Assembly: GCF_000003815.2 (NCBI RefSeq)
Contig: NC_049979.1
Span: forward strand, 15,495,240-15,559,239
Length of the DNA: 64,000 nt
Direction: 5' to 3'
Origin: Branchiostoma floridae
Taxonomy: Eukaryota; Chordata; Leptocardii; Amphioxiformes; Branchiostomatidae
The stretch's first letter is position 1. Each line of letters opens with the position of its first letter. Below the pieces are notes generated by a model, which was given only the letters and a program-made list of their open reading frames with translations, made no database searches and was not told the DNA's origin. A program made the position numbers and the translations under genes. Positions 1 to 64,000 of the stretch are shown piece by piece.

Positions 1-1436
1 GACAAGAACAGCAACGGCGAGGTGAACAAACGGGAGATCAAAGTGCTGAGGCAGTACGTGCGCAACAAGACCAGACCCAAGAAGTGCAGTCGGAACTTCA
101 TAGACTACTGCGATGCAAACCAAGATCAAATACTCACTTTGGATGAATTTCTGAGGTGTACAATAGAAAAAGGTAAGTTCTATTCGTTTTGAAAATTAAA
201 TTTGACCATCTCTATAAAACACAGTGAGTTGAACAACCTTGTTGCAGTTGGCATTTATTTTAGCTAAAAGGCGACTACGGTATCAGCTGATTATACTGCC
301 ATTATTTCGGGATAATTAGTGATGATTTATCTCCTGAAAGTCTGTTCTCGCTATAGCACATGTACAACGTTGTAGCATTGATGCCGTTGAGGTTATTCGT
401 TCCCGTACCTTCTCACACAAAAGACGTCGTTTGACGCTAGAATTTACGCCTGTCCAACAAACGAGACACATAAAGCTCGGCATGAGTCGAATGGCTGTTA
501 GTCAACACTGTGATTCTTTGTCACCAAACGTACTTAGGACGGAAGGTAATTTGTTCTTTGCTATCAAAGAAGACACGTCCCAGACACTCCAGCGTCTGTC
601 AGCCCACCCTGCCGGATGTAAGCCGGTTTAAACCAGGCGATGTTAGCTGCTAATCTCTGGTTTAACACAATTTATAGGACACATCCCGAATGTCTATGGG
701 AATCTGAACAGCTCACAACAACTATTCACAAAGTGGCGCGCCCAGGGAAGGGGGTTAATCCTTTTGATTGAACGCGTAAATTGCGGGAGTCTGTAAGAAA
801 CTTACCAGACACATTCGGCCCGACGTAGGATTTCTGGTTCAACAACAAAGGGGTCTGGCGCAGGCACATTGTCACTGCTTTTTTACACAGACGATTACAC
901 AGGAATACGTACGTAAGAGGAGGGTTTCCAGTGGTGAGACGCCAACTAACTGCCATCGAAAGGCAGGGCATTGACCCCTTGCATCTACCAGTTTCTAGAA
1001 AAAAAAACTAAATTTTTTTTCAAAACGCAACAGTAGAAATGTCCATCACACTACCATTATCACATGGGGCTGCTGTTGGGCAGCCAAATACAAAATAATC
1101 AACCAGAAATGCACCATGTCCAGTAAGGCATCGGTATAACATAATATAAAATCTAGCCAATCGGTGATAAATCAATTCATTAGCAAATCATTCTACTCAA
1201 ATATAAAGGTCATCTGCTCGGGTGTACCCAACACACAATTTCAGCGGTAGCGACACTTTCGAACCGTTTTCATCCAATGCGACATTTTATTCTTTTCTCT
1301 ATTTCCAGATAACACAAATTCAACAAGTAATCCAGCGTCAGCCAATTCCGGTCGGCGAAGAGGGCCGAACCCTTTTAGTGAGTATGGCCAGTGGACATTT
1401 TCGCAGGTGAGGGGATGCAGGTATAGGGGCAGGTAG
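1..1436 (+). CDS. SMOC: SMOC-like secreted modular calcium-binding protein, 3' end (partial)
   Basis: The window opens inside an exon (1-172) that reads as the extracellular calcium-binding domain of the SPARC/SMOC family. Two EF-hand loops are visible, DKNSNGEVNKRE and DANQDQILTLDE, each 12 residues with Glu at position 12. Between and after them come the paired cysteines of this domain (RPKKC, DYCD, FLRC). The RPKKC...YCD spacing is closer to SMOC than to SPARC. SMOC proteins are matricellular modulators of BMP and growth-factor signalling. The exon ends in phase 1 at a gtaagt donor. The best in-phase continuation is an exon at 1309 (acceptor ttccag) giving a Ser/Asn/Arg-rich basic tail and a stop at 1434-1436. 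That second exon is an inference: a gtgagg donor at 1407 could instead splice to an acceptor near 2733 and end after three more codons. The 5' part of the gene lies outside the window. Confidence 0.72.
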
Positions 1437-4400
1437 CAAGCAAAACCCGCTGTCATGACGGGCGGTCATGGCGACTTTTCACAACCATAACAAAGAGCAG
1501 AAACCAGATAGAAATCGCTGGACACTTTGAACTCCTCACGTCTTCTCTATTGCATCGGCTATGTCCAGATATAACCACTGTTCTGCGTGGTTCTTGTATC
1601 TGACAAGGCTGTTGAACGCCCTTGATGTGGATACAAAATACCGACTCTAGTTCTGCAACAGTCGGCTGTATTAATCACGTGATCAGATGCGACCCATGAA
1701 CAACTGTGTTGCCATGTCTTGGGCAGTAGAGGAACACTGAGACATGGGGAACTGAAGATAGCTTGTGGTTTATCTTCGAAATTGCTATAAAACACTCGGA
1801 TTACTTAGCTAAATTTGCTGATGTATGTATACGCCAGGCAGTGCAAGAACACGCCTTTTGAAGTTTCGCAATTTTCACCTTGAAACCATGCACAGGTTGC
1901 AGAACATTGCATTGAACAGAAGAATTCTCTCTGTATGTTAGGCACAAACAAGAGTGTAAACCAGTAAAATCTGGGACTGTAAGAAGGCTTCTTAGCGATC
2001 CCCACACGCAGCCCGTCCTGAGAACCTTGTGATAATAACGTCTGCCGTGTCAACACCTGTGCGCCCTCCCCTCCCTGCCATCCCTCAAGCATGCTCGCGT
2101 AGCTCCAAGCAGATGTGTGGAGTCGGCTTGTTCTCGTACATCTCTGCAAGCCGAATCTAGACATCTAAATGGAGAGTAGTTTCCCACCTTCCGGGATAGA
2201 TAACAAAGCACAAATGTCTGTACCAAAACACTCATCAGTAGATCTAACTCGTAGATGTCCATGTGTTGTGTGTGAGTAGTACTGTTATGAACGTTATTTT
2301 GTCTACAGCATGCTTGCATAATTTGTTGGGGCTCCTCTTTTATGAGAAATGAGTGCCACTGGTCAATACCTTTTACCTTCAACAAAATCTTTGATTACAT
2401 CCTGGCATGAGTCCCAGTAATTTCACTACCAGGGAATTCCTGTTAGAAGGAAGTTGTGGGCCAGCTTATTTGAAAGCCGATAAAAGACTTTCCCATTTAT
2501 GTACCCTTCCAGGATACCATTAGGATGGATCCTTAAACCCTGCCAATCTAAGATAACTTCACAGTCTTGAGAAAGAAAATCAGATATAACTCTCACATTT
2601 GTCTTGCACACACTCACTGTGGTTTGCATGCTCCTGTAGGAGAAGTTTTTTTCCAACATGATTAGTTTTCTGTATTGGTAGTAGATTAAGTTGATATTTG
2701 ATGTCTAACAGTTTTCCTCCTCTTCTCTTCCAGTTGGCAGGTTGATGTGAGTCCTCCTGATGCTGGAACCATGGATACACAACTGCTTATCGTTTCCATG
2801 GCAACAGATGTTGTCAAGGATACCATCTTCCCCCAGATAAATGAAAACTGTACACAATACAGCTATCCATGTTACTAAAATCTAGGTGTGGGGTCCATTA
2901 CAAACTGGTCTATAGTATGCATACTTTGTGAAATCTCTATGCGATGTTGCCTATGTGTATGTATTTTGGAAAGATTATTATTTTTACTTGGTGATAGTGT
3001 GTTTGTAGGGTAGCTAACAATTGCGTGAATAGATGGATTTTGTCATGTTTGAGGATGTGTGTGGCCACTACTACAGTAATTTTACATGTAAGATACTCTT
3101 GATATATAAAAATTGAATATATAGTTGTAAAACATTAAACCTTTGATCTACTGAATGAATTGAAGCAAATGCAAGGCTAGACAAAAGCAATCTTCTCATA
3201 CTGCCTGAGCTATAGTCAAGCCTGGGTGACATGCCTGGCAGACAAACAGGACACAGCACATTTCCCCACTTTTGCACAATTGTTTTATCATTAAGAAATT
3301 GCTATTGTAAAATATTTACAATTATCACTTCACTGCTATCTGAACCCCTCCAAAAGCTCATACGGGTAGTATTTTAGCACAATCGAAAGATTACTGCAGT
3401 TACATACACATGAAATAGGACCTTATTATCTTTGTCAAATATGTTTTGGAATTCTTGGCTTCAAAAAGTTTGTTTTTAAATGACAATGTATAAAGGGCAG
3501 GTAGCTGGTTATGTGTCTAACTTTGTAAATATGGTGACACCTTGTGGGCTTGTAGAGAATATGTAAAAACTCCATGGTACATGTCGCATATCCTAACGTA
3601 TTGTATCTCTGTGCCGCCATTAAATTACATGCTAAAAAACAGACAGTGTTTTTTTCTTGCGTAAATATTTCAAGTGTACAAAAAGAGGAAGGAATAAAGA
3701 AAGAAATTGAACTGGTGCATTGAATTTTGAAAAACATAGGAAATTTGGAATCTCAAACAAATGTAACTGCATATGACAGACAGACGCAACAATCTAGAGG
3801 GAAGCAACATTTTTCAAATGTGTGAAAGTTGACCAAAAGAAGCTGTATGACTTCCAAGCTAACCTGAATACCTTCCATTATGCCCACTCCAATAGTCTGT
3901 ATCAGATGTAAACAAACCAGGATGGTACCCAGGCAACTTAAATACATTTAATCCAACATACAATCCAACATTATCAGTGTTTTTTAAAACATTATCACTG
4001 TTTTGCCAACACCAATGCAATGAATGACTCCAAGTTAGATCAAGTTCTCCATTTGCCAAAAGAGATTAGATCAAGGCTAGCAAAACAAGGCAGCCTCATC
4101 CTGTTTATCAAATACACCTCATTTCATTTCATGTCAGTAACTCTTTCCTGTGTCTGGTGTGAGGTAATGCAGCATCTGACGAGATGTTAGATCTTGTAAA
4201 AAATACTTTGCATCGTTTCATAATCCGAAGGGTGAAACATGAGCCCTTGCAGAATGTGACATTCGGTTTAATCTGAAGTCTAAAATAAATCATGGAAGAC
4301 ATCTAGCCACAACAAAGGGATAATGTTGACACTTCCTTTAAGCTATTGGATCTCTAAATTTCTTGATAGTATGTGCTTATCTGTGAGCCGTGTCTGGTGG

Positions 4401-6028
4401 GTATGTTTGACCAGTTGTGTCTGCCTGTATCTGGCATGTCACAAGAGTAGCAGCTTTTCCTGCGGACATCCAAGTGAGATAATGTTAGCACATTATTAAG
4501 CTTACTCTTTTCCTAAGAGTTTTGTGGACAAAACTATATCAAACTGCTTAAACATTTCACCATGTTTATCGAGTGTGTTGCCTATCTAGGGAGGTATCTG
4601 AGCTCTTCAAATTGTTCGTGTTCGTATTCGAAGTCAACTAGTTGGAAAGGTTATTCGGGTAGTGTCTAGCAGGTGTTTTTTTGCAGCTCAAAAAGGGCCC
4701 CTCCCATCAATACCATCTGTAGCAGGCACAATAATGGTATACAATGTTGCTTCATCAAAGCGTCTTATAAACCAGCTTGTTGACTACTTGTACGTCAATG
4801 GTGGGAATGCATCTAAAAAAATTTTTTTCACACCTTTCCCAAGTTCTGTGAGAGATAAAACTGAACAAGCAAATGTCAGTTCTCATTTTTACCCAGCAAT
4901 TCTGGCTCCATAGTTGCTTGTTAGTAAAAAGACTTGCAAACAATAAATACCCAGTAAGACGCAGATTGCGGTCTAGCATGTTCTCCTAGTACAACAGCCC
5001 GTGAGCACATGTGACATGTATGACTAATATTGGCAGGACATGCTTGAGGTTCCTGTACCCTGATCTGATCCACCTGTCCCTGCCAGGTAAGGCAAACAAC
5101 ACACGCTTATCTTCTCTCTCCCAACAGGTGTTGGAAACTTTATTGGACACAGTCAGCGCACAAAGTGGGGACTTATTGGACAAATCCCCTGACAATTGCT
5201 GCCGTTGTGATGGAGTGCCTTCCTTTGTTTACGCCATGCCAGACTCTGCCCACCTGACCTCTGGTGTGTCAATCAAAGACAACAGCCACCGGTTACTCCA
5301 GTCCGTGCCAAGTATTTGTATCTGTGAATTCCACAGAGAAGCCTGGTCCCCAACAGGCTGACTTTGTCCACGTTTCCCCCCCACATCCCAGTCTTAGTAA
5401 AGTGACATTTTGATCCAGCTCCAGATGATGGAGGAATGACAGAATAAGCCAACAAAGCAGCTTGCTGCTGGGGTAGAAATCCCCTGGATTGTGCAGAGAC
5501 AAATACATTCCCCCCATCCCTAAAGCAGCAGCTCAACAGAGCTTTCTCCCCTGCAAAATGCCTTGACAAAAGAACAGTTAAAGGATCTAAAACCAATTTG
5601 CAAACCTAAGCCTCTCTTTGAGTTCCCAACATGTAGAGAGGGTCTCTTACTTGGCAGTACAATGTCTGTGTGTCATGTATTGATAACATGAGATATTCTA
5701 TTTACATGGTATTCTTTACTCAATACAATAATCAGAGAGAATTGCATGCAGCTAACTGAACTTTACAGATAAAATAACTTTAAACTTTGAAATAAACGCA
5801 AAGATGACATTCATGAAAAGCTATAGAAATTGCCATTGTTGTTTTCAGTTTTACCAAAAGAGTACTACATTTGTACTTACAACATACTGTACATTTCCTG
5901 CAAAATCAATATAGCTTGGGCAAGTGAATTTTCTAAAAGTTATCCGTAGATGCGTTTCTCTAAAATCACACAAATATCATTACAGGAACTTTTACACTTT
6001 TTAATCTTGGTATATGATTGTGCATGAG
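1437..6028. other. Intergenic, SMOC 3' flank and DNAJC4 3' flank
   Basis: About 4.6 kb between the SMOC stop and the DNAJC4 stop. Short open frames occur on both strands, but none has a recognisable domain or consistent splice sites. A good acceptor near 2721-2733 (tcttctcttccag) could serve an alternative SMOC 3' exon. I see no other gene, RNA or clear mobile element here. Confidence 0.5.
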
Positions 6029-9000
6029 TTAAACCACTCTTCCACTTTTCTTTGCTAGCTGTTTCTCCTCATATGCTTTTCTTAACTTGGCAAGTTTTTC
6101 CTCCATGGTATATTTCCTGCAGACAGAAGAAAAGGAGAAATTACAGGAAATGTCATTGAGCAAAAAGAATAGTTCAAACCCGGCTGGGTCATACCAATGA
6201 CTGACAAGTCTGACATCCTGTCTTGTCTGCTTAGCACTCAGCACTCATGAGAAGGACTATGGAAGTTGAACACACTCCACGATTAATGGACTAGCCCCCT
6301 GCTGTAGTGGTTTGTGTGTTCCAATGGCTATAGCCCCTATACACCAAATCAAAATTGGGGCAAAATGAAACTAACTCATCAATATGCTTTGTTATGATGT
6401 TGAATACCTTTATGATTAATTGTCAGTAAAGCTTTGATAGTTTAATAGTTCCTTGCCATAAAAGGAGATACAGCTGGCCCATGTAGGAGAGAACAATGCA
6501 TGGACTGACATATTCTCCAAGCAGAGGTTGGGTCAGGGGATGATAGTGGCCGAGGAGGGACCGGTGAAAAATCACAGCCACTACAATCTCCCGACCAAAC
6601 CTCTGCTTGGAGAATAGGACTGACACTGTCAGCGCAGATGCTCACAGGGGTTTATATGTCATTACCAAGCAAGAAAAATAACGGAATATTTCTTGCAGAG
6701 TGGACAGATGAAGGAGCATTTGGCTTCTTTTGACAGTAATGACAAAGTTGCAAGGCTCAGCAAAAATTGTTGATTCATTCAGTAGCCAACAGCTTGATAT
6801 CATCTATTATAGGGAGGATATAAATCAACTGTACTATGAAGTGTTTATCCGAGTCCATATTATGACAAGGTGCTGGCTCACAATACTTCATGGTGTCAAC
6901 ATCAGAGCTGATTACAGGTTTGAGCATTAAAGATTGTTCAGGGAACGAAAGTTCAAGTTCTACATACTCCCTCAAAGAGACAGGTCTAGAGACAGATTTC
7001 TTTGACTCCTGTATTTCTACAGCAGGTCCGTGTGAAAGTCAGGCCCAGCCTTTAACAGCAGTCTACCCCTTCAACCCCTAAACCACACCAACAAAAGCCA
7101 CATGTGGGGACCCTGTTAATCATGCAAGTCTCCATGGCTGACAGGGAAGTGGTTGCGCAACGGTGTCAAGGAGGATTAGGCCGTGCTGAGTGGTGCACAC
7201 TCTGGTATTGTGTTTGTCAGGCCTGGATATCCTCCAGTCTGAACCTTTTGTAGCTATATGGCAGGGTGGCAAATTGGGAGGGCTGTTACATAAGTGGAGA
7301 TGACGTACAAGTAGTTGTAGAGTGATGATGGAAAAAGAAAGACTACTAAAAAATTGTCAGAGATCCACAGCCAGTATGGAACCTGCAATGTTTCCTAACA
7401 TACAAAGAGTAGTACATGTATATATCCATGTGAGGGCCAATAAGGGCCAGACTGTGTTGGGGAAAGTGGCATTGCTTGAAAATGTTTGAATGTATTTCAA
7501 GTCTAGTGTTTTTGCAATCTTTTGGCTGATCAGTTTTCATGATTCCTCTGTTCCACACCCATCATCTCAATATTTCCCATTCTGTCTGTAAGAAGAGTTA
7601 ATGACCCACCTGGCATTCTCCTTGGCCATAGCATATGCCAGCCTGGCTTGCCTGTCCTGCTCCAGAACTTGACTATACACGAATCCCTTCACAACAAATC
7701 TGTCACACAAACACAAGAAAATAACACTGAAAATGGCTATCATTCATCTTATCTGAGAAATAAAAAATTCATATCCTTCATCTACCTATCTTACAGCTTT
7801 TCATCATCATGGGGTGATCTATGTATCAAGACCAGTAATGGTTACCACAGAATTCTGCAAGGTTTATCTAAGCAAACCAGTTTAAGATGTAGTTAATGTA
7901 CTTACATATAGACAAATATGGTGAGAAGGTATCCGCCTCCAAGTACTGACAGACAGACAGCCATCATCTTAGCATGGCTGGTGGAGCCACTGTATCTTTT
8001 ACCACCCCCTTCTCTGGCTGCCTTGAAGTCGTAATAGTAGTAGTTTTGACTCTGGCTTCTCCCTTGTTCAAATGGACCATGGCCATGGCTGAAACAGAAC
8101 AGAACACCTTTAAAGTGTTTTCCCTACATTCCAACCATCAATGCTCAAATGCCTTTAAAGTGTTTTCCCTACATTCCAACCATCAATGCTCAAATGGACA
8201 GAACACCAAATAACAGCTTGACCCTGTTGGGTGCTAAGAGCCCCCTGGAGTCTCAAAAGAAAACTGCAGCTAGAACTTCTCCATAACATGCTCCAGACAA
8301 GTCATTTTCTCATGAATATTTAAGTTATGCATTCTGTACACAGTAGTCTTTGGCATAAATGGTTAGTATCTCCTGCCAGTTGTTTCTGAAAGTTTAGAGT
8401 CTTTGTTATACTTTCCATGAACCGCCATGCTTGATGCTAGCCTGGGTACCATCCTCTGTAAAAACTGCTGGCTTAATCTTTCTGTTAGCAAGTAAAATGA
8501 TTGATCCAGTGGTTACCATGGAGGATAGTTTAGCAAAGCAAAAAGGTTAAGACAACAGTAGTTACTAGAGAGCAGTTTAGCAGGTGAAAAGATAGAGCCA
8601 GGTGGAAAGTACCCAGGCTAGCCAAAACATTTCCGACCATTTTCAGGTTCTGGGTCTGAGTTATTTCTGACCATAGTTAAAAGTACAGTAGTCCATTGCA
8701 ACATGACATAGATGTTTATTCCATCATCTTAGTTTTGGTCCCCACTGATTGGAGATCATAATGGATGTGCATGTATACTTTTTCTTTCATGAAAATGTTG
8801 AATGTAGCTTAAATAAAATCATGTCATTTTTTCCCCTCCCACTCCCACTAGTCAAGATGCCACCTACACAATCTAACTGAAGTGACCCAGTGTTACACTT
8901 GTTACTTGTACAAATGTACCAAACTCTGCAAGACTAGGACCCTACAGAGCGTCTACAGAATAAAGTACCTTCCACCAGGACCAAATGGGTAGTCAGGCCT

Positions 9001-10039
9001 GGGTCTGGGAGGAACGTTGGTGGTCTGAAACTTTGTCCCCATGCGAAGGCTCTGGTCGTAGTGTTTCCTGGCCAGGCTCTTACTCAGGATACTGTACGCC
9101 TCGTTCAGCTGGACAAACTGTTTGTGGAGCTCTGGGTTGTTGGGATTGCTGTCTGGGTGGTACTGAGGAAAACAGGGCAGAGGATGCATGTGAGTTCAAG
9201 CACGTGTTGTAACTGTGATATAGCCTGGTATCCAAACCTTTAATTCGTAGTTGCCGAGTCTCTGTCCTCTCTGCTGATATGATCTGTGATATAGTCTGAA
9301 GAGCCATTCACATCTACCAGTATACTGGTAGGGATGCTATATGGGTTAAAACATAATGTCAATGGACCAGCCCTTTCCATCTATAGCTGAATGTTCTAGT
9401 TGTAACTGACATAGACATCAAGTAGTAGTATCACTTTTGGGCCATGTGTATCACTCTCCTTTTAATCTGTCTCTATTAAGGCTATCTATTATATATTAAT
9501 TATCATACGTCATCAATATATGTTAACTAGATAGTAGGTCAAACAAGTCTTCACAAGATAATCTAAGCCGCTCACCTTTTTAGACATTTTAAAGAATGCA
9601 GCCTTGATCTCTGCAGGGCTGGCATCCCTTTGCACCTGGAGAAGCTCATAGTAATTGGCTAATGTGTTCCTGAAAACAAAATGGCAAGTCAGAGTCAAAT
9701 GGCACATCTACTAGTACATAGACAGGTCTTACAGAAAAGAAACAAACTTTAGATTATATTTCCAAGAATTACATGAACAGTAGGAATCTGTCTCCTAGTA
9801 GAGTAGAGTAGAGTAGAGTTCTTCGGTTGGGTAGGAGTACTTTGATAATCTCCTCCAAGTCCCTATTGAGGTATATATCATATGTAGTCACTATAGACAG
9901 GTCTACATGTATCAATGAAGACTGTAAACAGGACATGTATTGCTGCTGACCTTGATGTGCTGAAGTTCCTGACTGCCTGTCTGGTGAAGCTACAGCCTCT
10001 GCAGGGACCCAGCAGCTCCAGGAGTGCCTTCTGCATCAT
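6029..10039 (-). CDS. DNAJC4: DnaJ homolog subfamily C member 4 (mitochondrial/membrane J-protein)
   Basis: Six exons join phase-consistently (9951-10039, 9576-9669, 8969-9162, 7906-8088, 7610-7699, 6029-6116) into 245 residues, close to vertebrate DNAJC4. A J domain covers about residues 31-90: it starts NYYELLQVQRDASPAEIKAA, crosses a splice junction into the HPD motif (KKYHPDSNPNN) and ends NEAYSILSKSLARKHYD. J domains stimulate Hsp70 ATPase. One membrane segment follows (residues about 168-190, LSVLGGGYLLTIFVYIFVV), then a basic coiled tail ending EEKQLAKKSGRVV. The start is the first ATG after an in-frame stop. The first 30 residues contain Arg and Lys, hydroxylated residues and one acidic residue, which suggests a mitochondrial presequence. 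Intron 5 carries a MITE and intron 3 a 45-bp duplication. Transmembrane topology and location are inferred. Confidence 0.9.
6513..6614. mobile_element. Hairpin MITE, TCTCCAAGCAGA family, copy 1
   Basis: A 102-bp near-palindrome in DNAJC4 intron 5. It starts TTCTCCAAGCAGAGGTT, ends with its reverse complement, and is flanked on both sides by TA. The arms stay similar for about 38 bases with a few mismatches. The TA duplication points to the Tc1/mariner type of integration. No transposase is encoded, so it would need one in trans. Confidence 0.8.
8107..8196. repeat. Perfect 45-bp tandem duplication
   Basis: Two identical adjacent 45-bp copies (8107-8151 and 8152-8196) sit just upstream of exon 4 of DNAJC4, inside intron 3. 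No difference between the copies is visible, so the event is recent or an assembly artefact. The exon and its acceptor (8089 onward) are not disturbed. Confidence 0.95.
9797..9819. repeat. Pentanucleotide microsatellite (gagta)n
   Basis: About four tandem gagta units in DNAJC4 intron 1. It is short and probably polymorphic. Confidence 0.9.
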
Positions 10040-12133
10040 GTGGGGTCATCAGGGGTCATGTCAGAATTGTGGGATGGAGGGGTGGGCAGCTTCCTCCTAC
10101 AACACAACATCATGTCAGTATTCAGTGCAACACATACTAAAAGGAAAGAAGTTCTTTCAAAGAACTATCTTGGAACTATCTTTGCTGAATAATGTTATAA
10201 ATTTTATAATGATAGACATTGATGTTGTGAGTGCTAATCATTGTCTATTTCCCCAAGTCTGTGTTATGTTTTGCTTTCAAGGCTACTTATGCTACATCTC
10301 ATCTGGTTTAGATATAGAAGTACAAAATATGACTTATTAAGACATGAATACACTAATAAGACAACATACTCGTAACTGTGCATGTACTGGCATGGTTCAA
10401 ACAAGGATCGGGCCACTGCACTGCAAGTTATCCAGATCAGCCAGGGTTTAATTTGAACCCTTTTCCGGGACTATGGCGAATAGTTGAATAATATACGGAT
10501 AATTTGGTACCTATCTGACCATTGTGGCTCTAGTATCCAGAGAGAAAAGGATGTGCATTTTACATAATCAACGCCCCCCTCCCCAAGCCAAAACAAGAAC
10601 TAGGCCAGGGCAGTGTGTCCTACAAAACTTGGAGAAAGCGGCTTGTTTTCGCGGCTGGCCACATCTGATTGGGTTCTACTGATTCTCAGAACCCATATTT
10701 GACCATACAGAGAGTAAAAAATAACTAAATATTAAGAAATAAGGCAAGACGAACCTTGTTTGGTCGGTATCGTTTGGTCGACACACCGGCACAGTTTTGA
10801 TTGTGTAATCGTCCCTAAGAGGTGAAAGGTCATACGCTGTCGTTATTACCAACGTTTTGCGGCATACGATAACCAGATGGATGTCGTAAAATCTTCCGTG
10901 AAGAACCCACAGGTGAAAAAGGTGGTGATGACCGGACAGAGATAACGGTCGGTATCTTAATCAAGATCCGCGAAAGTACCTTCCATAGTTAATTGTGGAT
11001 GCAAGATAAGGCAAACAATTAGAACCTTTCACCCAACCGCTTGGTCACGAGTCATATCTTGATGTATTGCGTTATGTTAGACAGTGAGGTAACGTTAACG
11101 TCAATGAGTTTCTGAGTGTGGTGGTTTCAGGTTGGATTTCTTTAGTCTGTGTGACACAAACTCTGCTGTCCAGGGCTATAGTCTAGGAGGCCGCCGGATG
11201 TTGGGCGGGCTGCTGTAAGCGAGATTTAATCAGGCTAGAGTTTCTTTGCTTATGGACTGAACTCTATGGATCCCTTGCGATATGTACGTCTTGAGAAATA
11301 TTACAAGTTATCTAAAGTTCCTTTGTAATCAGCTTCCAGGCCTAAAACAACAACACAAAGGACATTTGGAGTCTTATTGACAACAAACCACAAGAACGAG
11401 TTCAGTGCACTTGAAGAATAAATCTCCATGGCATAGTATTTTTTTACCAAAACTGTAGACGGGTATTGTTCACAATAAATGTCTCTTCCACGAAGTTTCA
11501 CTTGTTGATGGACTGAAGAACAATAAAACTTTACAAGGATAGCAAATACATAAACTCTATACCAGCTTCATATCTCACACGTGTTGCGTAGCGTTTACAG
11601 AACTTATAACGTACTTAATCATAATCAAAATGTGTAATCATAAATTCCAAAGCTGCATATTGCACAATTGGTTGTACATCGCGTTTTGGAAATACCTTCT
11701 TTCATAATATGCCGCCTACCCTACAAATACACCAAAGTATTAAATATAGCAACGGATCATAACTGAACAGAACCGAACAAATAAATCTGTCATATATAAT
11801 ATAAACGATACACATGTCGCTACAAGCTCCCATTATTTGATTTAACTTAAATCTAAATGATGAGCAGGTTTCTTCCACGTATGTCTTCCGCAATCGAAGA
11901 AGTAACTATCATTTTCAGTATTCCCTGTAAGACCAGCGGAACTGCATAGTATGTAATTAGTCCATGTATGTTATATCATTCTCTGATTTGATATTTCCGA
12001 ACGGGTCGTTTGCCGGTATGACTTCCCTTCAAGTTCAGCACAATGTTCAAGATCCCCAAGCAGATAGATTTTTTGTTTGTACATCTTTTATGCGGGATAC
12101 ATCCAGATCGCCGGCCATGAGCGCTAGTGCAGG
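10040..12133. other. Intergenic between DNAJC4 start and homeobox gene 3' end
   Basis: This 2.1-kb stretch should hold the DNAJC4 promoter (minus strand, upstream of 10039) and the 3' untranslated region of the homeobox gene. I see no convincing ORF, RNA gene or mobile element. There is no clear TATA box for DNAJC4. Confidence 0.5.
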
Positions 12134-14311
12134 TTAGTTAGTCAGCCTGGTCTCCACCTGCCCGTTCTCGTACCGACGAATCAGGTCCTCAATAGCGGCC
12201 CGCATGGTGTCGTCCGGCGGCCCGTAGGTGAGGCCGGGCTGGACGCGGTACCCGCCCGGCCACCGGCCGCCCCAGTACCGCCGCGTCAGGTGTTTCCGCC
12301 GCGCCTTGGTGCGTCTGTTCTGGAACCACGTCTTCACCTGCGTTTCACTGCGTTTCACTCAGATTCTAGAGGGAGAAAAAACGTTATGTCTTTAACAAGA
12401 CTGACATTTTCCTCTACCCAGTGTTTCAGAGGCATGATGTCGACCTGACTTTACAAAAATTTCAAGCGACTTTTATAACTCACGATACGTTAAAAACAGA
12501 CCGGCCACGTCTCACTCTGGGTGAATTTAATGACGAGCGGCCCCCTGCGAAGTATATGTAAATTGCAGGTAAATCAGCATAACAAATGATCTACATCTAC
12601 GTTTATTTTTGATACGTGCATATTAGACGATACAGACTGTATTACATTTGGCGATACCACGTTAATGAGAAAAATACATACCAGCGCATTTGCCAGACAA
12701 ATCCTCTCAATCCTGCTGAGGTAGTTTTTCTCCAAGAAGCGCGTCTCTAACTCCATGACTTGATGGCCGCTGAACAGTCTCCTCTGCCGTCTCCGGCTGT
12801 CTTCTGGGCTGTCTTCTGTCTCGGTAGGGTCAAGGTTATCATCCCCCTCCCCATCCTCTGTTAGGAAATATGTGTGATAACCTCAGTATTATTTTAGAAT
12901 GCATACCAAATTGTGTTGTCCCACAACCTCACATCAACTACCGAGAGGGGCTATGAGACGCGCCACTACTTTGCGATTGTCCAACCGGAAACTTTCGTTG
13001 TTAGTCGTGAGTAGTCATTTTTTTTTCTTTTCGTTAGAAACTTATATTTACATACTGAACGCTTTTTGAATATCAGTTACCAGTATCTTTAAGCGTGTAA
13101 ATCTTTGGACGAAGGATGCAAGTCCATTTTTGCTCGATTTTGCAGACCAGGCAGAGCTGTACACACGGCGGGCGCCGCATTTATTTGTTTACCATTCTGA
13201 ACATAATAACACCTAATTACGGACGATTAGAGCTCTTTGGAGGGGTCCAAAATACATTAGAGTATGAATCAAAGTTTCGAATTTCTGAATAGGTTGGTAA
13301 AACAATTTAATTGTTTTGGTCACGCCCATTCCATAGACGATGTTTTTAAGAAAAAAGCGCAGCGAGTGCCAGGAATCCCGGTAAAAATCCGGTCGTGACC
13401 AGGCTAGATTCCCAGCGCTGCCTAGACTCATCAGGGGTTGTAAGCTAGGACAACGTCGCCTACAGGACGATTTCTAAAGTGTGCGGCTTTGAGAATATTT
13501 CTAGACATTGTCACAGCTACTTTGGGATCCATTTACTGGCTATACGTATGGTACATGTATTTGCAAAAATGAAGTGACATCTAGCATACAGCCCCACACC
13601 CACGTGCAAAGTACACCAAGACAAGTTTGATATACACGTGACGATCATACGAGAATACATATAATAATAATATATAATATGATATATATATAATATATAT
13701 ATAATAGGTAGTATATTCTTCAAGTAGAAGCCGGGGGTCGCAGCTATTCCAACTATACATGTACACGGTTCAAATGATGTTGCTTGAGAAGATCTTTATG
13801 ACTTTCGAGATGATAAAACTAATTTTACCTCCTAATATCTGCTTGATGGGTAACAGTTGTATCTTTTTATCGACCTTATATTTGGTAAGAGATATAAAAA
13901 AATGAACAAAATCGTCATACCATCAACGTCGACTTCTGTCTCGTCGCACGCCTGCAGCTGCTTTGCGGAGTCTGGACGTCTTTCGTGGGATGGCGTAGCT
14001 ACTGCAGCACGGTGTGCCTGGGAGTCTCCAGCCTGGGAGTCACTTGAACTTGAACTCGGGGAAGGTGTTACAATGAAGTTTTCTGTAGAGAAAGGCCTGA
14101 AAGATGCAGGGTTGGGACGGTACATCCACGGTGGCTGTACGGAGCATTGCCCGGGTGGGCCGGCAGGTGTGGAGAAGGGGTCGGCCCATGTCCGCCACGG
14201 TGCGTGTCCTGCACGTGTCCCGTCGGCGTGTTCCCTGTCTCCGGGCTCCCACCTGTCCCGTCCGTGGGAGGACGGCTTGGATAAGATTGCCTCCACCGAG
14301 AAACTAAGCAT
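12134..14311 (-). CDS. Divergent ANTP-class homeobox gene; homeodomain frame disrupted by a 10-bp duplication
   Basis: Three exons: 13921-14311, 12682-12857 and 12134-12365. The protein starts MLSFSVEAILSKP, an engrailed-homology-1 type motif that binds Groucho/TLE corepressors. A Pro/Ser-rich then acidic linker follows, and then a homeodomain split by an intron after residue 38. Canonical positions are present: R5, F8, L16, F20, Y25, W48, F49, Q50, N51, R53. Helix 3 reads VKTWFQNRRTKARR. The third exon as assembled contains TGAAACGCAG twice in a row (12339-12358), which shifts the frame just before helix 3. With one copy the exon is 222 bases, in phase, and the gene would encode 262 residues. 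Residues around helix 3 resemble BSX and other NK-like genes, but I cannot assign a family. It would act as a nuclear transcription factor, probably a repressor. Confidence 0.82.
12339..12358. repeat. 10-bp tandem duplication inside homeobox exon 3
   Basis: The plus strand reads ctgcgtttca twice (12339-12348 and 12349-12358). It lies between the splice acceptor and the sequence for homeodomain helix 3. The extra copy shifts the frame and brings a stop codon into frame with exon 2. It may be an assembly error, a natural variant or a true lesion. Confidence 0.95.
13658..13706. repeat. AT-rich simple repeat
   Basis: Imperfect (at)n and (ata)n tract in intron 1 of the homeobox gene. Confidence 0.85.
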
Positions 14312-17300
14312 GACGACACTGCAGTGTCCAACTTTCCCCTCAGCCGTCTGACAGATGTTAAACAGCGAAAGAAGGGCTTGGTAATGGATGTCAAGAGAGC
14401 AGAGCAAAGGGAGAATAGACTGACTTTGGCAAGTGCACACTGGGACAACTGGAAACAAATAAACAAAATTTGAATTTTACTCTCGGTCAGCAAACATTCC
14501 GTGGAGGCGCCGGCGGGTCAGCGGCGCCAGGAGCCCGGGCTGCCGGGAAAATCTGCCTGATGTCACCGCCGTGTTCCCACCTTCTCCTGTCGGCACGGAC
14601 GTTTGAAGAGTAAGGATTAGTAATTGATATCTTGGTCATAAGGGCATTTTCTATTTATGAAAGTTATTGTCTTCTTTCCTCCAGACCCGTGTAACCAAGG
14701 AGATAAAAGCTCCTTGGTGTAACCTTGACCAAGAAACGACATGACCACTGGAAAACCACAATCATGTCAGTTTGTTAGTTAACGTCAATGGGTATCTAAG
14801 GTAAACATTACGTATCTTTGGTTTCACCGTACAGACGAATTTTGCGGACTTTCAAACTGGAATTTCAAGGGAAGAAAATTTTTTTTTTCCCAATATTTAA
14901 GTCAACCATGAACATTTTGGCTTTCCATTAGTAAGTCTCAGAAAACTATTGAAAACTTTATGATGGCCATCAGCACTGAATTTGTGCTGTTAACTGTCAA
15001 AACTACTTCACTACATGTGCAAATTTACCACTTGTTTTTCACTACCTGAAGAGTAGTGTTTCCTTCACTAAGAAATAGGGCGGAGTACTTCCAAGTGTCG
15101 CTATTTGAGCAGGCATGTTGTTTGATTAGGGAGCTAATTATCGTTAGCTTCGTAATTAGTTGACAAAGGGTAGACGGGACCGGAAAATCGCCAGCGACTT
15201 GTTCCCTTACGTCATTCATGACGGGACACTTGTTACGTTAGGATGGAGCAGGGACGTGCTAATAACGGAAAAACAGACCACATAGGTTTCACACAGACCC
15301 GCAGTCTTCCACAGACTTGGCAAATGATTGTAAAAAGTGGGAATGAGACGGCAACCTGGAGTCCGAAATCCCAATGCAAATCTTTTTGTGGATTTCTTTT
15401 TCTCTATTTTGGAGCCGAGCTGAAGTGAGAACAAAGACTAATCCTACCGTCCGATTTTGCAAAAAGCAATGCTGGACAGTAGCGGAGGGCGCCACCCATG
15501 AATTTTCCAAGACGTTGTTATAAATCGGTCTTTCATCTGTCCCAGAGACCGTCCCCTCCTATCATCTGCTTGTGACATCCACATCCTGCAGACCTGCCCT
15601 GTTTCCCGCCTGTTTATGGCAGTGGTGAGCCGTGCGTCGGACTCCCTGACTCCAGCCGTGTTTGCGGCTTCCTATTCATCGATTTATTACAAGTTGATGA
15701 CCTCTTCATATTCTACTGCTACTCTCAGGATGTGTACTTAGACAGACAACCAAAACACATCTACTGGAGAGCATCAATCTCCAATATGCTTTATCCCTGT
15801 CAAGAAAGTAACACGGGATGTCTTACTTATTAACATAAACAGTAAACTGCGGTTGTTTCAGAATTTAGACCAAACTGATTCAATTACATAGATGGCATCA
15901 ATCCATCAATTTTCCTCCATTTCCAAAGAAAGGTTTCAACCATACTGTAACTTGATCAAAGCAGCTGCAAAATGAGCAAATGTATACCGTAAATAGGGAA
16001 AAATGTTGGAATATGGCTACTAATGTTGGAGAATGCCAAAATCAAGTTCAAAGTCAAAGAAGAAGATACAAAGGTAGAAAAATGAAGAATCTACTATTGT
16101 TTGGTAACATTATACTATATTCTGTGTGTTCAGCCATTTGTGTAACCACTTAGATTTCATAATGAAGGCTTTTTGCTGGTCAAACTTTTTCTTTGCACGC
16201 TTGCATCAGTTAGGGGTTCCCTGAGGATGCCATCCATATAATTGGATCAACATAGCCTTAAGTTGTGTTATGGGTGTAACAGTTGTAACAAATCTTCCTA
16301 ATGAGTACAGAAAATGAAACTGCAAGCAAAATTTGTGTAGAGGCTTATATATTTCACATCAATCATCTTTTATGTGTAACACTGATCCTCATTATACCTA
16401 CATATATATTACAACTTACAGTTATTCAAGTTGTTTGTATCTTTTTCTTCATTTCCTGTTGACTTTCCTAGCTGTAGAGAACAATTAACTGAAACAATCT
16501 TAAACACATATTTACATCATGCACTACTACACATCTTGTGATTTATCAAATTAAAACTGTATCATCATAATAGCTGTTCTCATTACAAGTCATGTCTTAA
16601 AAACATATATCTTAATTCAGATTAATATGCATCCAACTGAATCAGCTTAAATGTGAATAAACCACTTGTAATATGCAATGTATTGTTCACTACTTTTGTC
16701 AACAAATACTGCTTTTGTTTACATTCTTAGATTTTGAATTAACAGTTGGATACATGGGTACTGTAAGGTTACTTGTTCTGAGACCTAATGCACATCACAC
16801 TTTACAACAATCATCAGAAATGCAACAAAATTTTATCATAAAATAGCTATGAAATATCCGAACAGTTCTTCATTTTTTCTTATACATTTGTACTTCTAAC
16901 CTTGTGTTACAGGTACATCATATAATGAATTGTCCCATTGTTTGAAGATAGCAAACCCCTTCCAAGGCAGCACATTCCTCATCTCTACTCACACTACTGA
17001 TCTTTGTGGTATGATTTCATGCCTGTAATCAAAAGCTGAAGTAATACTTAGAAATGCTTTAATCAACCCTATGTGACAACAGTGAACACATCTTTTCAAC
17101 TTGACTGTATTAAGATGAAAGACCTTCCTATCAGAATAAACATTCTGCAGATTCAATTGTCACTAATAGAATATCACTGTTGGTCACACATTATCATTGA
17201 TTACAGAAATATTGGAGGTGTGCAGCAATTGTTGTATGTGGGTGCCACTTTCAAGTGAATCAGGAAGGATGTTGGAGGGTGTATGAGCCTCCATAATACG

Positions 17301-17630
17301 AGAAGAAACTTGAGAAGTTCATCATCATCATCACATCAACATCATCATCACCATCATCATCTGACCGTCATATGTACAAAGATACGTACAAAGCTTAAGA
17401 CTCCCCAGGGTGATACTTAATCGATCAGGACCTTGCAGAGATGGGTTGCTGATAGGGGGGGCGCATTGGAAAGCTTCAAGCAAAATGCAGTTACTAGTAT
17501 TATAATGATGATGCAAAGGTATACACTTGGGAAAGAAACTTGTTTCCACAACCCAATGACATTCTTCCCAGCCTAGCTGTGAGCTAGCAGCTGTAGTTCA
17601 GATGTCCATGTATAACCAGAACCAATATAT
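14312..17630. other. Intergenic upstream of the homeobox gene and downstream of CMTR1
   Basis: The first 300 bases hold the probable 5' region of the homeobox gene. There is a good minus-strand acceptor near 14447-14457 (tttgtttccag), so a non-coding upstream exon is possible, and a G+C-rich patch at 14500-14600. The rest is A+T-rich. The CMTR1 3' untranslated region should occupy its right end. I see no further gene. Confidence 0.5.
17319..17361. repeat. Imperfect (cat)n trinucleotide repeat
   Basis: A run of atc/cat triplets with a few interruptions, just downstream of the CMTR1 stop codon and probably in its 3' untranslated region. Confidence 0.9.
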
Positions 17631-20600
17631 TCACTTGAGATGTCGATGTACATACTGGACCAGCATGTCCCGGGACACCTTACTGTCACTGCCCTTATGG
17701 GAGTCATGAACTTTAACCCCATCCTCCCAGGCCCAGAATATCCTGTTGGCATAGCAGACCCTGGAACAGTTACAGGAGTACAGTTAAGTTATTTTTTAAA
17801 AAATCATATTTTGAACAAAAAATTATGCACAAGAGACATGCAAAGCACAAGAGACACAAAAAGAAATAAAACATTTTTAGAAAGGATGGTAAAAATCATC
17901 ATGACTACCCCTGCTTCAGGGGCTAAATGCATTAGTCCTCACCTGAATGGTGCAACAGCTTCAGCCGGACAGTCAAAGGTGGAACTTCCATTTCTGGAGT
18001 TGAAGAAGTACTTCTTGTTCCAACTCTTACTGTACTGCATCACCCACGGGTCTGGGAACAACAAGGAGGAACAGTCTCATCAGGGACAGAAATGTGGTGT
18101 GTTTGTGGGGAACTTAGGGGAATTTTAGGGGGAAATGGTCATCAGGGGTGCCTAAGCATTTGCACGAACCCTGTAAAATTCGTACGAATATTATGTGATA
18201 TGCACGAATCACTATGCGAAAACGCACGAATATTATGAAATTCGCACGAATCACTATGCAAAAACGCACGAATATTATGAAATTCGCACAAATCACTATG
18301 TGACACACACAAACCTTATGTGATTTGCACGATCCTGATGCAAAATTGCGCAACTACTGCCGCGCAACCACTGCCGGGGTCACGTGACAGACGGAGCGGG
18401 ATTTTCAAGATGGCGGCTTCGATCGGCGGCGACGGAAAATACGATGTAACACGCCGAAATGAAGCAAAACAGTAGCTCACGGGCTATCAAATACATCTTT
18501 GCGACGGTAAATGTCCATTCCATGCCTTGAAATATAAATATCACGGGTAGAAACGCTCAAAATCATGCCTCCTCCCGGCCGCCGTTTTTGCATAAGGATC
18601 ATGCAAATCACATAAGGTTCGTGTGTGTCACATAGTGATTCGTGCGAATTTCATAATATTCGTGCGTTTTTGCATAGTGATTCGTGCGAATTTCATAATA
18701 TTCGTGCGTTTTCGCATAGTGATTCGTGTGTATCACATAATATTCGTACGAATTTCATAGGGTTCGTGCAAATGCTTAGGCACCCCTGGTCATGGTAAAA
18801 CTGTTTGCAGCATGAAGCTGGATACATAAGATAAGTACATTTTTAGAAAATCATAAAGATACACGTAAAGACCAGACACATGTGCAAACACACACAAAAG
18901 TGAACACAATCATACAGGAAAACGTGCTGTTTGGTCTGAAGCAGGTACCATACCATTGACAGTTCTGATGAAGTGCACTCCACACGGCAGGAAGTGTCTG
19001 GTTCCATCGATGCTGTAACACAACCGGGGGTCTCGCGAACCCTTGGTCAGTCGCATATCTAACCTGTAACAATGATATTACACAATTTGAATTTTTTTCT
19101 TTCATTTTCAAGTCCTTTCTGTATTTAAAGTACTGGAGTAACTTCTAGACATTCTTTTCAATAAAACAGCTAATAGAACAGAGGGGGTCATGGACAGAGG
19201 AGTACTGGTAATGCCTTATTAGTTCTATATCCTCAAAACACTTACTTCTGAAAAATCTTCTCCACTTCTTCCAATCTGTAGACTTCTTTTGTTCTGTAAC
19301 AGAGAGAAACAGCAAGCTGGGGCTCTGTCATGATGAAAGGTGAAAGTCAATGAACCGGCACTAGCAAATGAGTGACTATAATTATACATGTACATAATGA
19401 GACTTCCAAAGAGACCATCGGTTATACTGGTAATGACTGCAATGTTTTGATAAGGCACCCATGATAAGACTGGACACACACCACAGAGTTATAATGAGCC
19501 AGAACCCCTGCAGAAGTCACTAAAGTTTGAAGACAGAGTCCATCCTACCTGAGTGGAGCCATGTCAGGTCTGCTAGGCTTGGACACGGCCTTCACAAACT
19601 TTTCTGCCATCAGCATCCTGGAGCAGAGAGAGAAAAACTTTTGTTATCAAGTATCTTTTCTTGTTGGAGCTTTTCTTTGAGGCTAACAGCTATAAAGTAT
19701 ATTTTGCTGATGTTTGGCCAAATGCCTCTTCAAAAGTTACGTACCTTTCACTGAAGTGCCTGCTGCTGATGTCCTCCCCATTCAGCACATAGGCATCCAC
19801 AATGTGCATGGCTGTGATCTTCCTTTGAGCTTTTCCCTGCAAACACGAACAGAACATATTTACACATAAATAACCTATCATTAGTACTGTAGCCAAACTG
19901 TAAAGGCAATATCAAAAGAAATGTCAGGACACAATGTCTACAGTAAGGGATAGGAAGGCATTAGGGTTGTTCCACACAAACTGCCTTCCTGTGAAATTAG
20001 GGAATTGATAGAAATTGTGCAAGTTTTTAAATAAATATTTCCTTTTTGTTGAAAAGGTGAATTGAACTTGAAAGGTAATATTTGCAAGCAAATACAGAAT
20101 GTTACCTTCACATGGTTTAGTCTAGCATTTCTACCTGGAAGGGTAAACTGATTAAGTTGCAGATGTTGACACAGGATAAGTCAAGACATGCAAGAAGGTA
20201 CAAATAAATTTTGATGATTTTTTATCTGTAACGTTATACATCTTGAATAATGTACACAACGTCAAATATTGTTCCAAACAGGGTTTCTCATCATCATCTC
20301 ATCACAGCCCCATAGCTACAAGCCACAGGGGCAGTCTGTCTGTCCAAAAAGGTTATCCATTTCTGACGGTCGTCAACAGGGTTTACTCGACGACATTTAG
20401 CGTGTCGTCTGCGGGAGCGTCAAGGCCTTGCGGAGAGAGAGCCATGGAAAAAAAACTGGCTTCCTTCAACAATATGTATTCATATTTAAAAAAATAAAGC
20501 TTTGAATCACTTGGGAAATTCATATTCTCTGTATCTGACTTGGTGCAGAACGCGAGCCGCGAAGTTCAGTTGATAACATAAGAATAAGTTTAATTTTGCG

Positions 20601-23600
20601 CTTTCCGTCATTGTTGACGAACAAACTCGGCGCGTAAGTATAGACAAATTTTGCAAAAATCTCTAAAAAATCAGCGGATGTTTGCGGACGGTGCTGACTT
20701 TGATGATAATTCCTAACGCACGCCGGCGGCGAGAGAGAAGCGACTGGTCGAACCCAGTCGGTGCCGCGCCCTTCCCCCTAATGTTCTGGTCAGTCGCATC
20801 GTGCTAGCGCCGATGTTTTTGTTGTCATTTTCCCGGCCCCGATTAACTGTCAGTTGTTGCTACCATAGAAGTAAAAAAAATCGAACAATATGTGAAATTA
20901 AATTAGGTACTTTCAAAATAGTCTCCGGTAAGCCGATCGGACCTCATATGCTTGCGCTCTATACGGGGGCGGGGCCCTACATGAAACGTGACAAATAGGT
21001 GTGCTTTTGATTCTTTAATTGACTGCTTATAAAATATGGACCGAATCTACCGGTGTCATCATGTTGCACCAAATTTGGGCTGACCGTCTATGAAAATTAA
21101 GATGTCGAAGATATTTCCCAAAAGGTAGGCAGAGATTTGTTGATGTTGGCGGTGTTGTTTTTTTCGTAATGATTTTCTTAGTCGGACCATCGCAAACAGT
21201 GCATTCAGTCCCTTTCCCCGTGAAAACATCAGCTAGATTGTGCTAGATACAGCCTCACATGAGGCAAGCAGTACATACAGTCACAATTTTATTGTCAAAT
21301 ATTATAGAATTGAATTCTCGTTTCTATCTACTTGAATTAGACTAACTTCTGAAGAGAGCAAAATTAAAACAAGCGTACCAAGTTACGGCACACTGCGTAG
21401 CACAAAATCGGAAGGTACATTCACAGCTTGAAATGTCTCACAGAGTTTGCCGCTTGTACAACGCAGCGCGAAGGGTTCTCCTCAGCATGCTCAGTCACAC
21501 TTTTACGTTTTTTATGAACCATATACCCAGTGTGAAATCGAATGTTACACATATCCTGTTTATGTCGCAGTAAGAGCGCAGCGCGATCGCCGTCTAGTGG
21601 AAATTTCGAAAGGGGGCCTTACCAACTACTGTAAATCGCACAAATTCACAGAAACAGCTGATTAGCGTAATCGCTAAAATTGCCACAAATCTATTATATT
21701 CGTTCACGTCCCGCAGTTGCCGGACACTCTCAGAGCAGAAATTGATATGGCTACCCCTGCACACTGCAAGTGATCTTCACAGTACGCAGCACATCTCCGC
21801 TATGCTTCCTGTCACAGTCAATCTGTGTAAATTCATTCATATTTTGAACGGCCCAATCATTTTTTCAGAGCCCGCAATTCATATTTCATAAATTTCCTTT
21901 ATTTTTAGCAAACAATTTTGATTTACGTTTGATGTACGTAGTTTGTTTATGCCCTCATTATCAATACGTGCCGCAGTCGGTACACTTCAAACCCGTCCGC
22001 CTGTCAATCATGCAAACTTCAAGGGGTTAGGTTTCTGCTACACTTAACTTTCGCGTTGGCTTATGCTGATTTGTGCCTGGGGATTTGTGCTGTGCCGGCC
22101 ACTCCCACCGTGTATAAAGCTGTAAGTAGATTAATTGTAATTCACCCAGACTTCGTTTCCGTGCTCCACTTGCTTGCTGGGGACCAACGCAGCGCTGTGG
22201 TAACTTACATGATAAACAACAAGGTGAACGGAATGACCGTGACCTAACATGGGGAGGGCGTTCCACGCTGCAGTTAATCGTGTTTGTTCAGGTCAGTTTA
22301 ATAGCGAAATAAACTCATCAAGTCCATCGTTTGTGTTTCACATACCTTTATGTCTCAGGCGTAAAACTTTGAGTTTGCATGACGATCGTTATGCATGTTT
22401 TTTTATGTAACAGCCGGCAACACGCAGTGACCTTGCGTCTAACGTAGTCATGTGTTGTTGTTTTTTTGCTCAAATGTTCTTGTTGACTCAAAAATCGGTT
22501 AACTACAACCGTGACACCAATCCGTGTTTCATTTAGACGACAGCTCTATGTATGAACTTGAAAAACGAACAGGTCTCGCTACATTTTTATGATTAACGTT
22601 ATATGCCAGTTACTTATCATGTCAGGAGACATCCAAAGAAATCACCACATACACGTAACGTTACCACAGTTGTCGGCCTGTCTGAGAAAATTGCAGTAGT
22701 GCTCTGAATGCGTTCGTTCACCAAATTATCGCGTGTGTACGCACGAGTGCTGGCGTACTACACATCGTGTGTGTTCTTGATTCTACGTAACTCAAACACA
22801 ACATAGAATCCGAACAATGTTTGGATGGCTCAGAGTTAAACTGACTTGTGCAGGTAGCAAAACCTTTAGCTTAAACAAAATCAAGAAAAGTATCGAAACA
22901 AATGCTTAGATTTGACTCGATATAGACCTTAACCGAGACACATTATACTTTGGGGGCATTAAATTTCATTCTGCATGCCCTCAATTTCATTCTACCTTCC
23001 TTGAAGTTGATATAACGTTACTAGTATGCAAAAGGTGCCGATATTCGGCAAAATAAAGTCAAAGCTCTGTGAATTTCTTGATCCGATTTATTACTTCTTG
23101 GTAAAATGAATTCCACAAATCATTCAGAGGACGGCTTCTGCCTCAATTCAGGCCGTCCAAAGCAAGATGAAGTCATCATTTGACGGACGGACACTTCCGT
23201 GTTGCGTAGTGGCGGTCGTTGACCTCGTTCGAACACCATGTTCCATAACTCCCGGGCGGGTTCCATAGCTACCGGTCGTTGACCTCGGGTCCTTGGAACG
23301 TGGTTCTAATGTTCTATGGGGGCTCGAAAGTTCGATTTTGTGTTAAAATTGCTAGTTTTTTCACCCTTTTTTGCCCCATAAAATCNNNNNNNNNNNNNNN
23401 NNNNNNNNNNNNNNNNNNNNNNNNNNNNNNNNNNNNNNNNNNNNNNNNNNNNNNNNNNNNNNNNNNNNNNNNNNNNNNNNNNNNNTTATGTGCAGACCTA
23501 CCAGCTTGCTGAATTACGAGATATTCCAAGGTCTAGTTTTGGAGATATTCATGTTTTTTATTTGTGTGGAAAAGAAGAAGAAGAAACGATGCAAAAACAG

Positions 23601-25924
23601 TATGTACCTTCTGTGAAGGTAACATAATTAATTGAATTGAATTAGTGTAGTCTCCCTTACCTCCCCCTTAAGTTCCTGTACTATTTCCACCACCAGCAGG
23701 GTGTCTTTAGGCAGCTCCATGTTCATGTCCAACTTCATCCACTTTGTGGTGGGGCGACCGTCCCATTGGAACAGGAGAGTTCTCTGAAAATGTCACAGTT
23801 AAAAATGTAAGCTACTCAACTAGCACTGCACCTTTCAAAATAAAGCAGCCTTTCAGACATAACCATTGTTCACAACAAGATTCTCTGTTGTGTTATTTTA
23901 ATACATGAAAGAATACTAACAAAGTAGCATTAATTCCACTCGATGAGAGGAAAGTGCCCTCTGACAGATTATTGCTGAACTGCAAGATGACATGCTACTA
24001 CAGTGTACTACTACTACTACTGTCAGTCAGTCTATATATACTATGACTACAACAGTGACAGTAAAAAGAATCCTTATAAACATCTTAAACCTGCATCTGT
24101 AAGTCTTTTTTCAGTCTTTTTCATATCTTATTTGACCTTTATGTCCCCAGCATTCCAGAAAAGCAGTAGAGTGATACCCAACACAATGAAAGAAAACTGA
24201 AACAACTGCACGTAAATACACTTACCCCAAGAGCCAGTAGGAACATCCTGTCTCCTCCAGCAACCATACACCTGAAGTCATACACGTTCCCCAGCTTACT
24301 GAGGTTATCTGGGGACAGCATGGTGGCCTTGTAGGTGAACACGTCCATGTTGGTCTCCTGGACAGTGTAGAGTGACAGCACAAATCAAGCTTGCTTCACA
24401 AATGAAGGGGTTACCTAAAATCTGCCCATTTCATACTCATTCAGGTCATTATGATAGCAATCACAAAACACTCTTGTAGGGCTGCTATAGGCATGATTTA
24501 GTCAGGTTATCCGTATTGTAGCAGACTGTCACCCATCAGTTGAAAGATCACAAGACTGGTCCAAACCAACACTACTACAGATACAATTCATAAGGCTAAG
24601 TCTACATGGTTTTATGGCTTAACTCGATACATAACTGAAAAGTCAGGGATCCAAGACAGTAATAAAGTCTCGAAACAGTTGAGTGGAGGGGCTCTACCTT
24701 GGCAAGTTCTGTGAACCTCACTCGAGAATCTGGCTTCTGGGGAGCAACTCGAGCCTCATCTGGAACCTGACATGAACAGTAAAACGTCACGACGCGCAGG
24801 ATAAATAAGGCACCAACAGACCACCACATTCTCTTCAGACCAAACTATAAACTAGTTTAATACCATTCATAAACTCTAACAGTTTAAATAAACATCTACA
24901 GAAAAATATCTTCCGTAGTGCTCAAAAAAGCTGGACAGTCCCCAGTTTTCAGAAGAGGAAAACACATAAATGTCACCTACCTTCCACAACTGTAGGGCCT
25001 CCTTTCTGATCTTCCCTTGTCCTGCTTCAAATAATGTGCTATAGATTGCAACAAATTAACATATTGTGCATTTCACAATTCTAAAATAGTGAAAAGCTCA
25101 AAAAAGAGAGATAACAGAGAAAAACAGTGGCCAAATTTGATGGCTAAATTTTAAAGAATTGCTGAGTCCATCAGACAGAAGTGACTCTTTTGGCCTGTCT
25201 GTACTGAGAGAAGGTTTAGAACTTACGTGTCCTGGGTATATCCTCTGATCTTAGCAAGATGCTTTGTCTGCTTCACAGCCAAACTGAAAAACAAAGTAAC
25301 ACATCCTTTGGGAACTGGAGGGACAGTAACTCATCAAATAGTGAGACTGTGATGACAAATTGCAGGTTGAGTAGGTAAAAGACATGTGACGGTAATACTT
25401 ACTCCTACAGTCAAAACTTAAACTGCAAACCCAACTGGATATACTACTTACATTTCTGTTGATACCAAGTAAGTAATAATGGTCAAATGTACTTCTTGGC
25501 ACCAAATACCTAACGACATCAAAAGTGCTACTGACTACATATTTGGCATGACCCCATATCACCCCCCCCCCCCACCTTGCACACAAAGTCATTGTACACT
25601 GAACCACTGTCAAACTGTAAAAAAATACCACAAACAACTCTACAGAAGTCACTCCTCACTTTTCATTTGAGGACACCATGTACTGGAAGAACTGCGAGTC
25701 CTTCTTGATGATGTCGAGAGGAACCACCTCGTTCACGTCTACTTCTGTGTTCTTGAGTCTGTTCATCTGGATGTTCACATTGAAGAGATACTCTTCCACT
25801 ACCTCATAGCCTGGCTTCAGCCCCTTACACACTACATATCTGGGATAGAAAACAAGATGAATATAATGTCATCATATAGTTGCAAATACATGTATATTGT
25901 ATAGGAATCTCTGAGGAATTCTAA

Positions 25925-25961
<37 letters not shown>

Positions 25962-28900
25962 TGCGTGTGTGCGTGCGTGTGTGTGGGCGCACGAGTGTGT
26001 TTGTGCTTTCCTTTGAAATATTTACGTTAGCATCTTACTCCTGAACCAAAATGAGTACTGTTGGCTGTTTGATTTGGGGAAAAGTTGCAATCTGTTTAAC
26101 AGGACATTGTAAGCTAGTGCTTGTTGTGATTTTTATGGTCACATTGAACCTGTAAGCACAGTACAAAGCCTCGATCCGACCTTCTTGCAGAGGACAAAGA
26201 GCTATAACTGGATCTTAACTTCACTATTTCAGGCCTGTCTGTGTGTTTCTGTGATTCCCAGTACAGTATAGACAACACAATTTTGGCATACATCTTCAGC
26301 ACTGCTATTTTCGTCTGTGGGTACTTCAAGAGTGAATGGCAATGGGCTGAAGTCTGCCAACATTGTCCCTCACCGTTCTGAGTTGGCAGGTCGGCTGGTG
26401 ATGGGTTTGAAGATGCAGACCTGGTGGAAGCAGTGGTACAGGAGGTACACAAGTCCCACGCTGAAGGGGGTGAACAGGTCAAAGGTCTTACATACAAAAC
26501 AGCCGCCTGGGGAAGGAAAGAACAGAAAACTGTTTTTCAAAACTATTTGCTGACTGTAATCAAGACAAATTTGGAAACTTCAATAAGAATTCAAGTATTT
26601 TTCAACACAAACAAAAACACACTTCTGTAAGGCCAGGTGCTACAATGAAGAAAAATAAAGGGGAAAATGAGGCTACCTATGCTGTCTTGAAGATACAATG
26701 TATGCCTAAGCGACTGGACTGAAATCACACATTATAAAAGCCTTGACGACTGACCTATCCTGAGGATGGAGAGGGCACACAGGAACTCACACAGAACCAG
26801 CTGTTTACTCAGTACCTCCTGTAGGTTCTCCTGACCCTCCACGGAAAAACCCTGAAAAAATCGCAACAATCAAAAACTCATGAAGCAATATTACTGCAGC
26901 CAGTGTGCACATACTTGATACTTCACTTTTGATGAAGCAACTGTGCATGAATGGATTTGGTCTGTTTTGCAGGCTTTTCCCCAGACTCTCAAAAATATGT
27001 GACATCACTTGCACTACTTTGTACAATAACAGCAAAATGAAACAGCATGTTGCAATTGTGTCCAACCATAGAAAGATGAGGAGACAGACTATAAATCAAG
27101 TCACAAAATGACTTTTATTTCCTTCCTTTCATCCTGTTGGATAAAACACGAATACCTACCCCATCTGCCATGACAAAGTGCACACCCTTGCCCTCTGTGC
27201 TGTCTAACACAAACTTCTTGAAGGTGGTCAGGTTGGCTGGCTTCATGATGTCACCGTCCCCGTCTATGCCACCTTCACCTGTAACACAGTTATGTTGCAT
27301 ACACATCAAATGCCTGATGGGTTGAACAAGGATCAACATGTAACAAACATACAAATATACAAATAGTCTTTATGTACCTAGAATATTGTTAATATTGGTT
27401 GCTATTCTGTCCATGTAAAATTTCATTTGTATATGTTTTGTCAGCAGAGCTAGCTCTCTGTAACAGCTACACGATAGTTGGCCGACCCTAGTTCTGTGTG
27501 CTGAACAGCCAAACCAAGAAGGAAGATGAATAACAAATAAACGACATCTCAACTTAAGATCAACTTAATGCAAAATGTGTACTGTAGAGCTGCCAAGGCC
27601 ACAAAAGAAGTTATGAATTGACATCCTAGCTGTTCACCCTAAACTTGATGTGAGAAATGCAAAATACACATGTTAACTCATTTTGTGATAGGGCATACTT
27701 ATTTTGCATTGCTCACTATGTTTAACATTCCACAGCTTTGCCAAAACTCACCATAATGGGGTTCAAACATTTCACTGGAAGCAGCGAAGAACTCCTCCAG
27801 TTTGAAGTCGTTGGGTCCCCTGATGGTCAGCCCGAAGCCCTTTGCATGCCACTTCTTCCTCCACAAAACGTACTCTGAGAACCCTCCCGGACCAGCACAG
27901 ATATCAGCAAAGTACAGCAGATCATGGGCACCAACCATGGGCTCCTGCAATCACAAATGCTTATTACAGAAACAGAGCAATGGCTAAAAACTCTTGACAT
28001 CATCAAGAAGGACTCACAGTTCTTCCAGTACTAATGAAAAGTGAGGAGTGAGAGTTGTTTCCAGTATTTCTTTATGGTTTGACAATGGTTCAGTGTACAA
28101 AGACTTTGTGTCCAGGAGGGGTGTGTGATATGGATGCATTATAACCATGCATTATTTGGCCAAAAGGGACATCTGTCATCGATAGGTACAAACCTGCTTA
28201 GAAGACGGAAGGTTGGGGGTTCGATCGTGACCTAACCTTGTATTTCTCCATGCTAAAGGTAGGGCCTGCAGTCCTTTGAATGGGACGCTAAGCCGGAGGC
28301 CACATTTTTGAGGCCTACCAAACCTTAAGCTACATGTCCTTATAAGGCCCTCACTCTGCAGATGTAGAGAAAACATAACCCGCTCACCCCTTTGTCATTC
28401 TTGGGCTCAGTGAACATGTAGTCAAACACATGGTCCATGTTAGCCATCTTCATAGCAGCTCTGGGGGTAAGAAGGGAGAGATGATACTTCCAAAGCTGCC
28501 CATATTTCAGATGGGATGGAGTGCTCCAAATTACATATGTAACAGAACAATCAGAGTTGGCAAACTTCACCCACCAACTTGCACACTGCTTTGGGACCCT
28601 TAAAAAGGTAAAAATCATTAGGGATAGCAATCATTATGGTATATTGTGTATATTGGAATTTACATGCACTCTTTCACACACACACACTCATGCACACACA
28701 CATGCATACACAATAAATAGCAATGCTGTATTGTGTATACTGCAAATTGCACACGCACATGTAAACACACACACACATACACACACATACACACATAGAC
28801 AAACAACTTCATTCCCTTTAGGGTGAGGTAAAACTACAAAGCTATTACAGTATTAAAATCTAGTACCTGTTCTGAAAGATGGCCCCCCTAATGGTCTCAT

Positions 28901-31900
28901 AGGGGTTGGCCCTGGTTCTGGCATTCCTCATTTCTTGGCCATCCAGAACATCAAAAACACTCTGTATACACCACAGAAAAAAAATGACTTTCATTAAAAG
29001 AATGGAAATGGAATCCTAAGCAAAAATGCAGCTTGCTTGAGGCTTTTCCTGATTGAAAAATCTAAAATGTCCTTTATCTTAATACAAATATAATACAAAC
29101 AAGAGAAAGATTTCAACAAGGATTTGCTTTGCATCACAACTTTTCAAGGTGAACGACAATAGGGATGTTTCGATGATTTGACAGACTTAACTACATCAGT
29201 TTCTTTCTTACCTACCTTACACTTCAGCAAGTCTAACAAGATTTCTTCATTACAAAACTCCACTTCATCTTCAATCTGGTTCTTCCTCTATACAAGAGCA
29301 ACAAAAGATATGAAGAAGCATAAAAAACAATACAATAACCTTTAAATTCTTATATGTGCTATGTTTCCTACTGCAAACTTTCTTCAAGAATTGATATGCC
29401 TGCAACCTGGATCTAGAAATCAAACTATTCTTGTTACAAAAGAAACAATACTGCGAACTATTCTTTTTCCAAAATCATATCCAGTTGCTTGAGTAATTGA
29501 TATTTGGCGTATACTTCTTTCAGGCAAGATCTATCTATTGACCCATCCTCCAAGATCTTCAAACCCACAAACAAAAACAACATCATATCATGTTCTAAAC
29601 TCTTCAAATCCTTTATAAAACAAAGATACTTACTGTGCCCTCTAAGACCCAGTCTTGTAAGGTGTCTTTGTTGGGAACAGGTTTCTGACAGGCAGGCAGC
29701 CATCCTGGCCTCTCGTGGACAGAAGGCTGAGGGGAAGGACCATGGATTGGTAAAAATGTAAACCTACAAACACATCTAAAATATCAGTCCCAGTTGCCAG
29801 TTTTGGAATAGCTATTAGTATACTGATAACTGGTTAGAAAGGATCATGCCATGGTTAGGGAGTTACACTTCTGCAATGTTCTGGTACCCAGTCTAATTTG
29901 ATAAAATAAACACTGCAAAAAGAACAAAAAAACCTTCATAAGCAAAACATGAATATTCATACCGGTTCTTCATCTGTCCAGTCGATGTCGATTTGTCCAT
30001 CGAAGGCCTCCAGCTTCAGACCCAGACCGCGGCGCCCACGCTGTGTGGAGGCCTCCACAATCTCCTTCCGACCCTGGCCATGCTTTCCCAGACCCTCCTC
30101 CTTCTTATAACCCATCTTGGCCTGCACACAGAATCATGGAGACAAACATTTAACTATATACTGAATTATTGACATTTTTTCACTGTCAATAAACTACCAG
30201 CATCAAAAATGCTTGACGTTATAAGCTGTTTTTGAAACCACAAGTTCATTGAATATCTTACTCTTTTCCATTAAGATAGAATAATTTCTGTCATGAATGG
30301 GAAAGAAAATGGTGTCCTGCTCACAATTTACACCAATATCTTGGTGGGTGTCATTCATCATTACCATCAACAATCAGTAGCACTTAAACATGAAGTTACC
30401 AGTCTTAACATTATTTAGGGCAATTTTTGGCTATTTAATGACTAGACACAGGCTGCCCACCTATATGGACTACTCATACACCCATGGCTATTTTTGTATC
30501 CTGCACCACAAGTCATTCACTCACTCACTCACTCACAACACATGGTTTCTGTCCATTGTTCCTAGTATATGATGAAGAATTGTTTACTCTGTCCAGAGAC
30601 TAACCATCATCCGTTCAGCAAAACTGTTGTACAGAGGAGCCGCTGAAGCAGGGCCAGGCTTGGGCTGGCCCATGGCCGCTGATGTGCCCAGTGGGGGAGG
30701 CCTGGCCGTGTCATCATCTTCATCACTTTCTGTAGAATCTGGAGCAAGGTGAAGGAAAAATGATCCATCAAACATCATCCAACATCACATGATCATAATG
30801 TCAAAGGCTTGAGATACTTGAAGATGGGCTCCCTAGCTGTTTGCTGTGGTCCTGCAGAGTCGTCTTTCTGGTTTGTTTGTTTGTTTGTTTGTTTATTTAG
30901 TGCAGGCCGGCTTTCTGTCCAGCTTTCTGTCTGGCTTTCTGTCCCGCTTTCTTTCCAGATTTGGATTTCTGTCCAGATTTCTGTCCAGATTTCTGTCCAG
31001 ATTTCTGTCCGGATTTCCCATCCACCCTTTTCATTTCCAACGGGGAGAGTGCTCTAGGTGCCTTAACATGCTTTTTTGTGGCACATTTCATCATAGCAAG
31101 AATATTTTTATTGATTAAAACCATTGGTTTAAGTCAGTTTACGTACACAATATAAACAACAGACTTTACAATAACAACAATATCAAACAGATGATAAATC
31201 TTGACAAAATGCTTTCAATGAAAACTCACATAATTTTTTTCTAATCCTCAAAGAGACTACTATCAGGATAAAATGGTACTGCAACAAGGAACTGCACAAC
31301 AATAGCTGCATTTGCCCAAGGACGTTATATGAACGTGCTTGATTTGCCTTGAGCTCCTGGTTCAAATCCTGGGAAGGTATCTCAGTTGGAACTGCACCAA
31401 TCTTTTGGGAGGGATGTAAAATAGGGGTCTGTCTTCAAGGACTTGCCTCAAGCAAGTTAAAGGGGAAGCAACCCCTTCCAGTAAAAATATACCCAGCTAC
31501 AGAAACAGTGGGGAAACATGCTAACATAATATGCTACTAGGTATTACAAGGTGAACAACAGCAATAACAAAATGCTTTGCTGAAAGTTCACCTTAAACTT
31601 TAAGATATAGATGTTCTTCAAATTTTGAAGAATGGTGACCAGGTTATTGAATTAGTCCAGCCCTAAGTTTTGTTTGAGAGGATCATAATCCACTTTTGGC
31701 TACAATTGTGACTGTCTTCATTTCATGGTCTGCTTGAATCTATTCATTCAACCTGCCTCAGGGGTGGGTTGATTGTTTACAGTTTGCAGCCTGCCAGCCT
31801 AACCCGGAAACAAATACAAGCAGTATTGGACTTTGGCCAGAGACCAGTGCTGACGTGTGTGCACATGTACAGGGGGCAGCACACATCATGGCTTCCCCAC

Positions 31901-34900
31901 AGTCAAGTCTGGGGGAACAAATCAGGGAGGAACTGTCCTGTAGTATCTGTCTGGATCTGTTCAGCAGGCCCAAAGTGCTGCCCTGTATGCACACCTTCTG
32001 CCAGGACTGCCTAGGGGATCATGCAAGAGCTCGGCAGCCATTTGAATGCCCAAACTGTCGTCTACAGGTCACCCTCCCCACCCAGGGTGTACCTGGTTTA
32101 CCTGACAATCATTTAGTCGCAAACCTGTGCGAGAGGATCAGTAAGCAGGTAAAACTACCTGTCAAAACACCTGATCAGAGTCAGACCCAACCTGAGAATA
32201 AATGTATCTTTCACCCCTGGGAGGAACTGAAGCTTTATTGTGAGCAGTGCCAGCTGTCTGTGTGTACTGAGTGTATGGGAGACCATCATGCCGGCCACCG
32301 TACAACTACACCCAAGAAGGCTTCACAAGAAAGGAGAGCAGCCATCCAAGAACTTGTATCAGAGGGAAGGAACCTTTTGGAGACCTACTTCACCTTCTTA
32401 AGGAGCCTCAGGGACAAGGAGAAAGTTCTACACAAACACAGACAGCAGACAGACAAGAACATTTACCACAACTTCAATGAAATGCTTCAGATGTTGATCA
32501 ACATGAAGGACAGCCTGTTGTCTGAAGTGGACCAAACACACAGGCAGAACATGACGGCGATAGAAGGGCAGAGAGAAATGGTACTGACTCAAGTGGCTGA
32601 GCTGGCGGCTGTCTGTGACAGCGCAGAGGACAGGCTGAGACAGGGTGGGATGGACTTACCTGGTCAGGAGAGAAGCCTCACACAGGTTATTGGAAAATAC
32701 AGAACAAAAGCACCTCTTAGTCTTGTCCCTATACAGACAAGGGCTGCTGTATTTCATCCCTCAGACACTAGAAAACTGGAACTGGGACAGGTGAGTTTCC
32801 ATTCTGTAAGGTCACCCTCCATATCCTCAGTAACAAGTTATACAACAGGAGCGATGCACAACTCTGAATACAACCTCCAAGGAGACGGAGAAAAGGACCA
32901 TCACCAGTTTGAAAGAACAACTTTTGGTGGAAAAGGCTCAGAGCAAGGAGAGTTTGACAGGCCCTTTGGGGTGGCAGTATCAGAGGATGGAGAGATCTTT
33001 GTCGCAGATCGAGGCAACCAGAGGATTCAAATCTTCACTCTACAAGGAACCTTTGTTTCTCAGTTTGTGACAGTTATATCTGGTGGTCAGAACATCTCTC
33101 CCCAGAACGTGGCTGTGGACACGGAGGGGAACCTGTGGGTGGTGGGGAACCATGGTGTAGCTGACTTTGCTGTGCTGTACACCAGGGAGGGGAAGGTCCT
33201 GACAACAATCGACCTACAACAGACCAGGTGGTCCAGAGGTGTTGCCATAGATACCAGGAGGAACAACATCATTGTAACACAAACCATGGGAGAGTGGGGG
33301 TTCTGCTGCGGGGAGGTGCAAGTCTTCAGGCCAGACGGAAAACTTGTTAAAACTATCGGGAAAGACCAGGGGATGAAGAACCCAGAGTACATCACTGTGG
33401 ACAGTAGTGGGAACATCCTTGTGTCAGACTGTGAGAACAGTTCCGTCTACGTGTACGATGAAGACACAAATTTCTTGTTCAGTTTTGGTGGTGAGGGGAG
33501 CAGGGAGGGTCAGCTGACCTATCCACGTGGTATCTGTAGTGACAGCTCAGGTAACATCGTGGTGGCAGACTGGGGAAACAGCTGTGTTCAGTTGTTTGAC
33601 AGGAGAGGAAGGTTCCTCAAACACATCAACACAGACATCAGACAACCATGGGCTGTTGCCATGGCACCACATGGACAGCTGATAGTGACAGATGACACCA
33701 ACAACACAGTAACAATTTTTCCAAGATACTAGTACTAGACTTCAGGCAGTGACTCTGGCCAAGGTACTAGTAATAACAAACGATTCCAACTCTGCAACAA
33801 AGACTGATAACATGGTTATAATCACCCCCTTGAATGGAGATATTGTTTTTGAAGTGACTGTTTGTGAGATACACATAACCAGGGGCAAATTATGAAAATA
33901 AAGGCTCCATTTTTGGCAAAATAATGAGAAAATTGTATAATTCTTGCATTTTCATTGACACATGTGACTTAAATAATGTAGGGTGGGTGGGCCTAACATT
34001 ACTAGCTTTTGATGCAGTGACTCTTGCCACATTTTATATTTTCTGAATAATAATAAAACTTATTAAAAGTGTGACATGACAAGCATCAGACTGTCATCAT
34101 ATATGCATTTCCAAAAGTAGCCATCTGAAGCAGGTAGTATACTCTATGATAAGTGTAAGGATAATGTTGCAGTCCATAACTCATTCTAAGATTCCTTTTA
34201 CTCAAAATAAGAGTATGAAGGTGTAATCATCAACAATTACAGTATGTGAACTAATACAATGTACAACAAGCCATAATCACCCATTGTATAGTTGCACATC
34301 AGTATATCTTGTATCAAGTTATGTGGAATGTTGTTATGCAAGATATTTTCATGATTAAAGCAATGCATACTGTCCAAACCCAGAACGCTGTGGTTCGTTG
34401 ATAGTAGGGTCAGAGCTAGGGAAAACAATGTGTCGGACTTTGACCTGCTTATTAAGTAGCAATTTGTATGATTTTCATGTCATTGAATACATCTCTGTCT
34501 TAAATACCTGTACATCTATTATTATGGAAATTTGTTGTTCCTTTGTGTAGTTATCCTCCTTGAAATATTTTTTTTAAATGCCACTGTACTTCCAGAGCAA
34601 GCTGCTAGGGGGGGCCAAACCTACACCACTTATACTTCAAGTTCATATCACAAGCTATCTACAACCAAAAACCAAGACCATAAAGCCTGTCAAGTTAAAA
34701 AAATACAAACAATGTAAGTTCTGTTGCAGTACCAAGGTCACACATCAGGGGGCCCAAATTTGACCTTGATCTTCCTCCTCTAAACACCTACCCACTTACC
34801 AGATATCATTGCAATCCATACAGAGGTTCAAAGTTATGGTGACCACAAATATCCAGAAACACAAACAAACATATGCACAAACAGACATACCAATACATCC

Positions 34901-36777
34901 ATTTTTCATGAAGGTAATGATGTATGCAGTCAGTAATGAGGCGTATGAATTCTCAAATAAAACCGCTTATACCTACAAACAATGTAAAATGTATCTAGCA
35001 CGATGCCTTGCCACCAGTGGCTACTTCTCTGGTATGCCAATATGCCAGTGCAGAGGTCATGAATACTAGGTTCAATCCCAGGTATTGCACAACTCTACAT
35101 TATACAGAGGTCTTAAAATCCATCACCATCTCTATTGAGCACACACTAGGTGTCTTATCTGCAGAGCCGGTAACGCAGGGTGTGAACAGAAAAAACACAC
35201 ACACACACGCACACACACACACACACACAATCTGCTGCATGATGAAAAGAAGTGGTTCTCCCACCATAATATGACTTTGCATGCAAGAGGTCACTGTGGG
35301 TCACATAAGCTGACTGCAGTGCGATTCTATCCCAAGGGACATCCCGACCGTGTGTCTTAAGTTAAGACAACTTTCGGTCACAACGACAATATACTGTCTT
35401 AAGTCTAAAGCAAGCCTAAGTAACTTACAACATGTAGCATACCAAGGGACCTCTGAAAACCCTTTGCCCCCATTTTCAATCTCTCTCACTGGCCATGGTG
35501 ACTGCCTCAACTCAAGCACAATCCCACGGGCACACACCTGTGAGAGGTTGGTCTGGTCCATTTACGACAAAACGCCGATGTGTGGCAATTTGGAAAATGG
35601 CGGCTGGATTTGCCGATTCAAACTTCTGCTGAAACTTTGCCTCTCCGACATGTCCAGACATGTCCTTTTAATTGTTTTTCATTCGGGAACCTTAGAGGGG
35701 CGTAAAAGGAAGGCGCAATCTTGCCAGTCGGTGTGGTTTCCGGAAATTTTGCTAAAAGAAGGTCACTTTCAAGGTACGTTTGCCATGTTTGTATGTCCCA
35801 ACTTTGAGATGATATAGAAAAAAAATCCAAAGTGGTGCCCAAAATCACAGTAGGTAGGTAGAGTAGTTACGAATATGATGCCGAAAACCGGTAGTCCAAG
35901 GTATTGTTGTCTGATCGCCTGTGCTGAACGCCCGGGTCGGTGTTGTGTGTGACCCGAAGAACTCGAGTGAGAGCGGAAAGCTCCGACGGCGAGTTCCGAC
36001 AGATGCGGAAGGTACCCAAAGTGTAATTTTGCAACAAACGCCGACTGACAGCATGCACTCTGCACACGTCACCAAAAGACCATGTGACCCCACCAACATC
36101 TCACAGGACTTATGAGGTACTAAGTGTGCCCGTGAATCCTGAACAGCCCAATATGAACCCTATGGACCACCCAAAGGCTAATCATACATTTTTTTCTTCC
36201 TTTCTCAGAAAAGGACCATCTGGACATGCTTAGGAGTAAGCACATTTTTTGTAGATCTTAACGTTACATAAAAACTTACAACCAATCACCAAGAGAGACT
36301 ATTGACTCAAAAGCGAACCATGTGTTACCCAGCACCAAGAGACCACGTCTAGCGAAATAATAGACGTTAAATGAGGACAACAACAACAGTAATCACTAAC
36401 AAAATAAATGTCAAATAATAAATGCAGTGACATTTTCCTTTTGACACAAACTAAAGGTCAATAAACTGGATAAACCCTGTTTCTGTTTGTCACTGTGGTG
36501 TCTTCTGTGGTGTAAAAGTAAACGTAACTATCTTGTGCCCGGCAAAGTAACGGCCGTACTGCAAGAAATATTTTTACAAAAAAACACGATACACATCAGT
36601 GTCCTGTCTTTATGGAAGATTTTACCTCTGATATACTTGCCTATTATGTAAAAGACAGTTGCAAATTATCCATACAAATTATGAGGGAGGGGGGCGTTAC
36701 TTACCGCTGAGGTTTTCTGCCCTAAAGCGCTTAGAATCCGTCACGAAACTATCACGATTCTCACCACTCCTCTTCAT
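17631..36777 (-). CDS. CMTR1: Cap-specific mRNA (nucleoside-2'-O-)-methyltransferase 1
   Basis: CMTR1 methylates the 2'-O ribose of the first transcribed nucleotide (cap1), using S-adenosylmethionine, in the nucleus. Twenty-three exons join in phase to 805 residues: 36705-36777, 30605-30738, 29963-30121, 29634-29726, 29216-29287, 28867-28961, 28388-28460, 27752-27944, 27160-27278, 26755-26851, 26374-26506, 25660-25839, 25227-25283, 24981-25038, 24698-24766, 24226-24357, 23661-23783, 19745-19836, 19549-19617, 19246-19293, 18954-19063, 17943-18051, 17631-17760. A basic N terminus (SKRFR) and acidic patch precede a G-patch (about 70-116, [18 protein letters not shown]). The FtsJ-like domain has the cofactor loop [12 protein letters not shown] and catalytic residues K213, D336 and K376, matching human K239/D364/K404. 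A guanylyltransferase-like region and a C-terminal WW domain (about 728-763) complete the known order. All visible active-site residues are intact. Exons 6, 13 and 14 were fixed by phase and similarity; the rest are clear. Confidence 0.95.
18143..18788. mobile_element. Foldback element with 203-bp inverted arms in a CMTR1 intron
   Basis: Left arm 18143-18345 and right arm 18586-18788 are inverted copies. The outer end CAGGGGTGCCTAAGCATTTG matches its partner exactly. Each arm is built of degenerate units of about 42 bases around ttcgtgcgaatttcataata. The element is flanked by gtcat on both sides (18138-18142 and 18789-18793), a likely 5-bp target duplication. The 240-base centre is not palindromic and differs in composition, with CpG-rich sequence, an E-box (cacgtg) and a YY1-like motif (caagatggcggc). 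No transposase is visible. It sits in the intron 18052-18953 and would be transcribed within CMTR1 pre-mRNA. Confidence 0.85.
18410..18475 (+). other. Short ORF after a YY1-like motif in the foldback centre
   Basis: A 21-codon frame begins ATGGCGGCTTCG within the YY1-like motif and ends TAG. It could be the 5' end of a captured first coding exon, or chance. I recognise no protein. It is reported because the surrounding 240 bases look like a housekeeping promoter rather than transposon sequence. Confidence 0.3.
19837..23660. other. Long CMTR1 intron 17, partly unsequenced
   Basis: This 3.8-kb intron separates two well-supported exons. It holds a G+C-rich patch near 20700-20780 and a 100-N gap. 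Just before the gap is a direct repeat of about 15 bases, cggtcgttgacctcg, at about 23213 and 23274. I found no exon, known transposon protein or RNA gene. Confidence 0.6.
23386..23485. other. Assembly gap, 100 N
   Basis: Exactly 100 N, a common convention for a gap of unknown size. It lies in CMTR1 intron 17, and the flanking exons are present, so no coding sequence seems lost. Confidence 1.
25927..25986. repeat. (gt)n microsatellite
   Basis: Pure then interrupted gt dinucleotide run of about 60 bases in CMTR1 intron 11. Confidence 0.95.
28675..28795. repeat. Interrupted (ac)n microsatellite
   Basis: Two AC-rich tracts separated by about 60 bases in CMTR1 intron 6. Confidence 0.9.
30871..30898. 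repeat. (gttt)n microsatellite
   Basis: Six gttt units followed by a variant unit in CMTR1 intron 1. Confidence 0.95.
30911..31014. repeat. 12-bp minisatellite (tttctgtccaga)n
   Basis: About eight units related to tttctgtccaga, the right-hand ones nearly identical and the left-hand ones diverged. The period is a multiple of three, so long open frames appear on both strands; I do not regard these as genes. It lies in CMTR1 intron 1 next to exon 2. Confidence 0.9.
31888..33732 (+). CDS. TRIM-NHL family E3 ubiquitin ligase-like protein, single exon
   Basis: One uninterrupted 614-residue frame. The first in-frame ATG (31888) starts [19 protein letters not shown], the usual lead-in to a TRIM RING. 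The RING finger spans residues 18-57 ([22 protein letters not shown]), with all C3HC4 ligands visible. A B-box type 2 spans about 106-137 ([28 protein letters not shown]). A coiled-coil of about 110 residues follows. NHL/beta-propeller repeats fill about 360-614 ([40 protein letters not shown]). I see no filamin domain between them, unlike TRIM2, TRIM3 and TRIM71. Such proteins ubiquitinate targets and can bind RNA through the propeller. The gene lies wholly inside CMTR1 intron 1 on the opposite strand. The substrate is unknown and the orthology unassigned. Confidence 0.92.
   Translation: MASPQSSLGEQIREELSCSICLDLFSRPKVLPCMHTFCQDCLGDHARARQPFECPNCRLQVTLPTQGVPGLPDNHLVANLCERISKQVKLPVKTPDQSQTQPENKCIFHPWEELKLYCEQCQLSVCTECMGDHHAGHRTTTPKKASQERRAAIQELVSEGRNLLETYFTFLRSLRDKEKVLHKHRQQTDKNIYHNFNEMLQMLINMKDSLLSEVDQTHRQNMTAIEGQREMVLTQVAELAAVCDSAEDRLRQGGMDLPGQERSLTQVIGKYRTKAPLSLVPIQTRAAVFHPSDTRKLELGQVSFHSVRSPSISSVTSYTTGAMHNSEYNLQGDGEKDHHQFERTTFGGKGSEQGEFDRPFGVAVSEDGEIFVADRGNQRIQIFTLQGTFVSQFVTVISGGQNISPQNVAVDTEGNLWVVGNHGVADFAVLYTREGKVLTTIDLQQTRWSRGVAIDTRRNNIIVTQTMGEWGFCCGEVQVFRPDGKLVKTIGKDQGMKNPEYITVDSSGNILVSDCENSSVYVYDEDTNFLFSFGGEGSREGQLTYPRGICSDSSGNIVVADWGNSCVQLFDRRGRFLKHINTDIRQPWAVAMAPHGQLIVTDDTNNTVTIFPRY
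33897..33902 (+). terminator. Polyadenylation signal AATAAA for the TRIM-NHL gene
   Basis: Canonical AATAAA 165 bases after the TRIM stop codon. A second AATAAA lies at 34052-34057, so alternative 3' ends are possible. Cleavage sites cannot be seen directly. Confidence 0.5.
35195..35228. repeat. (ac)n microsatellite
   Basis: AC dinucleotide run with one gc interruption in CMTR1 intron 1. Confidence 0.95.
35570..35773 (+). promoter_or_regulatory. Possible promoter / first exon with a YY1-like motif
   Basis: The sequence aaaatggcggctgg (35594-35607) resembles the YY1 site often found just downstream of transcription starts. An open frame runs from an ATG at 35578 to a strong donor (aag|gtacgt, 35774). 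I found no downstream exon that extends it and recognise no protein. It may be an unannotated plus-strand gene start, a non-coding RNA start or a coincidence. Confidence 0.25.
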
Positions 36778-36831
36778 GATGTTTATGGGACCTGTGACAA
36801 GCTTTTTATGATGGAAAAAATCAGGGACAAA

Positions 36832-36885
36832 CTAGTCTTGGTTTCGCACAGTTTCGGTTCCCAGTTTCGGACAGGGGGCGGCCAT
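36832..36885 (-). other. Upstream ORF in the CMTR1 5' leader
   Basis: A 17-codon frame starts at ATG 36885 (within AAAATGGCCGCC) and stops at TAG, 54 bases upstream of the CMTR1 ATG. It exists only if transcription starts upstream of 36885. It could damp CMTR1 translation. Confidence 0.35.
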
Positions 36886-36890
36886 TTTGT
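36877..36890 (-). promoter_or_regulatory. YY1-like core promoter motif of CMTR1
   Basis: On the minus strand the sequence ACAAAATGGCCGCC lies about 105 bases upstream of the CMTR1 start codon. This motif class is typical of TATA-less housekeeping promoters, and no TATA box is visible. The surrounding 60 bases are CpG-rich. Confidence 0.45.
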
Positions 36891-37303
36891 CGCGCAATGC
36901 GTGACGGGACAAGACCTCCGACCTACATCATGTAACGTTAAGGTTACTCATAAGCCTTGTGACCCCGCGCTGGGAGGGTCAGGGGTTTAGTCTCTTCTAA
37001 ACGCTCTAGCGTTTGCAGTTTTGAACCTAAGCCCATGAAATTCACACACAATACATAAAAACATGTTAGAATTTCTACTATGGTGATATCTTGGGCAGGT
37101 TATGGATAATTTATTAAGAAAATGGCATCAAAAATGAACTTCCGGGATAGAAAGCCGCTATACGATTGGGACAAATATAGTGCCTGAAAACATGCAAAAC
37201 TTGCCAAAAACTTGGTCACAAACAATAACCTATGTACCAACACATGTACTCATTGTAGTATTGTAGTTATATTTTACCAAATATAAAAGAAAATCAAGGA
37301 AAA

Positions 37304-37690
37304 ATGCTTGATTTTCTTCCAAAACTTCGCGCGGTGTGGCAAGCTCTTGCTTTCACAGAGTCCTCATTCAAATCTGCAGGCACTCGGCTTACATGTTACT
37401 TCACCACTTGGTCTTTCCATATAAGGCATGGCCCCAAGGAATACCGAGAATTAATGTCCCAAAAAGAAAGGTTTCTGTTGGCTTACGGCTCTCCGAATCC
37501 TCCCCGAATCCTCCCGAAGGTTAATGAGGTGTCAATCACATACACTAGGAAGAACCCCTGGGACAAGCAAGCCTCTTCCGCACGGCATGCTATCCACACA
37601 CATGTTGTGGATTACGTACTAAGAGCTACCACTGAAAACTGTGGAAAACACTGTAAAGAAAAGGCAATACTAGGTATTTTATATGACTAA
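37304..37690 (+). CDS. Unrecognised 128-codon ORF (weak)
   Basis: An ATG-initiated frame starting MLDFLPKLRAVWQALAF, on the strand opposite CMTR1 and about 400 bases upstream of its probable start. It has no motif I recognise, no signal peptide and no membrane segment. Its length is only modestly unusual for this composition, so it may be chance or part of an old repeat. Confidence 0.15.
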   Translation: MLDFLPKLRAVWQALAFTESSFKSAGTRLTCYFTTWSFHIRHGPKEYRELMSQKERFLLAYGSPNPPRILPKVNEVSITYTRKNPWDKQASSARHAIHTHVVDYVLRATTENCGKHCKEKAILGILYD

Positions 37691-38854
37691 AAAGGTCCAA
37701 GAAGTTTTAGACTCTGTAGTATGTAATAGTATTGTGTTTGTATGAGAACTATAGCCTTTCAGAAGCTCTGTGGCAGTCTGTTGACTGATTGGCTGTAGTT
37801 TTCTCCTTACTGTGGGCTATACCAAATGTATCTAAAGATGGAAAGAAAATAAGTACAGATTTATTGAATCGTGGTGTTTTGTGTATTTACTTTCATGTAA
37901 TAGGTGTGTAGATGTTTTTACTAATACATGCTTAAAAATTCAATCATATTTTATAAGTTTTAATACAGATATAAAAGCATGCCTATCTCCTCTATGTTGG
38001 AGTTTCCCTGCATATTTGATCAAGTGTGCATGTCCTGGACCTGTAGTATTGTCACTCACTCATTCATGGCCCACATCATACAGGTCGAGAAATATTCCAA
38101 TGGAAAGGTAGATACACGCTAATTTGTGCCACAACCTCTCTGATTTTATAGTAATTTGGTACATAAAGTGGTATTATGCTTTCCAAGTTGCATTTCAACC
38201 AAAGAAACCAAGCATGATATACGACCCGACCGACCCTACCTCTGCACCACAGGTGGTACAGCTTGTCACCGCCCAGGCCAGCAGGGCAAGATCTGATAAG
38301 GCTTGGCCTGGCCACTTCGGGGGAACTCGGTTCCACATGAGTGATTCTCTCCCTTATGAGTAACCTTAAACCACCTGTTAAAACACTGATGCACTGCTTC
38401 TGTCTTCATCCTCAATTCAGATGAAGTAAAAGTTTTTTTTTTAAGTAGCTAATAATGTAGTGCGGCTTCGCTACGGCTCGGTCTCGAGTTTTATCCAAGC
38501 GCATCAGGTCAACCCCACTCTTCCCGACTACCGTGCTGGGTATTTTAATGTGCTGACACTTTTGATCGATATGGAGAAACAGCAGGATCGCTTGCCACTT
38601 ACGAAACGAGACGAGCAGTTTCAATAACTTGCGAAATGAAGTTTCCTTAGATACAGTCACTCAAACGTGTTTATCAAGATTACTCAGGGAATATAGAAGA
38701 TCATTGATGCACGCTCGGATGTCCGATCCATGGTGAAGGAAAGTTCGTGCCCTGTGGCTATTTAAGTACATGTAACGTGTTACGTGGTAAAAACACAAGG
38801 CATGCATATGGCAACGAGCAGTGATTAACATTATTGTTAAAAGGGACTTGCGTT

Positions 38855-39097
38855 ATGTACAAAATAAGCAATAATTTGGTGGACGTTCCGACCGATAAGT
38901 ATCAGATCACAAAAGAACAAGGAATAGTCATGCCTTCACTGAACTTTCAACCGGAGTTACCAACCAAGGATTGATGTGTTCAAAAATTCGTATTTTCCCA
39001 GAACTATCGTAGAGTGGAATTTGTTACCATCAAGCACAGCAGGGGCATCTTCCTTTGATGGTTCGATTCATTTAAAGAACACTTGCAGACATATGTG
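38855..39097 (+). mobile_element. Non-LTR retrotransposon relic, end of reverse-transcriptase ORF
   Basis: Three frame pieces read in order like the C-terminal end of LINE ORF2 proteins: MYKISNNLVDVP, then RNSHAFT, then YQPRIDVFKNSYFPRTIVEW followed by NLLPSST and a stop. Frameshifts separate them, so it is inactive. The clade (Jockey, CR1 or another) cannot be fixed from the tail. No 5' part is seen upstream, as expected for 5'-truncated copies. Confidence 0.65.
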
Positions 39098-39911
39098 AAT
39101 ATTAAAGATAGGTGTGACGGGTCGTTCAGTGTAATATACAGCTGCTGCCGAGCCGCGTGCCTGCGAAGCTGCTGTGTTACGCCGAAGAGCGGTTATATAG
39201 ATACAGTTATAGATTACTCGAATATATGTACTACTACTAACGTTAGTGTTGGCATAATAACATGGCCTTACCTCAAAAAACAAGCGGGACCCTGCATCTG
39301 CTTGAAGGTCAGTGCACCCTCACCTAGTGACCTCAGATTAACACCCTCTATATACGTGAGAGACGCATGCTCCTGGGCTAAGCCGATTTACTATCTTTGT
39401 TTTCGGATTTCACTGCTTTATTTTACCTGGCCATTCCAGTAAGAAACACTACATTACAAATATCAGAAACACTGAAGCAGTACAGCATACAGGTAGGTAT
39501 CTATCAATCCTAAAAGCTTTATATTTTAGTATCATGTTTTAGCATTTGTCTTCCTAGCTGCATTAAAATACTTGTTCTGGACCTGAGTACACTTATGCGC
39601 CAAATGTTTCATATGGGATTTATTCATTCACCAAAAGTTTAATACATATTATCACCCACAGCCAATCTGGAGTATACACTCATGTGTGGTGTAGTGGCCG
39701 ATCCCGGAACAGCAAGTATTTTTTTATTGGTCTTCTGATGTAATTTGCCGGAGAACCAAGATACTTTCTTGGTTTGGCCCTTGGTGCAGTTGCAGAGCCC
39801 GCGCCCAGCCCAGCGGCGCCCGCTTTACAATACACATGTTTGACGGCGTGACCGACGGAGGCCAGTACATTGTAGTACTGGTAGTAAAAACCTCAAGTTG
39901 GAGAATGATTA

Positions 39912-40308
39912 GCCTCCTTCGCAGACTTCTAAGAGCGCGTTTATTTTTGGGTGAGCCGTGCCGGTGATTCGCGATTTTCGACATAAATCCATCATGGCCA
40001 GGCTCTCTGTTAAATGCCGCGGCAAAAGCCCCTCTCCCAGCATTAACCGAACCTGGTCCATGCTGCAAATCAGTGCTTCCCTAAATAATAAACACCAATG
40101 ATTCTATAGCTTGTGTTTACACGGTCTCCCTTCTGGGGCAAATGGAGAATGCCGTTCGGCTTGATATCGCTAACCCCAGTAGAGATTTATAAATCGGAGA
40201 TACCCTTTCCTCCGGTAACTGTAGGGCGGACCTATAGGCGCGCGATTTATGCATGTGATCGGCTAGAACTTAAAAGTCTGCTCATATATAGAAGTCTGCG
40301 AAGAAGGC
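39912..40308. mobile_element. Possible 397-bp TA-flanked inverted-repeat element
   Basis: The ends are GCCTCCTTCGCAGACTTCT and the inverted GCCTTCTTCGCAGACTTCT, one mismatch in 19 bases, each bordered by TA. The interior is not a hairpin and encodes nothing recognisable. It differs in sequence from the TCTCCAAGCAGA hairpins but shows the same TA flank. A non-autonomous Tc1/mariner-like element is the simplest reading. Confidence 0.5.
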
Positions 40309-40637
40309 TAGCGATTTGGTGAAACCTACGGATGTACGTAATGTTATAAAGTCACCATTTCCCATTTGCTTCGTGTCTGCTTCACACATGCGTCAATATC
40401 ATTAGTTTTGCACACGTCACTCATCGGACTCTGGACGTCAGCAGGTGGGTGAGACCATCCACAGCAAGTGGGTGAGACCATTCACCCTTATGGGATCCTC
40501 CAGCCAGAAAAACTCGTTTCGTGACGCTGCCGTGCACGTAAAGAGAGGCTCAGATTGACTAGGCTGTCATATGTCATATGTTATCGGTGTCGCTCGCGAC
40601 CTTCTCTGCTTTGGACGTCGACCCATAGAACCTCACC

Positions 40638-43600
40638 ATGGCATGGTGGACGACTATCGCGGCCTGGTTGTTGTGCTGTGTTTTTCCAGGACAGCCGACG
40701 ACGGCGACGGTAAATGCCAAGGACGGAGTGCTGTACTGCTTCACGGAGAACCTAAAAGAGTTCCACAAAGTTCCTATGAGCTACACGTCCTCCCGGCCTG
40801 TCCCGCCATGGCTCAGTGGTACTCTGGTAGGAACCGTAATCTGATAGTCAACTTCTACTTTTGGTCTATTAATAGATTTTCTTTTATTAACGCACCTTTG
40901 TGAGATAACTCGGGTTTCTTTAATCCCTGCTCTTATCTTTATGGAAATCGGTATTTAGATAGTTAACTGTGTAATCTAAAATAGATATTTTGTTTTGAGT
41001 GCACTATTCTGAGTTTGCTAGCGTGAGAAAATTTAGGATTTACCTCGCTATGGCGAAAATAGGCTGCAGATCAAGACTGCCAACTAACTGCATGCGCTCC
41101 CCGATAACTCTTGAACCAAGGGTAGTAATCTCTGTTGTCTCACTAGTGAAAACTGCCGGTAGATAACGCTTATAGTTTATACATTAATATATAATCTAGT
41201 CTATATAGTCTATACAGGAATATAAAGTCGAATCACTTCGACTGGCCTCTACTTTTGTTTTTCGCCTTTCATCTTGTTTATTGAAGGCGATACCTGAGGT
41301 GCAGCTCACGACAAACAACGAGGGCAACGTCCGACAGTCCCCATTGTGCAAACGGATAGTGTTATTGACAGGGATTGACCATGTACCTGTTTCTTACTGA
41401 CTAAGTTATCGAGCACCGGACAATGCCACAAATCAAAGCTGCTACCAAAAGCGTTCCTCAGTAATTCAGAAAACCAAAGATTTTACTCAACTGATTTCTA
41501 TCGAATATTGAAACGTTTTATAGCCACAAGAGAGGTTTTATTCTATAGTCATGAAGGGCATTGTGTTGTGCCATTCTAGCCTATATGTAGCCTGTTATTT
41601 CAACCCGTGCAAACTCGTGACGCTTTTTTTCTCTAGCCAATTTCTACATACCGACTGACATATGCGCCAGTTTCAGGGCACGCGCGCAAACTGTGGTCAA
41701 GGGCCCCTCACGCAAGTCCATTGAACTATATGTAACCGGATACCTGAACGTAAGGGACGAGGGTTGTACGTTGTGAATTTACTTTATCAATAGCCTGTCA
41801 TTCCAATCATTTCTCTATTGTTTCCAGTGTTACATGATTTGTTAAACCCCTTACAAAGTTACATATCCTGAACGACAAACAACCATTTGTCCAGAATAAC
41901 AGGAATGCCCTTATCAATGGGGTCAACGGCCTTAAGTCCATTTTGTGCAAAAGCGTACCTGCGCTCAAGGTCACGGTGCGGTATCTGTACCCGGTGCATA
42001 TGGTCACACGTGGCTTTTCACCTCAGGATAAGCTCCAATGAAGCTTAGTTATCGAACTTCACTGCCCTACGTATAAACTATAAACCAAACATTTTCACCA
42101 AAATGGTTACGGTAAAACATTTTCTGGGGGCTCACTAGCTTTGTTTCAACCGTTTCTCTGTTTGCATACTATTACCTTCTTGTACTCACTTCAACAATAT
42201 GCCTTACAACTGTCGGGTGTTGGCATGTAATGTGTTCGGTTTGACAGGCGACACTGATAGGTCATCGACCTTAAGTCCGTTTTGTCAGTTGTCAGTATCA
42301 AGAGTCGCCTCTCTCAGATTAACAGAGGTCGGGTGAAGTAATTGATCGGAAACTGGACAATGCTACACATAAGGACTGCCAAAAAGTGAACAGTAACCAG
42401 AAAACCATGCAAGAATTTCCGACCCACTGAGGTGGTTTTTAATGAGCGGACACACCAGCTCACCCCGTTTCTAGTCCATTGTTACATAGTGCTGCCCCAG
42501 GCCCCAAACCGGCCTCACGCCGAGACCCTTAAAATAGAACCGTATCTTAAAATTCGGGGTCATCGCCCTCGGGTCATCGCCCATTTATTTGCAAAGCATG
42601 CGGCCTGCAGCCCCAATAAAACGTGCAGTCCTAGGCTGGCATAGTTGTTGGCAGCATTACATGAACACTTATTAACAATATATTGACAGGAAACCTGCAA
42701 TCACGTCTGAAGTCCCGTTCACACTTGTGCGCATATTCAAATCTGTATCAGTCGCATATTGATGATTTTGGCTTAGGTAAAGTTTGTGGGGAAGACGTTA
42801 TTTTTAGTCTGACCCACTGTTGTGCTGAGCCTAATTATCTAACAGAAAATGCTACCCCTTCGGCCTCAATATACTATAGACGCACGTGTGAACGGAGCCT
42901 TACACACATGTACGAGTGAACAAATAGAGTATAAGGTGAGGTATCAAGGTTCCCTGGAAACCACCGGGGTCAACGTGCTTAAGTCCCTTTATGCGCCCTT
43001 CACAAGGGGCGAAAATCGATCTAGTCTGCGCGCTCTCAATAACATTTTCGGTTGTAATACGTGCGGTGTTTTCTCGATCAGCGAGCAATTTTTAGTGATC
43101 GTCGGCGATTTTTAGCAGTCGGCCGATGCTTTCTGTGCACCGAAACTCATTCTTAACTTCAGCGACTAGTCGCCGGTGATCTCTGAGGTCGCAGAACTTT
43201 TTACAGTCAGATAACAACGAGTTGAGGGGCAGTAGATATTTTTATGTATAGCTTGTGGACGGCAGAACATCATTTCTCACTTCCAAAGAGCTAGCATAGT
43301 TTAAAGAATGCTTCAGACGAAACTCCTCTTGGTGAGTTTCTTGGGTTCTTCTACATTAAACAGTTTTACTCCTGAGGATAACACCTCATAAAACCCCACG
43401 TTGGTTTGCTAGCAGCCACTAGTGGTCTTCATTGTGTAACATTTTCACATGAAGACAAAAAGGCTCTTTTAGGACATGAAGCCCTTGACAAAAGACCTTT
43501 ACCGAGTCGTCTGTGTCTTCCAGGTGAGGAACGCACCGTCGCAGTTCAGCGTTGGCAGACGGAGTGTTGTTAATTACTTCGACGGCTTCGCTAAACTCCA

Positions 43601-45468
43601 CAGCCTCGACATCAACCAACATTCCGTCAATTTTTCGGCCAGTTTTCTCAAAACAGGTGTCTATAACAGGTATGGTGTTCTTTATTTTTTCAAGAATTTT
43701 CAAAACGCCGCCTTAGGTATTTATACACTAAAACGTTTTCTTCGAAAAACTTGCGCCAAACAGTCTTCCTTTCGTACCTTGAATCACAGTACAATGTACC
43801 TTTCGTACCTTTTAATACAACAGTTTCCAACGTTAACAGTTTCGACTTCATTCCTCCTTGGTTGGTTGGTTGGTTAGATTTGAATAATTTCCAGCCAACA
43901 TCGCAGAGAAGTGAGACTCTCTTCGTCTCGTACATCCAACTTATCGTGTATTTTTGCTGTCACGTGCCTATGAAGTACGCATTCACCGCCATGTTGGACG
44001 TTGATACCTGGAAGTTGCTAGGTGAAATTTGTATAATATGAAACAACAGTCATTTGCAAACGCATTGCACAGAGGTGCAAATTTGATGTTGTAATTGTTC
44101 CAAGTTCCACCAACCAGTATGGCGACTCTGAGCGGTAGGGCGCAAACATTCCATCTTATAAATGTTTTATCCTTCCTCCCTATCAGGTCAATCGAAGCCA
44201 ATGACATCCTCCCGGGGCCTACGTTCATGGGTGTGGACCCGCCGTTCAGCCTCTTGGAGCGGCTTCGAGCCCTGTCGAGCCCGGGAGACAATGCCATCAT
44301 CAACGTCTGGAATTTCGGCGGTGATTTCGCCGCTCTCACAGATGCCTGGGTCTTCGCCCAGTTTGATCTAGACACGCTGGACACAATTGGCGTCTCCGTT
44401 CCCGACCCTATCCTCGAAAATAGAGGATGCCAGACGACAGAGGTTTACATGTCCTGTGCGCATCCTATGGTAGAGCCAGGGACAGGACACAGTATTAATT
44501 TTGTGATGAAGGTGTCCCTTTTCCCCGGACAGCGCGACACTTTCCGTGTCATCAGAATAAAGGATCTGCGCACAATTGAGACCCTGGCCAGCTTTGAAAT
44601 AGACAAAATTTGGTACATGCACAGCTTCAGTCTCACGGAAAACTTCGCCATCTTCTTCGCTCAGCCTTGCTATTACGATTTTATCCGGTTTTTCACCACA
44701 GTTGAAGCGCAACACTCAATATATTGGGCCCCAGATGACGGGATGAAGATTTACGTCGTAAACCTCAAGACGGGTAACGTTACAACGCTGCACACAGAGG
44801 CCGCGGCCGCGATCTACACGCATCACGTCAACGCGTACGAGACAGGCGACGGGCGCGTCGTCAACGATGTCGTCATTCTTACAAACACCAAAGCCTTCAC
44901 GACAGGCTTGGCTCGGTCTAGGTTGACTAATATTACTGCCATTAGGGAAATGCAGTCACCAACAAGGCTCTTTCGATACATCCTCGACTTGAAGACGGGA
45001 AAAGTGGAAGTCCATCCTTTCGTGTCTAAAAGTCCAACCGAAGACTTTCCAAACACGCTAGATCTCCCTGTCATCAACGAGAAGTGCCGCGGAAGGCGAT
45101 ATTGTTACACGTACGGTACCGTGACGACTTTCCATAGCAACAGTCCAGTCAAGGGTGCGGTTCCCATAGTCAAGAAAAACGTCTGTCTCTCCCATAACGA
45201 CACCCTCTGGAGCCGCCCCAACCACTACGCCGGCGAGCCCATTTTCGTTGCCGACCCGAACGGCACAGAGGAACACGACGGCGTCATTTTGTCCTCCGTA
45301 CTGGACGGAGACAGAGGCCTGAACTACTTGCTGATTCTCGACGCTCGAACCATGAAGGAGATAAACACGGCCTACATGCCCACGTGGATACCTTTTGGCT
45401 TCCATGGACAGTTCTTCCCCAGATCATTCCCTGATGCTCCGGTCACCGGCACTCACTACGAGCTCTGA
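40638..45468 (+). CDS. Carotenoid cleavage oxygenase family protein (BCO/RPE65-like), probably secreted
   Basis: Three exons (40638-40826, 43524-43669, 44187-45468) join in phase to 538 residues, the family's usual size. The fold's landmarks occur in order: VPPWLSGTLVRNAPSQF, YFDGFAKLH, and four iron-ligand histidines at H204 (CAHPMVE), H257 (WYMHSFSLTEN), H324/H325 (YTHHVNAYE) and H518 (GFHGQFFP). Relatives cleave or isomerise carotenoids and retinoids using ferrous iron. Unusually, it begins MAWWTTIAAWLLCCVFPGQP, a good signal peptide, and has five N-glycosylation sequons (N99, N309, N360, N449, N470). By eye, two of the three second-shell glutamates are aspartates (D164, D404), while E462 is kept. 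Substrate and activity are unknown. Intron 1 contains diverged repeats. Confidence 0.88.
41330..43010. repeat. Diverged local repeats in carotenoid oxygenase intron 1
   Basis: Blocks recur with many changes. The phrase ggtcaacggccttaagtcc near 41930 returns as ggtcatcgaccttaagtcc near 42270 and ggtcaacgtgcttaagtcc near 42970. A second block around ggacaatgccacaaatcaa near 41420 returns as ggacaatgctacacataag near 42355. The pattern suggests old tandem duplication of a unit of several hundred bases. No coding capacity is evident. Confidence 0.5.
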
Positions 45469-45552
45469 GATTAGCAAAGTGCTGTAATCAATTTACAACT
45501 TTTCACACCAATTACCACCACAAAAAATCTATGCAATTGCTACATATAAACT

Positions 45553-45892
45553 NNNNNNNNNNNNNNNNNNNNNNNNNNNNNNNNNNNNNNNNNNNNNNNN
45601 NNNNNNNNNNNNNNNNNNNNNNNNNNNNNNNNNNNNNNNNNNNNNNNNNNNNNNNNNNNNNNNNNNNNNNNNNNNNNNNNNNNNNNNNNNNNNNNNNNNN
45701 NNNNNNNNNNNNNNNNNNNNNNNNNNNNNNNNNNNNNNNNNNNNNNNNNNNNNNNNNNNNNNNNNNNNNNNNNNNNNNNNNNNNNNNNNNNNNNNNNNNN
45801 NNNNNNNNNNNNNNNNNNNNNNNNNNNNNNNNNNNNNNNNNNNNNNNNNNNNNNNNNNNNNNNNNNNNNNNNNNNNNNNNNNNNNNNNNNNN
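45553..45892. other. Assembly gap, 340 N
   Basis: 340 N immediately 3' of the carotenoid oxygenase gene. The adjoining right side is repeat-derived, which probably explains the gap. Frames running through it are artefacts. Confidence 1.
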
Positions 45893-46076
45893 AATAAGTT
45901 TGATTTCTATTCAGAATTTTCGAAATGATTTGCCATCATCTCATATCGTAAATAAGCATATCATTTGTTTGTTTGTCATGACCCTACATTTATCAAGTCT
46001 AACATATCATTACAAAACGTCTCATTGGCTAGGGTTTCTACCTCCGTGAATAGTTTCATCAGGTAGGTATGTCACT

Positions 46077-46165
46077 GAATAAAGATATTCTTATCACACT
46101 TCCACATCTTTATTCGACCGACGTTTCAGTGACCGCCTGTCACCTTCCTCAGGGCAATTCTGACT
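46077..46165 (-). mobile_element. Retroelement tail with a hammerhead-ribozyme-like core
   Basis: On the minus strand, CTGAGGA (46146-46152) is followed by a 5-bp hairpin GTGAC-AGGCG-GTCAC (46129-46143) and then GAAACGTC (46120-46127). This order, CUGANGA, stem II, GAAA, then a very short palindromic ACGU stem III and a C, is that of hammerhead ribozymes described in Penelope-like elements. An extra unpaired base adjoins stem II and stem I is weak, so cleavage is uncertain. Nearby, gaataaagat and atctttattc are inverted (46078-46115). Confidence 0.4.
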
Positions 46166-46313
46166 GGTTCGCTAGAGTTTCCAGATGGGATTATGATTTA
46201 AAGAAATATAAATATGTCTATGAAAATTTTCTTGCTATTAACATTTAAGTAATTTACAAAGATTACAAAGTATAATATTTAAGAGTGCTGTTTCATAATT
46301 ATTTTCTGTATAA

Positions 46314-46568
46314 CCAAATGATATAAAGAACGATACCGACCAATGTATTGCAGAGCTGTTGTGTCCATATGATATAAAGAACGATACCGACCAATGTATT
46401 GCAGAGCTGTTGTGTCCATATGATATAAAGAACGATACCGACCAATGTATTGCAGAGCTGTTGTGTCCATATGATATAAAGAACGATACCGACCAATGTA
46501 TTGCAGAGCCGTTGTGTCCATATGATATAAAGAACGATACCGACCAATGTATTGCAGAGCTGTTGTGT
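46314..46568. repeat. 51-bp minisatellite, five copies
   Basis: Five tandem 51-bp units beginning ccatatgatataaagaacga. Only the edge of the first copy and one base in a later copy differ. Because 51 is 17 codons, every frame that is open in one unit stays open through the array on both strands, producing spurious ORFs. Confidence 0.97.
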
Positions 46569-47020
46569 GTGTTTTAATTGTTTTTCCTTAGATGAACATG
46601 CGGAGAATCAAAACCATGGACTTCGTTAAGCATGATTTGAACCGGCTGAAAGATATAAACACATCTAACTGAAATGAGAACTCTAAGCTGCTTCCAATGT
46701 GTACTTTTTATCTGAAGCAAAAAGTCAAGTACAAAGGTTCAAGGTCGATAGTTACACTTTCATGTTTGGACATGTTTGCAGAGCAGTCATATTTTCCAAT
46801 TCTAAAATTCAACCACACCATGTTAACGTAAGAACATAACCAATGACAAGTCAATACTGTACTAGCTGATCACTTTTAAAATGGTTGTTGCTTTTAAATT
46901 GTTATTTTTAAATTGATTCAAGTAACACCATTTCAAACAATAATCAACTCAAAGATTCACTAATGTCATTGTTTCTAGACCGATACAGTTCAATCAAAGT
47001 CAGCCTTTGGATTGCAACTA

Positions 47021-47224
47021 CTCTCCAAGCAGAGGTTAGGCTCTGGCTGTTTTTTTAACGTTTTTTTAGTCGTTTTTATCGGGCTTTCTATTTTTTTTTT
47101 ATCTTGCTGTGTCAAAACCTAACTGCTGGCGTACTTCAAGAAAAATGACAAAATAGAAAGTCCGATAAAAACGACTAAAAAAAAACTTTAAAAAACAGCC
47201 GGAGCCTAACCTCTGCTTGGAGAG
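47021..47224. mobile_element. Hairpin MITE, TCTCCAAGCAGA family, copy 2
   Basis: 204 bp. It begins CTCTCCAAGCAGAGGTTAGG and ends with the reverse complement, flanked by TA at 47019-47020 and 47225-47226. The arms pair over about 80 bases, including gtcgtttttatcggg/ccgataaaaacgac, with T-run length differences. Its interior is unrelated to that of copies 1 and 3. Confidence 0.85.
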
Positions 47225-48579
47225 TAGATTCCAACTACTTGACCAACTTCGATGGAACAACATGAGTGGCTGAATGCACATGGAAAATGTACATACCTCA
47301 GTTTCTTCACAATTGTCTGAACAGGAAAGAACTAAAAACCATTTGGGATCAGCCACACCACAAATTAGTGTTGTCCCCTTCAATATTACACAAGCCTCGC
47401 CCAAATAATCATTTGGGAGACTGTTATAGCAGTTGCCAAAGTATATAGCAGAATATATCTAAACAATGTCCACAGTGAAACATGATGCATTTTGAAGATG
47501 AAAATTATGGTTTTAACTTGTAGATAGAATTCCAAATAGGAGGCTACAAAAGGAAATTTGCTGTTTTGACTAGGAATAGCAGAAGCACTACAGCATCTCT
47601 CCTTTTAGTTTCTGACAATCTGCCTTCCTGACAGGGGGGAGGCTACCGTCAACAAGGGTCACCAATACAGCCACATGACAAATCTTCAATGTTTCTAGGG
47701 AATTGTAAAGGATCTGGTTTAAGAGTTGCTTTGATTACTAATGCAAAACAATGTGACACATAGGCAACCAATCATTTACACTGTACCATCATGGCAATCC
47801 ACACTGACTGGTGTAGCAAGGAAAATTGAAATAAAAGATACAAAAACAATTATAACCTGAGGGCACCTGACAAGCTGTAAATGTAAATGAAAAAAATAGC
47901 AACAATAGTATACATGCAATGTGCCAGGGGTCACCATTCCCCATGTCAAGAACCAGGATTTGGAGTTTAAAAATGTAGCAATGTTCATGCAACACAATTA
48001 GGGCATGTATGTATGACATTTTGATATGACTATGCTTCACACCATAACATATTAAGCATTACATTTGTAAATACTTAAAGATATTTTGCATGCTCAAAAT
48101 AGAACAAGTATTACAATGAATATGCCAAAATAACAATGCTAAAAGCTACAGACTTGCTTCTTTTTACATGACCAAGTAGATGCTGTACAGGAACAACAAT
48201 TTGTCAATATCATACAGGACCCTCCCACCATTGGGAGCTCACAGAAAACATACAAACGCCATATAAAAATCTAAAAAATATATGTAGATGAAAACATGTT
48301 TATGAAAATCAGGCACCAAGAATATCATAGTTATTGCCATAAAGTTGTATCATACAGATTTTGTCGTAACATGTATTAGTCAACATACATGTGTATATCA
48401 AATAGCATTTTGCTTCCATCAGAGGCCATTCAGACAAGACTGTATTAAAATCACAAAAAGACACAAAGTACAAAGCCTCTGTAAATAGCACCAATTGTGT
48501 GGAAGTGAACACTTTACAGCAAATATCACAAATTCAAAAATCTAAAACATCAACGTGAACTTCGTGAAGTGCGCATGTT

Positions 48580-48585
48580 TTTATT
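48580..48585 (-). terminator. Possible polyadenylation signal for the PLEKHG gene
   Basis: AATAAA on the minus strand about 470 bases past the stop codon. It is a plausible 3' end signal, but others may be used. Confidence 0.3.
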
Positions 48586-49052
48586 GCTACGAGGTGCAGT
48601 GAAGACTAAAGCTGTTTCTCCTTGCCAGCAAGGTTTTACACCATAAGTACACCAGGTAATACCAACCAGCAGCAACATTCTAAACTAGAGATCAAAACGT
48701 ACATATCCTATAGACTTTGTTTCTTATTACATTGCATTTTCATGCTACCATGGCCAGTTTGAAATCACAACTTTTGCACCATGTGAGTAGTACATGTAAC
48801 TGCTGACACACTGGCTGGAGTACCCAATCCTTGCTGAGAATCAAACCACATTATCACAGAGCTGTTTGCAAAGAAATGGTGAATGTTGCTGCATCATGCT
48901 AATTTCCATTTCAACAAAAATATGCAGAATCAGGTGTCTGATTTAGCAAAGTTTGCTGCAACATGCACATAAGTTCTTGCAAGATCCCTGCATCAGTAAG
49001 ATAATGATCAGTATAATTAACTCGGTTATGGCACTGGGGTTGATCAGATGGC

Positions 49053-52000
49053 TCAGAAGGCATCCGGCTGGAACATACTGATGACATGTTTCACCCAACC
49101 GTTCATCTCTACCAGTCCAAATGCCTTCTCTGTGATAGGCGCAGGATCTGTAGGTGCAGACGCAGCCTGCGTTTCATCTGTAGGAACGGTAACACTCTGC
49201 AGATATTGCTTTGTCCTGTCCTTTATAGAACTTGTGGATACTGCATCTGTGTTGAGAGATGAGGAGGAGAGAGATCGCCACAGCGGCTGTTTGGACTCAT
49301 ATGACCTTCGTCTTCCTGAGTCTTTTTTGCTCTCATTTGGGGAGGTGAAGACCTTTTCTTTCCCGTCCTTGTCCTTCTCAATGATGACGACAGTCCGAGG
49401 TTCAGCTGAAAGTCCGTACTTCTCAAGTTTTCCCTGCAAGGCCTGAGTGATGTCCTCGGAGTAGGATATTTTTCGTGTCCGACCGGATGTCAGGATGGGA
49501 GAACTGGTCACGGAGTTTGGAGCAGAGCGGGATATATCTAGCCCAGCTATCGACACTTTGTTACCCTGGCGCAGGCTTCTCCTTTCAATGAAACTCAATG
49601 GTCTCCTGTTAAGTTTGACCACAGCTTCTGACGTAGACAACCTGTGCTCCCGTGTACTTGAGCTTCTCCTTGGTCTCCCTTGGGGTGTTTCAGCCTTCTT
49701 TGGGGTAGTCTTATGGTTGATTACAATTGTAGGAATATCCTTATTGTTGTTGTTCATGGAGAGGGAGTTCCGACGCTCCCCAGGATCTTCTGAATTACTC
49801 ACTTCAGACTTTTCATCTTTCTTGGTCTTGTTTTCTGTGCTTTGGACAGTTGTTTCCACCTCAGGTTGATCTTCTGTGATTTTCAGGACGGTCAAACTTT
49901 CTGTTGGGTCACCTGTTGATGATGCAGCACTGCGTACAGGATCCCCCACAGACAGTTCACTCAGCGGGCGACTGCTGGCCGGAGAGGTGAAGGCAGATGA
50001 TAGCAGGCTATCACAGGAGTTCAAGCTAGCTGAAGAGAACCTGTTCAAGCCCGACATGTATGAGAGATCCCCATCTGACTGTGTTACACTCCTACTTCTC
50101 TTCAGGACCTTTGACGGGTCTGAATGTTGTGCGATGCGGGCTCCAACTGCAGGGGAGCCAACAAAGGAGTGACTCCTCACCTTGCCAACAGCAGGGCGGA
50201 GAACGTCACCCTCTGAATAGTTGCGTTTCTTTAATAAAGTCTGGGCTGCTGCTGCTCGTTTCTTCACCCTCATGCTGTACTCTCTGGCCAACCGATACAC
50301 TCGGTTTTTCCCATGCTTGCCAGCCATGCCACTTCCTGGGTGCTCCTCAATTATGTCTTCCTGAAGGAAGACAGAGCTTGAAGAGGTTCTTCTCACAGAA
50401 CTGAAGGAGCCAATAGAGCTTGAAGAATCACTTCTTTCCCTTGCCCTTGCTAGAGGCGACCGTCGGACGAAGTTGTGTAGGGCAGACCTGATTCCCCTTG
50501 CTGACGGACTCACATTGCTCTCTGTTTTTGCCAGCTTCGGTGTTGCTTCTATTGTTTTCATTGGAATTGCTGGCTTGGATGCCTGGCAGTCATTTATACT
50601 TTTGTCTATGTAGGCTTCCAGGTCACTCCATATGTCCTCTGTATCAACAGCTTCTGACGACAAGCGCTCTTGGTCCTGCTCAAGATCCGACAGTTTCCTC
50701 TCGGCTTCTGCAGACAAAGAATCTATGCTTGGGCTGAGTTGCGGAGACGCTGCAAAGCTTCCTGAGATATTGCACAGGCTGACAGACTTGCTGGGACTGG
50801 AGGGCTGGCTGCTGCTGCTGCTACTTGTACTGCTATGCAGCATCTCAAATGCCTCTTCCAGGCTATACTTCCGGCTAGGCTTAGCTTGAAAATTCAGCAT
50901 TCCATTGGAATTTGGTCTTTGGAATTGATGGAAGAGTGTAAGATTGGAAGGACGTGGCTGCGTGTTAAGGTTCTGCACACTACTGAACATGCCTGGTCTG
51001 CGAACCCAGATGTCTGAGGACTCATCGTCCTTGTCATTAAACTTGGACCGTACCATGTCAGGACGATACGAGGGGGAGATGTGGTCATAGTCTCCCTCCT
51101 CATCTGAATCTGTTTGAAGGGCATCTTCTCCACTGGCTTCATCTCCCCTCTCTAACTCGGCAACACTCTTCTTAGTCCTTGCAACATTACTGTCTACACC
51201 ACTTGGTTTGTTTTTCTGAACAGTAACTGGGCTACCAGATGTAACACCATTTTGCTTTTTGCTCATTGTCTCTTCTGCAATTGCTTCGTTCCCATTACAC
51301 ATAACACTGTTTTCTCCATTATGCATCAGTTCTGACAAGTCCACGTCGTTACTTGCACCAGAGGACCTGTCTGAAACCACATCAGCTACCTGCACTTCCA
51401 CAGCATTACTATTGCTACTGTCCTCATCACATTCAATCCTCAAGTCTGTTTCTCTCCCAGCTTTGGCCAGCACGTCCAGGAAAGCCTCCACGTCCTCCTT
51501 GGTGCCGTCCAGCACTAGACTGTCCACGCTGCGGCTCCGTCTACGGGCCACGATGGGGGACGGCGTCTGTCCAGCCCGCTTTCGACTGCTGCGTCTTCTC
51601 ACAACTACAGGTCCCTCATCCTGCATGTCTTTACTGAACACAAGTGTGAGAGAATAACAAAGCATGATGCCAGGATAAGACATTGCTGGACAAGATCAAT
51701 TGTTTGTCAAAAATGACCTTCCTATATCTCATATCAAACAGTATGATATAAAATGGTGGACCACTTACAGTTTCTTGGATGGTGGGTGGTTGTTCTCCAT
51801 CAGAGAAAGTCTGGAGAGGAAGAGGCTTCTGATCGGTAGCCTTCCTTGGTGTCAGCTCACTCTCACTCTGAGTCCCCTCTGCACTGGAGTCTGCACCTCG
51901 GAACGACTTGTCTCTCTTCTGGAGGAAAGACAAGAGATTTTACATTTCAAGAAACTGATGAAAACAAAATGGAAACAGAAACAGTACACTTTGTTCTGGC

Positions 52001-55000
52001 TGTGTTGCAGAAAGATGAAGGAAAATACAGACAAAACGTTTGGCACTTTGACATTTTTGCACTTTCAAGTTGCAGTCAAAATGGCATGGAAACCACCAGA
52101 ATGAAATAGAATTTTTGATACTTCACTTTTGCCAAGACTCACCAAATAATACATTTGAGGATACTTCAATGAGTGCAATAAAACTAACAGAAGCAATCAA
52201 TTAAAATAGAATGTGGTGGACAAAAAAAATTGAACTTTGATATGTCATGAGGCAATGATAAAGTGAGTTATTTATTAGGGAACTAAAAAAAGATTGTTGA
52301 ATAAGAGTAAGTGACATGAGAGTTATCAAAAAATGTTACAGAAAACCTATCCATGTTACTTACAAATCTAGGACTGGTGAGATCAGGCTGGGGAGAAAAG
52401 AAATTAAACATGACATTAGTACAGGCTGGATTATCATGCAGAGGAGACATACACATGCATCTACATTGATCCACAGAAACAAAAATAATGGTCAAGGGGT
52501 GAGAAAGCATCCACCTGTACAAAATGCTGTAATGCATTTAACAATTTGTAAACTTTCTTCATTGTATTTAAAAAAAAAAAAAAACTTTTAGTGGAAATGA
52601 TGTGGCTGAGCATATTTCCTCATACAGACAAATGTTAGAAAATCATACTTGGTTTGTGTGTTCTGCTAAGCACAAGGTTATCAGCTGGAAGCTTGTCATC
52701 CAATAATTGTCTCAATCTGGCATTTAGGGCAGACTTCTGTGTATGCTTTACAGTTTACTTTTTTATTAATAGCAAACATAAACCTTAAGAATATTCTAGT
52801 ACAGTAAAACATGTTTAAGGTTAGTTTCCACATGCCAAATGGTTGCTGTTTACATGGATAGACTACCACTCTAGTCTAGATGGTACTATACTCTATAGCC
52901 AAAATAACTAAGTCTAGAGGGTATTTTTGAGCACATAAACTTTCTACTCTATGGCAATGAGATAAAAGCTGGTACAATGTATGTACTCTGCAACGCTCAC
53001 CTTTTTCATGCCTGCTCAGCATACCGATGCAACAAAGGAAGCAAAAGAAAACAATATGAGCTTTATGGCAATAGCATCAACAGCAATCAACACAAGATGC
53101 ACAACAGCGATAACAGCAAAAATGATATGCCACCAAAAAGACAAGTACTGGTCAACGTACTGCACACAAAACAATACAGCAGTTTGTGATTTGATGACAC
53201 AAAACTGCCAATAATTCTGAGTAAGTGCACATATAATACAATTTCATACCAAGTTGCTTTTGCAGCAGCCTTAAACATAACATAATTCTGATGTCAGCAG
53301 ATATATACAAACGGCACAGCAAAATACTAGTACTCAAACACCAACTACACAACCTTGCACCCAAAATATGTTTGCATCACACCTCAGTACAAAACTCACC
53401 TAACAGGAAGTTCCCTACAGTTCAAGAGAAGCATGCAAGAGAACATGCAACATCATTAGGAACATGGTACATGCAGGAGGGACCAGGTCACACTCTTCCA
53501 AGATACATGTGGGGTTAGACCAGGAAGGGTTGGGTAGGCGTGTGTGTGTGTCAAAAGGTTGGAAATCATTTTCTAGTAAACCTTTGGGAAAACAGTTTTA
53601 TCATAATACATCATGTCCATGCTTGCAGTTGCAGAAACAAACACACTTGGGTGAACTATAACTTTTTGATGATCCTCTTCAACATTTGTATGATGTGTGT
53701 CTTTATTGAAAAAATAACTTGCATCATTGGTGCATATCTTTTGTATGTACTGTACAATTTATGCACAGACTAACCCAACAAGTCTCCCTGGTCTTTCCCT
53801 GAACAAAGAACAATATACAGACTGAACAAGGCAATGTACAGAAAAGACAGCAATGACCATGGAATGACATAAAAATGTACACATAAGCCAACAACACATC
53901 AGTTAGAGCGGAAATCAGACAATGGATATCACAAGAATCACAGAATGCTTGGATCACATTAGGAGCATACACAGTAGTCTCCAAGCAGACCCATCGGTGC
54001 CTTAGAGATAATATCAAAGCTGGCAAAGGAGTATAGCCGGCCAAAGGGAGTCAAACGGTGCCGCTATACTAAGTCCCTTGCCAGCTTTGATACTATTTCT
54101 AAGGCACCGTAGGGTCTGCTTGGAGACTAAATACACAGCACTTCCAGTCAGTAGTTAAATGACAGACAGCTTTAAGACATTGAAGGTTACTGTACAGCCA
54201 AAAGGTGTTTGCCAGCTACCTTTGTGGGGCCATCTGGGACCAACAAAAGCTTAATTTGCCAAGTTAATGACACTGATTTTTGCTGTTCTCCCAAATTAGT
54301 TGAGAACGCTTGACTTGCATAATAGATTTTGACAAACATTTACCTTTGAGCTGTATTCCCCTCTGAAGTTTTGCCATTGGAGTCAACACTGTATCTGTAA
54401 AGGTAAAGAGATTTGTTGCTTTAATTGTCCTTTCGCAACACACAATTTTTCAGTAAATCCAAGGGCTTAATCTTTTGAAGATAAAAACTATATTTGAACA
54501 CCAACCTGTCTTTGCCCTTGTAAGTCTCCTGGAGTCGGCCCTGCCCACTCTGTGTCTCATGCTTCCAATCCCTTCATCCCTCCTCCTGTCATCTTCTTCC
54601 TCCTGTTTGTTGGAATCTCGTCTCTCAGTTCTTCTCTTCTCCCCTCGCTCCTCATGTGCAGGATGATCTGTGCAAAAGAACCACAAACTCTCAATAAACA
54701 ACAGTAGGAGCTCCTTCATGACCAAATGAAAGATTTCAACTCCCGAGGAAATTCAACTTTCTACAAGTCATTTTTTTAGCAAAAGTAAGTACGTGTACAT
54801 GTATCATATGCTACTGGCTCTGTCTTATTGGTAGGCCCCTGTTCTAAGTTCTTTCTCCCAGTGTATCATTCCTATGTTACATATGGCTACAAACAGATAC
54901 TTACAGGGACGTTCATTGCCCAACTCCATGATGGCTTTCCTCGCCTAGAATAAAAAGTAATGCTTGTTAACATTTTCATCATTAACACACCACTAGATAC

Positions 55001-58000
55001 AGATGTCACAGAATATCTAAAACTGAATTTTATGCCTAATTCATTCATCTAATGAACAAATGTTTTAACTATGAATTGCCAGTTGTCAAGCATTTGTGTT
55101 ATATAGTATAAAAAATAAATCCTTCTGATATCCATCAGGTTTCATTGCAGGTGTGTCTAAAAGAAAGGCAAACTTACGCTGGTTGGAATGACAGCATTCA
55201 GGTTTTCTAGGATCAGGGTCTTCAACTGTTTGGTCCATAATCTTTTCTGCTCCAGGGTTTTGGCCTACGAGAAAGGGAAAAAAGGACTGTTGAGCAAACA
55301 GACTGACACTACAGTAATGACTATGGTTATTAACACATGCAATACTGGTAATGTTTCTCATTGTTTACAGTAAGTACTGGACATGTATCTCACATACACA
55401 CATACGTTGCCAACATCAAGACATACAGACTTTGACTGCACTTTTTAAAATGATCAACAGGAGGCACTTGCCTCTTTCCAGCTTGCAAGAATCTCAATTA
55501 AACATTCCAAGATCAAAATCTGCATCCAGAGATTTTCAGATATTTCACAGCTTTCATTCCCAAAATAGCTTGGACACATTCTGAGAGATACTGACCTGGA
55601 ATGTGTACTGCACCTTTGGGTTGTCAAATGGTATGACATGGAAACTGTTGGGCTGGTTGGATATGCTCTCCACTATCATCAGGTTGGAACACTGGAACCA
55701 CACATACACAGTATATCGATTGATTTACATTGTACACCATATTCAAATTGTATGAACATGACATTACCCAGAGGACAGAATAACAGAGGCCCTTCACTAT
55801 ACTCCTAGCCCAGCTCCACTATACTACTTTTGAAATTTAGTGTGTTTCTTCCCTCTTTTCTTGATTAGTTTTGCTAAAATTAATGAAAATTGACTGATTT
55901 TTGTGCCAAGTGGCATCACTTTTCCAGTCGTCATTGTCTGCAAAAACTTGTGAATGTGTGATGATCAAAACAATAGTCCTTTTGCCACTTCACAACAAAG
56001 GAATTGCTATAACATATTATACTTGTAGTATTTGACACCCTCTGTCATTGCAAAATGAACTCATTTTCATGAAAGTGCAGCGCACTGGTTTGGGTTATTT
56101 TTGCCAGCCCCTCCACTATACTAATAAAATTCTGGGGAGAACCCTGTTACCAAATGGTATTGATGACAAGAGTTTGTGTTTGTGGACTTAAAGAAAATGT
56201 GCTGTGCTGTACCAGGATGTGAGTCTTGCACTGCAGACCAACAGGTAGCTTCTTGGTAACGAGTAGCATCTTCTCAAACAGGTACAGATGACGCTCATTC
56301 CGGGCCCGGGACATACGGAAAAATCCCTAAAAGAAAAAGAAAGTCAAGAGTTCATGACAAGATCCATTCTCTTTTAAAAAAAAAATTGTTTGCATGAAAA
56401 TCATGCCTTTTAAAGATAACTAGCATCACTAATCTAATATCCTTATTCAAATATCCGTTGTTCTGGTCTGAAAAGGGCCTTTACCCACAAAAAAGGAAAC
56501 ATGCTCCAAAATCAAAGAGTCCGACTTTCAACTGTACTTCCTTTGATTTAGCCTGTGACATTGGCCACTTTGAAAAAAATTAGAAGAAGGAAACGAAGTC
56601 ATTGGTTTTGCATTATCCAGTGGGATTACTTGTAATTCATCTCATATGCTGAAACTCACGTGATTATATCATCACATCATAAGTCAAGTATATAATGATT
56701 TTCTAAGGTTTCAAAGTTCACAGTGATTTTCTACCCAACATTACAGTGCCAAGTGGCAGCAAAGGCCTTAAATATGCTATTTTTTTTCTTCCATCAAGTA
56801 AGATCCAACAGTAACAGATTTCTAACTTGAAGGCCACATAACTGGCTAAACTGTAGCTTTCCTTGCCAGTTATCTTCTCTAGGGAAAAATCCTACTCTAT
56901 TCCATACCAATTTCCACTGATCTAAAAAGGAGATACATGTAGTATCAGAAACTAAGAACAGGTGTGTCGAATTTAGTTCCATCAATAGTTAAATCAACAT
57001 GACACCATGCTAAGCAATGTCCAAGTTGTAGGGACAAGGACAAGCATGGTCAACTGAAATACATTAATTTTGACATTTAACACATTGCAGGATCCATTTG
57101 CCTCACCCGTGGATAATGATCACCTCATTAGGCAATGGATATGGTTTACCATCTATGTCTTTCTAACTTTCAACAGTGGTGAGGGTCTAGTGATGACTGA
57201 GGCGACATAAATAATGACTTTCACGATGACATCAAGGTGGGCCTTGCGCTTTAAGTCCCTACTAAAGACCTTTCTTTTCTTCAACATGAGTCTGACGTTC
57301 ATGCCTATTTTCACATCCATGATTCAAAATACAAAACTTTATTAGCCCCCATATGAGTGCAATATGTTAAGTACTGCATGTTCCAAGAAACTAAAAAATA
57401 GTAAGTTTCAGAAACTGTCCATGAACTCTCTGCCTTTGACCTGTCCCAACAATGTCCTGCAAACCATCAAGTTTGTGTGTGGTCTTACATTTCACCGGGA
57501 GAGGTCATGAAATAAAGGTCCTAACATATCAATATCCTTGTAGAACTTGTGGTTTTATTTTATTTAGAACTTTTTATATAACGAACTCAATCTCAGCCCA
57601 GGAGAAGACATCAAGGGTCATTCTTACCTCCAGACGTAGCTCCCCATATGTGGTCAGGTCGTGACCCTGAAATCAAACAAATTGAAAGAAGGTCAGACAG
57701 ATGCCCTCCCAGCCAAGGTCATGGCACATGACATAGATCAGACCTCAAGGAAACATGTCATCCACATGGTAGCAACAACTGGACATAACAGTTACCAGGT
57801 TCCTTCCTATTTAACATTACTGAAGTACAATAACACTGCAACAAAATCAGTTGGAAATTATATTTATAGCCTCAACTGTTTACCCTAATGGCTTGCACTT
57901 GCACGAGACCATACAGGTCAAGATTTTTTAGTTCAACATAATTTCTGATGATGCCTTTCCTTGGAGCCTTAGCTCTTGAAGCTGTCCAAATAAATCAATT

Positions 58001-61000
58001 TGAAATTGCAAACATCCAACTTGCAGAAGAAAAAACCTACAGAAAAGTATTCAGTGGGTGTTTCAGAAAATGGGTTTGAAGACTTGTTTGTGGCATGTAT
58101 GCACATAGAGCAGTGAGAGGCTTAACTATAAGGCACAACCTTTAGATAGAGAATGCCTTTGTTTCCCTGTAATCTTCTGTGGTACACAGTCTCCTGGGCA
58201 AGATCAAGCCTAGCCTGGTCTACTCTAATAAGTGTAAAGGCCATGGGGGTGCAGGAAAAGTCTTTATCTGACATGTTGGGGATAAAGAGAAAATTCCATA
58301 CAATACAATACGAAATACAAAAAAGGCAAATGGCACACAGCCATACTTGTAGGGGACCAGTAGCAAGGTGTCATTCTCATCCTTTTAAATCACAGACATT
58401 AGACCAGTGGTATTAGATTACAACATTGGTATTTAAATTCTTGTGCAAGTGTATTTAAGCGATGTATGACAATGTAATTTCAAGTACATGTATTTACAAA
58501 AGCTATAGATGTCTTTTTGAGAGCTATTTTTCCAAATTGTTACACATAGAATGATCTTTACTTTTTATTTCTATCAATCCCATTCCTCTTCACAAGAACT
58601 TCCATTATCTGACCTTGATATTTCCAGTCCTTACAGCTTTGTCTAAATTTTCTACGAATCATTGGCTGTTTTAAAAAGAGTAATTTCTCCTGATAGAGCA
58701 TTGCTCCCTGTGCAGGCCCACTGGCTAAAGAACCTTCCAAAAGCAAAGTCTTTGTTCTCTGTGACTGACAGCTACCAGAGCCCCTGATCCTGGACTGATG
58801 ATGTCATTACAGGAAGACAAACATGCTGTCAGGGGAGACAGGTCTACAGGCAGGTGTGCTGAGGGACGGCTAACACACTAGTCTATTGTTCACAGGAAGG
58901 AGGGTTACATGTTTCATCTTCATGTCTTTACTGTAGAGCTCAAGCACCAACAACAAAATTCAATGATGTTTCTTTCCAAATATCAATATTCACTTGGGTT
59001 GTAGTTAATACAGTATTTCCAGTACCACTGGGGTTAAACTAATTGAACTGAATTGTGACATGGTTTATCTTCCACATTTGACCTTCAACTAATCTACTGT
59101 GCTTCTGTCTCAGTTTTTGCTTCCATACTCAGTAAGATCACTTACTGTTATTGCAAGGTAAGATATTACTACAAAAACACAGTTACCCTGCACTGTAGCT
59201 ACTGATTATTAGCCAGGCTGGCAAATTTGTACAGTTCTTCACAGAAGTCACTGAACTCCCTTTATTTGCAGTTTAATCCATTTATCAGGGGCCCATTATG
59301 TAACGCACAGCTGAAAAAACATCCTAAAAACCCTCTTCAACTTGATCGTAATCGCATTTTGCAAGGCATTCTCTGTATTGTGAGGGGCCATTGTCATCAG
59401 CAGATGCTTTTTTATGTTTGTTTCAAGTACTTTTATAAAAAAATTTCTATTCATATCATGACAAATATTTGGAAATGCTATGCGTCTAGCTAGGAACAAG
59501 TTGCAAAGATGTACAAGAAGTGAACTCCTGGATGCAGTTAGCAAAATGTGTAGATATGTTTTACACAGTGATTAAAATCCTTCTTGTGATTGGCTACCAG
59601 CCAATAGCTTTAGTTGAACATGTAATACTAGTATTTAGAGGTAGCTGAGAACAGGAAAACCTCTGTTAGCAAAGCTATTGAAACATGTTTCCCCCCTACC
59701 TTTCTCCTGCTTCAACTTAGAAAGGTCTTGCCTTCAACTTTCTTTTCCTCACCATTTCCGCTACTTTAACATTTCCACTTCCATCAACTGAACATTCCTC
59801 AACCCCATTGGGCTTGTGTTGGCAAAGTCTCAGGCCTTGAAGCTAAAATAAGCAGGTGGATGCCCTCAACCCACATAGTCCTGGAATATCCCAATTCCCA
59901 CACCTCTCCTGCACATTCCAGACAGTTAGCTTCCCTTTCTGTCCAGTGTGGTTTTCCTGTAGAAAGTTTACTCCCTTGAGAAAACAGTGATTACGGGTTT
60001 TCCCTTTGATCGTGGCTTGTCTGTCATTCCTAATTCAATTAGTGAGGCATCTTAACAACCACTTATGTCAGTGAGAAATCCAAGAGGGGTTTCTACTTAC
60101 ATCCCATCCGGACAGCTGACTTTGGATTTCCTGTAGAAAGAGGAAATAAGGGGAAATTTTAGAGCAGTTGAGGGGGAGACAGAGCAGTGCATGAGCACCG
60201 AAATGCTGCATTCCTGGCCTGACTGGCAGCTCCCTGTCCTGCAGGGGGCAGGTAAACCTTCAGTAGGGCAGGAGGGACAGCAGTCTGTCAGGAAGGCTCC
60301 TGAGAGGGTGATCAGCCATGATGTGGGGATTTGGAAACACAACATGACCTACAAGTGTGGACATGTCATGGACAAATGATGGAAAGACACTGCTAAGGGT
60401 CCCACGTTGGAAGACCTACATTACATCTATTAAGGAAATTCCAATTTTATTTGAATGACTAGACTCCCCTCTGTTTAATTCTTTTTTTCATTTCTACCAT
60501 TTTGTCAGAGACCTGTGTCTTTCCAACAATAAAATTACAAGTTTGACACAGTATCAGAAGTGGATGAAGGAGTGTGATAGAATCCAGGCAATGCACTGAT
60601 ACGTTAATTTTCATTCAGTCATAGCAACAGGTGCACACTTCAAATCCCACAGATGCCATAGACATTCTTTCTTCATTTACTTAAACTGCTTCACGAAATT
60701 TGTTAGGAATGGTACTAAATTCTTCTTTGTACGCCAGGAGTGGATGAAATATTTGATTTCAAAATATATTCTGCAGCATTTGGGATAAAACATGAACAGA
60801 ACAGGCCGACATACCATCCCACATGAAAGTGTCTCATACCTGGACATACAGCATGTCTTCATGTTTTTTCTTCATTTCATTGATGTGGTGTGCCACCTGG
60901 GTCATGGTGTCCAGGGCCTCCTTGATGGTGCTGTGGCCCTCATCCTCACCTTCATAGTTGTTAGCAATGTCCTGGAAGAAATACCAGAATGAGAAAAAAA

Positions 61001-61880
61001 TATGCCACAAAACATATTTTCAGAAGCCTTTATTGTCATAATTTCCAGAGGCAGGTTATAGGAGAAATTTTCAATTATCTGTTGAGACAAACTGTTGGAA
61101 ATAGTTTTCAATGTCGGCCCACATTATTCTGTCCAAATGGGCAATCACAAGCATGTACATCAATGCAAAACAACATGATTTGGGCTCTCCCAGTCCAGCC
61201 TGTACCTGCAGTAGCAGATGGTACTTCAGCACTCTCTGAACAGGCTTCAGCAGGTAGGCACCCAGAGGGAGGTTGTGCTTTAGGACTGCTTGTCTCTCCT
61301 GTAACAGTCAAAATGAAAAGTGGACATGAGTAATACCCAACTTGGAAACTTGGAAAATGACATTTCAAAGTTACATAAATCAACTGATGTTATTGCCAAC
61401 TTGTCGGTTATATACATGTATCAGATATGTATAGGAAGTCAGACACGTACCTTGAAGAAGTCATTCATGACTCTGTTTTGTGTGCACTCAGTCAAAACAG
61501 CAACAGCACTGAAATGGTCAGAATATCATACATTGTAATATTACAATATTACAAAATGTAAATCAGACAAGCAGCCTATGGATACCAAAACACATTAAAA
61601 TCAAAGCATGAAAACTTTTTGATTCTGATAAATTGCTGTAAAGGCAAATAAGTTACCTGGGGTAATTGGTGCAGTATTGTGTGTAGATGTGGAATTCTTT
61701 TGCCTTTTAGAGAAAATGGAGAAAAATATTATACAACGTACAGGAATACTCAATACTACAAAATGTATACTACAATTACTTACATGATGTACAGTTTCCC
61801 TAGGATCTAAAGGGACAGAACGCTTGACAGATGTTTTAAACGGATATGTTAAAAATAACATCTAAGTAACTAACAAAAAC

Positions 61881-61911
<31 letters not shown>

Positions 61912-62039
61912 TAAGAGATTCAGAAACAGCTCTCCCTTTGTCTTGTACGACACACAGACTTCCACATACCTTTTCAACAAAACATTCTGCGACCTTGACT
62001 GCTCTCAGTCTGCAATTTTCCAGGTTCTTTAGGAGTCCA
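49053..62039 (-). CDS. PLEKHG1/2/3-like Rho guanine nucleotide exchange factor (5' partial)
   Basis: DH-PH proteins of this family load GTP onto Rho GTPases at the membrane and cytoskeleton. Exons found: 61970-62039, 61657-61703, 61451-61508, 61206-61298, 60840-60971, 60101-60130, 57628-57666, 56213-56326, 55596-55691, 55178-55264, 54905-54944, 54506-54667, 54344-54394, 52364-52387, 51769-51918, 49053-51620. The DH domain includes [15 protein letters not shown] and [20 protein letters not shown]. The PH domain includes [38 protein letters not shown] and [21 protein letters not shown] single last exon encodes 855 Ser/Arg-rich, probably disordered residues. Phases agree throughout except between 54344 and 52387, where phase 1 meets phase 0; an 11-base exon at 53001-53011 would fix it. 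The start and first half of the DH domain lie beyond 62039, probably outside the window. The assignment to the PLEKHG1/2/3 group is by remembered motifs. Confidence 0.88.
53001..53011 (-). other. Candidate 11-base microexon of the PLEKHG gene
   Basis: The minus strand reads gag-cag|GCATGAAAAAG|gtgagc. Eleven bases would convert phase 1 to phase 0 and join LQRGIQLKG to MKK and PDLTSPRF without a stop. The acceptor has a weak pyrimidine tract, so this is only a suggestion. Confidence 0.3.
53977..54127. mobile_element. Hairpin MITE, TCTCCAAGCAGA family, copy 3
   Basis: 151 bp in a PLEKHG intron. It begins GTCTCCAAGCAGACCC and ends with the reverse complement, flanked by TA at 53975-53976 and 54128-54129. 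The arms contain cggtgccttagagataatatcaaagctggc and its inverted copy. The terminal 12 bases are shared with copies 1 and 2, but the interior is different. Confidence 0.85.
61880..61909. repeat. (ac)n microsatellite
   Basis: Pure AC run of about 30 bases in a PLEKHG intron. Confidence 0.97.
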
Positions 62040-64000
62040 CTGTAACAACAAAACAGCCTGGCTATCAGTTCTGTTAGCTTAGCTGTGTTGGCTGACTTCT
62101 ACTCACAAGGGCTCTTGGCCTTGCCTTTGCCTAAAGGCATGACACAAAGGAATGCAATGATGTATATGATATATTGTAATGTTCACATACCACTGAAGTT
62201 TCCTATTGTTAAACAGTTTAGAGCCATTGGTTACTTACGTTGATTTTGGTGACTTAGAGCAGACCATGCACAATGGTCTGGCAACAATAGTCAAAGTACA
62301 TAAAGCTCAGTATGTCATGTTTTATTGGGATGTCAAAATTCGTTTCTCATCAAGTGTGATCATTTCCAGCTCACCAGTCTTGAAAGGCTTGAAAACCTTT
62401 TGAACTAGGACAAAAACATTTTTGTTCCTTTCTTTTTGTGTGTCAGGTCTATTAATTTGAAAATATTTTCCTTTGCTTTGATGGATATGCTTCATGTCAT
62501 AAGTGCCACACAGCAAAAACCAGTGAAGGGAAGCATGAATCCATGTGAATGTCTTTTACTGAAGAAGCTCACCGTTCTTTTCTTTCATACTACCCTTACA
62601 ATGATGAATGTCTGTAGTGAAAGATGAAAGCAGCAACATTTGCAAGGAGACACTTTTCTATAACAATAATTATCAGAAACTTCCTTCCTAGTATCTCTAG
62701 CTGACCTTGTTAACCACCTGCTGGAATATACAAACAACAAATAAGTCCCGGGGGACTTACTATTGTTGCATCACTGTTCTTGTCAGTGAAAGTACAAAAG
62801 AAACTTTGGCAGATGCACAAGCCAATAAGCCAGAGGGTAAATTCCTCACTTGTGAGATAAAATGATGTGATAAATGCCCAATGCTGTTTGTTTGAAGTAG
62901 TGCCGACTGAGATTGAGGTCCATTTGTGTGAATAAAGCGTCCTGAATCTCTCCTGATACATTTCAGTATGTTTCACACTGAAATAATTTTGACCTTAGAG
63001 AATTGTACATTTACTTCATTTTTTTCCCAAGACGCGTAATTTCAAACAATCCCTGAGCAAATTCTATGTAAACCAATTGGAAATGAATTGCCCCTGATAT
63101 GAATAATGCCATTGGATGAACAGATACACATAGATAAGCATGTCTATGCTAAAGTTAACAATGGACAAAAAGGCCCTTAATGAAGCACTGTGGTGTGTTC
63201 AAGCCTATCATTTTGCCATGTAATAATGGCCTCGAGGGAGCACTTAGATTATGGTGTAGCAGAATCTGTCATCTCATGGGAATAACAGTTATCACCTGGG
63301 ATTGTTTCCTGGCCGATTTTCTGTAATCTGTAGATATCATGTTAGACAAGTCCTTTGATTTTGTGTGATTAATTGATGGAGAGATACAGACAATTGGTAT
63401 ATTCAAAGGAAAAACGACCGTATTTACACACTTTCTGGTCCAAGTACAACATAGCCATGTTTCGCGCATCATTTAGAGCATAGTCACATGCATACTTTAC
63501 ACGATAGATATACACAAGCCAGGGTTTCTCTCTCATCCAGTTGCTTTTAAAATCTAAATCTAGAATATACCAACAGCTTTGCATCTTTTAATGTTAACAC
63601 AGAGATACGCCCCTTTTTGAAGTTATTTTCCCTTCCAATAGTTCACTACACCCTTTGATACTTTTACTAGTGCAGGGCCCAGCGTGGATTGGAAAATAAT
63701 TTTGATTAGTTGATCTCCCATCTGGCACAACAATAGAATTTCTGTTGATACCATGACCCCCATTTGACCTGACAATATATGTACATGGTTACACGCGAGT
63801 GCCAGTTCCAAACCTGGTGCACTACAGATACAGGTAATGTCAGCTTCCTTGGCAGGGGGTGACCTACATTCATTTTCCATCTTTGTTGTTTGTGGCACAA
63901 GAGACCAGGTTTTGTGTTCTTGACTTGACGATACATAGAGACAGGTATCGCAGGCACTGTGGACTACTTTCTTTACTGTCTTGGTATTGGCAAACTCTGT
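62040..64000. other. Upstream intron of the PLEKHG gene
   Basis: The first exon found (61970-62039) starts in phase 2, so coding exons must lie further upstream. In the remaining 2 kb I found no segment resembling the start of a DH domain, and the minus-strand frames here lack family motifs. This is probably one long intron continuing out of the window. Confidence 0.5.

Follow-up and report, generated by a model that had tools for sequence, protein, structure and literature searches.

The stretch of Branchiostoma floridae DNA analysed here (the window, 64,000 nucleotides) contains exons of CMTR1 on its minus strand, including a match to the human protein at 25656–25868 (E = 1.3e-18), and an inserted element at 18143–18788 (Table 1). 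Of the two frames that flank the insertion, the upstream one matches human CMTR1 with an E-value of 1.4e-4 and the downstream one with 1.5e-8; the latter contains a WW domain whose Pfam score is slightly below Pfam's cut-off. Since the flanking frames correspond to residues 717–755 and 756–791, the insertion is placed in the intron between both exons, directly before the WW-domain exon.

Table 1. Features of the inserted element and its flanks, in window positions
Feature	Position	Strand	Remark
CMTR1 WW-domain exon frame, downstream of insertion	17939..18076	minus	human CMTR1 756–791
Left target-site duplication GTCAT	18138..18142	none	exact 5-bp match with right flank
Left arm, 203 bp	18143..18345	plus	tip CAGGGGTGCCTAAGC; ~20–22-bp units forming 42-bp repeats
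Centre, 240 bp, CpG-rich	18346..18585	plus	holds TCACGTGA, CAAGATGGCGGC and TATAAATA
14-bp tandem duplication inside centre	18348..18376	plus	period 14, 2.1 copies
YY1-type motif CAAGATGGCGGC	18406..18417	plus	first nine bases reversed read GCCATCTTG, the ProtoRAG TR5 sequence
Right arm, 203 bp	18586..18788	minus	reverse complement of left arm, 96%
Right target-site duplication GTCAT	18789..18793	none	pairs with left GTCAT
CMTR1 exon frame, upstream of insertion	18910..19077	minus	human CMTR1 717–755

A sequence-only reading of this locus had described two 203-base inverted arms with GTCAT direct repeats around a CpG-rich centre of 240 bases, and this architecture is confirmed. The arms are 96% complementary with a spacing of 240 nt, and the centre (GC 0.52) has a CpG o/e of 1.48, compared with 0.52 for the whole window and 0.69 for a 200-kb genome sample. 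An E-box (CACGTG) sits within TCACGTGA in the centre, and CAAGATGGCGGC occurs only once across the window. The arms, together with the flanking exon matches, also support the view that a foldback-like transposon lies inside CMTR1. Folding of the element as single-stranded DNA gives z = −30.6 and folding of its CMTR1-sense strand as RNA gives z = −46.6 (20 shuffles each), consistent with the earlier suggestion that the element could form a hairpin of ~200 bp in CMTR1 pre-mRNA, as far as prediction can tell. The centre of the window copy is longer than that of the family (240 versus 226–227 bp) because of the 14-bp tandem duplication, which is absent from the other 39 scored centre matches (best 40 of 260; these alignments start at query base 17 at least). 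Elsewhere in the window, three palindromic inverted repeats (6511–6616, 47018–47227 and 53975–54129) carry CTCCAAGCAGA near their ends and apparently represent another small MITE family.

Searching the full element against the genome of the window itself (513 Mb in 431 contigs) returned 573 candidate places, the best 40 of which were scored. All 40 match over the element, including the same centre, with 93–96% identity when the window copy itself is excepted; the alignments cover query positions 1–646 in 39 cases and 8–646 in one. These are the copies nearest to the window copy, so that age estimates and subfamily shares derived from them are biased. The terminal 22-mer has 572 genome matches at no more than one mismatch, and its reversed control has none. 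Among the matches listed are 100 tip places, all exact and located on C1–C4 and the start of C5, places with one mismatch being counted only. Grouping them into convergent pairs of less than 20 kb gives 34 pairs and leaves 32 tips unpaired, with spans of 590–661 bp in 26 pairs, 248–422 bp in five and more than 1.6 kb in three. Two of the long pairs, of 2298 bp (containing a run of 100 N) and 1652 bp, were read, and each proved to be a copy of this element whose left arm holds a second, nested transposon; the reading left out the 11,921-bp pair and the five pairs of 248–422 bp. The 200-kb genome sample (15,480 N) contains no copy. Short, non-coding, with inverted ends and target duplications, and present in many copies of about one length, the element has the characters of a MITE. 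Titles and abstract openings in the literature searched contain no description of this family, for which a named Repbase entry may exist.

In L068 (C4:32590900–32593380), the nested transposon is a 1603-bp element at positions 184–1786 of the locus, within a left arm; it has ends CAGGGCTCGAAG and GAGGCCTG and a 6-bp duplication, ATTATG, and is possibly hAT6-like. In L069 (C2:3036980–3038800), a 1038-bp element beginning GTGGTGCGTACCGG is nested in the left arm at 256–1293, beside TA.

Target-site duplications were scored in 39 of the 40 copies fetched, L039, in which no left tip could be recognised, being excluded from these counts and from those of the alignment. A perfect 5-bp duplication is present in 33 copies, four of five bases agree in 5, and one copy (L006) has none. 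Four further copies (L061, L062, L068 and L069) all have perfect 5-bp duplications, bringing the total to 37 of 43. No perfect duplication of 6–11 bp was observed among the 39 copies. Duplications of 8 bp, as in hAT, are thus ruled out (0/39). Drosophila Foldback makes 9-bp target duplications, and Foldback proper is likewise ruled out by their occurrence in 0/39 copies. The element starts with CAGGGG in 38 of the 39 copies and with CAAGGG in the remaining one.

The family consensus is 633 bp long, with arms that are alike at 202 of 203 positions. The arm units of ~42 bases noted previously are indeed present as 42-bp repeats, each of which resolves in the consensus into two alternating units of ~20–22 bp, with nine ACGA-initial units per arm; the element thereby has the long inverted arms of tandem subrepeats that characterize Foldback-like elements. 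The copies fall into two subfamilies, and outside CpG sites most members of the first diverge from the consensus by no more than ~1%. We infer that the element moved recently, because five copies (L020–L023 and L026) at different sites and with different flanks are identical over 633 bp; their 5-bp duplications are perfect in four and match at four of five bases in L022. The second subfamily includes the window copy, which has 28 differences from the overall consensus over 632 aligned positions (21/527 non-CpG and 7/105 CpG).

Eight arm positions that vary between subfamilies do so in both arms of a given copy, L004 showing this at all eight, and the arms of L002, L010 and L014 are mosaic. These paired changes and mosaic copies are compatible with arm-to-arm conversion, as judged from the aligned copies. 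Homogenisation of the arms is imperfect: apart from L028 and L040, in which indels spoil the count, each copy has 1 to 16 differences confined to one arm. The two arms of L014 (C7:9914897–9915728) are of different types, likely as a product of conversion or recombination. Arm length varies with the number of tandem units, as seen from an extra 42-bp unit in L062, and an old copy on C172 (L071/L078) has repeated arm units of ~30 bp.

The sequence-only reading had further proposed that a foldback element captured the promoter and 5′ exon end of a gene. This is contradicted as a local event at CMTR1, since all 40 scored copies (the best of 573 candidates) have the same centre, which the family copies examined hold in common. 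A parent locus for the centre was also sought genome-wide. The centre alone gave 260 candidates, and the best 40 of these match at 97–99% identity, the window itself excepted. Of these 40, 39 were examined (33 by sequence and 6 by listed tips, C6:26404159 being left out) and all adjoin an arm or tip, with both arms visible in 16 and one arm in 4 of the 20 places read further; neither an arm-less centre nor a donor promoter was found among the 39. A weak parent locus may lie among the lower-scoring candidates beyond the best 40 of 573 or of 260.

The centre is nevertheless a constant part of the family. Its consensus has a CpG o/e of 1.38, TCACGTGA is present in 39/39 copies, CAAGATGGC in 38/39 and the TATA-like TATAAATA in 36/39; of 20 further copies, 16 retain the exact YY1 9-mer and 4 lack it. 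In 15 copies compared, changes were observed at 2 of 180 sites in the YY1 12-mer, 0 of 120 in the E-box and 75 of 3390 in the centre at large, so that neither motif clearly exceeds the rest of the centre in conservation, and with the 20 further copies there is still no clear signal of selection on the motifs. The short ORF described at the YY1 motif does begin with an ATG inside the motif. A conserved peptide is rejected: 19 copies read one peptide and the second subfamily reads variants of another, and the element has no long or conserved ORF. When reversed, CAAGATGGC is GCCATCTTG, the TR5 element of ProtoRAG, which one report describes as bound by lancelet YY1 and important for the regulation and recombination of that transposon (PMC7481187). 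Judged by its motifs, an E-box and a YY1 site, the CpG-rich centre is probably what remains of the promoter of the parent transposon, and it may have served as a promoter at the origin of the element, for example that of a transposase.

Taken together, our observations make it very probable that the element is a high-copy, recently active, non-autonomous MITE with Foldback-like arms, belonging most likely to the hAT5 group of the hAT superfamily. The hAT5 membership, which is likely and not proven, is favoured because of the 5-bp duplications and the CAGGG start; hAT families with 5-bp duplications have been designated hAT5 (PMC12730594, citing Kapitonov and Jurka 2007), and the present element makes duplications of that length. 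A search of the genome for the hAT dimerisation domain yielded 33 matches from 54 scored candidates. One of these lies in a 3813-bp element on C1 (L063, 931–4743) with 13-bp inverted ends CAGGGCTCGAAAT matching at 13/13 positions, a duplication ATATG and an ORF of 717 aa containing the domain (E = 5e-10). A second copy of this type on C9 (L065, L066) has the same 60-bp ends and a duplication TGACA, and such an end pair occurred in 0 of 60 Markov controls. With a long open transposase frame and the same ends in both copies, the L063 family is a candidate for recent activity. The likeness of the MITE to the hAT5 group, as this is described in PMC12730594, consists of the 5-bp duplications and of the CAGGG start that it has in common with L063 in the same genome. 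In contrast, the MITE lacks a transposase and has 203-bp tandem-repeat arms, and only the first five bases of the ends are common to both, the sequences differing past CAGGG.

No autonomous element with CAGGGGTGCCTAAGC ends was found among the hAT genes examined (5 on C1–C4 and 11 neighbourhoods). None of the 5 hAT-domain matches on C1–C4 is near a tip among the matches listed, which are exact tips only, and of the 11 hAT-gene neighbourhoods read (8 of them only for ~1.4 kb on the 3′ side) a single one, on C172, contains such a tip. There, the tip begins an old MITE copy that lies ~500 bp past the point where a hAT element resembling L063 ends.

Similar architectures have been described elsewhere. 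Galileo also has long arms with internal tandem units, a palindromic foldback and arm lengths that vary by unit number (PMC3688188, PMC4168063), and Foldback elements share this build; Galileo is assigned to the P superfamily (PMC3688188), whereas the present element has CAGGGG ends and 5-bp duplications. By its description, an apparently non-autonomous foldback element with tandem repeats in its arms, Tetris/DAIBAM of Drosophila virilis is comparable too (PMC4079207), but it belongs to another species and has a unit of ~220 bp. A transposase made elsewhere would bind the tips and the tandem ~21-bp arm units, as is reported for Galileo, excise the element and reinsert it at 5-bp targets, and the arms would be kept alike by arm-to-arm conversion, possibly via a hairpin.

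The 5-bp duplications also fit RAG-type elements, and an origin of the element as a non-autonomous relative of ProtoRAG or Transib was considered. In favour of this, ProtoRAG shares the 5-bp duplications and carries a GCCATCTTG YY1 site inside a transposon, as described in PMC7481187 and PMC8289069; in the window copy, CACTATG (TR1 of ProtoRAG) occurs three times in the left arm and CATAGTG three times in the right part, in addition to the TR5 sequence in the centre, and RAG1-like fragments are present in the genome. The RAG1-family (PF12940) matches are eight in number, including C11:1543383–1544420 and others on C6 and C165, and seven have in-frame stops. It is because of the element's ends that membership is set aside: they are CAGGGG, whereas ProtoRAG ends in CACTATG with the YY1 site placed in the TIR at a set spacing (PMC7481187, PMC8289069), and the latter report states that this terminal heptamer is identical in all compared ProtoRAG TIRs and that its first CAC is essential (PMC8289069). 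Moreover, the TR1–TR5 spacing of 27/31 bp is not observed, the nearest left CACTATG being ~90–105 bp from the YY1 site and in the opposite relative orientation, and L063 demonstrates that a hAT element can combine CAGGG ends with 5-bp duplications. We consider a ProtoRAG or Transib affiliation highly improbable.

It is also conceivable that capture took place in the founder, which would have enclosed a host promoter and 5′ exon end between its foldback arms and spread with this cargo as a Pack-type element. CpG-rich sequence with an E-box, a YY1-type motif and an ATG, all of which the centre contains, is typical of TATA-less promoters. Against such an origin, the 39 examined of the best 40 centre matches reveal no identifiable donor locus, the two subfamilies do not have the same ORF at the ATG, and most copies carry the TATA-like TATAAATA, so that we regard it as unlikely, albeit less so than a RAG affiliation. 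A local role of the CMTR1 copy, such as an antisense promoter or an RNA hairpin regulating the cap methyltransferase, could draw on the strong predicted hairpin and on the motif ATG, since the centre read in the YY1-ATG direction is antisense to CMTR1. Yet this copy is one of hundreds of similar copies, and its 28 consensus differences give no sign of special preservation, which leaves very little probability for such a role. Rather than a local regulator, the CMTR1 copy is most likely an intronic passenger removed by splicing, with a predicted capacity to form a long RNA hairpin.

Our results provide a family context that corrects a plausible story of promoter capture at CMTR1. In kind, the element is unremarkable: it is a young transposon, non-autonomous, whose foldback arms are unusually neat. 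It documents that a MITE with foldback arms underwent a very young burst in lancelet, the chordate in which ProtoRAG serves as a model for the origin of V(D)J recombination. The identical copies point to an active transposase in the recent past, which may still exist. Part of the interest lies in the YY1/E-box module common to the family, and with the shared YY1 9-mer it can be tested directly whether regulation by YY1 extends to several groups of transposons within a single host. It is possible, though rather unlikely, that the centre functions as a YY1/E-box promoter module, belonging to a lancelet hAT5 family and retained by hundreds of MITE copies. If so, each copy would be a portable regulatory module, host YY1 would recognise one 9-mer both in the present MITE and in ProtoRAG, which are unrelated groups of lancelet transposons, and YY1 control of lancelet DNA transposons would be general and not special to the ancestors of RAG.
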